NCBI RefSeq assembly: GCF_003315035.1
Contig: NZ_QNRE01000001.1
Location: 903,224 to 967,223, forward strand
DNA: 64,000 nt
Direction: 5' to 3'
Origin: Nocardia puris
GTDB taxonomy: Bacteria; Actinomycetota; Actinomycetes; Mycobacteriales; Mycobacteriaceae
The position numbers and the translations under genes are program-made. Below, piece after piece: positions 1-64,000 of the stretch. A model generated the notes under the pieces. The model did not search any database and had not been told where the DNA came from. It was given only the letters and a program-made list of their open reading frames with translations. Positions within the stretch are counted from its first letter, which is position 1. The number at the start of each line of letters is the position of its first letter.

Positions 1-816
1 GATCTGGCCCGCGCGCACGGATTACAGGTCGCGACCGTGCCGCTGGACCCGTTCACCGACCGGCTCACCGAGGGCATGCTCCGCGCCGCCGTCTCACGGG
101 ACACCCGGGCCGTGGTGGTGTGCACGCCGTCGAATCCGTCCGGGCACCGGCTGACGCGCGCGGAACTGGAGGCGGTGGCGGCGGTCGCCGAACAGTACGA
201 CTTGCTGATCCTGTCCGACGAGATCTACGAGTACATCTATTTCGACGCCGCGCCGCACCTGTCGCCGGCCGCGCTGGCTCCGGAGGTGCGCGCCCGCACG
301 GTCACCATCTCGGGTCTGTCGAAGACCTACGGCGTGCCCGGCTGGCGACTCGGCTACGCCGCGGCCCCCGGTCCGCTCGCGGCGGGGCTCGGCAAGGCGG
401 CCGACCTGCTCACCGTTTGCGCGCCGACACCGCTGCAAGAAGTGGCGGTGGCCGCGCTGCGCCTGCCCTCCGGCTATTACGAGTCGATGCGCGCAGATCT
501 GCGCCGCCGCAAGGACGTGGTGGCCGCCGCGTTCACCGCGCTCGGCCTGCGCCCGAACTCGCCCGTCGGCGCGTACTACCTGCTCGTCGACTGCACCGAG
601 ATGGGCGTGGCCACCGGCTGGGACGCCGCGGAGGTGCTGCTGAGCGACTACGGGCTGGCCACCATTCCCGGTGACGCGTTCCACGACCGCGCGCCGTTGC
701 GCCCGTACGTACGGGCGTGCTTCGGTATCGATGACAGTGATGTTCGCGCGCTGACCGCGTTCGCGGAGGAGGTGCCGCGCTCTCCCAGCTACTCGGCTTC
801 GTCGCCGTCTCGCTGA
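1..816 (+). CDS. PLP-dependent class I/II aminotransferase, 5' end outside window
   Basis: Fold-type I aminotransferase that transfers amino groups through a pyridoxal phosphate Schiff base in the cytoplasm. The reading frame is open from base 1, so the N-terminus lies outside the window. Visible family marks are SNPSG, the cofactor-contacting LSDEIYEYI (Asp and Tyr), the Schiff-base lysine in SGLSKTYGVPGWRLGY, and a late Arg in RPYVRACFG that would bind the substrate carboxylate. Substrate cannot be told from sequence. The last residues (PRSPSYSASSPSR) look unlike a normal end and are read out of frame over the start of the LysE-like gene, so a frameshift at about 772-780 may have altered this terminus. 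Confidence 0.85.
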   Translation, partial: DLARAHGLQVATVPLDPFTDRLTEGMLRAAVSRDTRAVVVCTPSNPSGHRLTRAELEAVAAVAEQYDLLILSDEIYEYIYFDAAPHLSPAALAPEVRARTVTISGLSKTYGVPGWRLGYAAAPGPLAAGLGKAADLLTVCAPTPLQEVAVAALRLPSGYYESMRADLRRRKDVVAAAFTALGLRPNSPVGAYYLLVDCTEMGVATGWDAAEVLLSDYGLATIPGDAFHDRAPLRPYVRACFGIDDSDVRALTAFAEEVPRSPSYSASSPSR

Positions 817-1392
817 TCATCATCGTGGTGCCGGGGCCCGACCTCACGCTCCTGCTGCGCAACGCGGCCTACGGCGGGCGGCCCGGCGCGGCGGCGACCG
901 CGGCGGGGATCATGACCGGCAACGCGGTGCTGGCGGTGGGCCTGACCGCGATCCTCGCCGCATCCGAACCGGTGTACCTGGCCCTGCGGGTGGCGGGCGC
1001 GGCCTACCTGCTCTACCTGGGGATCGGCGCGCTGCGCGCTGTCCCGTCGCGGGCGGGAACCGGTGACGGCGGAACCGGCGCCGCGCCGCACCGCCACCCG
1101 CGCGGCGGGCTTCCGGCAGGGACTGTTCAGCAACCTGTTGAACCCGAAGGTCGCCGCCTTCCACCTCTCCTTGTTCCCCCAGTTCGATCTGCACCCGCTC
1201 ACCGGGCTGGCCCAGCACGCGGTGCTGGCCGCCACCTTCCGGGTCCTCGCCCTGGCCTGGTACTGCGCGGTGGTCGCCCTGCTCGGGAAGGCAGAGGAGC
1301 TGTTGCGTCGCAACACCGTTCGCCGCCGCATCTCCGCGCTGTCGGGGGTGGCGCTGGTCGGACTCGGTGGCGCGCTGCTCGCCAAAGGCTGA
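780..1392 (+). pseudogene. LysE/RhtB-type amino acid exporter, frameshifted
   Basis: Inner-membrane amino acid efflux protein family. The N-terminal half (LSQLLGFVAVSLIIIVVPGP, then LLLRNAA and YLLYLGIGALRA) is in one frame. The C-terminal half (GFRQGLFSNLLNPKVAAF, LFPQF, final helix) is one base out, with the switch at about 1036-1060. The family signature VPGPD and the NLLNPK motif are both present, so the gene is recognisable but split. The N-terminal coding also begins upstream of any in-frame start: GTG at 825 would remove the first helix. Two frame defects suggest a pseudogene. Sequencing error is the alternative. Confidence 0.7.
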
Positions 1393-1573
1393 TCGCCCCG
1401 GGTTTTCACCCGGCGTTTCCCCCGACTTGCCCGTCCGGCGCTCGGCAATCGGCGGGCGGTGTGGTGTGGTGGTGTCGGCGCGTCCGGAACGGCTCTGACA
1501 GGCCGAAATCCCGGACGTTCGACCAAACCGGAGCCGTTTCACCCCGACCACCGCCTACCCTTCGGAGTTCGCC

Positions 1574-3052
1574 TTGACCTTCGATCCGCTCGGCGCCCAC
1601 GACCGCGAGAACGGGCGCGACCCCGCAGTGACCGCCGCCGAACGGGCCGTCGCCCGGCAGCGGTCGCTCGCCGCCGACCCGGACGCCTTGGCGGAGGCGT
1701 TGACGAGCCTCGGCGCCGCACTCGGGCAGGCCGGCCGCACCGACGGCGCGATCACCGCCGTCGAGGAGGCACGCGGTCTCTACCGGCACCTGGCCGGCGA
1801 CGATCCGGACCACCTCCCCGATCTGCTCGCCACACTCGGCACGCTGGCCGATCTCTACGACCTTGGGGAACGGTTCGACGACACCGTCACCGCCTACGAG
1901 GAGATGGTGGACATCTACCGCCACCTCTCCCCTACGGACCGGTCCTGCGTCACCGGCCTCGCGCAGGCCCTGCACGCGCTGGAACTCGCCCTCGCCCAGG
2001 TGGGCAGGCGCGACGAGGCCGAGGACGCGTGGCAGCGCGCCATCGCGCACCTGGACACCGAACCGTCGCAGTTCCTGCGACTGGCCCGCGCGCGCGGGAA
2101 ACACCCGGGCAGCAGGCGCGCCCTGGAATGGCTGGCGCAATTGCAGTCCGAGGTGACCGACCGCGGACTGCTGGCGATTCTCCATCACGCGGTGCGCTGG
2201 CACCGCCGCAACGATCCGCTCACCTGGGACGCGTGGTGGGCCGAGCGCACCGGCACGCAACCCGCGCCGTGGATGACGGTCGACGCACGGCTGGTCGAGA
2301 CGGCCATGCGATGGGTGGAGTGCGAGACCTTCGACCAGGAACGCGACGTCCTGCTCGACCATCCCGAACTGCTGCGACCGCACGCGGATGTCGCTGTGGC
2401 GGAAGCGTTTCTGATCGTCGACGAGTTCCACGCCGCCCGGCTCGCCGCGACCCGCGACCACGCCAAGGACCACGGTGTCGAGGACGCCTACGAACCCCTC
2501 CTGCGCCTGGGCGCGTGGCGGGACTTCCTGTCCGCTCCCGCCGCGACGCAGCGCGAGACCCTGCGCGGCGATCTCGGTGACCTCGCCGAGGAGGGCACCT
2601 TGGCCGCCATCATGGAGCAGGTCCGGGCCGATCCCGCCGACGTCCGGCTCCGGCGCGCCGCGGGCCTGGTCGCCCTCGCCGTCGAGGAGCGCGATCAGGA
2701 CTTGCTGGACGAGGTCTTCGCGGCCGTCGAGAACCCCACCCGCTTCCCGCCCCTGCTCGACGCCACCATTCGCGACCTCCACCGCGCCCCGGCTCTCCAA
2801 CTGCTGGTCGAGGTCGCCCTCACCACCGCCCGCGACCACGACGCCCTCGCCGTCATCGGCTTCTACGACGCCTGTTCGGCCGCGATCGACGAAAACCCCA
2901 ACGCCGCCACCAGCTTGCGCCAAGCCCTCGCCCTGTCCCCGCACCGCCGCCCGGGGTGGGCGAAGGCACTCACCGAACTCGCCGAGCTGCACCCGGCTCT
3001 CGAGACGCTGATTCCCGTTGTCACAGAGGATGTTTCCCCGGGGACGAACTGA
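1574..3052 (+). CDS. TPR-repeat protein of unknown function
   Basis: A 492-residue protein with a TTG start. The first ~150 residues hold about three tetratricopeptide-like helix pairs with conserved small and aromatic positions (for example LTSLGAALGQAGRTDGAITA and TYEEMVDIYRHL-like segments). TPR units usually mediate protein-protein contacts. The remaining ~340 residues are Asp/Glu/Arg/Ala-rich, mostly helical in character, and match no enzyme family I recognise. There is no signal peptide or membrane segment, so it is probably cytoplasmic. It sits between a broken exporter and a deleted ABC gene, and no function can be inferred from the context. Confidence 0.75.
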   Translation: MTFDPLGAHDRENGRDPAVTAAERAVARQRSLAADPDALAEALTSLGAALGQAGRTDGAITAVEEARGLYRHLAGDDPDHLPDLLATLGTLADLYDLGERFDDTVTAYEEMVDIYRHLSPTDRSCVTGLAQALHALELALAQVGRRDEAEDAWQRAIAHLDTEPSQFLRLARARGKHPGSRRALEWLAQLQSEVTDRGLLAILHHAVRWHRRNDPLTWDAWWAERTGTQPAPWMTVDARLVETAMRWVECETFDQERDVLLDHPELLRPHADVAVAEAFLIVDEFHAARLAATRDHAKDHGVEDAYEPLLRLGAWRDFLSAPAATQRETLRGDLGDLAEEGTLAAIMEQVRADPADVRLRRAAGLVALAVEERDQDLLDEVFAAVENPTRFPPLLDATIRDLHRAPALQLLVEVALTTARDHDALAVIGFYDACSAAIDENPNAATSLRQALALSPHRRPGWAKALTELAELHPALETLIPVVTEDVSPGTN

Positions 3053-3112
3053 ATGTCCGCCGCGGCCAGCACAACTACACTGAACTCCTCAGACAAGTAG
3101 AGAGGTTCGCCG

Positions 3113-3438
3113 ATGTCCGCGCCCGCGCCCTGATCGACGACCCCGACGTGCTGCTGCTCGACGAACCCGCCACGGGTCTCGACCTGGCCGCCCGCGAACA
3201 GCTCCTCACCACCATCGACGACCTCGACCGCAGCCACCCCGGCGTGGCATCGGTGCTGGTCACCCACCATCTCGAGGAGTTGCCGAGCAGCACCACGCAC
3301 GCGCTGCTCATCGCAGGCGGCCGGACGGTCGCCTCCGGCACCGCGACCGAGGTGATCACCACCGAGCACGTCTCGACGGCGTTCGAGCACCCGATCGAGG
3401 TGCGCTACGACGGCCGCTGGAGCGCTCGCGCACGCTGA
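3113..3438 (+). pseudogene. ABC transporter ATPase remnant with internal deletion
   Basis: The last ~105 codons encode the C-terminal half of an ABC ATPase: Walker B (DDPDVLLLDEPATGLD), the H-loop region (VLVTHHLEELP) and a terminal GGRTVASGTATEV. The Walker A and signature (LSGGQ) segments are missing. A start-like ATG at 3113 with an AGAGAGG site 7-13 bases upstream gives only MSAPAP before a stop, while the ATPase end continues in another frame across the same bases. This is what a deletion joining the gene's start to its second half would leave. It cannot bind ATP as it stands. Confidence 0.75.
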
Positions 3439-3503
3439 CCGGGGGCTCGTTCCCGCGGGCGTACGATCGCAGGCATTCATGTCAGCGTGGACGGGAGGAT
3501 GTC

Positions 3504-3773
3504 GTGGGAATCGTGCACCGGATCATCGCCACCACCAGTGTCGCGGCGGGCTTGACGCTGGCCGTCGCGGGCGTCGCGAACGCCCAACCGCAGGAGCCCG
3601 AGGAGCGGCCGACCTGCCCGCTCGCCCAGTGGATCGAGACGTGGCCGCCCGCCCCCGAGGGCTGCGCCGCCGCGTGGGACCCCATCGAAGACGCGATCGA
3701 GGACTCGATCCCCGAGCCCGCCCAGCAGGCGTTCGACGCCTTCGACGACTGGTGCGAGGGCGACCAGGACTGA
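3504..3773 (+). CDS. Small secreted protein, unknown
   Basis: 89 residues from GTG 3504, preceded by a GGGAGG ribosome site at about 3493. Residues 1-28 form a classic Sec signal peptide (MGIVHRIIATTSVAAG..., ending VANA) with likely cleavage before QPQEP. The mature part is short and acidic, and contains three cysteines (positions ~38, 53, 83) and paired Trp/Pro motifs. No family recognised. It stands alone between the ABC remnant and a convergent membrane protein gene. Confidence 0.75.
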   Translation: MGIVHRIIATTSVAAGLTLAVAGVANAQPQEPEERPTCPLAQWIETWPPAPEGCAAAWDPIEDAIEDSIPEPAQQAFDAFDDWCEGDQD

Positions 3774-3868
3774 CCGCGCGGCCCTCGCGCTTCGGCGCCC
3801 CCGCTCGGCGGCGGCACGGTGGCGAGGTTCGCCACACATGACCGGAAAGCGTTGTCCGCGTTTGCGTT

Positions 3869-4282
3869 CTACGCCGGCAGCGCGCGTGCGGCGAACTGAG
3901 GGTACAGCTGCCGGACCGCGATCGCCGTCAGCACCACGACGCAGAACAGGTCGAAGATAACGCTGAACAGCGCCAGATCACCGCGGATCGCGGCGTTCGG
4001 CAGAATCAATGCGAGGAACACCGTTTTCGTCGCGACCGCCCCCAGCGCCGCGGCCGGGCGGGCGGGCCGGAACCACGCCGCCCACACCAGAGCCGCGCCC
4101 AGCACGAATTGCAGCATGCCGCGATGTTGCAGCAGCGCGAGGGTCATCGCGTCGGGATTCGTCACGCCGTAGGTCCATTCCAGCGCGTACGGGTCGAGCA
4201 GGGCCAAAGCCGGCGTCGCGGTGACCACCCCCGTCGTCACCAGCAGCACTCGAACCGTTCGCTCACCACGTCCTGTGGTCAT
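3869..4282 (-). CDS. Small integral membrane protein, unknown
   Basis: A 137-residue protein with about four hydrophobic helices (VLLVTTGVVTATPALALLDP, FVLGAALVWAAWF, AAALGAVATKTVFLALIL, FDLFCVVVLTAIAV). The ATG at 4282 (MTTGRGERT) was chosen because GGAGA lies 8 bases upstream. A GTG 27 bases further out is possible. It is divergent from a MarR regulator 84 bases away, the usual arrangement for a gene that the regulator controls, but that link is inferred. Similar small four-helix proteins have no assigned function. Confidence 0.7.
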   Translation of the reverse strand: MTTGRGERTVRVLLVTTGVVTATPALALLDPYALEWTYGVTNPDAMTLALLQHRGMLQFVLGAALVWAAWFRPARPAAALGAVATKTVFLALILPNAAIRGDLALFSVIFDLFCVVVLTAIAVRQLYPQFAARALPA

Positions 4283-4366
4283 GTCGAATCTCCAATTCAT
4301 CAGTAGCACTGATTATCAGGCTATATGACCATCACAGGTGTTGACAATGATCGGTAGGGTGAACAC

Positions 4367-4864
4367 ATGGGTCGCCTTCCCCCGGTGCAGCCGGAACTCG
4401 TCACGTCCTCGACCGGGTATCTCGTGGTGCGGCTCGGCGAGGTCATGCGGGAACGCACCGAATCACTGCTGACCCGGTGGCAGCTGACCGCCCGGGACGT
4501 GCGCGTGCTCGGATTCGCCGCCGCGCGGCCGCTCTCGCAGCGGGAACTGGCCGAGGTGGCAGGGCTGGATCGCACGACGATGGTCGGCGTGGTCGACAAG
4601 CTGGAATCCCTCGGCTACGCGCGCCGGGAGCGCGACGCGACCGACCGCAGGCGCTTCCTCGTCACCGTCACCGAGTCCGGGCAGCGGTCGCTCGGCGAGG
4701 CCCTGGCCCTGCTCGCCGCCGCCCAGGACGAATTCCTCGCGCCGCTCAGCGCGGACGAGCGCGGGTCGTTCCACGCCGCGCTAGAACGCCTCTTCCTCGC
4801 CCACGACCCCAGTTGCCGTCCGGCACAAGAGGATTCCCCGCCCGCGAACGGCGCCTCGGCGTGA
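4367..4864 (+). CDS. MarR-family transcriptional regulator
   Basis: 165-residue winged-helix regulator. The DNA-binding part is visible at residues ~50-110: RELAEVAGLDRTTMVGVVDK (helix-turn-helix) followed by the wing RRERDATDRRRFLVTVTESG, which carries the family's DxRRR motif. MarR proteins bind palindromes as dimers and release them on ligand binding. The stop overlaps the GTG of the acetyltransferase gene by three bases, so the two are probably co-transcribed. The divergent membrane protein gene is the likeliest target. Confidence 0.9.
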   Translation: MGRLPPVQPELVTSSTGYLVVRLGEVMRERTESLLTRWQLTARDVRVLGFAAARPLSQRELAEVAGLDRTTMVGVVDKLESLGYARRERDATDRRRFLVTVTESGQRSLGEALALLAAAQDEFLAPLSADERGSFHAALERLFLAHDPSCRPAQEDSPPANGASA

Positions 4865-5376
4865 GCGAGTGGCGGATCGAGGAGTTGGAGGCCCGGCACG
4901 TGCGGGGGCTGGCCGAGTGCCATATCGCCTGCTGGCGGGAGGCGTATCGGGGGATCGTGCCCGACCACGTGCTCGACGCGTTCGATGTGGAGCGGCGAGC
5001 GGAGCAATTGGAGCGGTTCCGGGTGGCGCACCCCCACGACACGGTGGTCGCCCTGCACGGGGACGAGGTCATCGGGTTCGCGAGGGCCGCGGTCGCCGAG
5101 GACGATGCCGCCGCCGAGCGCATCCTGTACGCGCTGTACGTGCGGGCCGCCTGGTACGGAAAAGGTGTGGCGCACGACCTGATGCGTGCCGTACTCGTCC
5201 CCGAAAAGTCCCACTACCTCTGGGTTTTCGAGGCGAACCCGCGCGCCCGGCGGTTCTATCGCAAGTACGGCTTCGAGCTCGACGGCGGGCGGCGGACCGA
5301 GGCGTTCACCGTCGCCCAGCAGCTGCGGATGGTACGGCCCCCGGGACCTGTCGAAGGCCGACCGAGCAAACGATAG
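4861..5376 (+). CDS. GNAT-family N-acetyltransferase
   Basis: 171 residues starting at GTG 4861, inside the MarR stop codon. The fold is recognisable from LYVRAAWYGKGVAHDLM (the acetyl-CoA binding motif A, where R/Q-x-x-G-x-G appears as AAWYGKGVA), the beta4-beta5 segment SHYLWVFEANPRARRFYRKYGF, and the start AECHIACWREAYRGI, which is common in actinobacterial GNATs. It transfers acetyl from acetyl-CoA to an amine. The substrate is unknown. Translational coupling to MarR suggests shared regulation. Confidence 0.88.
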   Translation: MSEWRIEELEARHVRGLAECHIACWREAYRGIVPDHVLDAFDVERRAEQLERFRVAHPHDTVVALHGDEVIGFARAAVAEDDAAAERILYALYVRAAWYGKGVAHDLMRAVLVPEKSHYLWVFEANPRARRFYRKYGFELDGGRRTEAFTVAQQLRMVRPPGPVEGRPSKR

Positions 5377-5386
5377 GGTGCGGTTC

Positions 5387-6175
5387 ATGACCTCCACCGA
5401 GCAGACCGAGTACGTCACCGCCACCGACGGCGTCCTCCAGATCACCATCGCCACCGCCGCCAACGGCACCTCGATGGACTTCGCCGGGATCAACGCGGGC
5501 ACCGCCGCGCTGGCCGACCTCGGACCGGAGATCGGCGCGGTCGTGCTGACCGGCGCGGGCGCGAACTTCTGCGCGGGCGGCAACGTGCGCGATTTCGCGG
5601 CCGCCGAGGACCGCGCGGGCCGCCTGCACCAGCTCGCCACCGAACTGCACGATTTCGTGCGCGCCCTCGACGCCACTCGCGTCCCGGTGCTCGCCGCCGT
5701 GCACGGCTGGGCCGCGGGCGCGGGTATGAGCCTGGTGCTCGCCGCCGACATCGCCCTCGGCGGACCCTCCACCAAGCTGCGCCCCGCCTACCCCGGCATC
5801 GGGTTCAGCCCCGACGGCGGCATGTCGTGGACCCTGCCGCGTGTGGTCGGCGCGGGCCGCGCGCGCGAAATCCTGCTCGCCGACGCGATTCTCGACGGCG
5901 AGGAAGCCGTGCGGCTCGGCATCCTCAGCCGCCTGGTGGACGACGCCGACGTCCGCGCCGAAACCCTCGCCCTGGCAACGACTCTCGCCCGCGGCCCGCG
6001 TTCCACCTACGCGGCGATGAAATCCCTTCTCGCCCAGTCGGTCACGAACACCCTCGACGAGCAGCTCGACCGCGAGCGCGACTTCATCGCCGCGGCCGCC
6101 GCCAGTCCCACCGGCCGCGAAGGCGTCGACGCCTTCGTCGCCAAGCGCAAGCCCGACTACACCGCCCTCACCTGA
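5387..6175 (+). CDS. Enoyl-CoA hydratase/isomerase (crotonase) family protein
   Basis: 262-residue crotonase-fold protein from ATG 5387. The CoA/oxyanion-hole motifs are clear: TGAGANFCAGGNVRDF and HGWAAGAGMSLVLAADIALG. The segment where true hydratases carry their second catalytic Glu reads GFSPDGGMSWTLPRVVG, with Asp rather than Glu. This pattern is more common in isomerase-like (PaaG-type) members, so hydration of a simple enoyl-CoA is doubtful. It probably acts on an acyl-CoA in the cytoplasm. It follows the GNAT gene after a short gap, with no other fatty-acid genes beside it. Confidence 0.85.
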   Translation: MTSTEQTEYVTATDGVLQITIATAANGTSMDFAGINAGTAALADLGPEIGAVVLTGAGANFCAGGNVRDFAAAEDRAGRLHQLATELHDFVRALDATRVPVLAAVHGWAAGAGMSLVLAADIALGGPSTKLRPAYPGIGFSPDGGMSWTLPRVVGAGRAREILLADAILDGEEAVRLGILSRLVDDADVRAETLALATTLARGPRSTYAAMKSLLAQSVTNTLDEQLDRERDFIAAAAASPTGREGVDAFVAKRKPDYTALT

Positions 6176-6246
6176 ACCTCCCGCGTGCCCGCCCCCGAGC
6201 AGGCACGCACACCCTTTGTTAATGACTGATCACCCCCAATTACCAG

Positions 6247-6272
6247 CTGATATACATAATTGTGTATATCAG
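6247..6272. promoter_or_regulatory. Perfect 10-bp palindrome, probable HigBA operator/promoter
   Basis: CTGATATACA and TGTATATCAG are exact reverse complements separated by six bases, in an AT-rich pocket just ahead of the HigB-like remnant. The palindrome also contains TATACATAAT-like -10 sequence. Antitoxins of the HigA/XRE type usually repress their own promoter by binding such a repeat, so this is the expected operator. Role inferred. Confidence 0.7.
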
Positions 6273-6277
6273 TCAGC

Positions 6278-6565
6278 GTGAAGGAGGAAACTCGGAGAGA
6301 CGCCGAGAGGAGCGAAACCGATGCCACGTGTCGGCAAGGGCGCGTGGAGATCTGTATAGCTGAAGACGACGGCTGGTTCCGCGTGTTCTACGTCGCCGAT
6401 ATCGGCGGGAAAGTATGCATCCTTCACGGCTTCCAGAAGAAGTCCAACCAGACTCCGAAGTCAGCCATTGATGTCGGTGCCAGGCGGTACCGGCAAGCTG
6501 TGGAAGAGTCCCAGCAACGAAGACAGGAACCGGGCTCGCACGGCCGCCAGGTCCGTGCGAGATGA
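6278..6565 (+). pseudogene. HigB/RelE-like toxin, N-terminally lost and frameshifted
   Basis: The C-terminal part EICIAEDDGWFRVFYVADIG, then VCILHGFQKKSNQTP and a KSAIDVGARRY-like helix, is typical of the phage Gp49/HigB mRNA-cleaving toxins. The preceding family segment (KPMPRVGKGAW) is also present, but in another frame: bases 6321-6347 read it, and the join at 6347 needs one extra G to continue into EICIAED. The usual first ~35 residues are absent because an in-frame stop (6279) and the palindrome lie there. An alternative reading from GTG 6278 makes a 95-residue protein with an unrelated N-terminus. A non-functional toxin is most likely. Confidence 0.65.
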
Positions 6566-6647
6566 ACGGCACGACAAAGAGCTATACGGCGTGACCATCT
6601 CTCGCTCCCCAGCGCATAGTGGACGGTCCGGAACAAGAGGCAATCTC

Positions 6648-6977
6648 ATGACCAGGCAGCAGGAGAACACTCAGCAGGAGTACGCATCGGTCTTCGATGC
6701 CTTGGCAGACACCCCTGCCGAGGCGGAAAACCTCGAGGTCAGGTCTCAGTTGATGCGCGCGATCCGCGATCGAATCGATGAGTTCGGCTGGTCGCAGCAG
6801 GTCGCGGCGGACAACCTCGGCGTGACGCAACCACGGATCTCGGAACTGAAGAACGGCAAACTGAGCCGGTTCTCGATCGATGTGCTCGTGAATCTCGCGA
6901 CCAAGGTCGGGTTGGTGGTGGAAGTGCGTGTGGTCGAGGCGAATTCAGCACCGTCGACACGTCATGTCGATGCTTGA
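6648..6977 (+). CDS. XRE-family HTH antitoxin (HigA-like)
   Basis: 109 residues from ATG 6648 (MTRQQENTQQEY). The helix-turn-helix sits at residues ~47-75: FGWSQQVAADNLGVTQPRIS followed by ELKNGKLSRFSIDVLV, the arrangement of the XRE/HigA antitoxins that lie downstream of HigB toxins. It would neutralise HigB and repress the shared promoter through the palindrome at 6247-6272. The reading frame is intact while the toxin appears broken, so it may now act only as a DNA-binding orphan antitoxin. The upstream frame is also open, but the ATG here gives the normal family length. Confidence 0.82.
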   Translation: MTRQQENTQQEYASVFDALADTPAEAENLEVRSQLMRAIRDRIDEFGWSQQVAADNLGVTQPRISELKNGKLSRFSIDVLVNLATKVGLVVEVRVVEANSAPSTRHVDA

Positions 6978-7037
6978 GACGTAGCAGAGGCCCGCCGGGT
7001 CGAGCCGACGCCTAGCCTCCGTTCGCACGAACATCTG

Positions 7038-7916
7038 TCAGTCCGCTACCGCCTCCACCACGAACTCGGCGACCGCGTCGGTGAAGGCGTCGTTGTCGTC
7101 GCCCGCGGCGGTGTGGGCGGCGCCGCCGATCTCGGCGAGCCGGGCGTGCGGGACCAGTGCCAGGAAGGCGGCCGCGCCCTCCTCGCTCACCACATCGGAC
7201 TGGACGCCGCGGACCAGCAGGACCGGGATGGTGAGGGAGCGCGCGGCGGCCTCCATCGACTCGATCATCGCGGAGGGGTCCTCCACGCGGTCGCGGAGCA
7301 TGTCCGGGTCCCAGTGCCAGTACCAGCGGCCGTCGCGCTCGCGCAGATTGCGGCGCAGGCCGTCAGTGTTCTTCGGGCGCGGGCGGTGCGGAAGGTACTC
7401 GGCGACGGCGTCGGCGGCCTGCTCGAGGGTGTCGAACCCGTCGCGGTGCTTGCCGAGGAAGTCGATGACGCGCTCCACGCCCGTGCGCTCGGGCCGGGTG
7501 ACGATGTCCACCAGCACCAGCGCGCGGATGAGCGGCCCGGCCGGCGACCGCGTGGCGAGCAGGCTGGTCACACCGCCCATACTCGCGCCGACCACCACCG
7601 CGCCGTTCGCCGGCGTCGCGCCCAGTTGTTCGAGGATGAGGCCCAGGTCGGCGACCATCGTGGCGCGGGAGTAGTCGCGGTCGGGCGCCCACTGGCTGTC
7701 GCCGTGGCCGCGGGCGTCGACGGTGACGACCTGCAACCCGGAGGCGGCCAGCTTCGCGCCGGTCGCCTTCCACGAGTGCCTGGTCTGGCCACCACCGTGC
7801 AGAAAGACGACGAGCTGGCCGTCAACCGGTCCGAACCGGTCGGCGGCCAGCTCCAGCCCGCCCGAACCGCGCAGGGTGAGGCGGGTCGGTTCGAGCAGAT
7901 AGTTCGCTTTACTCAC
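7038..7916 (-). CDS. Alpha/beta-hydrolase, epoxide-hydrolase/esterase-like
   Basis: 292-residue alpha/beta hydrolase. The oxyanion-loop HGGGQTRHSW, the nucleophile elbow VGASMGGVTS (Ser of G-x-S-x-G), an acid after strand 6 (VRGVQSDVVSEEG) and the catalytic His (GGAAHTAAGDDN) are all present. GTG 7916 (VSKANYLL) was taken as start because it fits relatives. An upstream GTG at 7934 would add six residues. No signal peptide, so cytoplasmic. Substrate unknown. It is a single gene with no obvious partner. Confidence 0.85.
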   Translation of the reverse strand: MSKANYLLEPTRLTLRGSGGLELAADRFGPVDGQLVVFLHGGGQTRHSWKATGAKLAASGLQVVTVDARGHGDSQWAPDRDYSRATMVADLGLILEQLGATPANGAVVVGASMGGVTSLLATRSPAGPLIRALVLVDIVTRPERTGVERVIDFLGKHRDGFDTLEQAADAVAEYLPHRPRPKNTDGLRRNLRERDGRWYWHWDPDMLRDRVEDPSAMIESMEAAARSLTIPVLLVRGVQSDVVSEEGAAAFLALVPHARLAEIGGAAHTAAGDDNDAFTDAVAEFVVEAVAD

Positions 7917-7968
7917 GATCCGAGCATCGCACAAGCGCTCGCTCGGGTCTACGGGAGATGCGCCGGAA

Positions 7969-8211
7969 TCAGCAGTCCAGCACCATGGCGCTGAAGGTGC
8001 GCTGGAACAGGCACGCGACCTTCGCGTTCACCGACGCGGAGATGGTGGAGGACCCGAACGAGGTGAACTCCTCGGCTACCTGCGTGTTCGCGACCGGCTC
8101 GGTGTAAGGCTCGAGCGGCAGCGGCGCCGCGCTCGCCGACGCCATGCCACCGGCCAGCGCGGCCGTGACGGCCAGGGTGGCGGTGACGCCGCGAACGGTG
8201 TTGTGCTGCAT
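7969..8211 (-). CDS. Small secreted protein, unknown
   Basis: 80 residues. ATG 8211 is preceded by GAGGAG 8 bases upstream, which favours it over the ATG 15 bases earlier. A Sec signal peptide (TLAVTAALAGGMASASA) is likely cleaved after ASA. The mature part is about 50 residues with two cysteines near the end (VACLFQR and the last residue). Similar short secreted proteins occur in Nocardia without known function. It lies upstream of a hydrolase gene on the same strand. Confidence 0.7.
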   Translation of the reverse strand: MQHNTVRGVTATLAVTAALAGGMASASAAPLPLEPYTEPVANTQVAEEFTSFGSSTISASVNAKVACLFQRTFSAMVLDC

Positions 8212-8264
8212 GGAATTGCTCCTCATCTGGGGTAACTCGGTGGTGCGGATATCGGGCGGAGAAG

Positions 8265-8948
8265 TCAGGGCAGGCGCCAGTCGACGGGTTCGGCGCCCAG
8301 CTCGTCGAGCAGTTCGTTCACGCGCGAGAACGGGCGCGAACCGAAGAACCCGCGCGAGGCGGACAGCGGCGAGGGGTGGGCCGACTCGATGTAGGGCACC
8401 TCGGCCTCGCTCAGCAGTGGCTCGAGGGTGGAGGCGTCGCGGCCCCACAGGATCGCGACCAGCGGCTCGTCGCGCGCGACCAGCGCGCGGATGGCCTGCT
8501 CGGTGACCGCCTCCCAGCCCTTGCCGCGATGCGAGGCGGGCTGGCCGGGCGAGACGGTGAGCACCCTGTTCAGCAGCAGCACACCCTGGTCGGACCACGG
8601 GCTCAGGTCGCCGCAGGACGGGGTGGGGTGGCCGAGGTCCTTGTGCAGCTCGGTGAAAATGTTGGCGAGACTGCGCGGCACCGGCGAAACATCCGGCGCG
8701 ACAGAGAAACTCAGCCCCATCGCGTGGCCGGGCGTCGGGTACGGGTCCTGGCCGACGATGAGCACGCGGACCTTGTCGAAGGGGCGCTGGAAGGCGCGCA
8801 GCACGTTCTCACCGGCGGGTAGGTAGCCGCGGCCCGCGGCGTTCTCCGCGCGCAGGAACTCGCCCATCTCCCTGATGCGGTCCGCGACCGGTTCCAGCGC
8901 CTGCGCCCAGCCCGGGTCCATGATCTCCGACAGTGGTTTCGCGCCCAT
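8265..8948 (-). CDS. ung: Uracil-DNA glycosylase, family 1
   Basis: Removes uracil from DNA to start base-excision repair. At 227 residues it is the normal length. The water-activating motif [17 protein letters not shown] (catalytic Asp), the uracil-binding LLLNRVLTV, and the DNA-intercalating loop [19 protein letters not shown] are all intact. It lies 11 bases downstream of thiL on the same strand, so the two are likely co-transcribed, an arrangement also common in mycobacteria. Confidence 0.96.
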
Positions 8949-8959
8949 GACCGCACAAC

Positions 8960-9955
8960 TTAGCGTGATCGGGGTCCGGATGCCGAGTCCACCCCACCGA
9001 AGGATTCCCAGCCGCCCGCGCCGGGCCTGCGCGTCCCGTCGACGGTGACGCCCTCACCTGCCGTGACGACGCCGATCGCGCGCCAACCGGGGGGCAGGTC
9101 CGCGTCACCGGGCCAGGTGCCCGCGAAAGCATGGTCCTCGCCGCCGGTCAGAATCCATTGCGCCGCATCGTCATCCAGGGCGCGTGCGAAGCGCTCGAGT
9201 TCCGGGTCGCGTAACGCACCGGCGGACAGGTCGATCGCGACACCGGACGCAGCGGCGATGTGGCCGAGGTCGGCGAGCAGGCCGTCGGAGACGTCGGTGA
9301 GGGATCGGCAGCCGCGCCACCCCTCCCCCAGCACCGCGTCGTAGGGGGGCTGCGGAACACGATGGGCGGCAAGGATTTCGGCGAATTCGTCGCCGGTGCG
9401 GTCCTGTCGCAGTGCGGCGAGTCCGGCCGCCGACCAGCCGAGGCGTCCCGCGACGGCGACCCGATCGCCGGGGCGCGCGCCCGAGCGCAGCACCGGCTCG
9501 CGGCCGCGCGGATCGCCGAACGCCGTCACCGAGATCACCAGCTCGGGGCTGCGCACCAGATCACCGCCCGCGATGGACGCGCCCGCGCGCCCGGCCTCGG
9601 CCCACATGCCGTCGGCGAGGGCGTCGATCACGTCGACGGGGGTATCGGCGGGGCAGCCGAGCGCCACCACGAACGCCGAGGGCGCCGCGCCCATCGCCAC
9701 CACATCGGCGGCGTTCTGCGCGATCGCCTTCCGCCCGATATCGCGGGGGCCGGACCAGTCGCGGCGGAAGTGCCGGCCCTCCACCAGCATGTCGGTGGTG
9801 ACGACGAACCGGCCGTCCGGCGCCGCGATCAGCGCCGCGTCGTCGCCGGGGCCGAGCAGCACGCCCGGCGCTTGCACCCGGTGTGCGTTGATGCGGTCGA
9901 TCAGCGCGAACTCCCCCAGCTCGCGTACCGTCCGCCGCGCCGCGCTCTCGCCGAT
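8960..9955 (-). CDS. thiL: Thiamine-monophosphate kinase, unusual start
   Basis: Phosphorylates thiamine monophosphate to thiamine diphosphate with ATP. PurM-like fold: [10 protein letters not shown], the Mg/ATP loop [10 protein letters not shown], the [11 protein letters not shown] and [19 protein letters not shown] motifs, and the C-terminal LTGGEDHAF all match ThiL. No ATG, GTG or TTG occurs in frame near the expected start. A strong ribosome site (GGAAGGGA, 9962-9969) lies exactly 6 bases before ATC at 9953-9955, so that ATC is taken as the start, giving 331 residues. A point mutation, a rare AUC start or a sequence error could explain it. Confidence 0.9.
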
Positions 9956-10065
9956 GACCCGTCCCTTCCCGAGGTGATGCCGCCTGGAATCGGCTCGACG
10001 GTACCCTGTGCTGGGCGATCGAAACCACCGGCCCGGTGGGCGTGAACAGGAAGGACCGCACAGCG

Positions 10066-10917
10066 ATGGCGTCGGACCCGACGGACGGTGACGCGAAGGA
10101 CGCGCAGACGCCGCGCACCGCCGGGGAGAGTGACGCGGTGGGCGCGGGCGGCCAGGACGCCGAGACCGGAACCGCCGATTCGGCGGGCGACGCGGGCTCC
10201 GGCGCGAAGTCCGAGCACGCCGAATCCGAGAGCGGATCGGCAGAGGACAGGGGATCGGAATCCCTGAGGGCCTCCGACGATTCCTCCGCCACCCCAGCGG
10301 TTTCCATGAGCAAAGGCGAGGGCGGCGGACCCGCCGAGGGCGCCGCGTCCGCCGAGGACACCGGGTCCGACGACAAGGCATCCCCCTCCTACCCACCCGC
10401 GCTGATCGCGACCGCCGTCGCCCTGCCGGTCGTGCTGATCGTCGGCATCCTGGTGGCCGCCGTGCTGGCCCGCAACATGCCGGTCGAACGCGAGCCGCTC
10501 GCCCTCGGCCCCGTGCCCGCACCCGCCGCCGAGAGCGAGACCTGCCTGGCTCTGCTGCCCGCGCTGCCCGCCGAACTCGGCGAGTACACCAAAGCGACCC
10601 TGGTGGAACCGGCCCCGCAGGCCACCCGCGCGTGGCAGCCGGAGGAGGGCGGCGACCCGATCGTGCTGCGCTGCGGCCTGGACCGCCCCCTGGAGTTCAA
10701 CCGCGCCTCGCCGCTACAGATCGTGAACGGCGTCCAGTGGTTCCAGGTCCGCGACGACGTCGCCGCCACCGGCACCTGGTTCGCCGTCGACCGCGAAACC
10801 TACATCGCCCTCACCGTCCCCGACGCCTACGGCCCCACCCCCCTCCAGGTCGTCTCCGACACCATCGCCGCCACCCTCCCCGCCAAGGACATCGACCCGG
10901 GCCCCCTCCCCAACTGA
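10066..10917 (+). CDS. DUF3515 membrane-anchored protein
   Basis: 283 residues from ATG 10066 behind AGGAAGGA. Residues 1-110 are a low-complexity Ser/Asp/Glu/Ala-rich tail. A single membrane helix follows (ALIATAVALPVVLIVGILVA), then a ~130-residue extracytoplasmic domain with CLALLPALPAELGEYTK and ALTVPDAYGPTPLQVVSD, the conserved DUF3515 features with paired cysteines. Function unknown. It lies between thiL and ddl in actinobacteria generally, suggesting an envelope role by context only. It is divergent from thiL. Confidence 0.8.
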   Translation: MASDPTDGDAKDAQTPRTAGESDAVGAGGQDAETGTADSAGDAGSGAKSEHAESESGSAEDRGSESLRASDDSSATPAVSMSKGEGGGPAEGAASAEDTGSDDKASPSYPPALIATAVALPVVLIVGILVAAVLARNMPVEREPLALGPVPAPAAESETCLALLPALPAELGEYTKATLVEPAPQATRAWQPEEGGDPIVLRCGLDRPLEFNRASPLQIVNGVQWFQVRDDVAATGTWFAVDRETYIALTVPDAYGPTPLQVVSDTIAATLPAKDIDPGPLPN

Positions 10918-10932
10918 CCCGCAGAGCGGCTG

Positions 10933-11256
10933 TCAGTCGCGAACTTCAGCCGGGGCGATCGTCACCTTTCCCGAGCCCAGGTCCACCCGAACCGGTCCCG
11001 GCGCACCCGCGCTCTCGTCCTCGCGCAGGAGCGAGGTGGTGCGGCGCTGGTCGAGTTCCAGGTGGCGGGCGCTGTTGAAGACGGCGTCGAACTGTTCGAA
11101 GCCGACGGCCGAGACCGGGCGGCCGTCGCCGCGCATCCACGGCACCAGGGCACGGCCGGTCGCCCTGCGCCACATCACCTCCGCGAACGACAGCGCGATG
11201 AGCAGCAGCGCCAACCCCGGAATCGTGGCCGCGATCACCATGATTCGAGCGTACAC
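10933..11256 (-). CDS. DUF6191-like small membrane protein
   Basis: 107 residues with one N-terminal helix (IPGLALLLIALSFAEVMW) and a conserved soluble part containing GFEQFDAVFNSARHLELDQR and RRTTSLLREDE. This pattern resembles the actinobacterial DUF6191 family; I recall the family but could not search. Starts at 11256 (MYARIM) or 11241 (MVIAAT) are both possible. It follows ddl on the same strand after only 15 bases, so it is probably co-transcribed with it. No biochemical role is known. Confidence 0.65.
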   Translation of the reverse strand: MYARIMVIAATIPGLALLLIALSFAEVMWRRATGRALVPWMRGDGRPVSAVGFEQFDAVFNSARHLELDQRRTTSLLREDESAGAPGPVRVDLGSGKVTIAPAEVRD

Positions 11257-11271
11257 GCCGCGAAGCGACCC

Positions 11272-12363
11272 TCAGCGCAACCCGGTCCCCCGCGCGACCG
11301 CCGTCTCCACCAGCGTCGACACCAGCGTCGCGTAGTCGACCCCGCTGGCCTCCCACATGCGCGGGTACAGCGAGATCGACGTGAAGCCGGGCATGGTGTT
11401 GATCTCGTTGATGATCGGACCCCGGTCGGTGACGAAGAAGTCGACGCGGGCCAGCCCCTGGCAGTCCAGGGCGCGGAAGGCGCGCACGGCGAGTTCGCGG
11501 ATCTGCTCGGACACGTCGTCGTCGAGCTTGGCGGGCACGTCGAATTCGCAGACGTCGTCGAGGTACTTGGTCTCGAAGTCGTAGAACTCGGGGGCGTCGT
11601 CGTCGGGCATCCGGATCTCGGCGACCACGCTGGCCGCCACCCGGCCGTCCGGGAACTCCAGCACCCCGCACTCCACTTCGCGGCCGACGATGCCCGCCTC
11701 CACGATCACCTTCGGATCGTGCGCGCGCGCCACGGCGATCGCGGCGTCGAGCGCCGTCCAGTCGTCCACTTTGGTGATGCCGATCGAGGATCCGGCCCGC
11801 GCGGGCTTGACGAATACCGGCAGCCCGAGCAGGTCGCGCTCGTCCTCGGTCAGCGTCGCGACGCCCGGGCGCAGCACCACCTGGGTGCCCACCGGCAGCC
11901 CGTCGGCGGCGAGCAGCTTCTTCGTGAACTCCTTGTCCATGCCCGCCGCGCTGGCGAGCACGCCCGGCCCGACATAGGGCACGCCCGCGAGCTCGAGCAT
12001 CCCTTGCAGGGTGCCGTCCTCGCCGAACGGGCCGTGCAGGATCGGGAACACCACGTCCACGGAACCGAGCGCGGCGGCGGGATCGTCCAGCGGCACCAGC
12101 GAGCCCGCGCGCTGCGGATCGGTGGTGAGTGTGAGCGCGGTGCCGGAGGCGTCCACCGACGGCAGCTCATCGCCGGTGCGGCGCAGCGCGGACGGGTCGG
12201 TGCTGCCCAGCACCCACGCGCCGCCGGTGGTGATGCCGATCGGCACCGGCTCGTACTTGTCCCGATCCAGGTGGGCGAGCACGCTACCGGCCGACAGACA
12301 CGACACGGCGTGCTCGTTGCTGCGCCCACCGAACACCACAGCGACCCTGATCCGGTTCGTCAT
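11272..12363 (-). CDS. ddl: D-alanine--D-alanine ligase
   Basis: Joins two D-alanines with ATP to make the dipeptide end of peptidoglycan precursors. 363 residues, ATP-grasp fold: the N-terminal [40 protein letters not shown], the ATP site [14 protein letters not shown], and the metal/product site [20 protein letters not shown] with MPGFT are all intact. The essential target of D-cycloserine in this group. It is followed closely by the DUF6191-like gene, with gpsA upstream on the same strand. Confidence 0.97.
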
Positions 12364-12415
12364 GCACCGAACCGTACCCGCACGGGCGCGCGGTGCCGTC
12401 CACCCCCGTGAGGGC

Positions 12416-13426
12416 TCACTCCGGTTTGATGCGCCTGCCGAGCAGGCTGCCCACCGCGTCGGCCACCGAGAGGCCCTCGTGACAGACCTGGTGCACGGCG
12501 TTGGTCAGCGGCATCTCGACGTCATTGGCCGCCGCCAGCGCGCGCACCGATGTGCAGGACTTCACACCCTCGGCCACCTGTCCATGGGTGGCCTCCTGCG
12601 CCGCCTCCATCGACCCGCCCGCGCCGAGCACGTGCCCGAACGACCGGTTGCGCGACAGGGGCGAGGTGCAGGTGGCGACCAGATCGCCCACCCCGGCCAG
12701 GCCGGCCAGCGTCACCGGATTCGCGCCGAGCGCCACCCCTAGGCGGATGATCTCGGCGAGCCCGCGGGTGATGAGGCTGGCGATCGAGTTGTCGCCCAGC
12801 CCCATTCCGGAGGCGATGCCGCACGCCAGCGCGATCACGTTCTTGCACGCGCCGCCGATCTCGCAGCCCACCACATCGGTGTTGGTGTAGGGCCGGAAGT
12901 ACCCGGTGTAGCTGGCCCGCTGCACCGCCACCGCGCGGTCGGCGTCGGAACAGGCCACCACCGTGGCCGCGGGCTGCCCGGCCGCGATCTCCTTGGCCAG
13001 GTTCGGCCCCGAGAGCACCGCCACACGGCTCTCCTCGGCACCGGTGACCTCCGCGATCACCTGGCTCATGCGCAGCAGCGTGCCGGTCTCGATGCCCTTG
13101 GCCAGGCTCAGCAGCGTGGCGTCATTGCGCTCGATCGTGTTGCGCAGCGCGGGTTTCCACACCTCGAGATTCGCGCGCAAAGACTGGGACGGCACGGCGA
13201 GCACCACGATCTCGGCGCCCTCGAGCGCGCGCTCGTGGTCGTCGGTGGCCGCGACCGGAGGCAGCTGCACATCGGGCAGATACAACGGGTTGCGGTGCTC
13301 GGTGGCGAGCGCCTCGGCCACCTCGGCGCGGCGCGCCCAGATGGTCACGTCGGTACCCGCGTCGGCCAACACCTTCGCGAACGCCGTCCCCCACGATCCC
13401 GCACCAAGTACCGCAGCCCTCGTCAT
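12416..13426 (-). CDS. gpsA: NAD(P)-dependent glycerol-3-phosphate dehydrogenase
   Basis: Reduces dihydroxyacetone phosphate to sn-glycerol 3-phosphate for phospholipid synthesis. 336 residues. Rossmann motif [20 protein letters not shown], the LSLAKGIE segment, the catalytic lysine region [19 protein letters not shown], and [16 protein letters not shown] are all conserved. It lies 52 bases upstream of ddl on the same strand and is divergent from cofC, matching the gpsA-ddl neighbourhood of mycobacteria. Confidence 0.97.
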
Positions 13427-13476
13427 CAGCCCACTATGCCACGAGCGATATGCGGCGCCGTGGAAGGATTGGACCC

Positions 13477-14160
13477 ATGCGTTCGCACGCCGTGCACGCC
13501 GTGATCGCGGTCAAGAGCCTCGATCTGGCCAAGAGCCGACTGTCCGACCGGCTGCGCCCGGAGCACCGGGCGCGGCTGGTGCTGGCCATGCTCGGCGACA
13601 CCGTCACCGCCGCCTCGGCCACACCGCAGGTCCGGTCGGTCACGGTGGTCACCCCCGACCCGGCGGTCGCCGAGCTGGCGCGCGACCTCGGGGCGCAAGT
13701 GCACCCCGAACCGCGCATCGCCGATTCCGACGGGCTCAACACCGCGCTGTCCGACGCCGCCGCCGCGCTGCGCGAGCGCCACGGACCGGTCGAACTGCTC
13801 GCGCTGCAAGCGGATCTGCCCGCGCTGCGCCCCGCCGAACTCTCCGACATGATCGCCACCGCGCCCCCCGGCCACCGGTCGGTCGTGATCGACCACGCGG
13901 GCACCGGCACCGCCGCACTGCTGGTCCGCGATCCGCAGGCGCCACTGGATCCGCGCTTCGGCGCGGGCTCGGCGCGCAGGCACGTCGCGGCCGGCGCCGT
14001 CGCGCTGGCGGGCGCCTGGCCGGGCCTGCGGCTCGACGTCGACACCGCCGAGGATCTCGCCGCCGCGGCCGCACTCGGCACCGGTCCGGCCACCCGCGCC
14101 GCCCTCCTCGACATCGGCTGGTCCGATCGCGTTCACGCGCCGGTTCGCCGCGTGTGCTAG
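13477..14160 (+). CDS. cofC: 2-phospho-L-lactate / PEP guanylyltransferase (F420 synthesis)
   Basis: Activates phospholactate or, in mycobacteria, phosphoenolpyruvate with GTP for coenzyme F420 synthesis (CofC/FbiD). 227 residues from ATG 13477 with GGAAGG upstream. Shows the nucleotidyltransferase pattern: [20 protein letters not shown] at the GTP-binding N-terminus, [15 protein letters not shown] with the metal-binding Asp, and [12 protein letters not shown] near the end. Divergent from gpsA, as in Mycobacterium, where the same gene is fbiD. The PPOX-type protein at 21297 could use F420, but that link is only suggestive. Confidence 0.9.
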
Positions 14161-14232
14161 CGGATCGCCGCACCCGGTGTGATCCGCTCGCGAATCCCGG
14201 TGTCGGCCTGCACACGCGGCCGCTCGTAGGGG

Positions 14233-16404
14233 ATGATCGTTGACGTGAGCGATACGGAAACCGTCAAGCAACAGCTGCTGCCCACACCGCCCCCCGCCGC
14301 GACACCACTGGAGGCCGAGACGGCCACACAGCAGTTGCCACGTGATCGCTACCTCAACCGCGAGCTGAGTTGGCTCGACTTCAACGCGCGCGTGCTCGCC
14401 CTCGCCGAGGACGAGTCGCTGCCGTTGCTCGAACGCGCCAAATTCCTGGCGATCTTCGCCTCGAACCTGGACGAGTTCTACATGGTGCGCGTGGCCGGGC
14501 TCAAACGCCGCGCGGAGACCGGTCTGTCGGTGCGCTCGGCCGACGGGCGTTCGCCCAGCGAACAACTGGAGTTGATCACCGCGCGCAGCCAGGAGATCGC
14601 CGTCCGGCACGCCGGGGTGTTCCTGGACTCGGTGCTGCCCGCACTCACCACCGAGGGCATCGCCATCATCGACTGGGCGCATCTGGACGACGAGGAGCGC
14701 ACCCGCCTCTCGGCCTACTTCCAGGATCAGGTGTTCCCGGTCCTGACGCCGCTGGCCGTCGACCCGGCGCACCCCTTCCCCTACATCAGCGGCCTGAGTC
14801 TCAACCTCGCGGTGACGGTCAAGGATTCGGTCACCGGCGGCGAGCACTTCGCCAGGGTGAAGGTGCCCGACAATGTCGACCGGTTCGTGCGAGTGCGCCG
14901 CACCGCGTCCGGCTCGCCGGTGGCCGCCTTCCTGCCGATGGAAGAGCTCATCGCCGCGCACCTGGATCTGCTGTTCCCCGGGATGGAAGTGGTGGAGCAC
15001 CACTCCTTCCGGATCACCCGCAACGCCGACTTCGAGGTCGACGAGGACCGCGACGAGGACTTGCTGCAAGCGCTGGAACGCGAACTGGCGCGCCGCCGTT
15101 TCGGTTCGCCGGTGCGGCTCGAGGTCTCCGATGACATGACCGAGCACATGCTCGATCTGCTGCTGCGCGAACTCGACGTGGACCCCGCCGACGTGGTGCA
15201 GGTGCCCGGCCTGCTCGACCTGTCCTGCCTGTGGCAGGTGTACGGGGTGGACCGGCCCAATCTCAAGGACGCGCCGTACGTTCCGGCCACCCCGCCCGCG
15301 TTCGGCGAGCGCGAGACGCCGCGCAACGTCTTCCAGGCGCTGCGCGAGGGCGACGTGCTGGTGCACCACCCCTACGACTCGTTCTCCACCAGCGTGCAGC
15401 GCTTCATCGAGCAGGCCGCGGCCGACCCGCAGGTGCTGGCGATCAAGCAGACGCTGTACCGCACCTCCGGCGATTCGCCGATCGTCAACGCGCTCATCGA
15501 CGCCGCCGAGGCGGGCAAGCAGGTCGTCGCGCTGGTCGAGATCAAGGCGCGCTTCGACGAACAGGCGAACATCAAGTGGGCGCGCCAGCTCGAACAGGCC
15601 GGCGTGCACGTGGTGTACGGATTGATCGGCCTCAAGACGCACTGCAAGACCTGCCTGGTGGTGCGCCGTGAGGGCTCCACCATCCGCCGCTACTGCCACA
15701 TCGGCACCGGCAACTACAACCCGAAGACCGCACGCCTCTACGAGGACGTCGGATTGCTCACGGCCGCACCGGAAATCGGCGCCGACCTGACCGACCTGTT
15801 CAACTCACTCACCGGATACTCGCGAAAAGCCAACTACCGCAACCTTCTCGTGGCGCCGCAGGGTGTGCGCGCGGGCATCATCGAACGCATCCAGCGGGAG
15901 ATCGAACTCGCCGCCCAGGGCCACGACGCGCGAATCCGCTTGAAGGCCAACGCGATCGTCGACGAGCAGGTGATCGACGCGCTCTACCGCGCCTCGCAGG
16001 CGGGCGTGCCCGTGCAGATCGTGGTGCGCGGCATCTGCGGGCTGCGCCCGGGTGTTCCCGGCATGAGCGACAACATCGAGGTGCGCTCGATCCTCGGCCG
16101 CTTCCTCGAGCATTCGCGGGTGCTGCACTTCCAGGCGCAGGACGAGTACTGGATCGGCAGCGCCGACATGATGCACCGCAACCTCGACCGCCGGGTGGAG
16201 GTGATGGCACAGGTGAAGGACCCGAAGCTGGCCGAGCAGCTGGGGGGTGTCTTCGATTCGGCGCTCTATCCGACCACCCGGTGCTGGGTGCTGCAGGCCG
16301 ACGGCAGTTGGCACGCCGCACCGGAACCGGGCGGCGCCGACGGTGAACGGGTCCGCGACCACCAAGAGTTCCTGATGCGATTGCGGCGGCCCGGACAGCA
16401 GTGA
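14233..16404 (+). CDS. ppk: Polyphosphate kinase 1
   Basis: Makes inorganic polyphosphate from ATP. 723 residues, the typical size. N-terminal domain: [20 protein letters not shown] and [18 protein letters not shown]. The catalytic phospholipase-D-like half holds [35 protein letters not shown] and the autophosphorylated His in [20 protein letters not shown]. An in-frame GTG at 14245 is a possible alternative start. Its last codon overlaps the start of mutT1 by 4 bases, suggesting coupled translation. Confidence 0.97.
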
Positions 16405-17372
16405 ACGCGACAACCGGATACGCGATGGACGGCGCACCGATCTGGGATCCCCGAGTACGAGCCAACATCCACGCGGCGGGTGCGCTGCTGTGGCGGCGCG
16501 GGGCGAAGAAGCGCGGCGGCGTGGAGATCGCCGTCGTGCACCGGCCCAAGTACCAGGACTGGTCACTGCCGAAAGGCAAGCTGGACCCCGGTGAGACGCC
16601 CGTGCTTGCCGCCGTGCGCGAGGTGCGAGAGGAGACGGGCATCGACTCGCGGCTGGGCCGCTACCTCGGCCACGTCACATACCCGATCCCCGGGCACCGC
16701 AAACTGAAACGGGTGGACTACTGGGCGGCGCAGGCCACCGCGGGCGAGTTCGCCGCCAACTCGGAGGTGGACCTGCTGCGCTGGTATCCGCTGGACCGGG
16801 TGATGGACGAACTGTCCTATCCGATGGACCGCCAGGTGGTGCGCGCGTTCAGCAGGCTGCCCGCGGCCACCGACACCCTGCTGCTGGTCCGGCACGCGAA
16901 AGCCGGTCGCCGGGAACGGTTCGACGGCCCCGACGATCAGCGCCCGCTCGAACCCGCCGGGCGCGAGCAGGCCCGCGGGCTGGTGCCGAATCTGCTCGCT
17001 TTCGGTGCGGCCGAGGTGTATTCGGCCGATCCGCTGCGCTGCGTGCAGACGGTGGAGCCGCTGGCCGACAAGCTCGGCGCCGAGATCCACCGCGAGCCGC
17101 TGCTGTCCGAAACCGGTTACGCCGCAGCGCCGAAGAAGGCGCGCGAGCGGGCGCTGGAGCTGATCCCCGACGGCACCGTGCGGGTGGTGTGCAGCCAGGG
17201 CAAGGTGATTCCCGATCTGATGCGGTGGTGGGCCGAGCGCGACGGCGTCACCCTGCCGCCCGCGCGCAACCGCAAGGGCAGCGTCTGGGTGCTCTCGTTC
17301 CACCAGGGCGCGATGGTGGCCGCCGACCACCTGGACCGGTCGCTGTCGACCGGCGTCGTGAAGGCCGATTAG
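16401..17372 (+). CDS. mutT1: MutT1-type Nudix/histidine-phosphatase fusion
   Basis: 323-residue two-domain enzyme as in mycobacterial MutT1. Residues ~20-150 carry the Nudix box ([19 protein letters not shown]), which hydrolyses 8-oxo-(d)GTP or diadenosine polyphosphates. Residues ~155-320 form a histidine phosphatase domain starting [16 protein letters not shown], with the RHG-like catalytic RHA. It guards the nucleotide pool against oxidation. The GTG start overlaps the ppk stop (GTGA), so the two form an operon. A strong bidirectional hairpin follows. Confidence 0.93.
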
Positions 17373-17430
17373 GGGGCGATTAGGGGATCGTGCGGGGATC
17401 CGGTCGGTGAAAACCGGACGCGCACAGCCG

Positions 17431-17462
17431 AAACGGCCCCGGGGCGAACCCCGGGGCCGTTT
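17431..17462. terminator. Bidirectional terminator, mutT1/hupB
   Basis: Perfect 14-bp stem (AAACGGCCCCGGGG against CCCCGGGGCCGTTT) with a CGAA tetraloop, placed between the convergent ends of mutT1 and hupB. The T-rich outer bases on both strands suit termination in both directions. Confidence 0.85.
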
Positions 17463-17508
17463 CCGGTCCGTATGACGTGTCCGTGCCGGCCGGGCCGCCG
17501 GCGCGAAC

Positions 17509-18156
17509 TCAGCGAGCGCGGCGGGCGGGAGCCTTCTTCGCCGCGGTCTTCTTGGCGGGCGCCTTCTTGGCGGCCGTCGTCTTCTTGGCGGCGGTGGCCT
17601 TGGCGGCGGTGGTCTTCTTCGCCGCCGTGGTCTTCTTGGCCGCGGCCGTCGTCTTCTTGGCGGCGGTCGTGGTCTTCTTGGCCGCCGTCTTGCGCGCGGT
17701 GGTCTTGGCGGGAGCCTTGGCCGCCGCCTTGCGCGCCGTGGTCTTGGCGGGAGCCTTGGTGGCGGTCGCCTTCTTGGCGGCGGTCTTCTTGGCCGCCGTC
17801 TTCTTCGCGGCCGCCTTCTTCGCCGCCACAGGGGCATTCGCGCCCCGCTTGACCGCAGGACCGCTCGCGGCGAGCTTCTGCTTACCCGCGATGACGGCCT
17901 TGAACTGGGCGCCGGGACGGAACGCGGGCACCGAAGTCGGCTTCACCTTGACGGTTTCACCGGTGCGCGGGTTCCTGGCAACACGGGCGGCACGCTTACG
18001 CTGTTCGAACACACCGAATCCGGTGATCGTGACGCTCTGCCCCTTGTGCACCGCGCGCACGATCGTGTCCACAACATGCTCGACTGCCGCGGTAGCCGTG
18101 CGCCTGTCCGTACCCAACTTTTCGGTCAGAACGTCGATCAGTTCCGCCTTGTTCAT
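17509..18156 (-). CDS. hupB: HU-family nucleoid protein with Lys/Ala-rich tail
   Basis: 215 residues. Residues 1-90 are a standard HU fold, with the family signature [20 protein letters not shown] that bends DNA. Residues ~105-215 are a long basic tail of repeated AAKKT, KKTAAKK and APAKTTARK units, the histone-H1-like extension typical of mycobacterial HupB (also called MDP1 or Hlp). It compacts DNA and binds many sites. The tail is encoded by highly repetitive DNA (17520-17830), which invites length variation. Confidence 0.95.
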
Positions 18157-18313
18157 TGAATCCTCCGCAGACTAATGGCCCGTCGTCGGACCGACTAGGT
18201 ACCACGGTAAACCCACATTGAGCAAGAGTCTATGTGCCACGCCAAAATTCATCGTGGTTTAGCACACGTCTAGCTACCGACCGCCATGGCGTCCAGCTAT
18301 CGCTCGGGAACGA

Positions 18314-18922
18314 TTAGGCCTGTGAAATGCGCGCGGGCAGGGTCGTGGGCTTCCAAGCCGGCCTTGCCTTTTCGTAGTCCGCGATGACGTCGCTACGGCG
18401 CAGCGTCAAGCCGATGTCGTCCAAACCCTCCAACAGACGCCAGCGCGTGTAGTCATCAATATCGAACGGCAACACGACGGTTCCCGCCGTGACGGTGCGC
18501 TCGCGCAGGTCTACAACCAATTCGAGACCGGGCTGTTCCTCGATCATCTTCCAGAGCATTTCGACATCGTTCTGTGACATCTGGGCCGCCAGCAGGCCCC
18601 CCTTGCCCGCATTGCCACGGAAGATGTCGGCGAACCGGGACGAGATCACGACTCGAAAGCCGTAGTCGGACAGCGCCCAAACGGCATGCTCGCGTGAGGA
18701 ACCGGTACCGAAATCCGGACCCGCAACCAGCACACTACCCCGGTCGTAGGGCCCGGTGTTCAAAATGAAGCCCGGGTCCGACCGCCAGCCCGCGAAGAGG
18801 CCGTCCTCGAATCCGGTTCGGGTGACGCGCTTCAGATAGACGGCGGGGATGATCTGGTCGGTGTCGACGTTGGAGCGGCGCAGCGGCACGCCGATCCCCT
18901 TGTGCACGGTGAACGGTTGCAT
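18314..18922 (-). CDS. leuD: 3-isopropylmalate dehydratase, small subunit
   Basis: Works with LeuC to isomerise 2-isopropylmalate to 3-isopropylmalate in leucine synthesis. 202 residues. Typical LeuD motifs: [40 protein letters not shown] and [19 protein letters not shown]. It lies 37 bases downstream of leuC in a two-gene operon on the reverse strand. Confidence 0.97.
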
Positions 18923-18959
18923 CGGAATCTCCTGGGTGAGTGAGGCGTCGGGGGCCGGG

Positions 18960-20384
18960 TCAGTTCAGATCCGCGGGCGCGGACAGCGTGCCCCGCACGG
19001 CTGTCGCGGCCGCCACCAGCGGGGAAACCAGGTGGGTGCGGCCACCTTTGCCCTGCCTGCCCTCGAAGTTGCGGTTGGAGGTGGAGGCGCAGCGCTGGCC
19101 CGGGGAAAGCTGATCGGGGTTCATTCCCAGGCACATCGAGCAACCCGCCTGCCGCCATTCGGCGCCCGCGGCGGTGAAAATCTCGCCCAATCCTTCTTTT
19201 TCCGCCTGCGCCCGCACCCGCATCGAGCCCGGTACAACCAGCATTCGCACACCCTCGGCGACGCGGCGTCCCTTCAAAATCCCGGCCACCGCGCGCAAAT
19301 CCTCGATGCGCCCGTTGGTGCACGATCCGACGAATACGGTGTCGATCGGGATCTGCCGAAGCGGAGTTCCCGGCTCCAAATCCATGTACCGCAGCGCTTT
19401 CTCCGCGGCCTGGCGCTCGTTCTCGTCGGCAATGGCGGCCGGATCGGGGACGGCCTCGCCCAGCGGCAGGCCCTGGCCCGGGTTGGTGCCCCAGGTGACG
19501 AACGGCGTCAGCGCGCTGCCGTCGATGTGCACCTCGGCGTCGAAAACCGCGCCCTCGTCGGTCTTCAGCGCCTCCCACGCCGCGACCGCCGCGTCCCAGT
19601 CCGCGCCCTGCGGCGCGTGCGGGCGGCCCTTCAGGAACTCGTAGGTGATCTCGTCGGGGGCCACCATGCCGGCGCGGGCGCCCGCCTCGATGGACATGTT
19701 GCACATCGTCATCCGCGCCTCCATCGACATGGCGCGCACGGCCTCGCCGCGGTACTCCAGCACGTAGCCCTGGCCGCCGCCGGTCCCGATCTTCGCGATC
19801 ACCGCCAGGATCACGTCTTTGGACGTGACGCCCTCGGCCAGCGTGCCGTCGATATTGACGGCCATCGTCTTGAACGGGCGCAGCGACAGCGTCTGGGTGG
19901 CGAGCACGTGCTCGACCTCGCTGGTGCCGATGCCCATCGCCAGCGCGCCGAACGCGCCGTGCGTGGAGGTGTGGCTGTCGCCGCACACCACGGTCATCCC
20001 GGGCTGGGTCAGGCCGAGCTGCGGGCCGACCACGTGCACGATGCCCTGATCCAGATCACCCATGGGGTGCAGGCGGACACCGAATTCCTCACAATTGCGG
20101 CGCAGCGTCTCGACCTGGGTCCGCGAGACGGGATCGGCGATGGGCTTATCGATATCGATGGTGGGGACGTTGTGGTCCTCGGTGGCGATGGTGAGGTCAA
20201 GGCGGCGCACCGGACGCCCGGCGGCGCGCAGGCCGTCGAACGCCTGGGGGCTGGTGACCTCGTGCACGAGGTGCAGATCGATGTAGATCAGATCGGGCTC
20301 GCGCGCGGCGCCCTCTCCCTCGCCGCGGACGACGACATGCTCTTCCCACACCTTCTCGGCCAGGGTGCGTGGGCGGTCGGCCAT
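18960..20384 (-). CDS. leuC: 3-isopropylmalate dehydratase, large subunit
   Basis: 474-residue aconitase-family subunit that carries the [4Fe-4S] cluster for leucine synthesis. Conserved [38 protein letters not shown] and [14 protein letters not shown] give the three cluster cysteines. ATG 20384 was chosen ([11 protein letters not shown]) because GAAAGGTG lies just upstream and it matches the usual N-terminus. The IclR regulator is divergent 178 bases away and probably controls this operon. Confidence 0.97.
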
Positions 20385-20525
20385 TCTCGGATCACCTTTC
20401 GGACGAGCAGCGGGGGGTTCGCGATCCGGGCTGGGCGCGCCGCTCCCGCTGCACAACGTTGTGGTCGCGTCGGCGGATACCTCGACCACCGGCGCCGCCG
20501 GGCTGCGGCGACATGCCAGACAGAG

Positions 20526-20556
20526 TTGACTATCTCAATATCCGAGACGCTAATAT
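20526..20556 (+). promoter_or_regulatory. Promoter for the IclR regulator, likely leaderless; operator candidates
   Basis: TTGACT (20526-20531) and TAATAT (20551-20556) are spaced 19 bases apart. The TAATAT ends six bases before the ATG, so transcription would begin at or next to that ATG, giving a leaderless mRNA, common in this phylum. The interval also holds the palindrome TCTC-AATATCC-GAGA (20533-20547) and a second related half, likely operators shared with leuC. Confidence 0.55.
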
Positions 20557-20562
20557 CGTTCT

Positions 20563-21264
20563 ATGAGACAGCATAGCGGCATCGGCGTTCTCGACAAAGC
20601 AGTGGCGGTCCTGTACGCCGTCGCGGAGCATCCCTGCGGTCTCAACGAGCTGTGCACGCGCACCGGCCTGCCCCGCGCCACCGCGCACCGGCTGGCCGTG
20701 GGGCTGGAGGTGCACCGGTTGCTGGCCCGCGACAACAGCGGGACCTGGCGGCCCGGCCCCGCGCTGGCGGAGCTGGCGACGGGCGCGAGCGATCCGTTGC
20801 AGGAGGCGGCCTCGCTCATTCTGCCCCGCCTGCGCGAGATCACCGGCGAGAGCGTCCAGTTGTACCTGCGCGACGGCAACGCGCGCGTCTGCGTGGCCGC
20901 GATGGAACCGCCCTCCGGGTTGCGCGACACCGTACCGATCGGGGCGCGGCTACCGCTCACCGCGGGGTCGGCGGCGAAGGTGTTGGTCGCGTGGGCCGAC
21001 GCCGAGGTGCAGCGCACCGTGCTGTCGGACGCCGTGTTCGGTGAGCGGGCGCTGGCCGAAGTGCGCAAGCGCGGGTGGGCGCAGAGCGCGGCCGAGCGCG
21101 CGGCGGGGGTGGCGAGCGTCTCGGCCCCGGTGCGCGATACGGCGGGCAATGTGGTGGCGGCGGTGTCGGTGTCGGGGCCGATCGACCGGATGGGCCGCAG
21201 GCCGGGGGCGCGGTGGGCAGCGGATCTGGTGGCCGCGGCCGACGCATTGCACAAGCGCCTGTAA
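20563..21264 (+). CDS. ndgR: IclR-family regulator, NdgR/LtbR type
   Basis: 233 residues. N-terminal winged helix (LNELCTRTGLPRATAHRLAV) and C-terminal ligand domain (SGLRDTVPIGARLPLTAGSA, RKRGWAQSAAERAAGVASVS). The IclR gene divergent from leuCD is a conserved actinobacterial pairing: NdgR in Streptomyces, LtbR in Corynebacterium and Rv2989 in M. tuberculosis. These control leucine and other amino acid genes. Regulation of leuCD here is inferred from position and family. Confidence 0.87.
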   Translation: MRQHSGIGVLDKAVAVLYAVAEHPCGLNELCTRTGLPRATAHRLAVGLEVHRLLARDNSGTWRPGPALAELATGASDPLQEAASLILPRLREITGESVQLYLRDGNARVCVAAMEPPSGLRDTVPIGARLPLTAGSAAKVLVAWADAEVQRTVLSDAVFGERALAEVRKRGWAQSAAERAAGVASVSAPVRDTAGNVVAAVSVSGPIDRMGRRPGARWAADLVAAADALHKRL

Positions 21265-21296
21265 CAGGTTTCAGATTCGTTCTCTAGAGTTGGCTC

Positions 21297-21797
21297 ATGG
21301 GAGTCAATCAACGGGCGCAGATCGTGATGTCCGAGGCCGAGGTGGCGGATTTCTTGGCGCGCAGCCGCATCGCGACGCTGGCCACCCTCGGCCCGCAGGG
21401 CACGCCGCACCTGACCGCGATGTGGTACGCGCTCATCGACGGTGAGATCTGGTTCGAGACCAAGGCCAAATCGCAGAAGGCGGTGAACCTGCGCCGCGAC
21501 CCGCGCGTCACCTGCATGGTCGAGGCGGGCCAGACCTACGACCAGCTGCGCGGCGTCGCCCTCGAGGGCCGCGCCGAGATCGTCGACGACCCCGACCGCC
21601 TGTTCGCCGTCGGCGTGAGCGTCTGGGAGCGCTACACGGGCCCCTACTCCGAGGAGGTGCGCCCGCTGGTCGAGAACATGCTCCACAAGCGCGTCGCCGT
21701 CCGCGTGATCCCCACCCGCGTCCGCAGCTGGGACCACCGCAAACTGGGTTTGCCCGAACTGCCGCTCGGCGGCACGACGGCGGGGGCGCTGGACTGA
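21297..21797 (+). CDS. Pyridoxamine-phosphate-oxidase-fold (FMN/F420-type) protein
   Basis: 166 residues with the split-barrel flavin fold: FLARSRIATLATLGPQGTPH, then TAMWYALIDGEIWFETKAKS and QKAVNLRRDPRVTCMVEAG. These actinobacterial PPOX-type proteins bind FMN or F420 and reduce or modify varied substrates. The KAKSQKAVNLRRDPRV pattern is common in the F420-binding subgroup. Presence of cofC in the window makes F420 use plausible, but the substrate is unknown. The gene follows the IclR regulator after 32 bases on the same strand. Confidence 0.82.
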   Translation: MGVNQRAQIVMSEAEVADFLARSRIATLATLGPQGTPHLTAMWYALIDGEIWFETKAKSQKAVNLRRDPRVTCMVEAGQTYDQLRGVALEGRAEIVDDPDRLFAVGVSVWERYTGPYSEEVRPLVENMLHKRVAVRVIPTRVRSWDHRKLGLPELPLGGTTAGALD

Positions 21798-22327
21798 CGG
21801 CGGGGCGACCCACCTTTCGATCCGAGCGCGGTGCGATCGGCGTCGGTTCGAGAGCACCGCTCGAGGCCCGCACCCGCACCGCCATCACCAGCGCGGGTCG
21901 AGTCGGCGACGGTGCGCACGATCCCTCCGGGTGGTGACGCCTCCTCGCCCCGACGTCGCAGGTGGCATCGCCGCGCACCTTCGCACTTGCCGCCCTGAGC
22001 TCCGGTCCGGCATCGAACGCGCCGAGTGCCACACAGAGCGACCACCGCTCGTGCGCGATGCCGGCCTCCCCTGCCGGCCGCGACCGAGCACAGTGGGCCC
22101 ACCAGCCGCGGCCGAATGCGACGCCCACGCACTCGTCGACCCGACGACACCCACGCACACGCAACCACCACTACCGAACGCGACGCCCACAGGGCGAGCC
22201 CGCGTGCCGGGGGAAATTGGGCTGACACGGTCGGCCGGGCGGACTAGCGTCGTGAGCGTTCGACACGATTCGGCTGGGCAGCGCCGCCCGTTAGCGGCGC
22301 GCGGCCGCGACGACAGGAGCAGCAGCC
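21798..22327. other. Intergenic, no gene seen
   Basis: About 530 bases, cytosine-rich on the plus strand, with repeated short words such as GCGACGCCCAC at 22120 and 22180. All long frames here have arginine/proline-rich translations without motifs and look like shadows of GC-rich DNA. The last ~70 bases probably hold the promoter of the DUF5302 gene. Confidence 0.5.
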
Positions 22328-22513
22328 ATGACGGAATCGGGTAATTCACACGGCAATGCCGACGAGGTGAAGCGCAAGTTCCGCGAGGCACTGGAACGCA
22401 AGAACGCCCATCACGCCCAGTCGGGAGGCGCCCACCTGGACGGCCACTCGAAGGCCAACGGCCCTCACAACGCCGCCAGCCACAAGCGCGAGTTCCGCCG
22501 CAAGAGCGGATAG
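22328..22513 (+). CDS. DUF5302 small basic protein
   Basis: 61 residues starting at ATG 22328, with AGGAG 11 bases upstream. The sequence is hydrophilic and His/Lys-rich: EVKRKFREALERKNAH near the start and HKREFRRKSG at the end, which are the family's conserved blocks. DUF5302 proteins are short actinobacterial proteins of unknown role. A clear terminator follows 15 bases after the stop, supporting a real transcription unit. Confidence 0.8.
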   Translation: MTESGNSHGNADEVKRKFREALERKNAHHAQSGGAHLDGHSKANGPHNAASHKREFRRKSG

Positions 22514-22528
22514 AACCCGCCCCACCGC

Positions 22529-22569
22529 AACGGCCCGCCGCCAGCCCTTCCGGCAAGCGGCGGGCCGTT
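22529..22569 (+). terminator. Terminator after DUF5302 gene
   Basis: 13-bp stem, AACGGCCCGCCGC against GCGGCGGGCCGTT, with a 15-base loop, just after the stop of the small gene. Confidence 0.75.
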
Positions 22570-22661
22570 CCGCGTCAACGGCCGTCAGCCCGCAGCATCA
22601 CACCCCGGCCGGCCACCCGAAGACCACGCACAAAGCCGCACTCCACCGAGCGCACCCACCA

Positions 22662-22864
22662 CCACGCGGCGAAGCCCGCGAATCCCACCGGCAGATCAGC
22701 GAACGCAACCACCGACACCCAGCGACCGCCCCACAACTCCCCCAACCCTCGCCCACCACGCGGCGAAGCCCGCGAACACCGTCCACGCGAGACAACCACC
22801 AACAAACCCGCCGACATCCACCCAACGCACCACCAAGACGCGGCGAAGCCCGCGAACACCGTCC
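22662..22864. repeat. Triplicated ~27-bp direct repeat in C-rich intergenic DNA
   Basis: The word ACGCGGCGAAGCCCGCGAA occurs at 22664, 22758 and 22838. The last two copies extend identically through CACCGTCC. The surrounding 400 bases are very C/A-rich on the plus strand and hold no convincing gene. Downstream (22960-23020) are further GC-rich hairpins of the form GGGGGGC...GCCCCGCC. Purpose unknown. Confidence 0.7.
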
Positions 22865-23033
22865 CCAAAGACGACCAACGACGCCCCCACCGATTCCCCA
22901 CCAACGGAACCACCCCACCCCCGCAGCCACCCCACCCAACGCACCCACCACGACAAGGGGGGTCCGGGGGGCAACGCCCCGCCGGGCGGGGCCGCGGGGG
23001 CTGCGCCCCCGCAAAAGCATTGCGAAGCAAAAA

Positions 23034-23062
23034 CGGCCCATGCTCTCCATGAGCATGGGCCG
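23034..23062 (-). terminator. Terminator of the tRNA-Gln/tRNA-Glu unit
   Basis: Perfect 12-bp stem (CGGCCCATGCTC / GAGCATGGGCCG), five-base loop, followed on the reverse strand by TTTTT. It lies 11 bases beyond the 3' end of tRNA-Glu. Confidence 0.85.
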
Positions 23063-23072
23063 CCGATTTGCG

Positions 23073-23145
23073 TAGCCCCGACGGGATTCGAACCCGCGCT
23101 ACCGCCTTGAGAGGGCGGCGTCCTAGGCCGCTAGACGACGGGGCC
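23073..23145 (-). tRNA. tRNA-Glu, anticodon CUC
   Basis: 73 bases on the reverse strand. The anticodon arm reads CCGCC-CTCTCAA-GGCGG, giving CUC. The D-loop TAGCGG, the T-arm GCGGG-TTCGAAT-CCCGT and a 7-bp acceptor stem with a G-U closing pair fold normally. No encoded CCA. It is charged by GltX, whose gene is just upstream. Confidence 0.95.
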
Positions 23146-23299
23146 AGGACTGAATCATCCGATTTCTCGGTGATCCTCCGGTGTGGATCTTTCGATCCGG
23201 TGGAAGCTCGGTTAGCTTAGCGCACCGAAGCTCGGCGACCAAATCGCCGGATGCTGAACAACTTTCGGCCGCGAACCGAGAGCGATGCAACATTCTCCG

Positions 23300-23371
23300 C
23301 TGGGGTACCAGGACTCGAACCTAGAATGGCTGAACCAGAATCAGCTGTGTTGCCAATTACACCATACCCCA
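23300..23371 (-). tRNA. tRNA-Gln, anticodon CUG
   Basis: 72 bases on the reverse strand. Acceptor TGGGGTA pairs with TACCCCA. The anticodon loop is TTCTGGT, giving CUG, in stem AGCTG/CAGCC, and the T-arm is CTAGG-TTCGAGT-CCTGG. It lies 154 bases upstream of tRNA-Glu and probably shares its transcript. Confidence 0.95.
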
Positions 23372-23573
23372 ATGACCAGGCTCTTCGACCCCGCTACCTG
23401 GCTGGCTTCGGGGCCTCGTTCCGGCCGAGAAAGAGACTACCAAACCTCTGCCGGTAAACTACAAATCGCCTGGTCAAACCCACCTTTTCGAGCGCTCGGG
23501 CGGCCGTGTGCCGACCGGGTGGCGATCCCGGCCGGCACACGGGGCGGACGAAGGCCCCGCGACGTTCGGCCCG

Positions 23574-25049
23574 TCAGGCGCTCTGCGCCGACCACTCCCG
23601 CGCGGAGCGCAACCGCGCGAGGGTGGTGTCGCGGCCGAGCAGTTCGAGCGATTCGTACAGTGGCGGGCTGATGTGCGACCCGGTCACCCCGACCCGCACC
23701 GGCGCGAACGCCTTGCGCGGTTTGAGCCCCAGATCGTCGATGAGAGCGGTTTTCAGCGCCTCTTCGAGGGCCGGGGTGGTCCACTCGGCCACCGGCTCCA
23801 GCGCGGCGATCGCGGCGTCCAATACCGGGGTGGCGTCGGCGCCGAGATTCTTGGCGGCCGCGGCCTCGTCGACGGTGAACTCGTCCTCGGGCACGAACAG
23901 GAAACGCAGCAGCCCCCAGGCGTCGCCCAGGACGACGATCCTGGTCTGCACCAATTCGGCCGCCGCGGCGAACACCTTGTCGTCCACTTCGGCCCCGATG
24001 TGGCCCTGTGCGGTGAGGAACTCGCGCAGCCTGCGGGTGAAATCGCCGGGCTCCAGCAACCGAATGTGTTCGGCGTTGAGCGCGTCGGCCTTCTTCTGGT
24101 CGAATCGGGCCGGATTCGAATTCACTTTCGATATGTCGAAGGCCTCGACCATCTCCGCCATGGAGAACACGTCGTGGTCGTCGGCGATGCTCCAACCGAG
24201 TAGCGCGAGGTAATTCAGCAAACCCTCGGGGATGAATCCGCGGTCGCGGTGCGCGAACAGATTGGACTCCGGATCACGCTTGGACAACTTCTTGTTGCCC
24301 TGGCCCATCACGAACGGCAGGTGACCGAACTCGGGCGTGAACTCGGCGACCCCGATGCGCCGCAGCGCCGCGTACAGCGCGAGCTGGCGGGGCGTCGAGG
24401 AGAGCAGGTCTTCGCCGCGCAACACGTGGGTGATCCGCATGAGCGCGTCGTCGACGGGATTGACCAGCGTGTAGAGCGGGTCGCCGTTGCCGCGGGTGAG
24501 CGCGAAGTCGGGCACGGTGCCCGCCTTGAAGGTGGTCTCGCCGCGCACCAGATCGTTCCAGGTGAGATCTTCGTCGGGCATCCGCAACCGGATGACGGCG
24601 GGCCGTCCGGCGTCGCGGTACGCCTCGATCGCCTCGAGGGTGAGGTCGCGGTCGTAGTTGTCGTAGCCGAGCTTCGGATCGCGGCCCGCGGCCCGGTGGC
24701 GCGCCTCGACTTCCTCGGGGGTGGAGAAGGATTCGTACGCTTCGCCCGCTTCGAGCAACTTGCGCACCACATCCAGGTGGAGGTCGCGCCGCTGGGACTG
24801 ACGGTAGGGGCCGTAGGGGCCGCCGACCTCGGGGCCTTCGTCCCAGGTGAGCCCGAGCCAGCGCAGCGCGTCGAGCAGCGACTGGTAGGACTCCTCGGAA
24901 TCGCGTGCCGCGTCGGTGTCCTCGATGCGGAAGACGAACGTGCCGCCGGTGTGGCGCGCGTACGCCCAGTTGAACAGCGCCGTGCGGATCAGGCCGACGT
25001 GCGGCGTTCCGGTCGGCGACGGGCAGAATCGGACCCGTACTTGTGTCAT
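23574..25049 (-). CDS. gltX: Glutamyl-tRNA synthetase
   Basis: 491-residue class I synthetase starting at ATG 25049. The HIGH-like motif ([20 protein letters not shown]) and the KLSKR loop ([14 protein letters not shown]) are intact. It charges tRNA-Glu. In bacteria without a glutaminyl-tRNA synthetase it also misacylates tRNA-Gln for GatCAB to correct. Both tRNA genes lie immediately downstream and gatB is at the window end, consistent with that route. FAH-like gene is 14 bases upstream. Confidence 0.97.
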
Positions 25050-25063
25050 GGCTCTCTTTCGAT

Positions 25064-25852
25064 TCAGCGTTTGGCGGCAACGGGATTGGTGAGCGTGCCC
25101 AGGCCCGAGACGGTGACCGACACCTGTTGCCCGTGCACCATCGGGCCCACGCCTTCCGGTGTGCCGGTGAGGATCACGTCGCCGGGCAGCAGGGTCATGA
25201 CCGCGCTCACCCATTCGACCAGGGCCGGAATATCGTGCAGCAGAAGCGAAGTGCGGCTGCGCTGGCGGACCTCGCCGTCGAGCTCGGTGACGATCTCGAG
25301 ATCGGCCGGATCGAGGTCGGTCTCGATCCAGGGCCCGAGCGGGCAGAACGTGTCGTACCCCTTGGCGCGGGTCCACTGACCGTCCTGGCGCTGCTGGTCG
25401 CGGGCGGTGACGTCGTTCGCCACGGTGTAGCCGAGGATCACGTCCTTGGCGCGCGCGGCGGGCACGTCCTTGCACGGGCGGCCGATGACGACGGCGAGCT
25501 CGCCCTCGTAGTCGACCTGAGACGAGCTGGGCGGCAGGATGATCGGCGCGTTCGGGCCGACGATGGCGGTGCTCGGCTTCATGAAGATGACGGGCGTTTC
25601 CGGGGCGGGGCCGCCCATTTCGGCGGCGTGGGCGGCGTAGTTCTTGCCGACGCAGATCACCTTGCTCGCCAGGATGGGAGCGAGCAGGCGCACGTCGGCC
25701 AACGGCCAGGTGCGCCCGGTGAAGGTCGGCGTACCGAACGGGTGTTCGGCGATCTCCTTGGCGACGGCGGAACCGCCCGCGCCGCCGCCCCCCTCCCCCT
25801 CGATGCTGACGAACGCGACCCCATCGGGACTGGCAACTCGACCTAGACGCAT
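25064..25852 (-). CDS. Fumarylacetoacetate-hydrolase-family protein
   Basis: 262 residues with the FAH fold. [44 protein letters not shown] (metal ligands Glu) and [15 protein letters not shown] are the usual family marks. Members hydrolyse C-C bonds in acylpyruvates or decarboxylate oxaloacetate. The real substrate is unknown. Placed 14 bases upstream of gltX on the same strand, as in mycobacteria, so probably in the same operon. Confidence 0.9.
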
Positions 25853-26023
25853 GGCCGGAAGTCTATCGACCTGCCCGAACGCGCCCGACCGCGCGGTCGG
25901 ATACCCCAGGCAGGCGGCACGCGCGCCATCCGGCGCGACAGCGGTGTCCGCGCGGGTGTAGCGTGAGCCCTGCGTTCATCTTATGGGAATAGAGTCCCAA
26001 TATTTGAGATTGAGGTGAAGCCG

Positions 26024-27202
26024 ATGGCTACCGTGACCGAGATCCGCGACTCCCGGATGTGGTCCATGCTCGGCCTCGGCGTGTTCGCGCAGGCGGCCAG
26101 CGCGATGTTCGTCCACGGCACTCCGTTCCTGCTGCCCGCGCTCACGTCGGGCGGGATGTCGCTGCCCGCCGCAGGGTTGCTGGTAGCCATGCCGACCGTC
26201 GGACTGGTGTGCACGCTCATCGCCTGGGGCTATGTGGTGGATCGCATAGGCGAGCGAAAGGTGTTGGTGGGCGGGCCTTTGGTGATGTTCGTCGCAGGAT
26301 GCGCGGCCGCGACAGTGACGAACGAAATCGCCTTGGGCGCACTGCTGTTCCTCGGCGGCATCGGCGCGGCCAGCACGAACGGCGCGAGCGGCCGCGTGAT
26401 CGTGGGCTGGTTCCCGCCGCACCGGCGCGGTCTGGCGATGGGTATCCGCCAGAGCGCGCAACCGCTCGGCGTCGGGCTGGGCGCGCTGGCGATCCCCGCC
26501 GTCGCTGGGGCGCACGGGGTTTCGGCCGCACTGCTGGTACCGGCCGTGATGGCCGGGGTGGCGGCGGGCGCCTGCTTCCTCGGCATCATCGATCCGCCGC
26601 GTCCGAAAGGCACCGCCGCCGACCGTGCCAATCCGTATCGCGGTGACGCGACACTCTGGCGCATTCACGCTGTGTCGATCCTGCTGTGCATCCCGCAGGG
26701 CACGCTGTGGACGTTCGCGCTGCTGTGGCTGCACCTGGACGCCGGCTGGTCGATCCCGGCCGCGAGCGCGCTGGTGGTGGTGACGCAGGTGCTGGGCGCG
26801 TTCGGCCGGATCGGCGCGGGCGCGTGGTCGGACCGCGTGGGCAGCAGGCTCGGCCCGCTGCGCACGGTGGCCGTGGCGGCCGTGATCTCCACGGGCGCCC
26901 TGGCTTTCGCGGCGTGGACGCACTGGTGGTGGGCGGCGATCCCCCTGCTGGTCGCGGCGTCGGTGATCACGGTCTCCGACAACGGTTTGGCGTTCACCGC
27001 CGTCGCCGAGCACGCCGGGCCGCACTGGAGCGGGCGGGGCCTGGGCATTCAGAACACCGGCCAGAACCTCGCGATCGCCGCCATCCCACCGGTTTTCGGC
27101 GCACTGATCACCGTCACCGGCTTCGAGGCCGCCTACCTGGCCGCCGCGCTGTGCGCGACGGCGGCGATCCCGCTCGTGCCGACCGAGCGCCGTTCTCGGT
27201 GA
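26024..27202 (+). CDS. Major facilitator superfamily transporter
   Basis: 392 residues, about 12 membrane helices. The loop-2/3 motif GYVVDRIGERKVLVGGPLVM (MFS signature G-x-x-x-D-R-x-G-x-R-R/K) is clear. ATG 26024 was preferred over GTG 26015 because GAGGTGAAG upstream fits a ribosome site. Substrate cannot be named. No regulator adjoins it on the same strand. Confidence 0.87.
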   Translation: MATVTEIRDSRMWSMLGLGVFAQAASAMFVHGTPFLLPALTSGGMSLPAAGLLVAMPTVGLVCTLIAWGYVVDRIGERKVLVGGPLVMFVAGCAAATVTNEIALGALLFLGGIGAASTNGASGRVIVGWFPPHRRGLAMGIRQSAQPLGVGLGALAIPAVAGAHGVSAALLVPAVMAGVAAGACFLGIIDPPRPKGTAADRANPYRGDATLWRIHAVSILLCIPQGTLWTFALLWLHLDAGWSIPAASALVVVTQVLGAFGRIGAGAWSDRVGSRLGPLRTVAVAAVISTGALAFAAWTHWWWAAIPLLVAASVITVSDNGLAFTAVAEHAGPHWSGRGLGIQNTGQNLAIAAIPPVFGALITVTGFEAAYLAAALCATAAIPLVPTERRSR

Positions 27203-27583
27203 CCCGCCGGTTTCCCCGGCAGACGGCGACCGACTCCGCGTGCGTGACGCCCGGCGGCGGCGGAAAAGCCGCCGAGGAACGCGAGTCCCGCGCCCGTATC
27301 AGGTGCCTCCGATCACGCACAGCACCGAACCTGCGCTCGCCGCAGCAGCTTCGCGGCCGAAACCCGGCGTCGCAACCGTCGACCGCTCGCCGCCCAGGCC
27401 GAGCCGAGCTCGGACGTTCGCAACGCTGCCGGAGGGGACGACCTCGCTGAAGCGACCGAGCGGTCGCCAGGAAAGCAGCGGTCGGTGACGCGACGGCGTA
27501 GAGGTGCGGAGCGTGGCGGCGACGAGCTGGGCGGCCCGATGCGTGACGAGACCCGCTGCGACAGAACCACGTTGGTGGAACAC
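27203..27583. other. Intergenic, no gene seen
   Basis: About 380 bases between the MFS gene and a convergent Uma2 gene. Open frames on both strands are arginine/serine-rich with no family motifs. I see no terminator hairpin of note and no repeat. Confidence 0.5.
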
Positions 27584-28171
27584 TCACACCTCGAGCAGCG
27601 CGGCCGGGTGCACGGTGACCCGAAAGTGGTTGTCCCGCCCGATTTTCGTGTCCAGGGTGGCGCCGGCGCCGACGGAGGGCGCGGACCGGTACATCTCCCC
27701 GTCGAGCACGAACGGGTGGATGCGGACGTCGGGGTGGTGCTCGACGATCCAGTAGTGCTGGATGCCGACCGCGGCGTACTCGCGCACCTTGCGCACGCGG
27801 TCGGTGCGTTCGCTGCCGGTGCCCGGCGCGATCACCTCGACGGCCAGGTGCACGGCCTCGCCCGGGATGACGCGGGGCGGCCCGGCGACGACGGCGGCGC
27901 GCACCACATCGCGCGGCACCACCACGATGTCGGGTCTGCGCACACCGCCGGGCGTGGTGATCGCCCAGCCGCCGCCCACGCACACGTGCACCGCGTGGTC
28001 GGCGCCCACGTCGAGGAAGCGCGCGAGCCGCTGCGTCACGTGATTGTGCCGGGCGCCGCGCACCAGTTCGACGAGCCAGCCGTCCTCGAGTTCGTAGCTC
28101 TTCCCGTCCTCGGGGAGGGTGTGCAGGTCCCGGACCGTGTACGGCCCGCATCCGCGTTTCGTTGTTCGCAC
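27584..28171 (-). CDS. Uma2-family putative nuclease (DUF820)
   Basis: 195 residues from GTG 28171, behind a GAGGGGAGG ribosome site. PD-(D/E)xK-like fold: RRPDIVVVPRDVV, AVHLAVEVIAPGTGSERTDR and KVREYAAVGIQHYWIVEHHP are the Uma2 hallmarks (Asp, Glu-x-Ile, Tyr). The family expands strongly in actinobacteria and cyanobacteria. Its function is unproven and nuclease activity is inferred from the fold. It is a single gene convergent with the MFS gene. Confidence 0.88.
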   Translation of the reverse strand: MRTTKRGCGPYTVRDLHTLPEDGKSYELEDGWLVELVRGARHNHVTQRLARFLDVGADHAVHVCVGGGWAITTPGGVRRPDIVVVPRDVVRAAVVAGPPRVIPGEAVHLAVEVIAPGTGSERTDRVRKVREYAAVGIQHYWIVEHHPDVRIHPFVLDGEMYRSAPSVGAGATLDTKIGRDNHFRVTVHPAALLEV

Positions 28172-28235
28172 CCGCCTCCCCTCTCATCCGGTCGCGCGTG
28201 TGGAACCACCGATGCTAGTGGCATACCCGCAAAAA

Positions 28236-28263
28236 CGGCCCCGCACCGGCGGATGCGGGGCCG
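28236..28263 (-). terminator. Terminator after leuB
   Basis: 10-bp stem CGGCCCCGCA / TGCGGGGCCG with an 8-base loop, followed on the reverse strand by TTTTT, just beyond the leuB stop. Confidence 0.8.
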
Positions 28264-28275
28264 CTTACGACGAGG

Positions 28276-29283
28276 TCAGACCGAGGTGGCGATGCGATCG
28301 CCGATCTCCACGGTGGAGGCCGGGCCACCGCGCGAGGCCAGATCCTTGGCCACGGCCGCCTCGATGCGGGCGGCGTTCTCGGCATCGCCGAGGTGGTTGA
28401 GCAGCAGCGACACCGAGAGGATCGCGGCTGTCGGGTCGGCCTTCGACTGGCCGGCGATATCGGGCGCGCTGCCGTGCACCGGCTCGAACATGCTGGGGTT
28501 GGTGCCCGAGGCGTCGATATTGCCGCTGGCCGCCAGGCCGATGCCGCCGCTCACTGCCGCGGCGAGGTCGGTGATGATGTCGCCGAACAGGTTGTCGGTG
28601 ACGATCACGTCGAAGCGGCCCGGATCGTTGACCATGTGGATGGTCGCCGCGTCGATGTGCTGGTAGGCGGTGGTGACGTCGGGGAACTCGGTGGCGACCT
28701 CGTCGACGGTGCGCTGCCACAGCGAGCCGGCGAAGGTGAGCACATTGTTCTTGTGCACCAGGGTCAGGTGCTTGCGACGGGCCTGGGCGGCGGCGAAGGC
28801 GTAGCGCACCACGCGCTCGATGCCGAAGCGGGTGTTGGTGCTGACCTCGGTGGCGACCTCGTGCGGGGTCTCGACGCGGATCGCGCCGCCGGTGCCGGTG
28901 TAGGGGCCCTCGGTGCCTTCGCGCACCACCACGAAGTCGATGTCGGGGGTGCCCGCGAGCGGGCTGGTGACGCCCGGGTACAGCTTGGAGGGGCGCAGAT
29001 TCACGTGGTGGTCCAGCGCGAAGCGGGTGCGCAGCAGCAGGCCGCGCTCGAGCACCCCGCTGGGCACCGACGGGTCGCCGATCGCGCCGAGCAGGATGGC
29101 GTCGTGCTGCTTCAGCTCCGGCAGCACCGAGTCGGGCAGGATCTCGCCGGTCGCGTGGTAGCGCTTGACGCCCAGGTCGTAGTGGGTCTTCTCGACGCCG
29201 GGGACCACCACGTCGAGCACCTTGAGCGCCTCGGCGATGACCTCGGGACCGATCCCGTCGCCGGGGATGACAGCAAGCTTCAT
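28276..29283 (-). CDS. leuB: 3-isopropylmalate dehydrogenase
   Basis: 335-residue decarboxylating dehydrogenase that makes the 2-keto precursor of leucine using NAD. Begins [20 protein letters not shown]. The substrate/metal region [20 protein letters not shown] and the NAD-binding [20 protein letters not shown] are conserved. It lies 270 bases downstream of serA on the same strand, and leuC and leuD sit elsewhere in the window (18.3-20.4 kb). Confidence 0.97.
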
Positions 29284-29552
29284 GACAACTCCGTTTCGTT
29301 ATCGCCGTGACGCGCGGCGGGTGACCGGCGATGGTGCGCGTGCGGGCGGGACGAGGTACGTCCCGGGCGGCCCGCCCCGGTGCGGATCCGGGCGAGCGCC
29401 GAGCACCCGTCACGGTACTAGGTCGGCGGCCATTCGTGTCCATCCGGTAGGACCCGGTGACCACCATGCGGGATCGCCGGTCCGCCCGAGACGCGGCGCG
29501 CGCCGCCACCTTTCCGGTGACGGCGCGCGACTCGTGCGTGCGGGAACAGCCC

Positions 29553-31172
29553 TCAGGACAGGTCGACCAGCGCGATCTTGGCGGCGCCGACCGCTTCGGC
29601 GATGGCGGACTGCACGTCGGCGGGCACCTCCTTGTTCACGCGCAGGACGACGGTGGCGCCGTCCTTGTCGATGTCCTGGCTCAGCTGCGCGGCCAGGATG
29701 TCCACCTCGGCCTCGCCCAGCTTGGTGCCGATCTTGCCGAGCGCGCCAGGACGGTCGTCGTAGTTGAGGACGGCCAGGTTCAGGCCCTCGGCGCGCATGT
29801 CGTAGTTGCGGCCGTTGATATTGACGATCTTCTGCACCTGCTGCGGCTCGGTCAGGGTGCCCGCCACGTTCAGGGTGCGGCCGTCGCCGAACACGGCGCG
29901 CAGGTCGACGACGCTGCGGTGGCTGGGGCTCTCCGAAGCGGTGGTGACCTGGGCGGTGATGCCGCGGTCCTTGGCCAGCGCGGGGGCGTTGACGAAGGTG
30001 ACCGCCGGGCTCTGCCCGTTTGCGCCCGCCTCGACCAGCGCGGAGAAGATGCCGCGCAGGGCCGCGAGTTCGAGCACGGCCACGTCCTCGGACGCCAGCT
30101 CGCCGCGCACCTGCACCTCGACGCTCACCGGCAGCTCGTCGGACAGCGCACCGACCAGGGCGCCCTGCTTGCGCACGATCTCGAGCCACGGAGCGACCTC
30201 TTCGCCGACCGTGCCGCCGGTCACGTTCACCGCGCCGGGCACGAACTCGCCGGCCAGGGCCAGCAGCACCGACTTGGCGACGTCGGTGCCCGCGCGGTCC
30301 TGCGCCTCGGAGGTGGAGGCGCCCAGGTGCGGGGTGACCACGACCTGCGGCAGGTCGAACAGCGGGCTGTCGGTGCAGGGCTCGGTCTCGAACACGTCGA
30401 GGCCGGCGGCGCGCACGTGGCCGGACTTGATGGCATCGGCGAGGGCGTGCTCGTCGATGAGACCGCCGCGCGCGGCGTTGACGATCACGACGCCCGGCTT
30501 GGTCAGCGCCAGCTTCTCCTTGCTGAGCAGGCCCTTGGTCTCGGGGGTCTTGGGCAGGTGCACCGAGATCAGGTCGGCGCGCTGCAGCAGCTCGTCCAGG
30601 GTGACCAGTTCGATGCCGAGCTGGGCGGCGCGGGCCGGGGAGACGTAGGGGTCGTAGGCGATGACCTTGGTCTCGAAGGCGGCCAGGCGGGCGGCGAACA
30701 GCTGGCCGATGCGGCCGAGGCCGACGACGCCGACGGTCTTGCCGAAGATCTCGACACCGTTGAACTTGCTGCGCTGCCAGGTGCGCTCGCGCAGGGTGGC
30801 GTCGGCGGCGGGGATCTGGCGGGCCGCGCTGAGCAGCAGCGTGACGGCGTGCTCGGCGGCGGTGTGGATATTGGAGGTGGGCGCGTTGACCACCATGACG
30901 CCGCGCTCGGTGGCCGCGGGCACGTCGACGTTGTCGAGGCCGACGCCGGCGCGGGCGACGATCTTGAGGTTCTTGCCCGCCTCGAGCACCTCGGCGTCAA
31001 CGGTGGTGGCCGAGCGCACGAGCAGCGCGTCGGCCTCGGGGACCGCGGCGAGCAGGGCCGGGCGGTCGGGGCCGTCGACCCAGCGAACCTCGACGCCGTC
31101 ACCGAGCGCGTCGACGGTCGACTGGGCGAGCTTGTCGGCGATCAGAACAACAGGACGGCCTGCTTGGCTCAC
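29553..31172 (-). CDS. serA: D-3-phosphoglycerate dehydrogenase, long form
   Basis: Catalyses the first step of serine synthesis. At 539 residues it is the long actinobacterial type. Substrate and Rossmann domains: VGVVGLGRIGQLFAARLAAF, VNAARGGLIDEHALADAI and ATSEAQ-type VVTPHLGASTSEAQDRAG. The intervening regulatory domain (~320-450) and C-terminal ACT domain (~455-535, binding serine for feedback inhibition) are both present. Upstream of leuB, downstream of ilvC at a distance. Confidence 0.95.
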   Translation of the reverse strand: MSQAGRPVVLIADKLAQSTVDALGDGVEVRWVDGPDRPALLAAVPEADALLVRSATTVDAEVLEAGKNLKIVARAGVGLDNVDVPAATERGVMVVNAPTSNIHTAAEHAVTLLLSAARQIPAADATLRERTWQRSKFNGVEIFGKTVGVVGLGRIGQLFAARLAAFETKVIAYDPYVSPARAAQLGIELVTLDELLQRADLISVHLPKTPETKGLLSKEKLALTKPGVVIVNAARGGLIDEHALADAIKSGHVRAAGLDVFETEPCTDSPLFDLPQVVVTPHLGASTSEAQDRAGTDVAKSVLLALAGEFVPGAVNVTGGTVGEEVAPWLEIVRKQGALVGALSDELPVSVEVQVRGELASEDVAVLELAALRGIFSALVEAGANGQSPAVTFVNAPALAKDRGITAQVTTASESPSHRSVVDLRAVFGDGRTLNVAGTLTEPQQVQKIVNINGRNYDMRAEGLNLAVLNYDDRPGALGKIGTKLGEAEVDILAAQLSQDIDKDGATVVLRVNKEVPADVQSAIAEAVGAAKIALVDLS

Positions 31173-31551
31173 TGTGGGGTACTCCTGGAGGAAAGGGTCG
31201 GCATTTACCGCCGATCAGCTTAATGGGCGGCGTTTCGAGAACGGGTACCACCCGGTCGGGCGGGCGGACGGTTCGGGTGGCCGCGGCCGTCCGATACACC
31301 GGTCGCGGCGGGCGCCCCCGAACGAATGCCGTTCTGCCGCAACCCGGCTGCGCGGGGCAGAGGGCGGACCGCCCGCTGGAGCCGCGTTCGGGCGCATGGC
31401 GATCGCGTCCAGTGGCGTTCTCATACCGCGCGGCGCTCCGACGTGGTCCGCAACAGCCCCGGCAGCGGTCAGCGACGGGGCATGAACAGCCGTCTGCGAC
31501 AGCCCTACACCTGGGGACACCGGTCCACGCCCCGGCGCAAGCGCCCGAACA

Positions 31552-31638
31552 CTGCTCGCGCTCGGCACGGCGGACCCGGCGCGGCCGCGCTCCGGCTCGG
31601 CCGCGTGCTTGCTGCGGCGCGGTGGGCAGCGGGCGGTG
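31552..31638 (+). pseudogene. Remnant of a VWA/CoxE gene fragment
   Basis: These 87 bases match the reverse-strand coding sequence at 49293-49379 with about 7 differences (92%) and no gaps, and translate to LALGTADPARPRSGSAACLL then RRGGQRAV, the same segment as residues ~47-75 of the VWA protein. Upstream and downstream sequence does not continue the match, so it is an orphan piece in 635 gene-free bases (31173-31807). The rest of this interval shows no gene. Whether it arose by partial duplication or is a relic of an older copy is unclear. Confidence 0.75.
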
Positions 31639-31717
31639 CGATCCGCGAACAGCTCCGGTGACGAGCGGCGGCGCTCAGCCCGGGGCACCACGGACGACCC
31701 CGGCCCCGCGCACGACA

Positions 31718-31748
31718 GAGGCCCCGCACCGAGGGGGTGCGGGGCCTC
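31718..31748. terminator. Strong hairpin terminator
   Basis: 13-bp stem GAGGCCCCGCACC / GGTGCGGGGCCTC with a 5-base loop, downstream of the small peptide gene on the reverse strand. Confidence 0.75.
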
Positions 31749-31807
31749 GTCAGCGTGCCGGTCCCGGCGCACGCGGGGCGATCGACAACCTCGATCGCGA
31801 CGTCTGA

Positions 31808-31927
31808 TCAGCGGCCGCCGAACGATCCCGTCCACAGGGTGTTCAGCACACCGTGCAGCGCGGCACCGAGAGTGTTGAACAGGCCGTCGATGGCAGCACT
31901 ACCGGTGTCGATGATAACGGGGATCAT
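31808..31927 (-). CDS. 39-residue amphipathic peptide
   Basis: A short frame from ATG 31927 with a very good ribosome site (AAGAGGA, 8 bases upstream) and a hairpin terminator after it. The sequence is MIPVIIDTGSAAIDGLFNTL followed by GAALHGVLNTLWTGSFGGR. Residues ~9-32 can form an amphipathic helix (G/A/L/I alternation with N and H). There is no signal peptide. Very short, no known family. In size and character it recalls the PorA/PorH-like envelope peptides of Corynebacteriales, but that is a resemblance only. The upstream region is unusually AT-rich. Confidence 0.55.
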   Translation of the reverse strand: MIPVIIDTGSAAIDGLFNTLGAALHGVLNTLWTGSFGGR

Positions 31928-32179
31928 AATTAATTCCTCTTTCGTCGAATTCATCCAGACGAGCTGGCTGACACACGGCACATCGGCGGCCGAGCGGACT
32001 CGGTTACGAAATTCTCCAGGATTGTGACGCAGACAACATTTTTCGATTCGGAGTGATCCAGTCGACACCGCACACGCCGATCTCGCCCTGGAAAACGGGG
32101 TCTCACCTGGGATTTCATAGCCTCCCAAACCTGGTCGCACGTCCAGTGCGCACGCGCGCGAATGATCCTCGCTTTTCTG

Positions 32180-32239
32180 TGAGAACTCTGAGAAACGTGC
32201 TGAGAATCCATGAGAATCCCGCGTGGAAATCTACGAGAA
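32180..32239 (-). repeat. Array of five TTCTCA-like motifs at helical spacing
   Basis: On the reverse strand TTCTCA (plus strand TGAGAA) starts at 32180, 32189, 32201 and 32211, with a CGAGAA variant at 32234. The gaps of 9, 12, 10 and about 23 bases keep the copies near one face of the helix. The array lies ~250-310 bases upstream of the small peptide gene in an AT-rich gene-free stretch (31928-32442). It looks like an operator set, but the regulator is unknown. Confidence 0.55.
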
Positions 32240-32442
32240 TGACACTTCAAAATCAGCTGCGGCAGCATCGCGCGTGCCCCGAGTAACAGGGGCGGGAGCC
32301 ATTGGGGGAATTCCCAGGGAATGGTCGACAGCGAATACATGGCAACACGATCGAAAGCGCCCGGCGACTGCGTGAACGCCCGGACTCACCCCGCGCGATC
32401 ACGGCCGCGCACCCACCCCCGGCAAACATCCGGGAGAAGCCC

Positions 32443-33384
32443 TCAACCGACCCGCACCGCCGCCTCCACGTCCACCTCCGACGCCGCGTCGAGACTCTCC
32501 CTCGCGGCGACCACCGCGCGCGCGAACGCCCGCACCCGCGCGTCCTCCGCGCCCCGCCGCCACACCACCCCGAGCCGCGAATCCGGCAGCCCCGTCACGG
32601 GTACGAACACGACCGGAGGTCGCTCGTGATAAGACGCCGTCGGCCGGCACAGCAGTAACGCGCCGCGCCCGGTCGCCACCACCGCCAGCCCCTCCTCCAG
32701 CGTGCCCACCTCGGGGCCGGCGGGGATCGCGCACCCGCCCGGCGTCACGTCGAGCGCCTGCGCGCGCCGCCAGTAGTCGGGGGCGGGCCCGCGCATCCCG
32801 ATCAACGAGCACTCCGCCAGTTCCTCCGCCGACACCGCCGCCCGCCCGGCGAATGGGTGCCCGGCGGCCACGGCCACCATCATCGGCTGCTCGGAGAACG
32901 ACGGCCCGAGCACCAGATCGTCCTCCGCCATCGGCAACAACACCGCCGCCACGTCGGCGTCGCCGCGCCGCACCGGGCCGAACGGGTCCGCCAGCGGGAT
33001 CTCGACCAGATCCACGGCGCAGTCCGGATGCCGCTCCTCGAACACGCCGACCGCCGCCATGATGTGGGCGTTGATCGCGCCCTGAAATCCGACGCGCAAC
33101 CGGCCCGACACGTCGCGGGCGGCGGCGCGGGCCGCGTCCACCGACGCGTGCAACGCCGCGTACGCGGGGCGCACCCGCTCGAGGAAGTCCGCGCCGAGCG
33201 GGGTGAGCCGCACCCGGCGACTGCTCCGGTCGAACAGCCGCGCACCCACCCGCCGCTCCAGCGCCCGCAGCAGCTGGCTCACCCGACTCTGCGACACGTA
33301 CAGCCGTTCGGCGGCGCGCCCGAAGTGCAGTTCCTCGGCCAGGGCGAGAAACGCCTCGACTTCGCGCAGCTCCACACCGCTCAT
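32443..33384 (-). CDS. LysR-family transcriptional regulator
   Basis: 313 residues from ATG 33384 (MSGVELREVEAFLALAEE). The N-terminal HTH is HFGRAAERLYVSQSRVSQLL with RALERRVGARLFDRSSRRVR, the typical LysR layout, and a periplasmic-binding-type ligand domain follows (VGVFEERHPDCAVDLVEI, GPSFSEQPMMVAVAAGHPFA). It is divergent from an MFS exporter gene 93 bases away, so it probably regulates that transporter. Confidence 0.92.
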   Translation of the reverse strand: MSGVELREVEAFLALAEELHFGRAAERLYVSQSRVSQLLRALERRVGARLFDRSSRRVRLTPLGADFLERVRPAYAALHASVDAARAAARDVSGRLRVGFQGAINAHIMAAVGVFEERHPDCAVDLVEIPLADPFGPVRRGDADVAAVLLPMAEDDLVLGPSFSEQPMMVAVAAGHPFAGRAAVSAEELAECSLIGMRGPAPDYWRRAQALDVTPGGCAIPAGPEVGTLEEGLAVVATGRGALLLCRPTASYHERPPVVFVPVTGLPDSRLGVVWRRGAEDARVRAFARAVVAARESLDAASEVDVEAAVRVG

Positions 33385-33477
33385 CCGCACCTCCGCCGTC
33401 GATCCATGAGTCCGGCTCATGCAACGATGAGACCTTCGCCGTTGTTTCCGGCCCGGTCGCGCTCTTGGCTGGATGAC

Positions 33478-34698
33478 ATGACCGTGACGACCCCGTGCCT
33501 CGAAAACCCTCCCGCCCAGCACCTTTCGCCGCGCCGCGCCTGGCTCGGCGTCACCGCGCTCGGCGGCGCCACGTTCACCGTGGTCACCTCCGAGATGCTG
33601 CCGGTCGGACTGCTCACCCCCATGGGCGCGAGCCTCGGCGTGAGCGAGGGCGCGGCCGGCTTCGCGCTCACCGTGACCGGCCTGATGGCCGCGGTGTCCG
33701 CCGCGCCGCTCACCGCCTGGCTGGGCCGGTTCGACCGCCGCACCCTGTTGTGCGTCCTGCTCGCGGTGGTGGCGGTGGGCAATCTGGCCGCCGCCTGCGC
33801 GCCCGGCTACGCGATGCTCATGGCGGGTCGCGTGCTGGTCGGCGCCGGCATGGGCGGGGTGTGGGCGCTGGCGGCGAGCGTGACCGTGCGCCTGGCGCCT
33901 GCGCGGTCGATGGCGCGGGCGCTGTCGGTGGTGTTCAGTGGCGTGGCTGTGGCCTCGGTGCTCGGCGTGCCCGCCGGGACGGTGCTGGGGTCGGTCGCGG
34001 GGTGGCGCGCGGCGTATGTGGCCGTCGCGGGGCTGTCGGTCGCGGTGTTGCTCGCGCTGGCGCTCACCCTGCCGCGGCTGCCCGCCGAGGGCGCCGTCTC
34101 GGTGCGCGGCGCGCTGCGCCGGGCCATCGATCCGCGCGTGCGGGTCGGACTGATCGTCGTGGCGCTGCTGGTGACCGGTCACTTCGCCGCCTACACCTAC
34201 GTGCGGCCGGTGCTGGAACAGGTCGCGGGCGTCGGCGCGGCGCAGCTGGGCCTGCTGTTGCTGATCTACGGAATCGTTGGCGTGGCGGGCAATTTCGTGT
34301 CCGGATCGGTGGCGGCGGTCCGGCCGCGAGCCCTGATGCTGGTCCTCGGTGCGACGATCGCGGTGAGCGTCGCGCTCCTGCCCGTGCTCGGCACGTCGGC
34401 GCTGTCGGCCGGCATGCTGCTCGCCGTGTGGGGGCTGGCCTACGGCGGCGTGTCGGTCGGCACCCAGACCTGGGTGCTCACCGCCGCGCCGGACGCGCGG
34501 GAGAGCGTCTCGGCCGTCTACGTGTCGGTGTTCAACGCCGCCATCGGCTGCGGCGCCCTGGTGGGCGGGTTCACGGCGGACGGGTTCGGCAGCACGGCGG
34601 CGATGGCGCTGGGCGCGGGTCTCGCGCTCGCCGCGGTGGTCGCCGTGGTCGTGGGTCCCGCCGAAAAGGAGATGAAGTCGGCCGCGCCGCGCCTTTAG
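33478..34698 (+). CDS. MFS drug/metabolite exporter, DHA1 type
   Basis: 406 residues with 12 hydrophobic helices. TSEMLPVGLLTPMGASLGVS (the helix-1 region seen in AraJ/CmlA-like exporters), the loop motif APLTAWLGRFDRRTLLCVLL and GRVLVGAGMGGVWALA are visible. Proteins of this group export sugars, chloramphenicol-like drugs or amino acids. The substrate here is unknown. ATG 33478 fits the divergent layout with LysR. Confidence 0.85.
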   Translation: MTVTTPCLENPPAQHLSPRRAWLGVTALGGATFTVVTSEMLPVGLLTPMGASLGVSEGAAGFALTVTGLMAAVSAAPLTAWLGRFDRRTLLCVLLAVVAVGNLAAACAPGYAMLMAGRVLVGAGMGGVWALAASVTVRLAPARSMARALSVVFSGVAVASVLGVPAGTVLGSVAGWRAAYVAVAGLSVAVLLALALTLPRLPAEGAVSVRGALRRAIDPRVRVGLIVVALLVTGHFAAYTYVRPVLEQVAGVGAAQLGLLLLIYGIVGVAGNFVSGSVAAVRPRALMLVLGATIAVSVALLPVLGTSALSAGMLLAVWGLAYGGVSVGTQTWVLTAAPDARESVSAVYVSVFNAAIGCGALVGGFTADGFGSTAAMALGAGLALAAVVAVVVGPAEKEMKSAAPRL

Positions 34699-34708
34699 CA
34701 TCGAGCGC

Positions 34709-35521
34709 ATGTCTTTGCGCGCTGTGCCCGATTCGATGGACCCGACCGTGGTCGGGTCCATCGACGCCGAGCTGGATCGGGTGGCGCGCGAGCATCGCGT
34801 GAACGTGCGGCTGGCGGTCGAAAGCGGCAGCCGCGCTTGGGGTTTCCCGTCGCCGGACTCCGACTACGACTGCCGTTTCGTCTACGTCGCGCACCTGGAT
34901 ACCTACCTGTCGCCGTGGACCTCGCGCGACGTGATCGAGACGCCGCTGGTGGGTCTGCTGGACGTGAACGGCTGGGATCTGACCAAGGCGCTGCGCCTGC
35001 TGGTGGCGGGCAACGCCGTGCTCATCGAGTGGCTGATGTCGCCGATCGTGTACCGGGGCGACGCCGAATTCCGCACGGAGCTACGGGAACTCGCCGCGCG
35101 GGTGACCGACCGCGACCGCGTGGCCCGCCACTACCTGCACCTCGGCGGCAAGCAGTGGGCGCTGCACCACCGCAACGGTTCGCTGAAGAAGGTGTTCTAC
35201 TCGCTGCGCCCGGCGATGGCGCTGCGCTGGTTGCGAGAGCATCCCGACGCGGCGGTCGCGCCGATGCACCTGCCCACGCTGCTGGCCGAATGCGAGCTGC
35301 CCGTCGATCTGGTCGCGGCGATCGCCGAGCTCACCGAGCTCGAGTCGCGGACCAGGGAGATGGGCGACGGTGCGGTGCCCGCGCCGATCGTGGCCTTCCT
35401 CGAGGGTGAGTTCGACCGCGCGGCAATGGAATTCCCGTCCTCGTCGGGAGGGGACCGGTCGCGGGCGCGGGAGCTCACGGCGGAGTTCTTCCGCGCGCAG
35501 GCGCTGGCCGTCAGCCGATGA
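34709..35521 (+). CDS. Predicted nucleotidyltransferase, COG3541 type
   Basis: 270 residues. The nucleotidyltransferase core is at residues ~30-60: [20 protein letters not shown] with the metal pair D-x-D, followed by CRFVYV. A helical C-terminal region follows ([20 protein letters not shown]). This matches COG3541 (YcgL-like) proteins, whose genes often sit in RNA-repair neighbourhoods, although no ligase is adjacent here. Its last 11 bases overlap the end of the cold-shock gene on the other strand. Function unproven. Confidence 0.82.
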
Positions 35522-35717
35522 CGCGCACGCCGACGGCTTCCGGCCCGGACTTGCTGTGGCGCAGCTCGAACTGCACCCGCTGCCCCTCGGCGAGGGACCG
35601 GAAGCCGGAACCCTCGAGTTCGAGGTAGTCCACGAACACGTCGGAGCCGCCGCCGTCCTGGGCGATGAACCCGAAACCCTTTTCACTGTCGAACCACATC
35701 ACTGTGCCCTGAGCCAT
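35511..35717 (-). CDS. Cold-shock-domain protein, diverged
   Basis: 68-residue CSD from ATG 35717. [12 protein letters not shown] (RNP1) is intact, but the conserved start VKWFN reads VMWFD and the RNP2 motif VFVHYS reads VFVDYL. It binds single-stranded nucleic acid in general. These changes remove a usual Lys and a His of the binding face. It is similar overall to the neighbouring copy at 35867, so they are probable tandem duplicates. Its end overlaps the convergent nucleotidyltransferase gene. Confidence 0.85.
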
Positions 35718-35819
35718 ACGCCGCACCTTCTCCGAACGCGCAGAACCGGGGAAGGGTACTACGGCGGGCGCCATCCGGTCCACGGGCCCGCCGGTCACGA
35801 CGTGCCCGGACATAGCGAA

Positions 35820-35849
35820 AGGCCCCGCACCGTTGCCGGTGCGGGGCCT
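35820..35849 (-). terminator. Terminator after the second cold-shock gene
   Basis: 13-bp stem AGGCCCCGCACCG / CGGTGCGGGGCCT with a TTGC loop, between the two cold-shock genes. It ends the 35867-36073 unit. The T-tract is weak. Confidence 0.7.
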
Positions 35850-35866
35850 CGCAAAGTCACGTCGAA

Positions 35867-36073
35867 TCAGGCGACGACGCGGACGTCCTGGGCCTGCGGG
35901 CCCTTCTGACCCTGGCCGATCTCGAACTCCACGCGCTGTCCCTCATCCAGGGAGCGGAACCCGGCGCCACTGACCGCCGAGTAGTGCACGAAGACGTCGG
36001 GGCCTCCGCCGTCCTGAGCGATGAAGCCGAAGCCCTTCTCGCTGTTGAACCACTTCACAATGCCTTGAGCCAT
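35867..36073 (-). CDS. cspA: Cold-shock protein, CspA family
   Basis: 68 residues with textbook motifs: [20 protein letters not shown] (RNP1) and DVFVHYSAV (RNP2). RNA chaperone that melts structure in mRNA, often induced by cold. About 478 upstream bases before iolD hold its promoter and a probable long 5' untranslated region, as is common for cspA. Related to the gene at 35511. Confidence 0.94.
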
Positions 36074-36551
36074 TTCATACTTTCTTGTTGACGAGCCGGG
36101 CGCTAGCGTTATGCCCCGGTCTCGTAGATCTACAATGCCATCATCCGACGATTTATTCCACTTTTCGGCGCGAGCACTGTGAGCTATTCAACGTCGGGAC
36201 CCCCACGTGTCGTGCGGCGCGACAACGCCGGGCAGCGAACACCGACGGCTACCGGGCGGTATTTCCACCCGGCAGCACCACCCACTTCCCCCGCTCACGG
36301 GCCGCCAGGGCCCGGCTCATCCGGCCCGCCCCGCCCCCCACCACACCTCCTTCGTAAGACGTTGCAGCGCAACGATTTACCATAGTCAACCGACATCGAT
36401 CCGCCGCGCGGTCACGCCGCTGGAGCCATTCCGCCCGAACGGCCGCGGACCGGAACCCGCGGGTACTGCCGCGTACCGTCATCGCGGAAATCAGCCGTAC
36501 CTGTGACCGCAAATGTCAGGCAAACCTCACCTTCCGAGCGCCGAGTTCGGG
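36074..36551. other. Intergenic, cspA 5' region, no other gene seen
   Basis: About 478 bases between the cspA start and the iolD stop. The first ~100 bases are AT-richer than average and include GTAGATCTACAATG. This is likely promoter and leader for cspA. Frames in the remainder are low-complexity (Pro/Arg/Thr-rich) and I support no gene there. Confidence 0.5.
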
Positions 36552-38411
36552 TCAACTCCGTTTCTCTTTGCCCGGCGCGAGATACCGGAGCTGATCCGCT
36601 TTCGCGGATTCGTAGGAGGAACGTCCGGACAGGTGTTCGGGCACACCGACCTCCCACCAGGCGCCCGCCTCCGTCCACGACGACGGCTGCGTGCGGACCA
36701 CCACCACCGCCGGGCGCGACTCCGCGACCGCGACCGCGCGCGCGTCCCGATAGGCCGCCGCGAACCCGGCCGCATCATTCGCCGGGAACACCGCGCACCC
36801 CAGCGATCGGGCGTGGGCGGCGAAATCCACGCGTGGCGGCTCGGCGTGGGTCGTCCGGCAGTCGGCGTAGAAATTGTTGAAGGGCGCGCCGCCCTGGCCC
36901 TCTTGCAGCCGGGCGATGACGGCGTAGCCGTCGTTGTCGCACACCACCGCGACGAACGGGTGCCCGGCGAACGCGGCGGAGAACAGCTCGGAGTTCAGCA
37001 TCAGATACGAGCCGTCGCCGAGCAGGGTGGTCACCAGCCCCTCGGCGTGGGCCATGGCCGCGCCCCACGCGCCGGCGATCTCGTAGCCCATGCAGGAGAA
37101 GCCGTACTCGACGTCCATCGTCGGCGCGCCGCCGCTCGCCCGCCAGCCGCCGACCAGCTCGCCGGGCAGGCCGCCCGACGCGGTCAGCACATAGTCACGC
37201 GGCCCGGACAGCTCGTTGACGATGCCGACCACCTGCGCGTAGCTGGGCACACCCGACCCGGGGGCGCGCAGCTTGTCGATATGGGCGTCCCATTCCCCGC
37301 GCACCGCGGCCGCTCGGGCCGACCAGTCCTCGTCGGCTCGCCAGGTGTCCAGGAGCGGGCCGAGTTCGGCGAGCGTCGCCCCGGCGTCACCCACCACCGC
37401 CAGCGCGCCGTGCTTCACGGCGTCGAAGCGCGCGGTGTTCACCGTGACGAATCGCGCGGACGCGTCGAACACGGTCCAGGAGGCGGTGGTGAAGTCCTGG
37501 AGCCGCGTGCCGACAGCCAGCACCAGATCCGCCTCGGCGGCAAGGGAGTTCGCCGACGCCGAGCCGGTGATGCCCAGCGGACCGGCGTAGAGCGGATGAT
37601 CGTGGGGCACCAGGGTTCGCCCGGCCGTGGTCTCGGCGATCGGAATCCCGTGCCGCTCAGCCAGTTTCCGCGCCCGCTCCCCGGCACCCGAATAGCGCAC
37701 GCCACCGCCGAGCACCAGCAGCGGCCGCCGGGCCGCGCGAACTGCCGTGGCGGCCGTGGCGAGAGCGTCGATGTCGGGGCGCGGACGTGGAATCCGGTGC
37801 AGCACAGGCTCGAACAGCGCATCGGGGAAGTCGAAGGTCTCGGCTTGGACGTCCTGCGGTAGCGCGAGCGTCACCGGTCCCGCGTCGGCCGGATCCGTGA
37901 GCACCCGGGCGATCTGCGGCAGTGTCGAGATCAGCTGTTCGGGCCGGGTCAAGCGGTCGAAGTACCGGCTGACCGCGCGGAACGCGTCGTTGACGGTGGC
38001 GGTCGGGTCGTCGAAGTGCTCCACCTGTTGCAGCACCGGGTCGGGCGCGCGGCTGACGAAGGTGTCACCGGGGAGCAGCAACAGCGGCAGCCGGTTCGCG
38101 TGCGCCACCCCGGCGGCCGTCACCATGTTCAGCGCGCCGGGACCGATCGAGGACGTGGCCACGCCGACCTGTCGCCGGTGCGTCGTCTTGGCGAGACCCA
38201 CCGCGGCCAGCGCCATGCCCTCCTCGGTATGTCCGCGCCACACGGGGATCTCGTCGCGGCGCTCGGCCAGTGCCGTCCCGAGCCCGAGCACGTTGCCGTG
38301 GCCGAAGATCGCGAAAACGGCGGGGAACAACGGGACTTCGCGGCCGTCCAGCGTCTGCGACCGCTGCGCGATCAGCCATGCCACCAGGGCCTGGGCCGTC
38401 GTCAGTTTCAT
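36552..38411 (-). CDS. iolD: 3D-(3,5/4)-trihydroxycyclohexane-1,2-dione hydrolase
   Basis: Thiamine-diphosphate enzyme that opens the ring in inositol breakdown. 619 residues from ATG 38411 (MKLTTAQALVAWLIAQR). The TPP-binding signature (TTLLGDGSYLMLNSEL) and the acetolactate-synthase-like layout (VWRGHTEEGMALAAVGLAKT with the catalytic Glu) are present. Last gene of the inositol operon. It overlaps iolB by 4 bases. Confidence 0.92.
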   Translation of the reverse strand: MKLTTAQALVAWLIAQRSQTLDGREVPLFPAVFAIFGHGNVLGLGTALAERRDEIPVWRGHTEEGMALAAVGLAKTTHRRQVGVATSSIGPGALNMVTAAGVAHANRLPLLLLPGDTFVSRAPDPVLQQVEHFDDPTATVNDAFRAVSRYFDRLTRPEQLISTLPQIARVLTDPADAGPVTLALPQDVQAETFDFPDALFEPVLHRIPRPRPDIDALATAATAVRAARRPLLVLGGGVRYSGAGERARKLAERHGIPIAETTAGRTLVPHDHPLYAGPLGITGSASANSLAAEADLVLAVGTRLQDFTTASWTVFDASARFVTVNTARFDAVKHGALAVVGDAGATLAELGPLLDTWRADEDWSARAAAVRGEWDAHIDKLRAPGSGVPSYAQVVGIVNELSGPRDYVLTASGGLPGELVGGWRASGGAPTMDVEYGFSCMGYEIAGAWGAAMAHAEGLVTTLLGDGSYLMLNSELFSAAFAGHPFVAVVCDNDGYAVIARLQEGQGGAPFNNFYADCRTTHAEPPRVDFAAHARSLGCAVFPANDAAGFAAAYRDARAVAVAESRPAVVVVRTQPSSWTEAGAWWEVGVPEHLSGRSSYESAKADQLRYLAPGKEKRS

Positions 38412-39298
38412 CGAACCCGTCCTTCGTGCGTCGTGACCGGACAGCGCGGATCGGCCGTCTCGCCCTCCCAGTGCGCGCGGACCCAGCTGTGCGCGGGATC
38501 GTCGCAGAACGCCATCGAGCGCTGCGGCGCGGGCCCCGCCAGTACGTTGAGGTAGTACATGGGGTAGCCGGGCGCGGCCACGCACGGGCCGTGGTAGCCG
38601 CGCGGGATCAGGAATACGTCACCGTCGCGCACGGCGACGTTCTCGTCCAGCTCACCGTCGGCGGTGTAGGTGCGGTGCAGGCCGAATCCCTCTGGCCCCG
38701 GCGTGATCTCGTCGCGCCCGGCGATGCGGAAGTAGTAGATCTCCTCGTTGATCACCTCGCATTCGGAGGCTTCGTCGTGCTTGTGCGGCGGGTACGACGA
38801 CCAGTTGCCGTCGGGGGTGATCAGCTCGCACGCGTTGAGTTTGTCGGCATGCTCCCAGACGCCCGGGGTACCGAAGTTGTTGACCTGCCTGGTGGCTCGG
38901 CCCGCGCCGCGTACCTCGACCGGAACCCCTTCGGCGGGGCCGTATTCCGCCGTCAGCCGCCGATCACATCTCGCCATGGGCAGGGCGATCTCGGCGTCAC
39001 GCTCGGCGATCAGCTCCACCTCGGCGTCGCGCGGCACGTAGGCGAAGTCGGTCACCCTGGTGAACACCGAATCCCTTCCGGTGAGGGTGAACTCGCGTCC
39101 GTCCACGCGCACCGCGCAGCCACCCGAGAGCGGCAGCACGAAGGCCTCGAACTCGCCGGTGTGGACGGTGCGGGGCACCCCGGCGGACAGGTGGAGGACG
39201 CGCAATCCCGCGTAAGTCCAGCCCGCGTCGGCGGGGCGGAGCAGGACCGGATCGTCACCGTCGCACAGGGTTCCGGCCGGGCGGTGCAATGCCGTCAT
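38408..39298 (-). CDS. iolB: 5-deoxy-glucuronate isomerase
   Basis: 296-residue cupin that isomerises 5-deoxy-glucuronate in inositol catabolism. Metal-binding region WSSYPPHKHDEASECEVINE with paired His and a C-terminal IPRGYHGPCVAAPGYPMYYL both match IolB. Translation is coupled to both neighbours by 4-base overlaps with iolD and the aldolase. Confidence 0.94.
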   Translation of the reverse strand: MTALHRPAGTLCDGDDPVLLRPADAGWTYAGLRVLHLSAGVPRTVHTGEFEAFVLPLSGGCAVRVDGREFTLTGRDSVFTRVTDFAYVPRDAEVELIAERDAEIALPMARCDRRLTAEYGPAEGVPVEVRGAGRATRQVNNFGTPGVWEHADKLNACELITPDGNWSSYPPHKHDEASECEVINEEIYYFRIAGRDEITPGPEGFGLHRTYTADGELDENVAVRDGDVFLIPRGYHGPCVAAPGYPMYYLNVLAGPAPQRSMAFCDDPAHSWVRAHWEGETADPRCPVTTHEGRVR

Positions 39299-40209
39299 GA
39301 CCGCGCCTCCAGCAGTCGCGCCGCCGCGGCCACCGCGCCCGCGACGTCACCGTCGGGCGGATACAACAGCGTGCGCCCGACCACCAATCCGCGCACCACG
39401 TCGTGCCGCAGCGCCCCGCCCCACGACGCGAGGTCGGTCGCCGGATTGCCCGACGGCACGCCGCCGAGCACCAGCACTGGCAGCGTCGTGGCGTCCAGCA
39501 CCGAAAGATCTTCGGGCGCGGGGATCTTCAGCCACGTGCGCGCGGAGGTGACGCCCAGACCAGCCGCGACCGTGATGGCGCGTTGTAGATCCGGTGCGTC
39601 CTTCTGCATCACCAGCGCGCCGTTCTCGTCACGCCGGTACGGCAGCGGTTCCACCATCGCCATCAACCCGTGTTCGGCCAGCTGGGTCACCGCCCGCGCG
39701 CACGCGTGCAGGGTCGGCGCCGTGCCGGGATCGGAATCCACCAGGCGCAGCAGCATTTTCCCGCCGTCGAGGCGGCAGCGCACCAGCGATTCGGCGTCGT
39801 AGCCGGTGAACCGGTCGTCGATCTCCCAGTCCGCGCCGGCCAGCCCGCCCCGGTTCATGGACCCGATGACGACCTTGTCGTCCAGCGCGCCGAGCAGCAG
39901 CAGCTCCTCCACGATGTCGGGCGAACCGAGCACGCCGTCCACAGCCGGGTTGTCCAGCGCGATGAGCAAGCGCTCCAGCAGCGTGCGCCGGTCGGCCATC
40001 GCGGTGCGGTCCGGCCCGACGCCGAGCGCGCCCCGCGCGGGGTGGTCGGCGGCGACCAGGAACAGGGTTCCCCGCTCGGACAACAGGTTCGGGCGCCGGC
40101 GGCGGCCCGCGTAGGCCTGGTGCACGGCGCCCGGATCGGTGCCGCGCACGCGCAGCAGTTCGCGCCAGCGTTCGTCGGACAGGGTGCGGGTTCCATCGGT
40201 CAGGAACAC
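39295..40209 (-). CDS. (beta/alpha)8 aldolase-like protein, Cgl0159 type
   Basis: 304 residues. VAADHPARGALGVG (as in class I aldolases), DGGKMLLRLVDSDPGTAPTL and LKIPAPEDLSVLDATTLPVLVLG are the visible conserved parts. A similar protein occurs in corynebacterial inositol clusters, where it is thought to cleave 2-deoxy-5-keto-gluconate 6-phosphate, the step done by IolJ elsewhere. That role is inferred from position beside iolC. It overlaps iolC by 10 bases. Confidence 0.8.
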   Translation of the reverse strand: MFLTDGTRTLSDERWRELLRVRGTDPGAVHQAYAGRRRRPNLLSERGTLFLVAADHPARGALGVGPDRTAMADRRTLLERLLIALDNPAVDGVLGSPDIVEELLLLGALDDKVVIGSMNRGGLAGADWEIDDRFTGYDAESLVRCRLDGGKMLLRLVDSDPGTAPTLHACARAVTQLAEHGLMAMVEPLPYRRDENGALVMQKDAPDLQRAITVAAGLGVTSARTWLKIPAPEDLSVLDATTLPVLVLGGVPSGNPATDLASWGGALRHDVVRGLVVGRTLLYPPDGDVAGAVAAAARLLEARS

Positions 40210-41138
40210 AGCATCTCCTCGATCTCCGCCGCGGTGGGCATGGCGTCGGCGCAGGCCAGGCGCGAGGCGACCAGCGCACCGGCGGCGTTGGCGTAGGCGG
40301 CGATCCGCTGCGGTGGCCAGCCCGCGAGCAGTCCGTGCACCAGCGCGCCGCCGAATCCGTCACCGGCCCCTAGTCCGCAGACCACCTCGACGGGGCACGG
40401 CGGCACCGTCCAGCGGTCCTCGGCGGTCGCCACCAGTACGCCCTCCGCGCCGCGTTTCACCACCGCGAGCCGCACTCCGCGCGCGAGCAGGCGATCGGCG
40501 GCGGCATCGGGGTCGGCGGTGCCGACGGCCACCTCCACTTCGGCGCGGTTGCCGACGACCACGTCGACATGGTCGAGCATCCAACCGATTTCGGCGCTCG
40601 CCACCTCCGGATCCGGCCAGAACATCGGCCGGTAGTCGAGGTCCAGCACGGTGTGCCCGCGCCGGGCCCGCCGGATCAGGATCGCGCGCTGGGTGCCACG
40701 CGCGGGCTCCGCCGACACCCCGGTGCCGGTAACCCACAGCACCGGAACGGATTCCACGACATCCCAGGGCACGTCGTCCTCGGTGAGCGTGAGATCGGGC
40801 GCGATCGGCGCCCGATAGAACAGCAGCGGCGGGTCGGCGGGCGGGTCGAGTGCGCAGAACACCACGGGCGTCTGGAGATTCGCGGCGGTGCCCACATGGG
40901 CGGGCGACACCCCGAACCCGGTCAGCGCCTCGCGCACGAAATCGCCGAACCCGTCGGGCCCCACTTTGGTGAGCACCGCCGAGCGCCTGCCGAGCCGAGC
41001 CGCCGCGACCGCCACATTGGTGGCCGTGCCGCCCAGGAACTTGCCGAACGTCTCGACCCTGGCCAGCGGGACATCGCTCTGCAACGGATACAGATCCACG
41101 CCGACGCGTCCCACGGTGAGCAGTTGGAGCGCGCTCAC
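40200..41138 (-). CDS. iolC: 5-dehydro-2-deoxygluconokinase
   Basis: 312-residue PfkB-family kinase from GTG 41138 ([20 protein letters not shown]). [20 protein letters not shown] and the catalytic [20 protein letters not shown] (anion hole and Asp) are the family motifs. Phosphorylates 5-dehydro-2-deoxygluconate in the inositol pathway. It overlaps the ABC ATPase gene by 4 bases, so translation is coupled across the operon. Confidence 0.93.
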
Positions 41139-41917
41139 GGCGAGACCACCCGCTCCAATTCGTGCTGGAGCGCATCGAGTTCGGCGCCACCGGCCATCTG
41201 CCGGGTGAGCTCGGGCAGGTCGATCTCGGACTTCTCGTAGGAGCCGAGCATGGTGCCGCGCTTGAGCAGCAGGAACCGGTCGCCGACCGGGTAGGCGTGG
41301 TGCGGGTTGTGCGTGATGAGGATGACGCCGAGGCCGCGATCGCGCGCCTGCACGACGTACCGCAGCACCACACCGGCCTGCTTCACACCCAGCGCCGCCG
41401 TGGGTTCGTCCAGGATCAGGACCTTCGCGCCGTAATGTACGGCGCGCGCGATGGCGATGCACTGGCGCTGCCCGCCCGAGAGCGTGCCGACCGGCTGCTC
41501 CAAGTCGCGGATGTCGATGCCCATGTCAGCCAGGGCGTTTCGCGCGATCTCCTGTCCTTTGCGGCGGTCCAGCAGGCGAATCGGACCCCAGCCGTAGGTG
41601 GGTTCGGAACCGAGTACGAAGTTGCGCCACACGCTCATCAGCGGCACCACCGCCAAATCCTGGTAGACGGTGGCGATCCCGCGATCGAGCGCTTCGCGCG
41701 GCGAGGCGAGCCGCACCGGCGCGCCGTCGATCCGCAGTTCACCGGCGTCGTGCTGATGCACCCCGGCGAGAATCTTGATGAGCGTGGACTTGCCCGCGCC
41801 GTTGTCGCCGAGCACGCACGTGACCTCCCCCGCGTTCACCACGGTGGACACATCGCGCAGGGCGACCACCCCGCCGTAGCGCTTACCGATCCCCTCGGTC
41901 TCGATCAGAGCGGTCAT
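41135..41917 (-). CDS. Sugar ABC transporter ATPase, single domain
   Basis: 260 residues. Walker [17 protein letters not shown], signature [15 protein letters not shown], Walker [13 protein letters not shown] and H-loop [14 protein letters not shown] are all present. Most CUT2 sugar ATPases (RbsA-like) carry two nucleotide domains in ~500 residues. This one has one, like FrcA. With the permease and binding protein it should import inositol or a related polyol, inferred from the operon. Confidence 0.92.
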
Positions 41918-42966
41918 CGTCGCACCCTTTCCGCGCGCTTCTTGAAGGCGTTGTTCACCAGCACCGCCGAAAGCAGCAGGATGCCGAGGAACAACATGAA
42001 CCAGTCGCTGTCCCAGCGGGCGAACACGATGCCCTGGCGCGCCATACCGAAGATGAGCGCGCCGATCGCGGCCCCGATCACCGAGCCGAAGCCGCCGGTG
42101 AGCAGGCAACCGCCGACCACCGCGGCGATGATGTACTGGAACTCCAGTCCCACACCCTGATTCGCCTGCACGCTCGCGAATCGCATGATATTGCAGGAGC
42201 CGACGACCCAGCCCGCGAACGCCGTGGTCATGAACAGCAGGATCTTGGTGCGCACCGCGGGCACGCCGACGGCCCGCGCGCTGACCAGCGAACCGCCCAC
42301 CGCGAAGATCCAGTTGCCGAACCGCGTGCGCACCAGCACCAGCGCGGCGATCGCGGTGAGCACGATCCACCACACCACCGACGCCTGGATGCGGGCGTCA
42401 CCGATATTGGTGGTGGCCGCGAAAACCCAACCGGCCGAGTCGTATCCGTCGGCCGAGCGGATCCCCGAGACCTGCACGGTGCCGGTGACCAGCCGCGTCA
42501 CACCCAGGTTGAGCCCTTGCAGGGCAAGGAAAGTGCCCAGCGTGACGATGAAACTCGGTAGGCCGGTGCGCATCACGACCCACCCGTTGAGCGCGCCCAC
42601 CGTGAGCGCGAACGCCAGCGAGACCAGCAGTGCGAACCACACGTTCCAGCCGGCGTGCACCGCCAGCATCGCCGTGATCAGCGCCGTGGACGCGGTCATC
42701 ACCCCGGCGGAGAGGTCGAATTCGCCGCCGATCATCAGCAGCGCCACCGCGACCGCCATGATGCCGAGCGTCGAGGCGTCGTCCAGCCAGGTCGCGACAC
42801 CGAGCGGGCTCAGGAACCGATCGGTGATCACCGAGAAGAACACGAACACCACGGCCGCGCCGAGCGCGGCGCCGAGCTCGGGCCGCACGATCAGCCGGTT
42901 CAGCAGGGACGGGCCCGCGTCGGGCAGGTTCCCCGGTGCGGAGGATGTCTTTGTGGCAACAGTCAT
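41914..42966 (-). CDS. Sugar ABC transporter permease, CUT2 family
   Basis: 350 residues and about 9-10 hydrophobic helices. [20 protein letters not shown] and [20 protein letters not shown] are the RbsC-like cytoplasmic-loop motifs. Forms the membrane channel for the ATPase and lipoprotein encoded beside it. It overlaps the ATPase gene by 4 bases. Confidence 0.93.
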
Positions 42967-42984
42967 TTCATCACTCCTGGGGTG

Positions 42985-43974
42985 TCACCGGGTGCCCTGG
43001 CCGACCAGCGGGGCGATGGCGTCGACGTTGCCGTCGTCGACGAACGCCGGCCCCGTCTGCACCGGCAGGCCGCCGCCGACCGAGTTCAGGTTCGTCCGGT
43101 ACAGCTGGAGCATCACGATCGGCAGGTAGCCCTGTTCGTACTGCTGCTGGTCCACGGCGAACAGCAGCCGCCCCGACCGGATCGCCTCCACCACATCGGT
43201 ATTCAGATCGAATGTCGCCACCGCCGCCTGCGAGGAGGACTCCGAGACCGCGTCCACCGCGCGGGCGGCGATCTGGGAGTTCAGCGTGAGGACCGCGTCG
43301 ATCGACCGGTCGGCCTCCAGCGCGCCCTTGATCCTGGCCTGCGCGTCGGTCGGATTGTTGATGTCGACCTGCAAGGTGGTGGCGTTGCCACCGAATCCGT
43401 TGGTCGCGCCGCCGCAGCGCTCGTTGGCGCCGATATTGCCCGCCTCGTGGATCACGCACAGCAGCTTGGTCTTTCCCGCCTCCGCCAGCCGCCGTCCGGC
43501 CGATTCACCGGCCAGGCGCTCGCTCTGCCCGACGTGGCCGATCGCGCCGAACCGCGCCGAGTCGGCCTCGCCGGAGTTGATCGTCACCACCGGGATGCCC
43601 GAGGCGATCGCCCGTTCGACCGAGGGCCGCAGCGCTTCCGGGTTCGCCATCGACACCACCAGGCCGTCGACGCCCTGGGCGATCGCGTTGTCGATGAGCT
43701 TCGACTGCCCGCCGGGATCACCGTCGGAGGTGTAGTCCACTCGCACGCCCAGCCGCTCCCCGGCCGCCTCCGCGCCGTTCTTCACCACGTTCCAGAACGC
43801 GTCGCCCGCGGTGCCGTGGGTCACCACCGCGACCGATTCGAGAGTGCCCGCCGCGACCGGGGTCTGGGTGGTGCCCGCGGTGTCGGCGCCCGGCCCGCTG
43901 CACGCCGCGAGCACCGCGCCCGCGGCCAGCCAGGGCATCGCACGCCACCGGCGCCGTCGAAGTGATCCAGACAT
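42985..43974 (-). CDS. Sugar-binding lipoprotein of the ABC transporter
   Basis: 329 residues. The signal peptide ends in a lipobox (AGAVLAACSG), so the protein is tethered to the outer face of the membrane. A periplasmic-binding-protein type I fold follows, with VTHGTAGDAFWNVVKNGAEA, QGVDGLVVSMANPEALRPSV and GIPVVTINSGEADS. It resembles inositol-binding IbpA-like proteins in context. Ligand specificity is inferred from the neighbouring iol genes. Confidence 0.92.
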   Translation of the reverse strand: MSGSLRRRRWRAMPWLAAGAVLAACSGPGADTAGTTQTPVAAGTLESVAVVTHGTAGDAFWNVVKNGAEAAGERLGVRVDYTSDGDPGGQSKLIDNAIAQGVDGLVVSMANPEALRPSVERAIASGIPVVTINSGEADSARFGAIGHVGQSERLAGESAGRRLAEAGKTKLLCVIHEAGNIGANERCGGATNGFGGNATTLQVDINNPTDAQARIKGALEADRSIDAVLTLNSQIAARAVDAVSESSSQAAVATFDLNTDVVEAIRSGRLLFAVDQQQYEQGYLPIVMLQLYRTNLNSVGGGLPVQTGPAFVDDGNVDAIAPLVGQGTR

Positions 43975-43999
43975 CGTTGTCCTCACTTGCTCGTTCCGA

Positions 44000-44902
44000 T
44001 CAGATTCCGGCACAGGCGGTTTCGATGCCGAGGCCCGCCAGGTACCGCAGGCTGCGACGGGTGTCGCGTGTCGGTCCGGCCGCCGCGCCGGAGGGGTCGA
44101 GGGCCGTATCCTGTTCCAGCACATACCATCCGCGGTATCCCGCGTCGTGTACGTGGCGGATGAGTGCGGCGATGTCCACGTCACCGTCGCCGAGCGGGAC
44201 GTAGAGGCCGTCGCGCACCGCGGCGCTGTATTCCGCGCGGCCGGCGCGTACCTCCTCGGCCAACGCCGCGCGCACGTCCTTGAGGTGGACGTGGCCGATC
44301 CGGTCCGGGTGACGCGCGGCGAGCGTGACCGGATCGGTGCCGCCGATCAGCAGGTGGCCGGTGTCCAGGCACAGGTCGAGGTCGGAGTCGGCGAGGAACC
44401 GTTCGACCTCGTTGTCGCGCTCCACGCAGGTACCGACATGCGGGTGCAGGACCGTGCGCACCTCGTGCTCGGCGGCGATGTCGCGAATGGTGGCGGCGGT
44501 GTCGATCAAGGTGCGCCACTCGTGGGTGGTGAGCACCGGCCTGCTGTCGTATCCGGATTCGCCGGTGGCGGCGGCCAGCACCAGCACTTCGGCGCCCGCG
44601 GCGGCGAGCAGGCGAGCAGTGTCGCGCGCGGCGGTGAGCGCGGCGCCGGTCTCCCGGTGCAACGGCACCGCCAAGAAACCGCCGACCACGCCGATGCCGT
44701 ACTCGTCCAACAGGACGCGCAGGTTGGCCGGTTCCGTGGGGAGGTAGCCCGGCGGACCGAGTTCGGCGGCGGTGATCCCGAGCCCGGCCATCTCCGCGAG
44801 CACGGTGCGCGCGTCCAGCACGTGGCCCCAGCCGGGCACTTCGCAGACGCCCCAGGAGATCGGCGCGGCGGCCAGGCGCAGGGGGTGTGTCGAATCGGTC
44901 AT
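44000..44902 (-). CDS. iolE: Inosose dehydratase-like TIM-barrel protein
   Basis: 300 residues from ATG 44902. AP-endonuclease-2/xylose-isomerase-like barrel: LAAAPISWGVCEVPGWGHVL, VLHPHVGTCVERDNEVERFL, LCLDTGHLLIGGTDPV and HVHLKDVRAALAEEV, with metal-binding His/Glu/Asp in order. Probably dehydrates 2-keto-myo-inositol (IolE), although IolI-type epimerases share the fold and could be confused with it. First gene of the operon, next to the operator region. Confidence 0.82.
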   Translation of the reverse strand: MTDSTHPLRLAAAPISWGVCEVPGWGHVLDARTVLAEMAGLGITAAELGPPGYLPTEPANLRVLLDEYGIGVVGGFLAVPLHRETGAALTAARDTARLLAAAGAEVLVLAAATGESGYDSRPVLTTHEWRTLIDTAATIRDIAAEHEVRTVLHPHVGTCVERDNEVERFLADSDLDLCLDTGHLLIGGTDPVTLAARHPDRIGHVHLKDVRAALAEEVRAGRAEYSAAVRDGLYVPLGDGDVDIAALIRHVHDAGYRGWYVLEQDTALDPSGAAAGPTRDTRRSLRYLAGLGIETACAGI

Positions 44903-44956
44903 CAGGACTACTCCGGCCTGTCGATGATCGGTCACGGGGGGCGCTCGTGGAAATCG

Positions 44957-44970
44957 TTAGAGCGCTCCAA
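44957..44970. promoter_or_regulatory. LacI-type operator, copy 1
   Basis: TTAGAGCGCTCCAA is nearly palindromic around CGCG-like GCGC. Its reverse complement reads TTGGAGCGCTCTAA, almost the same as copy 2 at 45081. It lies about 55 bases before the iol operon start and is the likely site for the adjacent LacI-family protein. Confidence 0.7.
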
Positions 44971-45080
44971 CTATGTAACCTGCGTCATAGTGTGTCAAGA
45001 GGTACGCACGAGGCTGTTTTCGTCATCTACCTCGCGGTACTTGTTTACCGGCGGGTAGCTCGCGGGTTGTCGGGGAGGTA

Positions 45081-45094
45081 TTGGAGCGCTCTAT
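45081..45094. promoter_or_regulatory. LacI-type operator, copy 2
   Basis: TTGGAGCGCTCTAT shares 13 of 14 bases with the reverse complement of copy 1. It lies about 68 bases before the regulator's GTG, so it could give autoregulation. The two copies are 124 bases apart and could be bridged by a tetramer. Confidence 0.7.
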
Positions 45095-45161
45095 TGCCCG
45101 GGGCGCGCCGACCCAGTACCGTGCCTCACATCCCCACTCGCCGCTCCCCTCGGAGGCTCCC

Positions 45162-46166
45162 GTGACCCGACCCACGATGGAGGACGTCGCCGCCCGCGCC
45201 GGCGTCTCCCGCGCGCTGGTCTCCCTGGTCATGCGCGGGTCGCCCAAGGTGAGCGAGCACCGTCGCCGGGCCGTCCTGGCCGCCGCGCAGGACCTCGGCT
45301 ATCAACCGCACATGCTGGCCAGGTCGCTGGCCAGCCGCACCTCGAACATGGTGGGCGTCATGGTGTCCGACCTGCGCAACGCCTATTTCGGAGATGTGGT
45401 CGAGGGCATGGACGCGGCGGCGCAGGACGCCGGGCTGGAACTGATCCTCAACACCGGCAGGCGCAGCGCCACCCGCGAACGCACGGCGCTCGAAACGCTG
45501 CTGTCGTTCCGGCCGGGCGGGATCGTGCTGCTCTCTCCCGTGCTGCCCGCCGCCGCGATCCGCGAGGCGGCCCGGCAGTGCCCGATCGTGCTGGTGTCGC
45601 GCAATTCGTCCATCGCCGCCGTCGACACGGTCAACGACGACGGCGAGGCCGGTGCGGCGCTGGCCGTCGACCACCTGGCCGGGCTCGGCCACCGCCGCAT
45701 CGTGCACTTCGACGGCGGGTCGGCCTTCACCGCAGCGCCCCGCCGCCGCGGCTACGTGGCCGCCATGGAGCGGCACGGGCTCGAACCCCTCGTCATCCCC
45801 AGCGAGCACACCGACGACGCGGGCATCGCCGCCGTCGGCAAGATCCTGAAACTCTTCTCCCGCAACGCCTTTCCCACGGCACTGGTGTGCGGCAACGACT
45901 TCAACGCCGTGGGCGCCATGTCGGCGCTGGAAGAAGCGGGACTGCGTGTGCCGCAGGATGTCTCGATCGTCGGCTACGACAACAGCTCACTGGCCGCGCT
46001 GCGGCACGTGTCGCTCACCACCGTCGACCAGCCCCGCACCAAGATCGGCCGGCTCGCCGTGGTGGCGCTGGCCGAACGGCTCCGCGACGGGCGGACCACC
46101 CCGGTCCGGCTGCGCCTCGAGCCCACCCTCGTGGTCCGCGCGACGACCGCCGTGCCGCCGCGCTGA
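45162..46166 (+). CDS. LacI-family regulator of the inositol locus
   Basis: 334 residues from GTG 45162, behind CGGAGG. HTH: TMEDVAARAGVSRALVSLVM with the hinge HMLARSLASRTSNMVGVMVS, then a sugar-binding domain (NDDGEAGAALAVDHLAGLGH, ALVCGNDFNAVGAMSALEEA). The start was moved from an upstream frame that would run through the operator. Control of the iol operon and iolG is inferred from the paired operators and position. The effector is probably inositol or an early intermediate. Confidence 0.9.
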   Translation: MTRPTMEDVAARAGVSRALVSLVMRGSPKVSEHRRRAVLAAAQDLGYQPHMLARSLASRTSNMVGVMVSDLRNAYFGDVVEGMDAAAQDAGLELILNTGRRSATRERTALETLLSFRPGGIVLLSPVLPAAAIREAARQCPIVLVSRNSSIAAVDTVNDDGEAGAALAVDHLAGLGHRRIVHFDGGSAFTAAPRRRGYVAAMERHGLEPLVIPSEHTDDAGIAAVGKILKLFSRNAFPTALVCGNDFNAVGAMSALEEAGLRVPQDVSIVGYDNSSLAALRHVSLTTVDQPRTKIGRLAVVALAERLRDGRTTPVRLRLEPTLVVRATTAVPPR

Positions 46167-46191
46167 CCCCCGAATCCGAACGGAGACAATC

Positions 46192-47214
46192 GTGTCCGAG
46201 CTCGTCACCCCTCGCGTCATCGGCCTCGCCGGCACCGGCCGCATCGGCGTGGCGCACGCCGAAACCCTCGCCGCTTTCGAGGAAGTCGACACCGTCGTGG
46301 TCGCCGACGCCGACCCCGATCGCGCCCGCGGCGCCGCCGACAAACTCGGCCTGCGCTTCGCTGCCGATATCGAGACCCTGCTCGGCTCCGGGATCGACGG
46401 CCTGGTCATCACCACAGCGACCGATTCCCACCCGGAGCTGATCACCGCCGCCGTCGACCGCGGCATCCCCGTGTTCTGCGAGAAGCCGGTCGCCGCCGAC
46501 ATCGACGGCACCCTCGCCGTCCTCGAGCACATCGCCGACTCGACCGTCCCGGTCCAGATCGGCTTCCAACGCCGCTTCGACGCCGGCTACCGCGCCGCCC
46601 GAAACGCCGTCGCCACAGGCGAACTCGGCCGCCTCCACACGGTGCGCGCCACCACCCTCGACCCCGCCCCGCCCCCGGCCGAATACATCCCCCGCTCCGG
46701 CGGCCTCTTCCGCGACTGCGGCGTCCACGATTTCGACATCATCCGCTGGGTCACCGGCCGCGACATCGTCGAGGTCTACGCCACCGGCGCCAACCGCGGC
46801 GACCAATTCTTCACCGCCGCGGGCGATGTCGACACCGCCGCCGTCCTCCTGCGCCTCGACGACGACACCCTCGCCACCGTCTCCCTCACCCGCTACAACG
46901 GCGCCGGCTACGACGTCCGCCTCGAAGTGCTGGGCTCCACCACCAACACCATCGTCGGCCTCGACCCCCGCTCCCCCCTCCACTCCGCCGAACCCGGAGC
47001 CACCCCCTCCCCCCACCCCCCATACCCCAACTTCATGGACCGCTTCCGCGAGGCCTACACCACCGAACTCCAAACCTTCCTCTCAGTGGTCGCGGGAAGC
47101 CTCGAAAGTCCCTGCACCCCAGCGGATGCGCTGGAAGCATTTTATGTTGCGGAGGCTTGTGAGCTGTCGCGCCGGGAGCGGCGGCCGGTGCCACTGACCG
47201 AAGTCCGCCGCTGA
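46192..47214 (+). CDS. iolG: Inositol 2-dehydrogenase / Gfo-Idh-MocA oxidoreductase
   Basis: 340 residues from GTG 46192. The Rossmann start VIGLAGTGRIGVAHAETLAA, CEKPVAADI (catalytic Lys of the EKP motif) and GGLFRDCGVHDFDIIRWVTG are the family marks. Oxidises myo-inositol to 2-keto-inositol with NAD, the first pathway step. It is 25 bases behind the LacI gene, likely co-transcribed with it. Confidence 0.92.
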   Translation: MSELVTPRVIGLAGTGRIGVAHAETLAAFEEVDTVVVADADPDRARGAADKLGLRFAADIETLLGSGIDGLVITTATDSHPELITAAVDRGIPVFCEKPVAADIDGTLAVLEHIADSTVPVQIGFQRRFDAGYRAARNAVATGELGRLHTVRATTLDPAPPPAEYIPRSGGLFRDCGVHDFDIIRWVTGRDIVEVYATGANRGDQFFTAAGDVDTAAVLLRLDDDTLATVSLTRYNGAGYDVRLEVLGSTTNTIVGLDPRSPLHSAEPGATPSPHPPYPNFMDRFREAYTTELQTFLSVVAGSLESPCTPADALEAFYVAEACELSRRERRPVPLTEVRR

Positions 47215-47252
47215 ACACCGGTCCTCGTTGCCGATGCCGGGGCGACGCTGCC

Positions 47253-48017
47253 TCACACAGTCGCGGGAGCGGCCCGGCTCGGCACCGTTGCGAGCATCGC
47301 ACGCAATTCGTCAGGTTCCAGCCAGCGCGGACCGCGGTGAATCATCCGATGGCAGTTCGAGCACAACAGAATCAGGTCGGAAAGCCGTGTCTTGGTCTCG
47401 CCGGACACGGACAACGGCACGATGTGGTGGCACTCGATGAAGCCCGCGCCTCGCGGCCCGTACACCTCTTCGAAATCGAACCCGCATACTTCGCACCGCA
47501 CCCGCTGATTGGTCCGGCAGAACTCCTCGATCTTGTCAGCGCGCAGCTTCGGGTCACGTTCTCGGCGAAAGTGCTGCGCGGCGAGCAGGCGCCCTTCGCG
47601 AACCTCCGTTCCGGCGAACTCCACGTCCGCATGGACGAATGAAATGTCTGCGACAACCCGGTTGCCCGAACCGACCCTGGCGAATCCGTTCCGAATGGCC
47701 GCGGCAGCATCACTCATCGCCTCGGGCGCATGCAGGAAGTCGGCCAGCACCACACGGTCCAACTTCGACCCACTTGTCGGGCTGCCGTCGTGCTCGGGAA
47801 GAGCAGTGACAATGTTGGCAGACTTGCGTGAGACGCTTCCTACGCTACGAAACTTCGGCGACCGCGTCTCGGGTGGATGGATCGGCAATTCTCGCAGTAG
47901 CGCTGACAACTCGGCGGCTCGCGGATCCGTCTCGCGGATCTGCAGCCAATCGTTCTTCCGCATCTCATCGCAGACCAGGATCAGCTCGTCCCTCGTCCAC
48001 CGCGGATCTTGCACCAT
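47253..48017 (-). CDS. HNH endonuclease
   Basis: 254 residues from ATG 48017 (MVQDPRWTRDELI). N-terminal domain, often seen in stand-alone HNH restriction enzymes, includes RDELILVCDEMRKNDWLQIR and SALLRELPIHPPETRSPKFR. The HNH nuclease follows: CEVCGFDFEEVYGPRGAGFI, ECHHIVPLSVSGET and LILLCSNCHRMIHR, with the Cys4/zinc pairs and catalytic His-Asn/His. Such proteins are often modification-dependent (type IV-like) nucleases. That is inference here. No methylase is nearby. Confidence 0.88.
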   Translation of the reverse strand: MVQDPRWTRDELILVCDEMRKNDWLQIRETDPRAAELSALLRELPIHPPETRSPKFRSVGSVSRKSANIVTALPEHDGSPTSGSKLDRVVLADFLHAPEAMSDAAAAIRNGFARVGSGNRVVADISFVHADVEFAGTEVREGRLLAAQHFRRERDPKLRADKIEEFCRTNQRVRCEVCGFDFEEVYGPRGAGFIECHHIVPLSVSGETKTRLSDLILLCSNCHRMIHRGPRWLEPDELRAMLATVPSRAAPATV

Positions 48018-48101
48018 ACTGTCGAGCGTAGCCGGACAGGCCGACACTTTTGCAGTCGCGAATTGCGCGACTTCCGTCCGATCGCCGCCGCATAGCCGCC
48101 C

Positions 48102-49517
48102 TTATGCAGGCAGCAAGCGGGTGATTACCGTCGTCAGTTGGTGGATGTTGCGGCATTCGTGCATGGAAACCAGGTCCGCGTAGACCGGGGCCGCCGAGTC
48201 GCCCGTGGTCCAGGAGCGGGCGGGTTCGGGGTTGAGCCAGTGGGCGTGGCGGGCTCGGGCGAGCATGGGGGTGAGGTGGGGGAGGCCGGGGTCGGTGCGG
48301 TTGGTGCGGGCGTCGCCGAGGATGAGCAGGGAGGTGCGGGGGCCGAGGGCGTCGAGGTGGTGGTCGGCGAAGGTGCGGAAGGCTTCGCCGTAGTTGCTGC
48401 TGCCGAAGCGGGAGACGGTGGCCTCGCGGATGATTCGAGCGGAGAGGCCGGGTTCGGGAAGTTCGCCGGGGGTGAAGAAGGCGGTGATCTCGTCGCAGGT
48501 GTCGACGAAGCCGAAGCTGCGGACCTTGCTGAACTGGTCTTGCAGGGCTTGGACGAGGTGCAGGGTGAATTCGGCGAATCCGGTGACGGAGCCGGAGAGG
48601 TCGGCGAGCACCACCAGGTCGGGGCGGCCGTGTTTGCGGGCGCGCAGCACCGGGTCGACGGGGACGCCGCCGGTCGCCATCGAGCGGCGCAGGGTGCGGC
48701 GCATGTCGATCTGCCCGCGCACGGCCTTCTTGCGGCGGGCCGCGAGGCGCGTGGCGAGCTTGCGCGCCAACGGATTCACTAGGCGGCGCATCTCGGCGAG
48801 GTCGCGTTCGCGTGCGCCTAGGAAGTCGACGCGGTCGACGGCGGATTCGACGCCGCGGCGGGCGATGTAGTCGGTGCCGCGCAGTTGGGCCGACCGCAGG
48901 CGGGCCTCGTTCTGCACGGAGGTGCGGAACGCTTCCACGCGGCGGCGGGCTTCGATCGAATGCACGGCGGTGTCGAGTTCGCCTGCTCCCGCCATGCCCG
49001 CGACGACGCGTTCGGTAAGTTCCTCCGGCCGAAGGGCTTTCATCGTCTGGTAGGAGGACCATCCCGCCCCGGAGGCGGTGGTCAGCGGGCGGGAACTCTG
49101 GCCGGCCGCTTGGACGCCGCCGTAGCCGCCGAGTTCGGTGAGGGTGGTGCGGGCGAGTTCGGTTAGAGCGCTCTGATCGTCGGCCACCAGCGCCGCGGTG
49201 AGGCGTTCACGCAGATCGTCGACGGTTTCGGCGGCGCCGGCGGGGACCGGGAGCTCGGCGGTCAGGAAGTACAGGTCGAAGAGCTGGTCGAACACCGCCC
49301 GCTGCCCACCGCGCCGCAGCAAGCACGCGGCCAACCCGGAGCGCAGCCGGGCCGGGTCCGCGGTGCCGAGTGCGAGCATGGCCGCTGCCGCGTCGAGGGT
49401 TTCGCTCGGCCCCGCGTTGATGCCGTACTCGCGCAGGAGTCCGACGAAGTCCACGAGACGATCGGTGGGCGTCGGAGGCCGTTCGGACGAGCGCTGCGCC
49501 GCGTGCTTACCGCTCAT
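48102..49517 (-). CDS. VWA-domain protein, CoxE-like
   Basis: 471 residues. N-terminal region with LVDFVGLLREYGINAGPSET, then a VWA domain at ~290-470 whose metal-ion site is LVVLADLSGSVTGFAEFTLH (D-x-S-x-S), and TSLLILGDARTNRTDPGL. In bacteria such proteins partner with MoxR-type AAA ATPases to remodel or insert metals into enzymes. Its start overlaps the MoxR gene by 4 bases. An 87-base near-copy of part of it lies at 31552-31638. Confidence 0.9.
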   Translation of the reverse strand: MSGKHAAQRSSERPPTPTDRLVDFVGLLREYGINAGPSETLDAAAAMLALGTADPARLRSGLAACLLRRGGQRAVFDQLFDLYFLTAELPVPAGAAETVDDLRERLTAALVADDQSALTELARTTLTELGGYGGVQAAGQSSRPLTTASGAGWSSYQTMKALRPEELTERVVAGMAGAGELDTAVHSIEARRRVEAFRTSVQNEARLRSAQLRGTDYIARRGVESAVDRVDFLGARERDLAEMRRLVNPLARKLATRLAARRKKAVRGQIDMRRTLRRSMATGGVPVDPVLRARKHGRPDLVVLADLSGSVTGFAEFTLHLVQALQDQFSKVRSFGFVDTCDEITAFFTPGELPEPGLSARIIREATVSRFGSSNYGEAFRTFADHHLDALGPRTSLLILGDARTNRTDPGLPHLTPMLARARHAHWLNPEPARSWTTGDSAAPVYADLVSMHECRNIHQLTTVITRLLPA

Positions 49518-50389
49518 CGCGAATCGTCCTGCCCCAGACCGAGTTTCTCGATCGCGACGCGATGATCGGACTGGTGCTTCAACAACACCCCGAGTGTCGA
49601 GCGGACCACCGTTCCGGTCAATGTCCGGGTGCCGAGCGCGACGAGAGTCCTTGCCCAGTCCACGGTTTCGGCCACCGACGGTGATTTGCGCAGCGGCAGG
49701 GCCCGCAGTGCGCCCACCGTGCGGACGACGGGTTCGCCGAGTGCGGCGTCGAGTTCGGGGACCTTCGCGCGGACGATCGCGCGTTCGAGATCTGCTGTCG
49801 GATAGTCGATGTGGAGGTACAGGCAGCGGCGTTTGAGCGCTTCGGACAGATCGCGGTCGGCGTTGGAGGTGACGACGACGAACGGCTTGCGGACCGCGGT
49901 GACGGTGCCGAGTTCGGGGATGCTCACCTGATAGTCGCCGAGCACCTCGAGCAGCATGCCCTCGAGCTCCACCTCGGCCTTGTCGAGTTCGTCGATGAGC
50001 AGCACGGTGCGGCCCGTGTTGCGCAGCGCCGCCAGCAGCGGGCGGTCGAGCAGGAACTCCTCGGTGAAGACGTGGTCGCGGGTGCGGTCCCAGTCACGCT
50101 CGTCGGTGGCGGTGATGCGCAGCAGCTGTTTGGCGTGGTTCCACTCGTAGAGGGCGCGCGCCTCGTCGATGCCCTCGTAGCACTGCAACCGAATCAGCTC
50201 GGCGTCGGCGCAGGTGGCGATCGCCTTGGCCAGCTCGGTCTTGCCGACGCCCGCGGGGCCCTCGATGAGCAGCGGTTTGCCGAGGTGGTCGGCGAGGAAC
50301 ACGGCGGTCGCGATGTCGAGCGAGGGCAGGTAGCCCGCCGCGGTGAGCCGCTCGGTCACCGCGTCCACCGAATCGAAGAACTTACTCAT
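49514..50389 (-). CDS. MoxR-family AAA+ ATPase
   Basis: 291 residues. Walker A LIEGPAGVGKTELAKAIATC, Walker B TVLLIDELDKAEVELEGMLL and the sensor region FVVVTSNADRDLSEALKRRC are intact. Works as an ATP-driven chaperone with a VWA partner, encoded by the next gene with a 4-base overlap. The client enzyme is not in the window: no CoxL/CoxM/CoxS-like genes are nearby. ATG 50389 was selected by family length. Confidence 0.93.
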   Translation of the reverse strand: MSKFFDSVDAVTERLTAAGYLPSLDIATAVFLADHLGKPLLIEGPAGVGKTELAKAIATCADAELIRLQCYEGIDEARALYEWNHAKQLLRITATDERDWDRTRDHVFTEEFLLDRPLLAALRNTGRTVLLIDELDKAEVELEGMLLEVLGDYQVSIPELGTVTAVRKPFVVVTSNADRDLSEALKRRCLYLHIDYPTADLERAIVRAKVPELDAALGEPVVRTVGALRALPLRKSPSVAETVDWARTLVALGTRTLTGTVVRSTLGVLLKHQSDHRVAIEKLGLGQDDSR

Positions 50390-50534
50390 CGGTAGCCAGT
50401 GTAGGCAGGGCGGTGGAGAGGGAGCGCAGCACCGGCTGGACTCCACGCGCCCAAGCGCCAACCCGAGCCGGCTACAGGGTGGCCTCCACCAACCGGTGCC
50501 CACGGCCGACTGTCCCCGCACGCCCGACGCCGAC

Positions 50535-50865
50535 CCAGCACGCCGGGAGGACACGCGCCCTCGAGCCCACGGCTCAGGCCACCAACACCCGCCCAGCACG
50601 CGGGAGGACTCATGCCCCCTCGAGCCCCAGCCTCAGCCACCGGCACCCGAGAGGACACGTGCGCCTCGAGCCCCGGCCTCAGCCACCTGCACCCGCCCCA
50701 GCACGCAAGGACACACGCCTCCCGAACCCCCGGCCCAGCCACCAACACCCGCCCCAGCACGCGGGAAGACACGTACCCCTCGAGCCGCAGCCACCAACAC
50801 CCGCCCAGCACGCGGGAGGGCTCATACCACCTCACACCCCAGCCTCGGCCGCCTGCACCCGCCCC
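50535..50865. repeat. Degenerate tandem repeat, ~50-58 bp units
   Basis: Units beginning CCAGCACGCGGGAGGAC and containing CCTCGAGCCCC...CAGCCACC...ACACCCGCC start near 50535, 50593, 50648, 50698, 50754 and 50805. The last copy runs into the 3' end of the DUF2252 gene (its final codons match the repeat), so the array seems to have spread from there into the space before moxR. No gene is convincing in this interval. Confidence 0.7.
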
Positions 50866-52199
50866 GACTCGATCGCCTCCACCAACGCTGCCCGATCCAC
50901 CACCGTCTGCTCGGCGTACGCGAGCGCGAACTCCTCCATCGCGCGATCGAACGCTTCCCCGCTCCCCAGATACGCCGCGATCGCCACCCGATCCCCGGAC
51001 CGCGCGTGCGCCCGCGCCAGCACGCGACCGCACAACTCCGCGTAGCGCGTCAGCGTCCCGGCCGACATGTCCCCCACCTCCGCCGACCCCTTCATATCGC
51101 GCAGCTGCCGCCAGTAGAAGAACCGGCCTTCGGGCCCGGTGGCCCAGCCGAGGAAGATGTCGCCGGCGGCCTGCATCACACGCTGACCGTGCACCACCCG
51201 ATGCCCCTGGTGCCGGAACCGGCTCGGCGCCAGATGTGGTGCCAGCACCGAGGTTTCCGCCTGTTTGACCTGCAAGAACAGCGGCGCGCCGGAATCGCGG
51301 TCGGCGAGCAAGGCGATGAAGCAGCGGGTGCCGACGCTGCCGACGCCGACCACTTTGCGGGCGGTCTCCAGGAAGCGATACCGGTCCAGCAGCACGCGCC
51401 GCTCCTCCGGCAGGCTGTCGCGGAATTCGGCGAACACGTCCGCGACCGCGCGCTCGTCGAACTCCGCCACCGGCACCAGCAGCGGTGGCCGGTGTTTGAT
51501 GCGCGGCACACCGTCGGGGCCGGGTTCGGTCAATTTCGTCAGCGCCTGCAAGCTGGTGCGGTTGCGCGCGGCGTCGAGGCGTTTCGCCACGCGATCGCGT
51601 TGCCGCGGCTTGCGCACCAGCGCGGCGGCCTCCTCGGCGTCGATGCGCTCGTACCAGACGGTCAGGCTGTCGAGGGCGGCCAGCCGCGCCATCGACTCGC
51701 GGTACCCGCACGCGGCGGCCCGCGCGGCGCGTGCGGCCGACTCGTCGTCGAACCCGTTGTCCCTCGCCGCTACGGCGCAACTCGCCACGAGCCGTTTGAC
51801 GTCCCATTCGAACGGGCCGGGCAGCGTCTCGTCGAAATCGTTGAGGTCGAACACCAGGGCGCGCTCCGGGGAGGCGAACACGCCGAAGTTCGACAGGTGC
51901 GCGTCGCCACAGAGTTGCACGCACAGCCCGGTGCCGGGGGAAGCCGCCAGGTCGCCGGCCATGATGGCCGGCGCTCCGCGCAGGAAGGGGAACGGCGCGG
52001 CGGCCATCCGGGAGTAACGGATGGGGACCAGGTCCGGCAGACGGGTCGCGGCCTGGCGCTCCAGGATGGTAACTGGATCGGTGCGGTGGGTTCCCGGCCG
52101 CCACGAGCCGAGGGAGGATCTGGGTACTTGCTTGCGGATGGCGCGACCTGTTGCGAGGGCCGTGCGGTCGGCGTGGATGACGGTCGGGTTCGCCATCAT
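50832..52199 (-). CDS. DUF2252 protein (kinase-like fold)
   Basis: 455 residues from ATG 52199 (MMANPTVIHADRT). Characteristic segments are PIRYSRMAAAPFPFLRGAPA, LCGDAHLSNFGVFASPERAL with FDLNDFDETLPGPFEWDVKR (the aminoglycoside-phosphotransferase-like catalytic and metal residues), and RFRHQGHRVVHGQRVMQAAG. The family is common in actinobacteria and its substrate is unknown. The 3' end lies inside a tandem repeat array. The upstream neighbours are secreted proteins on the other strand. Confidence 0.88.
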   Translation of the reverse strand: MMANPTVIHADRTALATGRAIRKQVPRSSLGSWRPGTHRTDPVTILERQAATRLPDLVPIRYSRMAAAPFPFLRGAPAIMAGDLAASPGTGLCVQLCGDAHLSNFGVFASPERALVFDLNDFDETLPGPFEWDVKRLVASCAVAARDNGFDDESAARAARAAACGYRESMARLAALDSLTVWYERIDAEEAAALVRKPRQRDRVAKRLDAARNRTSLQALTKLTEPGPDGVPRIKHRPPLLVPVAEFDERAVADVFAEFRDSLPEERRVLLDRYRFLETARKVVGVGSVGTRCFIALLADRDSGAPLFLQVKQAETSVLAPHLAPSRFRHQGHRVVHGQRVMQAAGDIFLGWATGPEGRFFYWRQLRDMKGSAEVGDMSAGTLTRYAELCGRVLARAHARSGDRVAIAAYLGSGEAFDRAMEEFALAYAEQTVVDRAALVEAIESGRVQAAEAGV

Positions 52200-52616
52200 C
52201 CCAGTCTGATCCGGTCGGTGGGCGGGAGCAAGCACCACCGCGCCGCGGCCGGCGCCACGTCGGCGGGAGGACGAGGCGCGCGGAAGAACTAATGTTGCCC
52301 TGAATTCGCCACTGCTCACCACCGGATTCGGCGACCCGCACCTACCCGCGCGCGACACCCGATCCCGCTGGGCGACAACGGAAATCGCCGCTTCTCAGGG
52401 TGATCCCCTAGGACACCCGAGGGGCCTCCCTTCCACCGTGTCCTCCGAAGGACTGAAATTCTTCTCGAATCCGGTCCGACTTGCTGACCTTTCGCAGCGA
52501 GTGCGCAACAGTGGGGTTGTGCGGTCGTCGCGCCGAGTCGGGTCGGGCAGCGCAGGTGACCAGCCACCATTCCGACCTTCCGCCCAGCCCAGGTGGCAGG
52601 TCCATCGAAAGGATTC

Positions 52617-52928
52617 ATGATGTCGACGAAGACCTCGGCACAACGCACCGTGGCCCGCATCGCCATGGCGAGCGTCGTCGCCGCGATCCCCTTCACCCTC
52701 GCCGCCGCACCCGCCTCGGCCGAACCGGCGTCGCCGTCGGTCACCGAGGTCCGCCACGACAAGTGGGACAAGCACGACCGCGACAAGTGGGACAGGCGCG
52801 ATTGCGGCCCGTGGGGCTGGCACAACAGCTGGGATCCGTGGAACAAGTGCGATCGCTGGCCCGGCCACAACCCGTGGGGCCCGCCCTTCTGGCGTCCGTT
52901 CCCCTCCGGCTCCTTCGGCAGCAGCTAG
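52617..52928 (+). CDS. Small secreted Trp/Asp-rich protein
   Basis: 103 residues from ATG 52617 (a second ATG follows at once), with GAAAGGA 5-11 bases upstream. Signal peptide (MASVVAAIPFTLAAAPASA) is cleaved after ASA. The mature 50+ residues repeat the short word DKWDKHDRDKWDRRD and then W/P/G-rich WGWHNSWDPWNK, with two cysteines. No known family. A second secreted protein gene follows on the same strand. The 417 bases before it contain no gene I can support. Confidence 0.75.
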   Translation: MMSTKTSAQRTVARIAMASVVAAIPFTLAAAPASAEPASPSVTEVRHDKWDKHDRDKWDRRDCGPWGWHNSWDPWNKCDRWPGHNPWGPPFWRPFPSGSFGSS

Positions 52929-53027
52929 CCCCAGCACCTTCCCCGCCGACGGCCTCGGGCCGATCGGGCGATGAAACGCGCCCGCGGGTCGGCCCGTGCC
53001 CTCCCTCACGGTCACGACAGGACTCAC

Positions 53028-53276
53028 ATGACACCCCAGCGTCGCCTGCTCGCCCGCCTCACCGTGGCGGCTGCGCTCGCCGCCGCACCCCTGACCGCGC
53101 TGGCCCTCCCGGCCGCGGCGCACGCCGGCCCACCCTGCGCCCACCACGGCACCGCCGCGTGCGACCGCACCTCCGACTACGAACTGCCGAGCATGGCCGA
53201 TCCCAACAACCCGATCAGCCCCATGAACCCCATGAACCCGGTCAACCCCGCCAACCCCCTCTACCTCTACCCCTGA
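53028..53276 (+). CDS. Small secreted protein with NP-rich tail
   Basis: 82 residues from ATG 53028. Sec signal peptide: LLARLTVAAALAAAPLTALA and PAAAHAG, cleaved around AHA. The short mature chain has two cysteines (PPCAHH, AACDRT) and ends with repeated NP-x-P units (NPMNPVNPANPLYLYP). It follows another secreted-protein gene. Function unknown. A hairpin terminator follows. Confidence 0.75.
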   Translation: MTPQRRLLARLTVAAALAAAPLTALALPAAAHAGPPCAHHGTAACDRTSDYELPSMADPNNPISPMNPMNPVNPANPLYLYP

Positions 53277-53292
53277 GCCCGGACACGATGGT

Positions 53293-53319
53293 GGCCCGCT
53301 CCCCGAAAGGGAGCGGGCC
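53293..53319 (+). terminator. Terminator after secreted proteins
   Basis: 11-bp stem GGCCCGCTCCC / GGGAGCGGGCC with loop CGAAA, soon followed by CCTTT, between the secreted-protein gene and the convergent AbiEii-like gene. Confidence 0.8.
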
Positions 53320-53333
53320 GCCTTTGTAAGTAC

Positions 53334-53930
53334 CTATGTGCCAGTCGGTTTCGAGATGAGGGAATCGAGGCTCGCCTCGAGGTCGCGATCGCGATGAAAT
53401 CCTCGTTCCGTGATCAGGCGGACCGCCGTTCGTGCGCTTCGGACATCGTCATCGGTCGCCACGGCGAGTAATTCACGCAGGTCCGCCAAGTCCTGGGGTC
53501 TGGCGGAATCGTCTCGCGACAGTATCTTCAGCGCGATGAGGTGCCCGGTTGTCGCGACCGGGAGCGTGAATTCGGGCACGATTGCCAACTCCTCCGCGGC
53601 ATCGACGATCTCCGGCTCGATTCCAGAGCTCGCGAAGAGAAGGTCCACAAGAACCGGGACACCGCCGAAGGCTCGACGCAAACGGATCGTTGCGAGTCGG
53701 CCGTTGTCGTGCTCGACGGACGCGTACATGACGTATCCCGCGTCGAACATGCTGCGTACCAAGGCTTCCGCGGCGCCGTCATCGGCTACCGCGACGGCCA
53801 GGTCGATGTCCTGGGTGAACCGGGGGATCGAACGAGCGGACACCGCGAACCCACCGACGAGCGCCCAGCGATAGCCGAGTCTGTCGATATCGGCGGCCGA
53901 ACGACGCAGCGCCGCTTCGAGCGGGTTCAC
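53334..53930 (-). CDS. AbiEii-like nucleotidyltransferase, possible toxin
   Basis: 198 residues from GTG 53930. The nucleotidyltransferase core is YRWALVGGFAVSARSIPRFT followed by QDIDLAV, the G-G-x-A ... D-x-D pattern of AbiEii/MenT-like toxins, then a helical domain with GHLIALKILSRDDSARPQDL. Some relatives transfer nucleotides onto tRNA. The gene overlaps by 4 bases an upstream small gene, an arrangement typical of a toxin-antitoxin pair. Toxicity is inferred, not shown. Confidence 0.8.
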   Translation of the reverse strand: MNPLEAALRRSAADIDRLGYRWALVGGFAVSARSIPRFTQDIDLAVAVADDGAAEALVRSMFDAGYVMYASVEHDNGRLATIRLRRAFGGVPVLVDLLFASSGIEPEIVDAAEELAIVPEFTLPVATTGHLIALKILSRDDSARPQDLADLRELLAVATDDDVRSARTAVRLITERGFHRDRDLEASLDSLISKPTGT

Positions 53931-54133
53931 GCGAATCTGGTGGACGGACGACCGGTGGCATCGCCGGCAGGCGCGCCCGGACGGGACAGCAGCCAGGCGT
54001 GCACCTTGGACTCGATCTCCTCCGTCGATGCGGCCGGAAAGATGCGCCGCATGCGAGTTCGGTACATCTGCACGCCGAACTCCGACATCTGCAGCGCGAG
54101 CCGGAGCCGCTGAGCTGGTGTTCCTTCCGTCAC
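53927..54133 (-). CDS. Small partner of the AbiEii-like gene, possible antitoxin
   Basis: 68 residues from ATG 54133 (MTEGTPAQRLRLALQMSEFG). It is short, basic and helical (QMYRTRMRRIFPAASTEEIE), with no classic HTH or AbiEi wing that I can see. Its stop overlaps the GTG of the nucleotidyltransferase (GTGA), so it is translated with it. By position it is the candidate antitoxin. Similar small genes accompany AbiEii homologues in actinobacteria. Confidence 0.65.
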   Translation of the reverse strand: MTEGTPAQRLRLALQMSEFGVQMYRTRMRRIFPAASTEEIESKVHAWLLSRPGAPAGDATGRPSTRFA

Positions 54134-54158
54134 TCCTCGAGGTTACCCAACAGACACC

Positions 54159-54193
54159 GAGGGGCCTGCTCACACGCGGTGAGCAGGCCCCTC
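54159..54193. terminator. Bidirectional terminator near ilvC
   Basis: Perfect 15-bp stem GAGGGGCCTGCTCAC / GTGAGCAGGCCCCTC with a 5-base loop, just beyond the ilvC stop on the reverse strand. Confidence 0.85.
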
Positions 54194-54209
54194 GGTCGAA
54201 CTGCGAAAC

Positions 54210-55241
<1,032 letters not shown>

Positions 55242-55341
55242 TCACGTGTGTGAGGAACTTTGCCCAGCGTTCTCGCATCGTGTGCCCCGCGTGCGCGGGG
55301 CACACGAGAACCAGGGGCGACTATGAAAATCTGTCGGTCGG

Positions 55342-55845
55342 TCAGCGCGTCGCGGTGATGGACTTCGGACCGCGGCCCACCGCCACCACACCGGACTGCA
55401 CGATCTCGCGGATGCCGTACGGCTCCAGCATGCGCAGCAGCGCGTCGAGCTTGGACCGGGTCCCGGTGGCCTCGACGGTGAGCGCGTCCGGCGAGACGTC
55501 GATGACCTTCGCGCGGAACAGGTTGACCGCCTCGATCACCTGGGTCCGCACGCTGGCGTCGGCGCGGACCTTCACCAGGATCAGCTCGCGGGCCACCGAG
55601 GCGTCGGCGTCCTGTTCGACGATCTTGATGACGTTCACCAGCTTGTTCAGCTGCTTGGTGACCTGCTCGAGCGGCAGGTCCTCCACGGTGACCACGATGG
55701 TCATCCGGGAGATGTCCTTGACCTCGGTGCCGCCGACCGCGAGCGATTCGATATTGAATCCGCGGCGGGAGAACAGGCTGGCGACGCGCGCGAGCACGCC
55801 GGGCTTGTCCTCGACCAGGACGCTGAGGGTGTGGGTGCTGCTCAT
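55342..55845 (-). CDS. ilvN: Acetolactate synthase small subunit
   Basis: 167 residues from ATG 55845. ACT domain ([20 protein letters not shown] and [13 protein letters not shown]) binds valine for feedback control of IlvB. A second regulatory domain follows ([20 protein letters not shown]). Overlaps the ilvB stop by 4 bases, so the two subunits are made together. Confidence 0.97.
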
Positions 55846-57776
55846 TCTGCTTCGGTCCCCTCGGTCTTGCCGTGCGTCATCGCCTCGTGGATGACGGCGG
55901 GCTCGGCGGCCTGCTCGTCCTCGTCGAACAGCGGGCGGATGCCGCGCGCGGCCATGATCTCGTCGTTGCTGGTGCCCGCGGCGACCATCGGCCACACCTG
56001 GGCGTCCTTGCCGACGATGAAATCGATCACCACCGGGCGGTCGTTGATCGACTGCGCCTCGCGGATGGCGGCCTCGACCTCCTCCTCCTTCTCCACGCGG
56101 ATGCCGTGGCAGCCCAGCGCCTCGGCCAGCTTGACGAAGTCGGGGATGCGCAGCGTGTGCGTGCCCAGGTCGGTGTTGGAGTAGCGCTCCTCGTAGAACA
56201 GGGTCTGCCACTGGCGGACCATGCCGAGGTTGCCGTTATTGATCAGCGCGACCTTGATCGGCACGCCCTCGACGGCGCAGGTGGCCAGCTCCTGGTTGGT
56301 CATCTGGAAGCAGCCGTCACCGTCGACCGCCCACACTTCCTTGTCGGGCGCGCCCATTTTGGCGCCCATGGCGGCCGGGACGGCGTAGCCCATGGTGCCG
56401 AGACCGCCGGAGTTCAGCCAGGTGCGCGGCTTCTCGTACTTGATGAACTGGGCGGCCCACATCTGGTGCTGGCCCACGCCCGCGCAGTAGATGGCGTCGG
56501 GACCGGCCAGGCGGCCCAGCGCGTCGATGACGTACTCGGGCGAGAGCGACCCGTCCGACGGCGCGGTCCAGCCCAGCGGGTACTGGTCGCGCACACCGGA
56601 CAGGTAGGTCCACCACTCGGTGAGGTTCAGCAGCGGCCCGTCGCCCACCGCGGGGTCGGACTTCAGCGTCTCGATGAGTTCGGCGATGACCTCGCGGCAG
56701 TCGCCGACGATCGGCACGTCGGCGTGGCGGTTCTTGCCGATCTCGGCCGGGTCGATATCGGCGTGGATCACCAAGGCGTCGGGCGCGAACGAGTCCAGCT
56801 GGCCGGTGACGCGGTCGTCGAAGCGCGCGCCGAGGGTGATCAGCAGGTCGGAGCGCTGCAGCGCGGCCACCGCGCCGACGGTGCCGTGCATGCCGGGCAT
56901 GCCCATGTTCAGGGTATGGCTGTCGGGGAACGCGCCGCGCGCCATCAGGGTGGTGACCACCGGGATGCCGGTCAGCTCGGCCAGTTCCAGCAGCTCGGCC
57001 GACGCCTCGGCCTTGATCACGCCACCGCCGACATAGAGCACGGGGGCCTTGGACTCCAGGATCATCCTGGCGGCCTCGCGCACCTGCTTGCCGTGCGGCT
57101 TGGTGACCGGGCGATAGCCGGGCAGGCGCATCTCCGGCGGCCAGGAGAACGTGGTCTGCGCTTGCAGCACGTCCTTGGGGATGTCGACGAGCACCGCGCC
57201 GGGGCGGCCGGAGGCGGCCAGGTAGAACGCCTCGGCGAGGATGCGCGGGATGTCGTGACCGTCGGTGATCAGGAAGTTGTGCTTGGTGATCGGCATGGTG
57301 ATGCCGGAGATGTCGGCTTCCTGGAACGCGTCGGTGCCGATCAGGCCGCGACCGACCTGGCCGGTGATGGCGACGATCGGAACCGAGTCCATCTGCGCGT
57401 CGGCGATCGGGGTCACCAGGTTGGTCGCGCCGGGGCCGGAGGTGGCCATACACACACCGACCTTGCCGGTGGCCTGCGCGTATCCGGTGGCCGCGTGACC
57501 CGCGCCCTGCTCGTGACGCACCAGCACGTGGCGCACCTTGGTGGAGTCGAAGAGCGGGTCGTAGACCGGGAGGATCGCGCCGCCCGGAATGCCGAACACG
57601 GTGTCGACGCCGAGCTCCTCGAGCGACCGCACGACGGACTGCGCGCCGGTGACCCGCTCGGGCGGGACCTGGCGGCGGTTCGCCGTGGTCGTCGGGGCAG
57701 CAGGCGTCGCCTGCTGGTTCGCCGAAGGCGCTGACCTGCGGGCCGAGGGCCCGGGCCGTGCGGTTGGTGCGCTCAC
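55842..57776 (-). CDS. ilvB: Acetolactate synthase large subunit
   Basis: 644-residue TPP- and FAD-dependent enzyme making acetolactate and acetohydroxybutyrate. [16 protein letters not shown] with [20 protein letters not shown] (catalytic Glu), and the TPP motif [20 protein letters not shown]. The long N-terminal 40-residue Ala/Pro-rich lead is outside the fold. Its transcript begins with a leader peptide and an attenuator hairpin. Confidence 0.98.
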
Positions 57777-57883
57777 CGTCTTCGTTCCTTACTTTTGTCG
57801 TTCTCGACTCCGGACAACACTGCTGTGCCTGACACGACCGGTCGGGCGACCCGCCGCGCCGGGCACTGCCCGAACACAAAAAA

Positions 57884-57913
57884 GCCCTCGATCAGCACAA
57901 GGCTGTTCGAGGG
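57884..57913 (-). promoter_or_regulatory. Transcription attenuator upstream of ilvB
   Basis: On the reverse strand, CCCTCGA and TCGAGGG pair, with an inner CAGC/GCTG stem, followed by C and TTTTTT: a textbook intrinsic terminator ~110 bases before ilvB and ~50 bases after the leader peptide gene. It should stop transcription when the leader is fully translated. Confidence 0.82.
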
Positions 57914-57960
57914 TGGCGCGTCGCAACGCGAGCTGACGTATTCGACTCAGGTAGTCAGGC

Positions 57961-58008
57961 TCAACGCTGGACGCGCCGGCCGATTACGAGCAACTCGTTT
58001 CGATTCAC
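57961..58008 (-). CDS. ilvB leader peptide with Leu-Leu-Val-Ile codons
   Basis: GTG 58008 starts a 15-codon frame reading MNRNELLVIGRRVQR. Leu, Leu, Val and Ile are consecutive (codons TTG CTC GTA ATC). This is the expected control peptide of a branched-chain attenuator: ribosomes stall there when charged Leu, Val or Ile tRNAs are scarce, changing the RNA fold so the terminator at 57884-57913 cannot form. Leaders of this kind before ilvB are known in actinobacteria. Confidence 0.85.
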   Translation of the reverse strand: MNRNELLVIGRRVQR

Positions 58009-58124
58009 GCGCACGACGTTAAGCGGGCGTGAACCGAAGAGTCAAACAGTTGACCCGGTATGTCCCATTATGTGGGACGCCAGTGGTTGCTTGTGTCCGA
58101 TTACCAGGATGCGAGGATGGTGGT

Positions 58125-58718
58125 GTGTCATCACCGCATCAGTCCGTGCCACCTACTGAATCGTCCCACACCGCCGCGGCGGGATCGGATACGGGTCGCG
58201 GCGACGTGAAGGTCATCCGAGTCACCCGGCTCAACTACCTGGGCGTGGTCGTGCTCGCCCTCGGCGTGTTCATCTTCATCGTCGGCTGGCCCGCCCTGCT
58301 CGGCTGGACGGCGATCCTGCCGCTGTTCGCGATCTACTGGATCGAGCGCACCCGCACCGTCGTGTCCGACCGGGGGCTGGATCTGCGCACGGTGACGAGC
58401 TCGCGGCACCTGGACTGGGACCGGATCCGCGGCGTGAGCATCCCGCCGCGCGGCTGGGTGCGCGCGCACCTCACCGACGACACCGAGGTGAAGCTGCCCG
58501 CGGTCAGCTACGACCAGCTGCGCAAGTTCATCGAGGCGTCGAAGGGACGCATCCCGGACCTGTTCGCGGCGGCCGCCGAGGCCGCGCGCGCCGAACGCGA
58601 GGCGCAGAAGCGGGCCGAGTCGGCGGGCGGGTCCGCGGACAGCGATTCGTCGGACAACAGCGGCGCGACCGGTGGCGGCTCGGGCGACAGCGGCTCCGCG
58701 AGCGGCGGCTCGGACTAG
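58125..58718 (+). CDS. Cfp6-like PH-domain membrane protein
   Basis: 197 residues from GTG 58125. Two hydrophobic stretches (YLGVVVLALGVFIFIVGWPA and LLGWTAILPLFAIYW) are followed by a PH-like domain (RTVVSDRGLDLRTVTSSRHL, WDRIRGVSIPPRGWVRAHLT) and a Ser/Gly-rich tail. It matches M. tuberculosis Cfp6 (low-molecular-weight antigen 6), a neighbour of ilvB there too. Divergent from ilvB. Function unknown. Confidence 0.85.
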   Translation: MSSPHQSVPPTESSHTAAAGSDTGRGDVKVIRVTRLNYLGVVVLALGVFIFIVGWPALLGWTAILPLFAIYWIERTRTVVSDRGLDLRTVTSSRHLDWDRIRGVSIPPRGWVRAHLTDDTEVKLPAVSYDQLRKFIEASKGRIPDLFAAAAEAARAEREAQKRAESAGGSADSDSSDNSGATGGGSGDSGSASGGSD

Positions 58719-58790
58719 ACACTCGGCGACGACCTTCCGCGGGCACCACGAACGGATCACACCTTCGGTGTTCACGGAATAATCTCCCGA

Positions 58791-58999
58791 CCAAGCGGGT
58801 TGCGCCCAGGTACGCGCGGCTGACCTGCCACCAAGTGGGTTCGCCGGCAACCAGCGCAAGGCCAACCCCCAACCAACCGGGTAGCCCAACACGCAACAAG
58901 CTCCCCAGCCAAGCGGGACACCCACAGTTCGCGAAGCGGGACCCGGAGCGAACGCGGAAGGACCGCCGATGCGCAGCCCGGAGCGAATGCGGAGGGACC
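58791..58999. repeat. Degenerate C-rich repeats before ilvD
   Basis: CCAAGCGGGT-like words occur at 58791, 58831 (AGTGGGT), 58873 (ACCGGGT), 58909 and 58932, about 40 bases apart at first. A 22-23-base unit CCCGGAGCGAACGCGGAAGG recurs at 58942 and 58977 with 2 changes. The interval 58719-59147 has no gene I can support. It should contain the ilvD promoter near its end. Confidence 0.65.
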
Positions 59000-59147
59000 A
59001 CTCCTCGGCGACATCTCCGGCTACGCGTACTCGATAGCCCGCACGGGCGCTCCGGACGCGCCGAGTCGGGGAGTAACGTAGACAGGCCGCCGAAATCGTT
59101 CGGCGCCGTCGCACCACAGCCCCCGCGACCACCCGAGGACCCCCCAA

Positions 59148-60989
59148 ATGCCACCCCTTCGCTCACGCACCACCACCGCCGGACGCAATGCCGCAGGCGC
59201 TCGCGCGCTGTGGCGCGCCACCGGCCTCACCGATTCCGATTTCGGCAAGCCGATCGTCGCGATCGCGAACTCCTACACCCAGTTCGTGCCCGGCCACGTG
59301 CACCTGAAGGACGTCGGCGAGATCGTGGCCGAAGCGGTCCGGGCCGCGGGCGGCGTGCCCCGCGAGTTCCACACCATCGCCGTGGACGACGGCATCGCCA
59401 TGGGTCACGGCGGCATGCTCTACTCGCTGCCCTCGCGCGAGATCATCGCCGACTCCGTCGAGTACATGGCCAACGCGCACACCGCCGACGCGCTGGTGTG
59501 CATCTCCAACTGCGACAAGATCACCCCCGGCATGCTGAACGCCGCCATGCGGCTCAACATCCCGGCCGTGTTCGTCTCCGGCGGCCCCATGGAAGCGGGC
59601 AAGGCGGTGGTGGTCGGCGGTGTCGCGCAGGCGCCCACCGACCTGATCACCGCGATCTCGGCCAGCGCCAATAACGCGGTGTCCGAGGAGGGCCTGAGCG
59701 AGGTCGAGCGCAGCGCCTGCCCCACCTGCGGTTCCTGTTCGGGCATGTTCACCGCGAACTCGATGAACTGCCTCACCGAGGCGCTGGGTCTGGCGCTGCC
59801 GGGTAACGGCTCCACGCTGGCCACGCACGCCGCGCGCCGTGCCCTGTTCGAGCGGGCGGGCCGGGTGATCGTCGACATCGCCAACCGCTGGTACCGCGAC
59901 GACGACGCCTCGGTGCTGCCGCGAAACGTGGCCAACGCCAAGGCCTTCCGCAACGCGATGGCCCTGGACGTGGCGATGGGCGGTTCCACCAACACGGTGC
60001 TGCACACCCTGGCCGCCGCGCAGGAGGGTGAGATCGACTTCGATCTGCAGACCATCGACGAGATCAGCCGCCGGGTGCCGTGCCTGTCGAAGGTGTCGCC
60101 GAACTCGGACTACCACATGGAGGACGTGCACCGCGCCGGCGGCATCCCCGCCATCCTGGGCGAGCTGCGCCGCGCCGGACTGCTCGACCCCGACGTGACC
60201 ACCGTGCACACCGCGAGCTTCGACGAATGGCTCGACACCTGGGACATCCGATCCGGCAAGGCGTCCGACGAGGCGATCGAGCTGTTCCACGCCGCGCCGG
60301 GCGGCGTGCGCACCACGCAGCCGTTCTCCACCGAGAACCGCTGGTCCTCGCTGGACACCGACGCGGCGGGCGGCTGCATCCGCGACAAGGAGCACGCCTA
60401 CACCGTCGAGGGCGGACTGGTGGTGCTGCGCGGCAATATCGCGCCCGACGGCGCGATCCTGAAGACCGCGGGCATCGACGAGGATCTGTTCTCGTTCCAG
60501 GGCCCGGCGGTGGTCGTGGAGTCGCAGGAGGAGGCCGTGTCGGTCATCCTCGGCAAAAAGATCAAGCCCGGCGACGTGGTCGTCGTGCGCTACGAGGGTC
60601 CCTCCGGCGGGCCGGGTATGCAGGAGATGTTGCACCCCACCGCGTTCCTGAAGGGCGCGGGCCTGGGCAAGCAGTGCGCGCTCATCACCGACGGCCGCTT
60701 CTCCGGCGGCACGTCGGGCCTGTCCATCGGCCACATCTCCCCCGAGGCCGCCAGCGGCGGTGTGATCGGCCTGGTCGAGAACGGTGATCAGATCCGCATC
60801 GACGTCGCCACCCGCACGCTCGAGGTGCTGGTCGACGACGCCACGCTGGCCGAGCGCCGCGCCAAGATGGAGGCCCGCGAACGGCCCTGGCAGCCGCTGC
60901 ACCGCGACCGCCCGGTCACCACGGCCCTGCGCGCCTACGCGGCGCTGGCCACTTCGGCCGACAAGGGCGCTGTCCGCCGCGTCCCCTGA
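59148..60989 (+). CDS. ilvD: Dihydroxy-acid dehydratase
   Basis: 613-residue Fe-S enzyme of valine, isoleucine and (through ketoisovalerate) leucine synthesis. Iron-sulphur cysteines are in [10 protein letters not shown] and [18 protein letters not shown]; further conserved [19 protein letters not shown] and the C-terminal [23 protein letters not shown] 59148 is used. A strong terminator follows the stop. Divergent organisation of ilvD and ilvB leaves ~1.1 kb between them. Confidence 0.97.
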
Positions 60990-61000
60990 TCCGCGAAAAC

Positions 61001-61032
61001 CGAACGGCCCCCGATGTTTCGGGGGCCGTTCG
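61001..61032 (+). terminator. Terminator after ilvD
   Basis: Perfect 14-bp stem CGAACGGCCCCCGA / TCGGGGGCCGTTCG with loop TGTT, just past the ilvD stop. Confidence 0.85.
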
Positions 61033-61183
61033 GCATTCTCGGGACGTATCTGCCGTGCGAGCGAGGATCGCCGCTCACATCGCGCCAGTACTGCGGCCCC
61101 ACGTCGTCAGCGGGGATACGCCCCGGCACAACCCGAGACCGTCTCGCGACGGCTGCCTCGCGCGGTTGTGCCGGGCGCGCTGG

Positions 61184-62041
61184 TCAGTCGAAGGGCCCGA
61201 TCCCCGTCAAGGGGTTGCCGCCGTGCAGGTACCAGTAGGTGAGCGCGGCGGCGGCGATCGCCAGCAGCAGGACGGCGAACGACCCCCAGGCGGGGCGGGT
61301 GGCCCAGCCGCGGTTGCGGTCCAGGGAGAGCCGGCCGGGGCCGGTGAGGATGAGGACGGCGGCCGCGCCGGCCAGGATGCTGTCGAGTTCCACGCCGGTC
61401 GGGGTGCCGCTGTTGTACTGGAAGCCGGGGATCATGCCCTGCTTCCAGGCCCACGCGTTCAGGATCACCGCGAGCACCGAGCCCGCGGCGAGCGGGGTGG
61501 CCAGGCCGAGGATCAGCAGGATGCCGCCGCCCACCTCGCCGACGGTGACCAGCACGGTGGACACCGTCGGGTGGTCCCAGCCGCCTTCGGCCATCATGTC
61601 GCGGGTGCCGTCCAGGCCGGGGCCGTGGAACCAGCCGGTCAGCTTCTGCAAACCGTGGTAGAGGAAGGTCGCGCCGACCACCACCCGCAGCAGGAGCAGG
61701 CCCAGATCCAGTGTGCCGCGCCGGTTCTCGGCCTCGCGCCGCCGCGCCGCCTTGCTCGGCTCGCCCGGCGCGTTGGCGGCGGGCGGGATGCTGGCGTAGG
61801 AGTAGGTCGGCGAATCGTCGGCGGGGAAGTCGGCGGCCCCCGGATTCTTGCCCGTGCCCGGCACGTCGGGGTCCAGGCCGAGTTCGTCGTCGGTGCGCGG
61901 TAGTTCGCCCGGCGCCGGTTTGGTCAGGTCCGGTTGCGGGAACTGTTCGGTCGGCGAATCGAACGGGCTGGTGACGCCGCGGCCGGTGGTGGTCGCCGAG
62001 GGCTGCTCACCCGTCGCGGTGTCGTTCGGCTTGTCGGTCAC
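61184..62041 (-). CDS. DoxX-family membrane protein
   Basis: 285 residues from GTG 62041. The first ~110 residues are a hydrophilic Pro/Ser/Asp-rich region. Four membrane helices follow, including LLLLRVVVGATFLYHGLQKL (DoxX signature) and VGEVGGGILLILGLATPLAA. DoxX proteins act in the membrane, in some bacteria with antioxidant enzymes. Specific role here unknown. Convergent with ilvD. Neighbour of the LppZ-like gene. Confidence 0.87.
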   Translation of the reverse strand: MTDKPNDTATGEQPSATTTGRGVTSPFDSPTEQFPQPDLTKPAPGELPRTDDELGLDPDVPGTGKNPGAADFPADDSPTYSYASIPPAANAPGEPSKAARRREAENRRGTLDLGLLLLRVVVGATFLYHGLQKLTGWFHGPGLDGTRDMMAEGGWDHPTVSTVLVTVGEVGGGILLILGLATPLAAGSVLAVILNAWAWKQGMIPGFQYNSGTPTGVELDSILAGAAAVLILTGPGRLSLDRNRGWATRPAWGSFAVLLLAIAAAALTYWYLHGGNPLTGIGPFD

Positions 62042-62210
62042 AGGCGCGCCTCACTGGTTTCCGGCTCCCCCGCGCCGATGGATCGCTCACGCTCGGTCAT
62101 GGGTGTACACCCTATGTCGCGGCGGGCGTGCGCGGGAGTCCGGCGGTGACGGCGTGTCAACACGCACCCGGGAGCGGCGCGCCTGCGGGTATTTCCGTAA
62201 CGTCAGGGGC

Positions 62211-63311
62211 ATGAGATTGGTTGTCGTGGGACGTCTCGTCATGAGCGTGGCACTCGGGGTCGCCGCGCTGTCCGGGTGCGCCCGGTTCGATGACTCCGCG
62301 TCGAGCCCGTTCACGCCCGAGCCCACGTTCAACCCGGCCAACCCGAGGCCGCCGGAGGACAGCGGACCGTCCACCACCCGCCCCAGCGGTCCGTGCATCG
62401 ATCAGGACCCGGCCGTGGTCGCCACCTGCCTCGACACCACCGGCGGCCTGGTCGGCATCGGGGAGGGCGCGCTGGTCGCCGAGCGGCGCACCGGGCGCAT
62501 CCTGAAGGTCGTCGACCCCGACACCCCGCCGGTCGAGGTGGCGCGGGTCGAGGTGGACGGCTCCGGCGACGGCGGCCTCACCGATATCGCGCTCTCACCG
62601 AGCTACCGCGAGGACGGCCTGCTCTTCGCCTACATCACCACCGCCTCGGACAACCGGGTGGTGCGCATCGCGGAGGAGGGCGAGCCGAAGCCCATCCTGA
62701 CGGGAATCCCGAAGGGCGCCACCGGCAATCGTGGCGCGATCGAATGGGCCAACCCCGGCCAGCTGCTGGTGCTCACCGGTGACGCGGGCAATCCCGGCCT
62801 GGCCACCTCGCCGTCGTCGCTGGCGGGCAAGGTGCTGCGGCTGAACTCCCCCGCGCCCGGTTCGGCATCGCCGGAGATCGCGGTGTCGGGCATCGGCGTG
62901 GCGGGCGATCTGTGCCGCGACGGCGACAGCGGCGTGTGGATCACCGACCGCACCCCGGCCGTCGACCGGTTGCAGCGCCTCGGCAACGACGGCACGGTGA
63001 TCACCGGGTGGACCTGGCCCGACCGCCCCGGCGTCGCGGGCTGCGCGGCGGGTGGCGACACCGTCGCGGTCGCGCTGACCTTCGCCAACGCGCTCGCCAT
63101 CGCGACCGCCGACCCCGGCACCCGCACCATCACCACCGCCCCGAGCATGCTCGCCCAGGACCGCTACGGCCGCCTCAGCGGCGCCACCATCGGCCCCGAC
63201 GGCAACGTGTGGGTCGGCACCGTCAACAAGTCCGACGGACAGCCCGGCCCCAACGACGACCGCGTCGTCCGCATCCCGCCGGATTCCGCGGGCGGCACCG
63301 GACCGGACTAG
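62211..63311 (+). CDS. LppZ-like lipoprotein, PQQ/sorbosone-dehydrogenase fold
   Basis: 366 residues from ATG 62211. The signal peptide ends in the lipobox VAALSGCARF, giving a surface lipoprotein. The mature part, after a Pro-rich linker, resembles a beta-propeller of the glucose/sorbosone dehydrogenase family (TDIALSPSYREDGLLFAYIT, GAIEWANPGQLLVLTGDAGN, GKVLRLNSPAP). M. tuberculosis LppZ lies in the same neighbourhood beside gatB. Enzymatic activity unproven. Confidence 0.88.
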   Translation: MRLVVVGRLVMSVALGVAALSGCARFDDSASSPFTPEPTFNPANPRPPEDSGPSTTRPSGPCIDQDPAVVATCLDTTGGLVGIGEGALVAERRTGRILKVVDPDTPPVEVARVEVDGSGDGGLTDIALSPSYREDGLLFAYITTASDNRVVRIAEEGEPKPILTGIPKGATGNRGAIEWANPGQLLVLTGDAGNPGLATSPSSLAGKVLRLNSPAPGSASPEIAVSGIGVAGDLCRDGDSGVWITDRTPAVDRLQRLGNDGTVITGWTWPDRPGVAGCAAGGDTVAVALTFANALAIATADPGTRTITTAPSMLAQDRYGRLSGATIGPDGNVWVGTVNKSDGQPGPNDDRVVRIPPDSAGGTGPD

Positions 63312-63320
63312 AAGAAGCTC

Positions 63321-63346
63321 GCCCGCGACCGGATTCGGTCGCGGGC
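63321..63346. terminator. Bidirectional terminator, lppZ-like/gatB
   Basis: 11-bp stem GCCCGCGACCG / CGGTCGCGGGC with loop GATT, between the convergent ends of the lipoprotein gene and gatB. Confidence 0.8.
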
Positions 63347-63357
63347 GGTTCCGATGC

Positions 63358-64000
63358 TCAGGAGCAGGCGGCCAGCACGAGTTCACGGACGCGGGCGGCG
63401 TCGGCCTGGCCCTTGGTGGCCTTCATGACGTCGCCCACGATCTTGCCCGCGGCCTGCACCTTGCCGGAGCGGATCTTGTCGGCGATATCGGGGTTGGCGG
63501 CCAGCGCCTTCTCCACCTCGGCCTGCAACGCGCTGTCGTCGCTGACCATGCCCAGGCCCTTGGCCTCCACGATGGCGGCGGGCTCACCTTCGCCGGCGAG
63601 CACGAAATCGACGACCTGCTTGGCGACCTTGCTGTTCACCGCCTTGGCCTCGACCAGCGCCGCCACCTCGGCGACCTGGGCGGGCGTGATCGGCAGGTCC
63701 TCGAGGGCGACCTCGCGCTCCTTCGCCTTCTCGGTGAGGTAGTTGACCCACCAGGAGCGCGCCTCGTTGGCGGGGGCGCCGGCTTCGACGGTGGCGATGA
63801 TGGCGTCCAGCGCGCCCGCGTTCACCACGTCGCGCATGACCTCGTCGGACCAGCCCCAGTCGGCCTGGATGCGGGCGCGGCGCAGCCACGGGTACTCGGG
63901 GATGGTGGCGCGCAGCTCCTCGACCCACGCCGCGTCGGGCGCGACCGGCTCGAGATCGGGCTCGGGGAAGTAGCGGTAGTCCTCGGCGGTCTCCTTGCGA
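63358..64000 (-). CDS. gatB: Asp/Glu-tRNA amidotransferase subunit B, 3' part
   Basis: About 214 C-terminal residues; the rest is beyond the window edge. The frame contains [17 protein letters not shown], the GatB signature, and the C-terminal YqeY-like helical domain ([20 protein letters not shown] to [20 protein letters not shown]). GatCAB amidates Glu-tRNA(Gln) to Gln-tRNA(Gln), completing the pathway for which gltX and tRNA-Gln are in this window. Confidence 0.95.

Follow-up and report, generated by a model that had tools for sequence, protein, structure and literature searches.

How bacteria with mycolic acids populate their outer membrane and render it permeable, and by what route mini-proteins devoid of a leader arrive there, is an open question, for which the basis so far is a few corynebacterial peptides. 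It is raised again by a short gene of Nocardia puris, taken here from a 64,000-nucleotide stretch of contig NZ_QNRE01000001.1 (hereafter the window). The initial annotation of the window had pointed to a well-translated-looking frame for a 39-residue peptide at 31808-31927 and had likened it by size to the pore peptides of the corynebacterial envelope. These coordinates were retained and the gene was placed on the minus strand, the plus-strand reading not opening with a start codon. The gene, its signals and its neighbors are listed below.

31927..31808, minus strand: 39-codon gene with ATG at 31927 and TGA at 31810-31808; product MIPVIIDTGSAAIDGLFNTLGAALHGVLNTLWTGSFGGR
31936..31942, minus strand: Shine-Dalgarno sequence AAAGAGG, ending 8 nt before the ATG, with a similar site in relatives
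31955..31967, minus strand: small hairpin CCAG-CUCGU-CUGG downstream of the promoter, close to where the mRNA presumably starts
31982..32007, minus strand: SigD-type promoter GTAACCGAGTCCGCTCGGCCGCCGAT, with the -35 element at 32007-32003, an 18-nt spacer and the -10 element GAT at 31984-31982
32024..32028, minus strand: conserved GTCAC element upstream of the promoter, similar to an MtrA half-site
31718..31748, minus strand: terminator-type hairpin of 13 bp with no T-run
29553..31172, minus strand: serA (phosphoglycerate dehydrogenase, by Pfam), the next gene downstream, a frequent neighbor outside the system
32443..33330, minus strand: LysR-type regulator (by Pfam), an upstream neighbor in some species only

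Judged from its sequence and that of its relatives, the 39-residue frame is a real protein-coding gene under purifying selection. A clear relative (E<=3.2e-5) occurs in 84 of the 98 genomes of the genus, the own genome included, and 80.1% of the codons with a single difference among 71 distinct coding sequences are synonymous versus 27.3% for random changes; because of these two results the gene is regarded as real and not as a chance frame. In the same 71 sequences the differences at codon positions 1, 2 and 3 number 13888, 4988 and 29479, respectively. The homologues that the initial annotation had proposed to look for, as short conserved genes, are thus present in Nocardia. Thirteen of the 98 genomes contain no match at E<=1, and the match of G087 (E 0.86, the 85th at E<=1) was not counted, as it falls in an 812-codon frame. 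Between two and four copies are found in 28 of the 98 genomes (E<=1e-4, rows counted by hand); N. puris carries a single one. A scan of the genome contigs with the patterns MIPVIIDT and [ND]TL[WF]TGSFG, by which conservation at those residues, toward the two ends of the peptide, is partly selected in the 71 coding sequences, matched 143 stretches, 134 of them encoding a relative, and 80 loci were kept; the search of the 98 genus genomes and the family set including L037-L049 are free of this selection bias. The named relatives belong to Nocardia, one of the 80 loci comes from a Mycobacteriaceae metagenome-assembled genome, and the nearest named copy, that of Nocardia amikacinitolerans, is identical. 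The peptide frame is shortened or frameshifted in three genomes (L070, 5028; L069, 4941; L109, 5034), and to judge from these three loci the gene can decay in single species.

The absence of a known family, also claimed at the outset, was confirmed by Pfam (none above cut-off; one sub-threshold match only, Flavi_E_stem, with 16 bits versus a cut-off of 27), NCBIfam (0 matches) and PADLOC (0 matches). In the literature searched, which left aside most subscription journals, neither a description of the peptide family nor data on expression, localization or lipidation of the peptide were found, and fragments of the peptide occurred in 0 papers.

Translation of the gene is strongly supported by the conservation of the frame together with the ribosome site, the promoter and the terminator hairpin. 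The ribosome site is the AAAGAGG sequence, with 8 nt between its end and the ATG, and the AT-rich promoter area that had been noticed is reflected in a GC content of 53.5-56.5% (200-base windows, 31900-32299) versus 72-79% at 31200-31899. The terminator likewise described after the gene corresponds to the 13-bp hairpin located about 60 nt past the stop codon (-31.4 kcal/mol and z -5.2, a stability reached by none of 200 shuffles), which has no T-run and is not listed by a terminator pattern scan. Each of the 81 copies examined has a hairpin of -20 kcal/mol or lower in the 140 nt that follow the stop (median -35.5), a level that 63% of 162 random control pieces also reach (median -20.9). With respect to the small hairpin near the 5' end, 90.8% of the cells are paired in 42 sequences and three of its five pairs have changed on both sides; the covariation score is higher than in all 500 shuffles, and three of five measures exceed all shuffles, the other two being unremarkable (reached by 43 and 222 of the 500 shuffles). 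Folded singly, the own copy is no more stable than its shuffles (z 0.95).

The promoter of the peptide gene matches the corynebacterial SigD form, given for Corynebacterium glutamicum as GTAAC-N17-18-GAT in excerpts of two reports (PMC11588781; PMC6338062), which makes the gene a candidate for control by SigD. The SigD regulon of C. glutamicum includes porA, porH, ProtX and cmt1, as stated in an excerpt of PMC11175481. The motif precedes 52 of the 81 copies, namely 40 of 60 with serA and 12 of 21 without it, a count of related sequences and hence not of 52 independent events, and the chance level is 0.4% (58 of 16200, both for random pieces drawn from these loci and for shuffles). In the Nocardia copies the spacer is always 18 and the GAT ends 46-55 nt before the ATG; the TAAC is invariant in the aligned upstream regions (42 sequences chosen from the 81, mostly copies of the serA locus). 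The strict form is absent from 29 of the 81 copies, 20 of which have serA. As an alternative, GTCAC and GTAAC could be MtrA sites instead of a SigD promoter: the GTCAC element resembles the MtrA half-site form, as far as this is described in an excerpt of PMC6265350, and the two-part form GTNA[CT]-N4-GTNAC occurs in 19 of the 81 upstream regions (chance 0.4%). In four paralogues without serA nearby (L169, L171, L173 and L186) the promoter region is different and contains direct repeats CTCAGC-N4-TCTCAGC, which we take to be PhoP-like; the paper excerpts consulted do not print this motif. Repeats and promoter region together suggest separate regulation of the second copy.

The peptide encoded by this gene has no signal peptide, as it begins with MIPVIID and lacks a basic n-region; its net charge is -1 and it contains two serines and no serine run. 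Nine identities at a lag of 11 residues were counted in it (0 of 5000 shuffles equal; P 0.0024 over lags 2-19), the corresponding numbers being 11 in each of three relatives and 17 in one relative of the genus designated g4; of seven peptides tested, two, from g14 and g4, lack the repeat (P 0.83 and 0.89 when all lags are considered). The 11-residue unit reads roughly [D/N]T-G/L-S/G-AA-L-x-G-[LV]-[FL], and a partial extra unit is present in the paralogues L045 and L046. AlphaFold2 predicts a single helix over residues 2-33 followed by a loose TGSFGG tail (mean pLDDT 79.4, pTM 0.39). The amphipathic character attributed to the helix in the initial annotation holds, with the maximum of the moment at 100 degrees, a value that 8 of 500 shuffles reach; when the residues are placed on an 11/3 helix, one stripe consists of D/N, A, G and T and the other face of I, L, F and V. 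Nearly every full-length member of a set that was not selected by pattern retains TGSFG at the C terminus. Several paralogues (L037, L038, L039 and L049) have no Ser10, so that at most Ser35 would be a general lipidation site.

Regarding its resemblance to PorA and PorH of Corynebacterium, the peptide shares with them, as far as these are described in source excerpts, the size, the lack of a presequence, the amphipathic alpha-helix, the occurrence in mycolata and, as far as the form of its promoter goes, possibly their link to SigD in Corynebacterium. PorA and PorH, known from the PorHA channel, are described as lacking signal sequences in an excerpt of PMC5310785; PorACj and PorACur have 40 and 37 aa, the reported sizes being under 60 residues. 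Restriction to the taxonomic family of the own genome, with regard to clear matches, and Gly/Ser-rich sites also fit the comparison. Unlike PorA and PorH, whose genes lie beside groEL, between groEL2 and ppk2, the Nocardia peptide is found at the serA locus, has almost no Lys or Arg and contains an 11-residue TGSAAL repeat; instead of a two-gene tandem it is single in its own genome, with tandem relatives in some species only. A single gene is likewise reported for Corynebacterium jeikeium in the portion consulted of PMC5944148. In the 10 kb at either groEL of the own genome no PorA/PorH-like small ORF passed the filter.

As a yardstick, 14 leaderless ORFs of PorH/PorA type (43-74 aa) were collected downstream of groEL in six of the nine genomes of g3, a genus taken as Corynebacterium solely from its groEL-linked pairs; 13 of these ORFs were tested (the second of L286 was left out), with the labels PorH and PorA given by order and look and with ppk2 unchecked. 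All 13 are amphipathic, and they are richer in charge and poor in GS versus the present peptides. A SigD-type motif within 250 nt precedes one of seven PorH and none of six PorA genes; taken as a criterion for PorA/PorH it is present in 52 of the 81 Nocardia copies, yet before only 1 of the 13 yardstick genes, and due to this rarity the motif is not diagnostic. Concerning homology, none of the six PorA sequences scored above its shuffles with profile A1 or with profile A6, and the result for PorH was marginal (two of seven with A1, one of seven with A6). The likeness to corynebacterial pore peptides, drawn initially from size, is partly supported: absence of a leader, the helix, a SigD-type promoter and a Cmt1-type enzyme in the genome also fit it, and the homology tests with PorA/PorH and the position relative to groEL do not. 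The peptide probably works like PorA and PorH; its membership in their family is unsupported by the homology tests.

Two further mycomembrane proteins are relevant for comparison. ProtX (cg2875) of C. glutamicum is also small and is described, in excerpts of PMC5310785 and PMC11175481, as an O-mycoloylated mycomembrane protein of the SigD regulon, its likeness to the peptide being one of description. NfpA and NfpB of Nocardia farcinica, porins of MspA type, are mycomembrane channel proteins as well, but according to source excerpts they are of about 20 kDa, Sec-secreted and grouped with MspA homologues, and they are unrelated to the peptide. As Nocardia already has these MspA-type porins, a second pore is not required.

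By analogy with PorA, PorH and ProtX, it is moderately likely that the peptide has a structural role in the mycomembrane of Nocardia, as a leaderless mini-protein that works as these proteins do. SigD, within an envelope-stress response, would transcribe the gene and the product would be exported in the manner of PorA and PorH, with no signal cleaved off; a Cmt1-type transferase would then O-mycoloylate the serines of the TGS sites, Ser35 above all and Ser10 in most copies. The amphipathic helix would insert in the mycomembrane and self-associate, the D/N-T-G-A stripe packing or lining the oligomer and the I/L/F/V face meeting lipid. Lipidation, mycomembrane location and pore formation are what we infer for the peptide, and regarding its activity a pore appears likeliest and a non-pore scaffold like ProtX next. 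According to excerpts of PMC11066868, O-mycoloylation takes place on Ser/Thr among Gly, Ala and Ser with no strict consensus, and Nocardia has orthologues of Cmt1.

The N. puris genome encodes 15 PF00756 proteins, two of which were covered by structure comparison: one is Ag85-like and the other Cmt1-like, with 269.9 bits to Cmt1 versus 92.7 to Ag85A. The conserved TGS sites and this Cmt1-type enzyme make O-mycoloylation of the peptide possible, an idea that is directly testable by mass spectrometry. No usable GTAAC-N17-18-GAT promoter was detected at the 15 PF00756 loci, the sole match overlapping a start codon, which counts against a shared regulon in the own genome. Five of the PF00756 genes are clustered on one strand (G000:C4:543484-549563). 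A gene for an ECF sigma factor is located about 3.4 kb from one groEL; it belongs to NCBIfam NF007230, which is named ShbA and not SigD (302.5 bits), and matches in the PDB the ECF sigma factor 9isn (153 bits) and the sigma-D fragment 3vep (5.3e-22). The pair is called SigD/RsdA here because the adjacent gene carries the SigD-binding region of RsdA (PF16751, 2.3e-19).

Other functions were weighed against a structural role in the mycomembrane. Many bacterial proteins of fewer than 50 residues act as regulators of larger proteins, and a uniform helix with a conserved stripe of small residues would suit a small regulator, located in the inner membrane or the cytoplasm, whose binding partner is a larger envelope protein such as a kinase, a transporter or a synthase; this is nevertheless unlikely, as a building block that self-assembles accounts better for paralogues that stand free at unrelated loci, and a varying number of 11-residue repeats fits self-assembly better than a role with one partner. 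Marginally less likely still is a secreted surface-active or antimicrobial peptide, similar to phenol-soluble modulins, that would hit membranes of competitors or of the host outside the cell. Its helix is indeed short, amphipathic and leaderless, and more than one copy is present in the 28 genomes mentioned above; against it stand the net charge, unlike that of cationic antimicrobials, a sequence strongly conserved throughout the genus and not diversified, the SigD-type promoter, and the neighbors identified in the window by Pfam, short of a systematic search for export or immunity genes, namely serA, leuB, LysR, RlaP and a cold-shock gene. A toxin belonging to a type I toxin-antitoxin pair could also be a small hydrophobic helix with several copies in some genomes, but this is improbable and was dropped for want of support: Rfam gave 0 matches for 31150-32450 and the peptide 0 matches among 50,697 phage records, positive charges are few, and, in contrast to mobile modules, the gene occurs in the majority of the genus genomes, frequently at one constant position.

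The genomic context bears on a last alternative. A frequent gene order, with variations, is cold-shock gene, RlaP, sometimes LysR, peptide, serA and leuB, and serA was detected in the downstream flank of 60 of the 81 copies at distances of about 0.2 to 4.6 kb, a count that includes the own copy by manual inspection and is limited by the fetched flank, some loci being too short to tell. Other copies occupy unrelated loci, for example beside what we presume by reading, with no family search, to be a desaturase/reductase pair and a roadblock-GTPase operon. In N. farcinica, Nocardia higoensis and Nocardia shimofusensis the gene is followed just downstream by one or two additional related peptides, and in the genomes G006 and G033 one lies beside the first. 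The peptide locus is also carried by NZ_LN868939.1 (L301), a 2.66-Mb record of N. farcinica labelled plasmid 2, which looks like a mislabelled piece of chromosome; G020:C2 (L033), to which it was likened, has serA and leuB beside the peptide. The annotation of the N. farcinica record comprises 2 features in all. That the peptide is a leader or attenuator of serA, as the downstream position of serA with a hairpin between might suggest, is hardly credible and was rejected, because the paralogues sit at unrelated loci next to quite different genes, the distance to serA varies, the two serines form no run and selection acts on the protein sequence.

Beyond Nocardia, 63 of 401 genomes of the family contain a match at E<=0.01. 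Inspection covered 20 loci, part of the weak matches in the family and order scans, and revealed true relatives in g20 (two genomes), g15 (one) and g4 (five). Five of the 20 (L103, L104, L105, L107 and L108; E 0.0003-0.008) are false matches, produced by TG.FGAH near the end of a longer protein that we presume to be a D-Tyr-tRNA deacylase. The order scan gave matches at E<=0.01 in 8 of 249 genomes, strong ones only in three genomes of the genus, the weak matches having been partly inspected. With a profile of the g4 peptide, the window copy is the only match in its own genome (9.4e-5), and a profile-profile comparison by hhalign gave 97.3%. The profile of the g4 partner peptide (A5) has strong matches only in g4 and reached 15% versus A6 in the profile comparison. 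Two more of the 20 inspected loci (L101, L102) contain a 30-residue peptide near groEL in g23, a possible relative that is outside the sets used for the promoter, amphipathicity and homology tests.

Similar peptides, many of which start with MGS or MLGS and have strong ribosome sites, form tandem arrays in g10 and g14, arrays that were taken after filters for ribosome site and composition. The arrays noted, at L272, L273, L276 and L278 (g10), at L274 and L275 (g14) and at L279 (g4), consist of two to six small ORFs for GS-rich peptides of 35-54 residues. Similar GS-rich peptides from g4, g20 and g23 have no accepted match in Pfam or NCBIfam, and GS-rich arrays may represent a large class in mycolic-acid genera that has escaped annotation. 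Amphipathicity at the 5% level was recorded for 15 of 16 peptides of g4, 10 of 13 of g10, 4 of 5 of g14, all three of g20, both of g15 and neither of the two of g23. The motif [GT]TAAC-N17-18-GAT lies within 250 nt of 10 of the 16 g4 peptides and one of the two of g15, and was absent in this range from g10 (0 of 13), g14 (0 of 5), g20 (0 of 3) and g23 (0 of 2). Against the g4 profile, 4 of 13 peptides of g10 and 3 of 5 of g14 scored above all 200 of their own shuffles, which indicates that some of the wider class is homologous and some only similar.

A broader proposal, which we advance tentatively and with less assurance than the role suggested for the Nocardia peptide, is that these genes represent an overlooked class outside Corynebacterium: leaderless, amphipathic, Gly-Ser-rich mini-proteins, encoded singly or in arrays of up to six genes, several of them under SigD-type promoters, that would be lipidated with mycolic acids and would provide the bulk helical matrix of the mycomembrane as pores or scaffold. 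Within this class the Nocardia peptide would show the strongest conservation, and its 11-residue TGSAAL unit would be a repeating module for mycoloylation and packing. The Nocardia family and the similar arrays in further genera would supply candidates for O-mycoloylation outside Corynebacterium.

Further GS-rich small ORFs occur near the TGS peptide in g20 and g4 (L093, 3796-5410; L097, three peptides), one ORF of this set ending in LGSSNLGSGSSLFGPS. In g23, two GS-containing peptides of 62 and 47 residues with good ribosome sites are encoded at L197 (1839 and 2091), several kilobases downstream of groEL.
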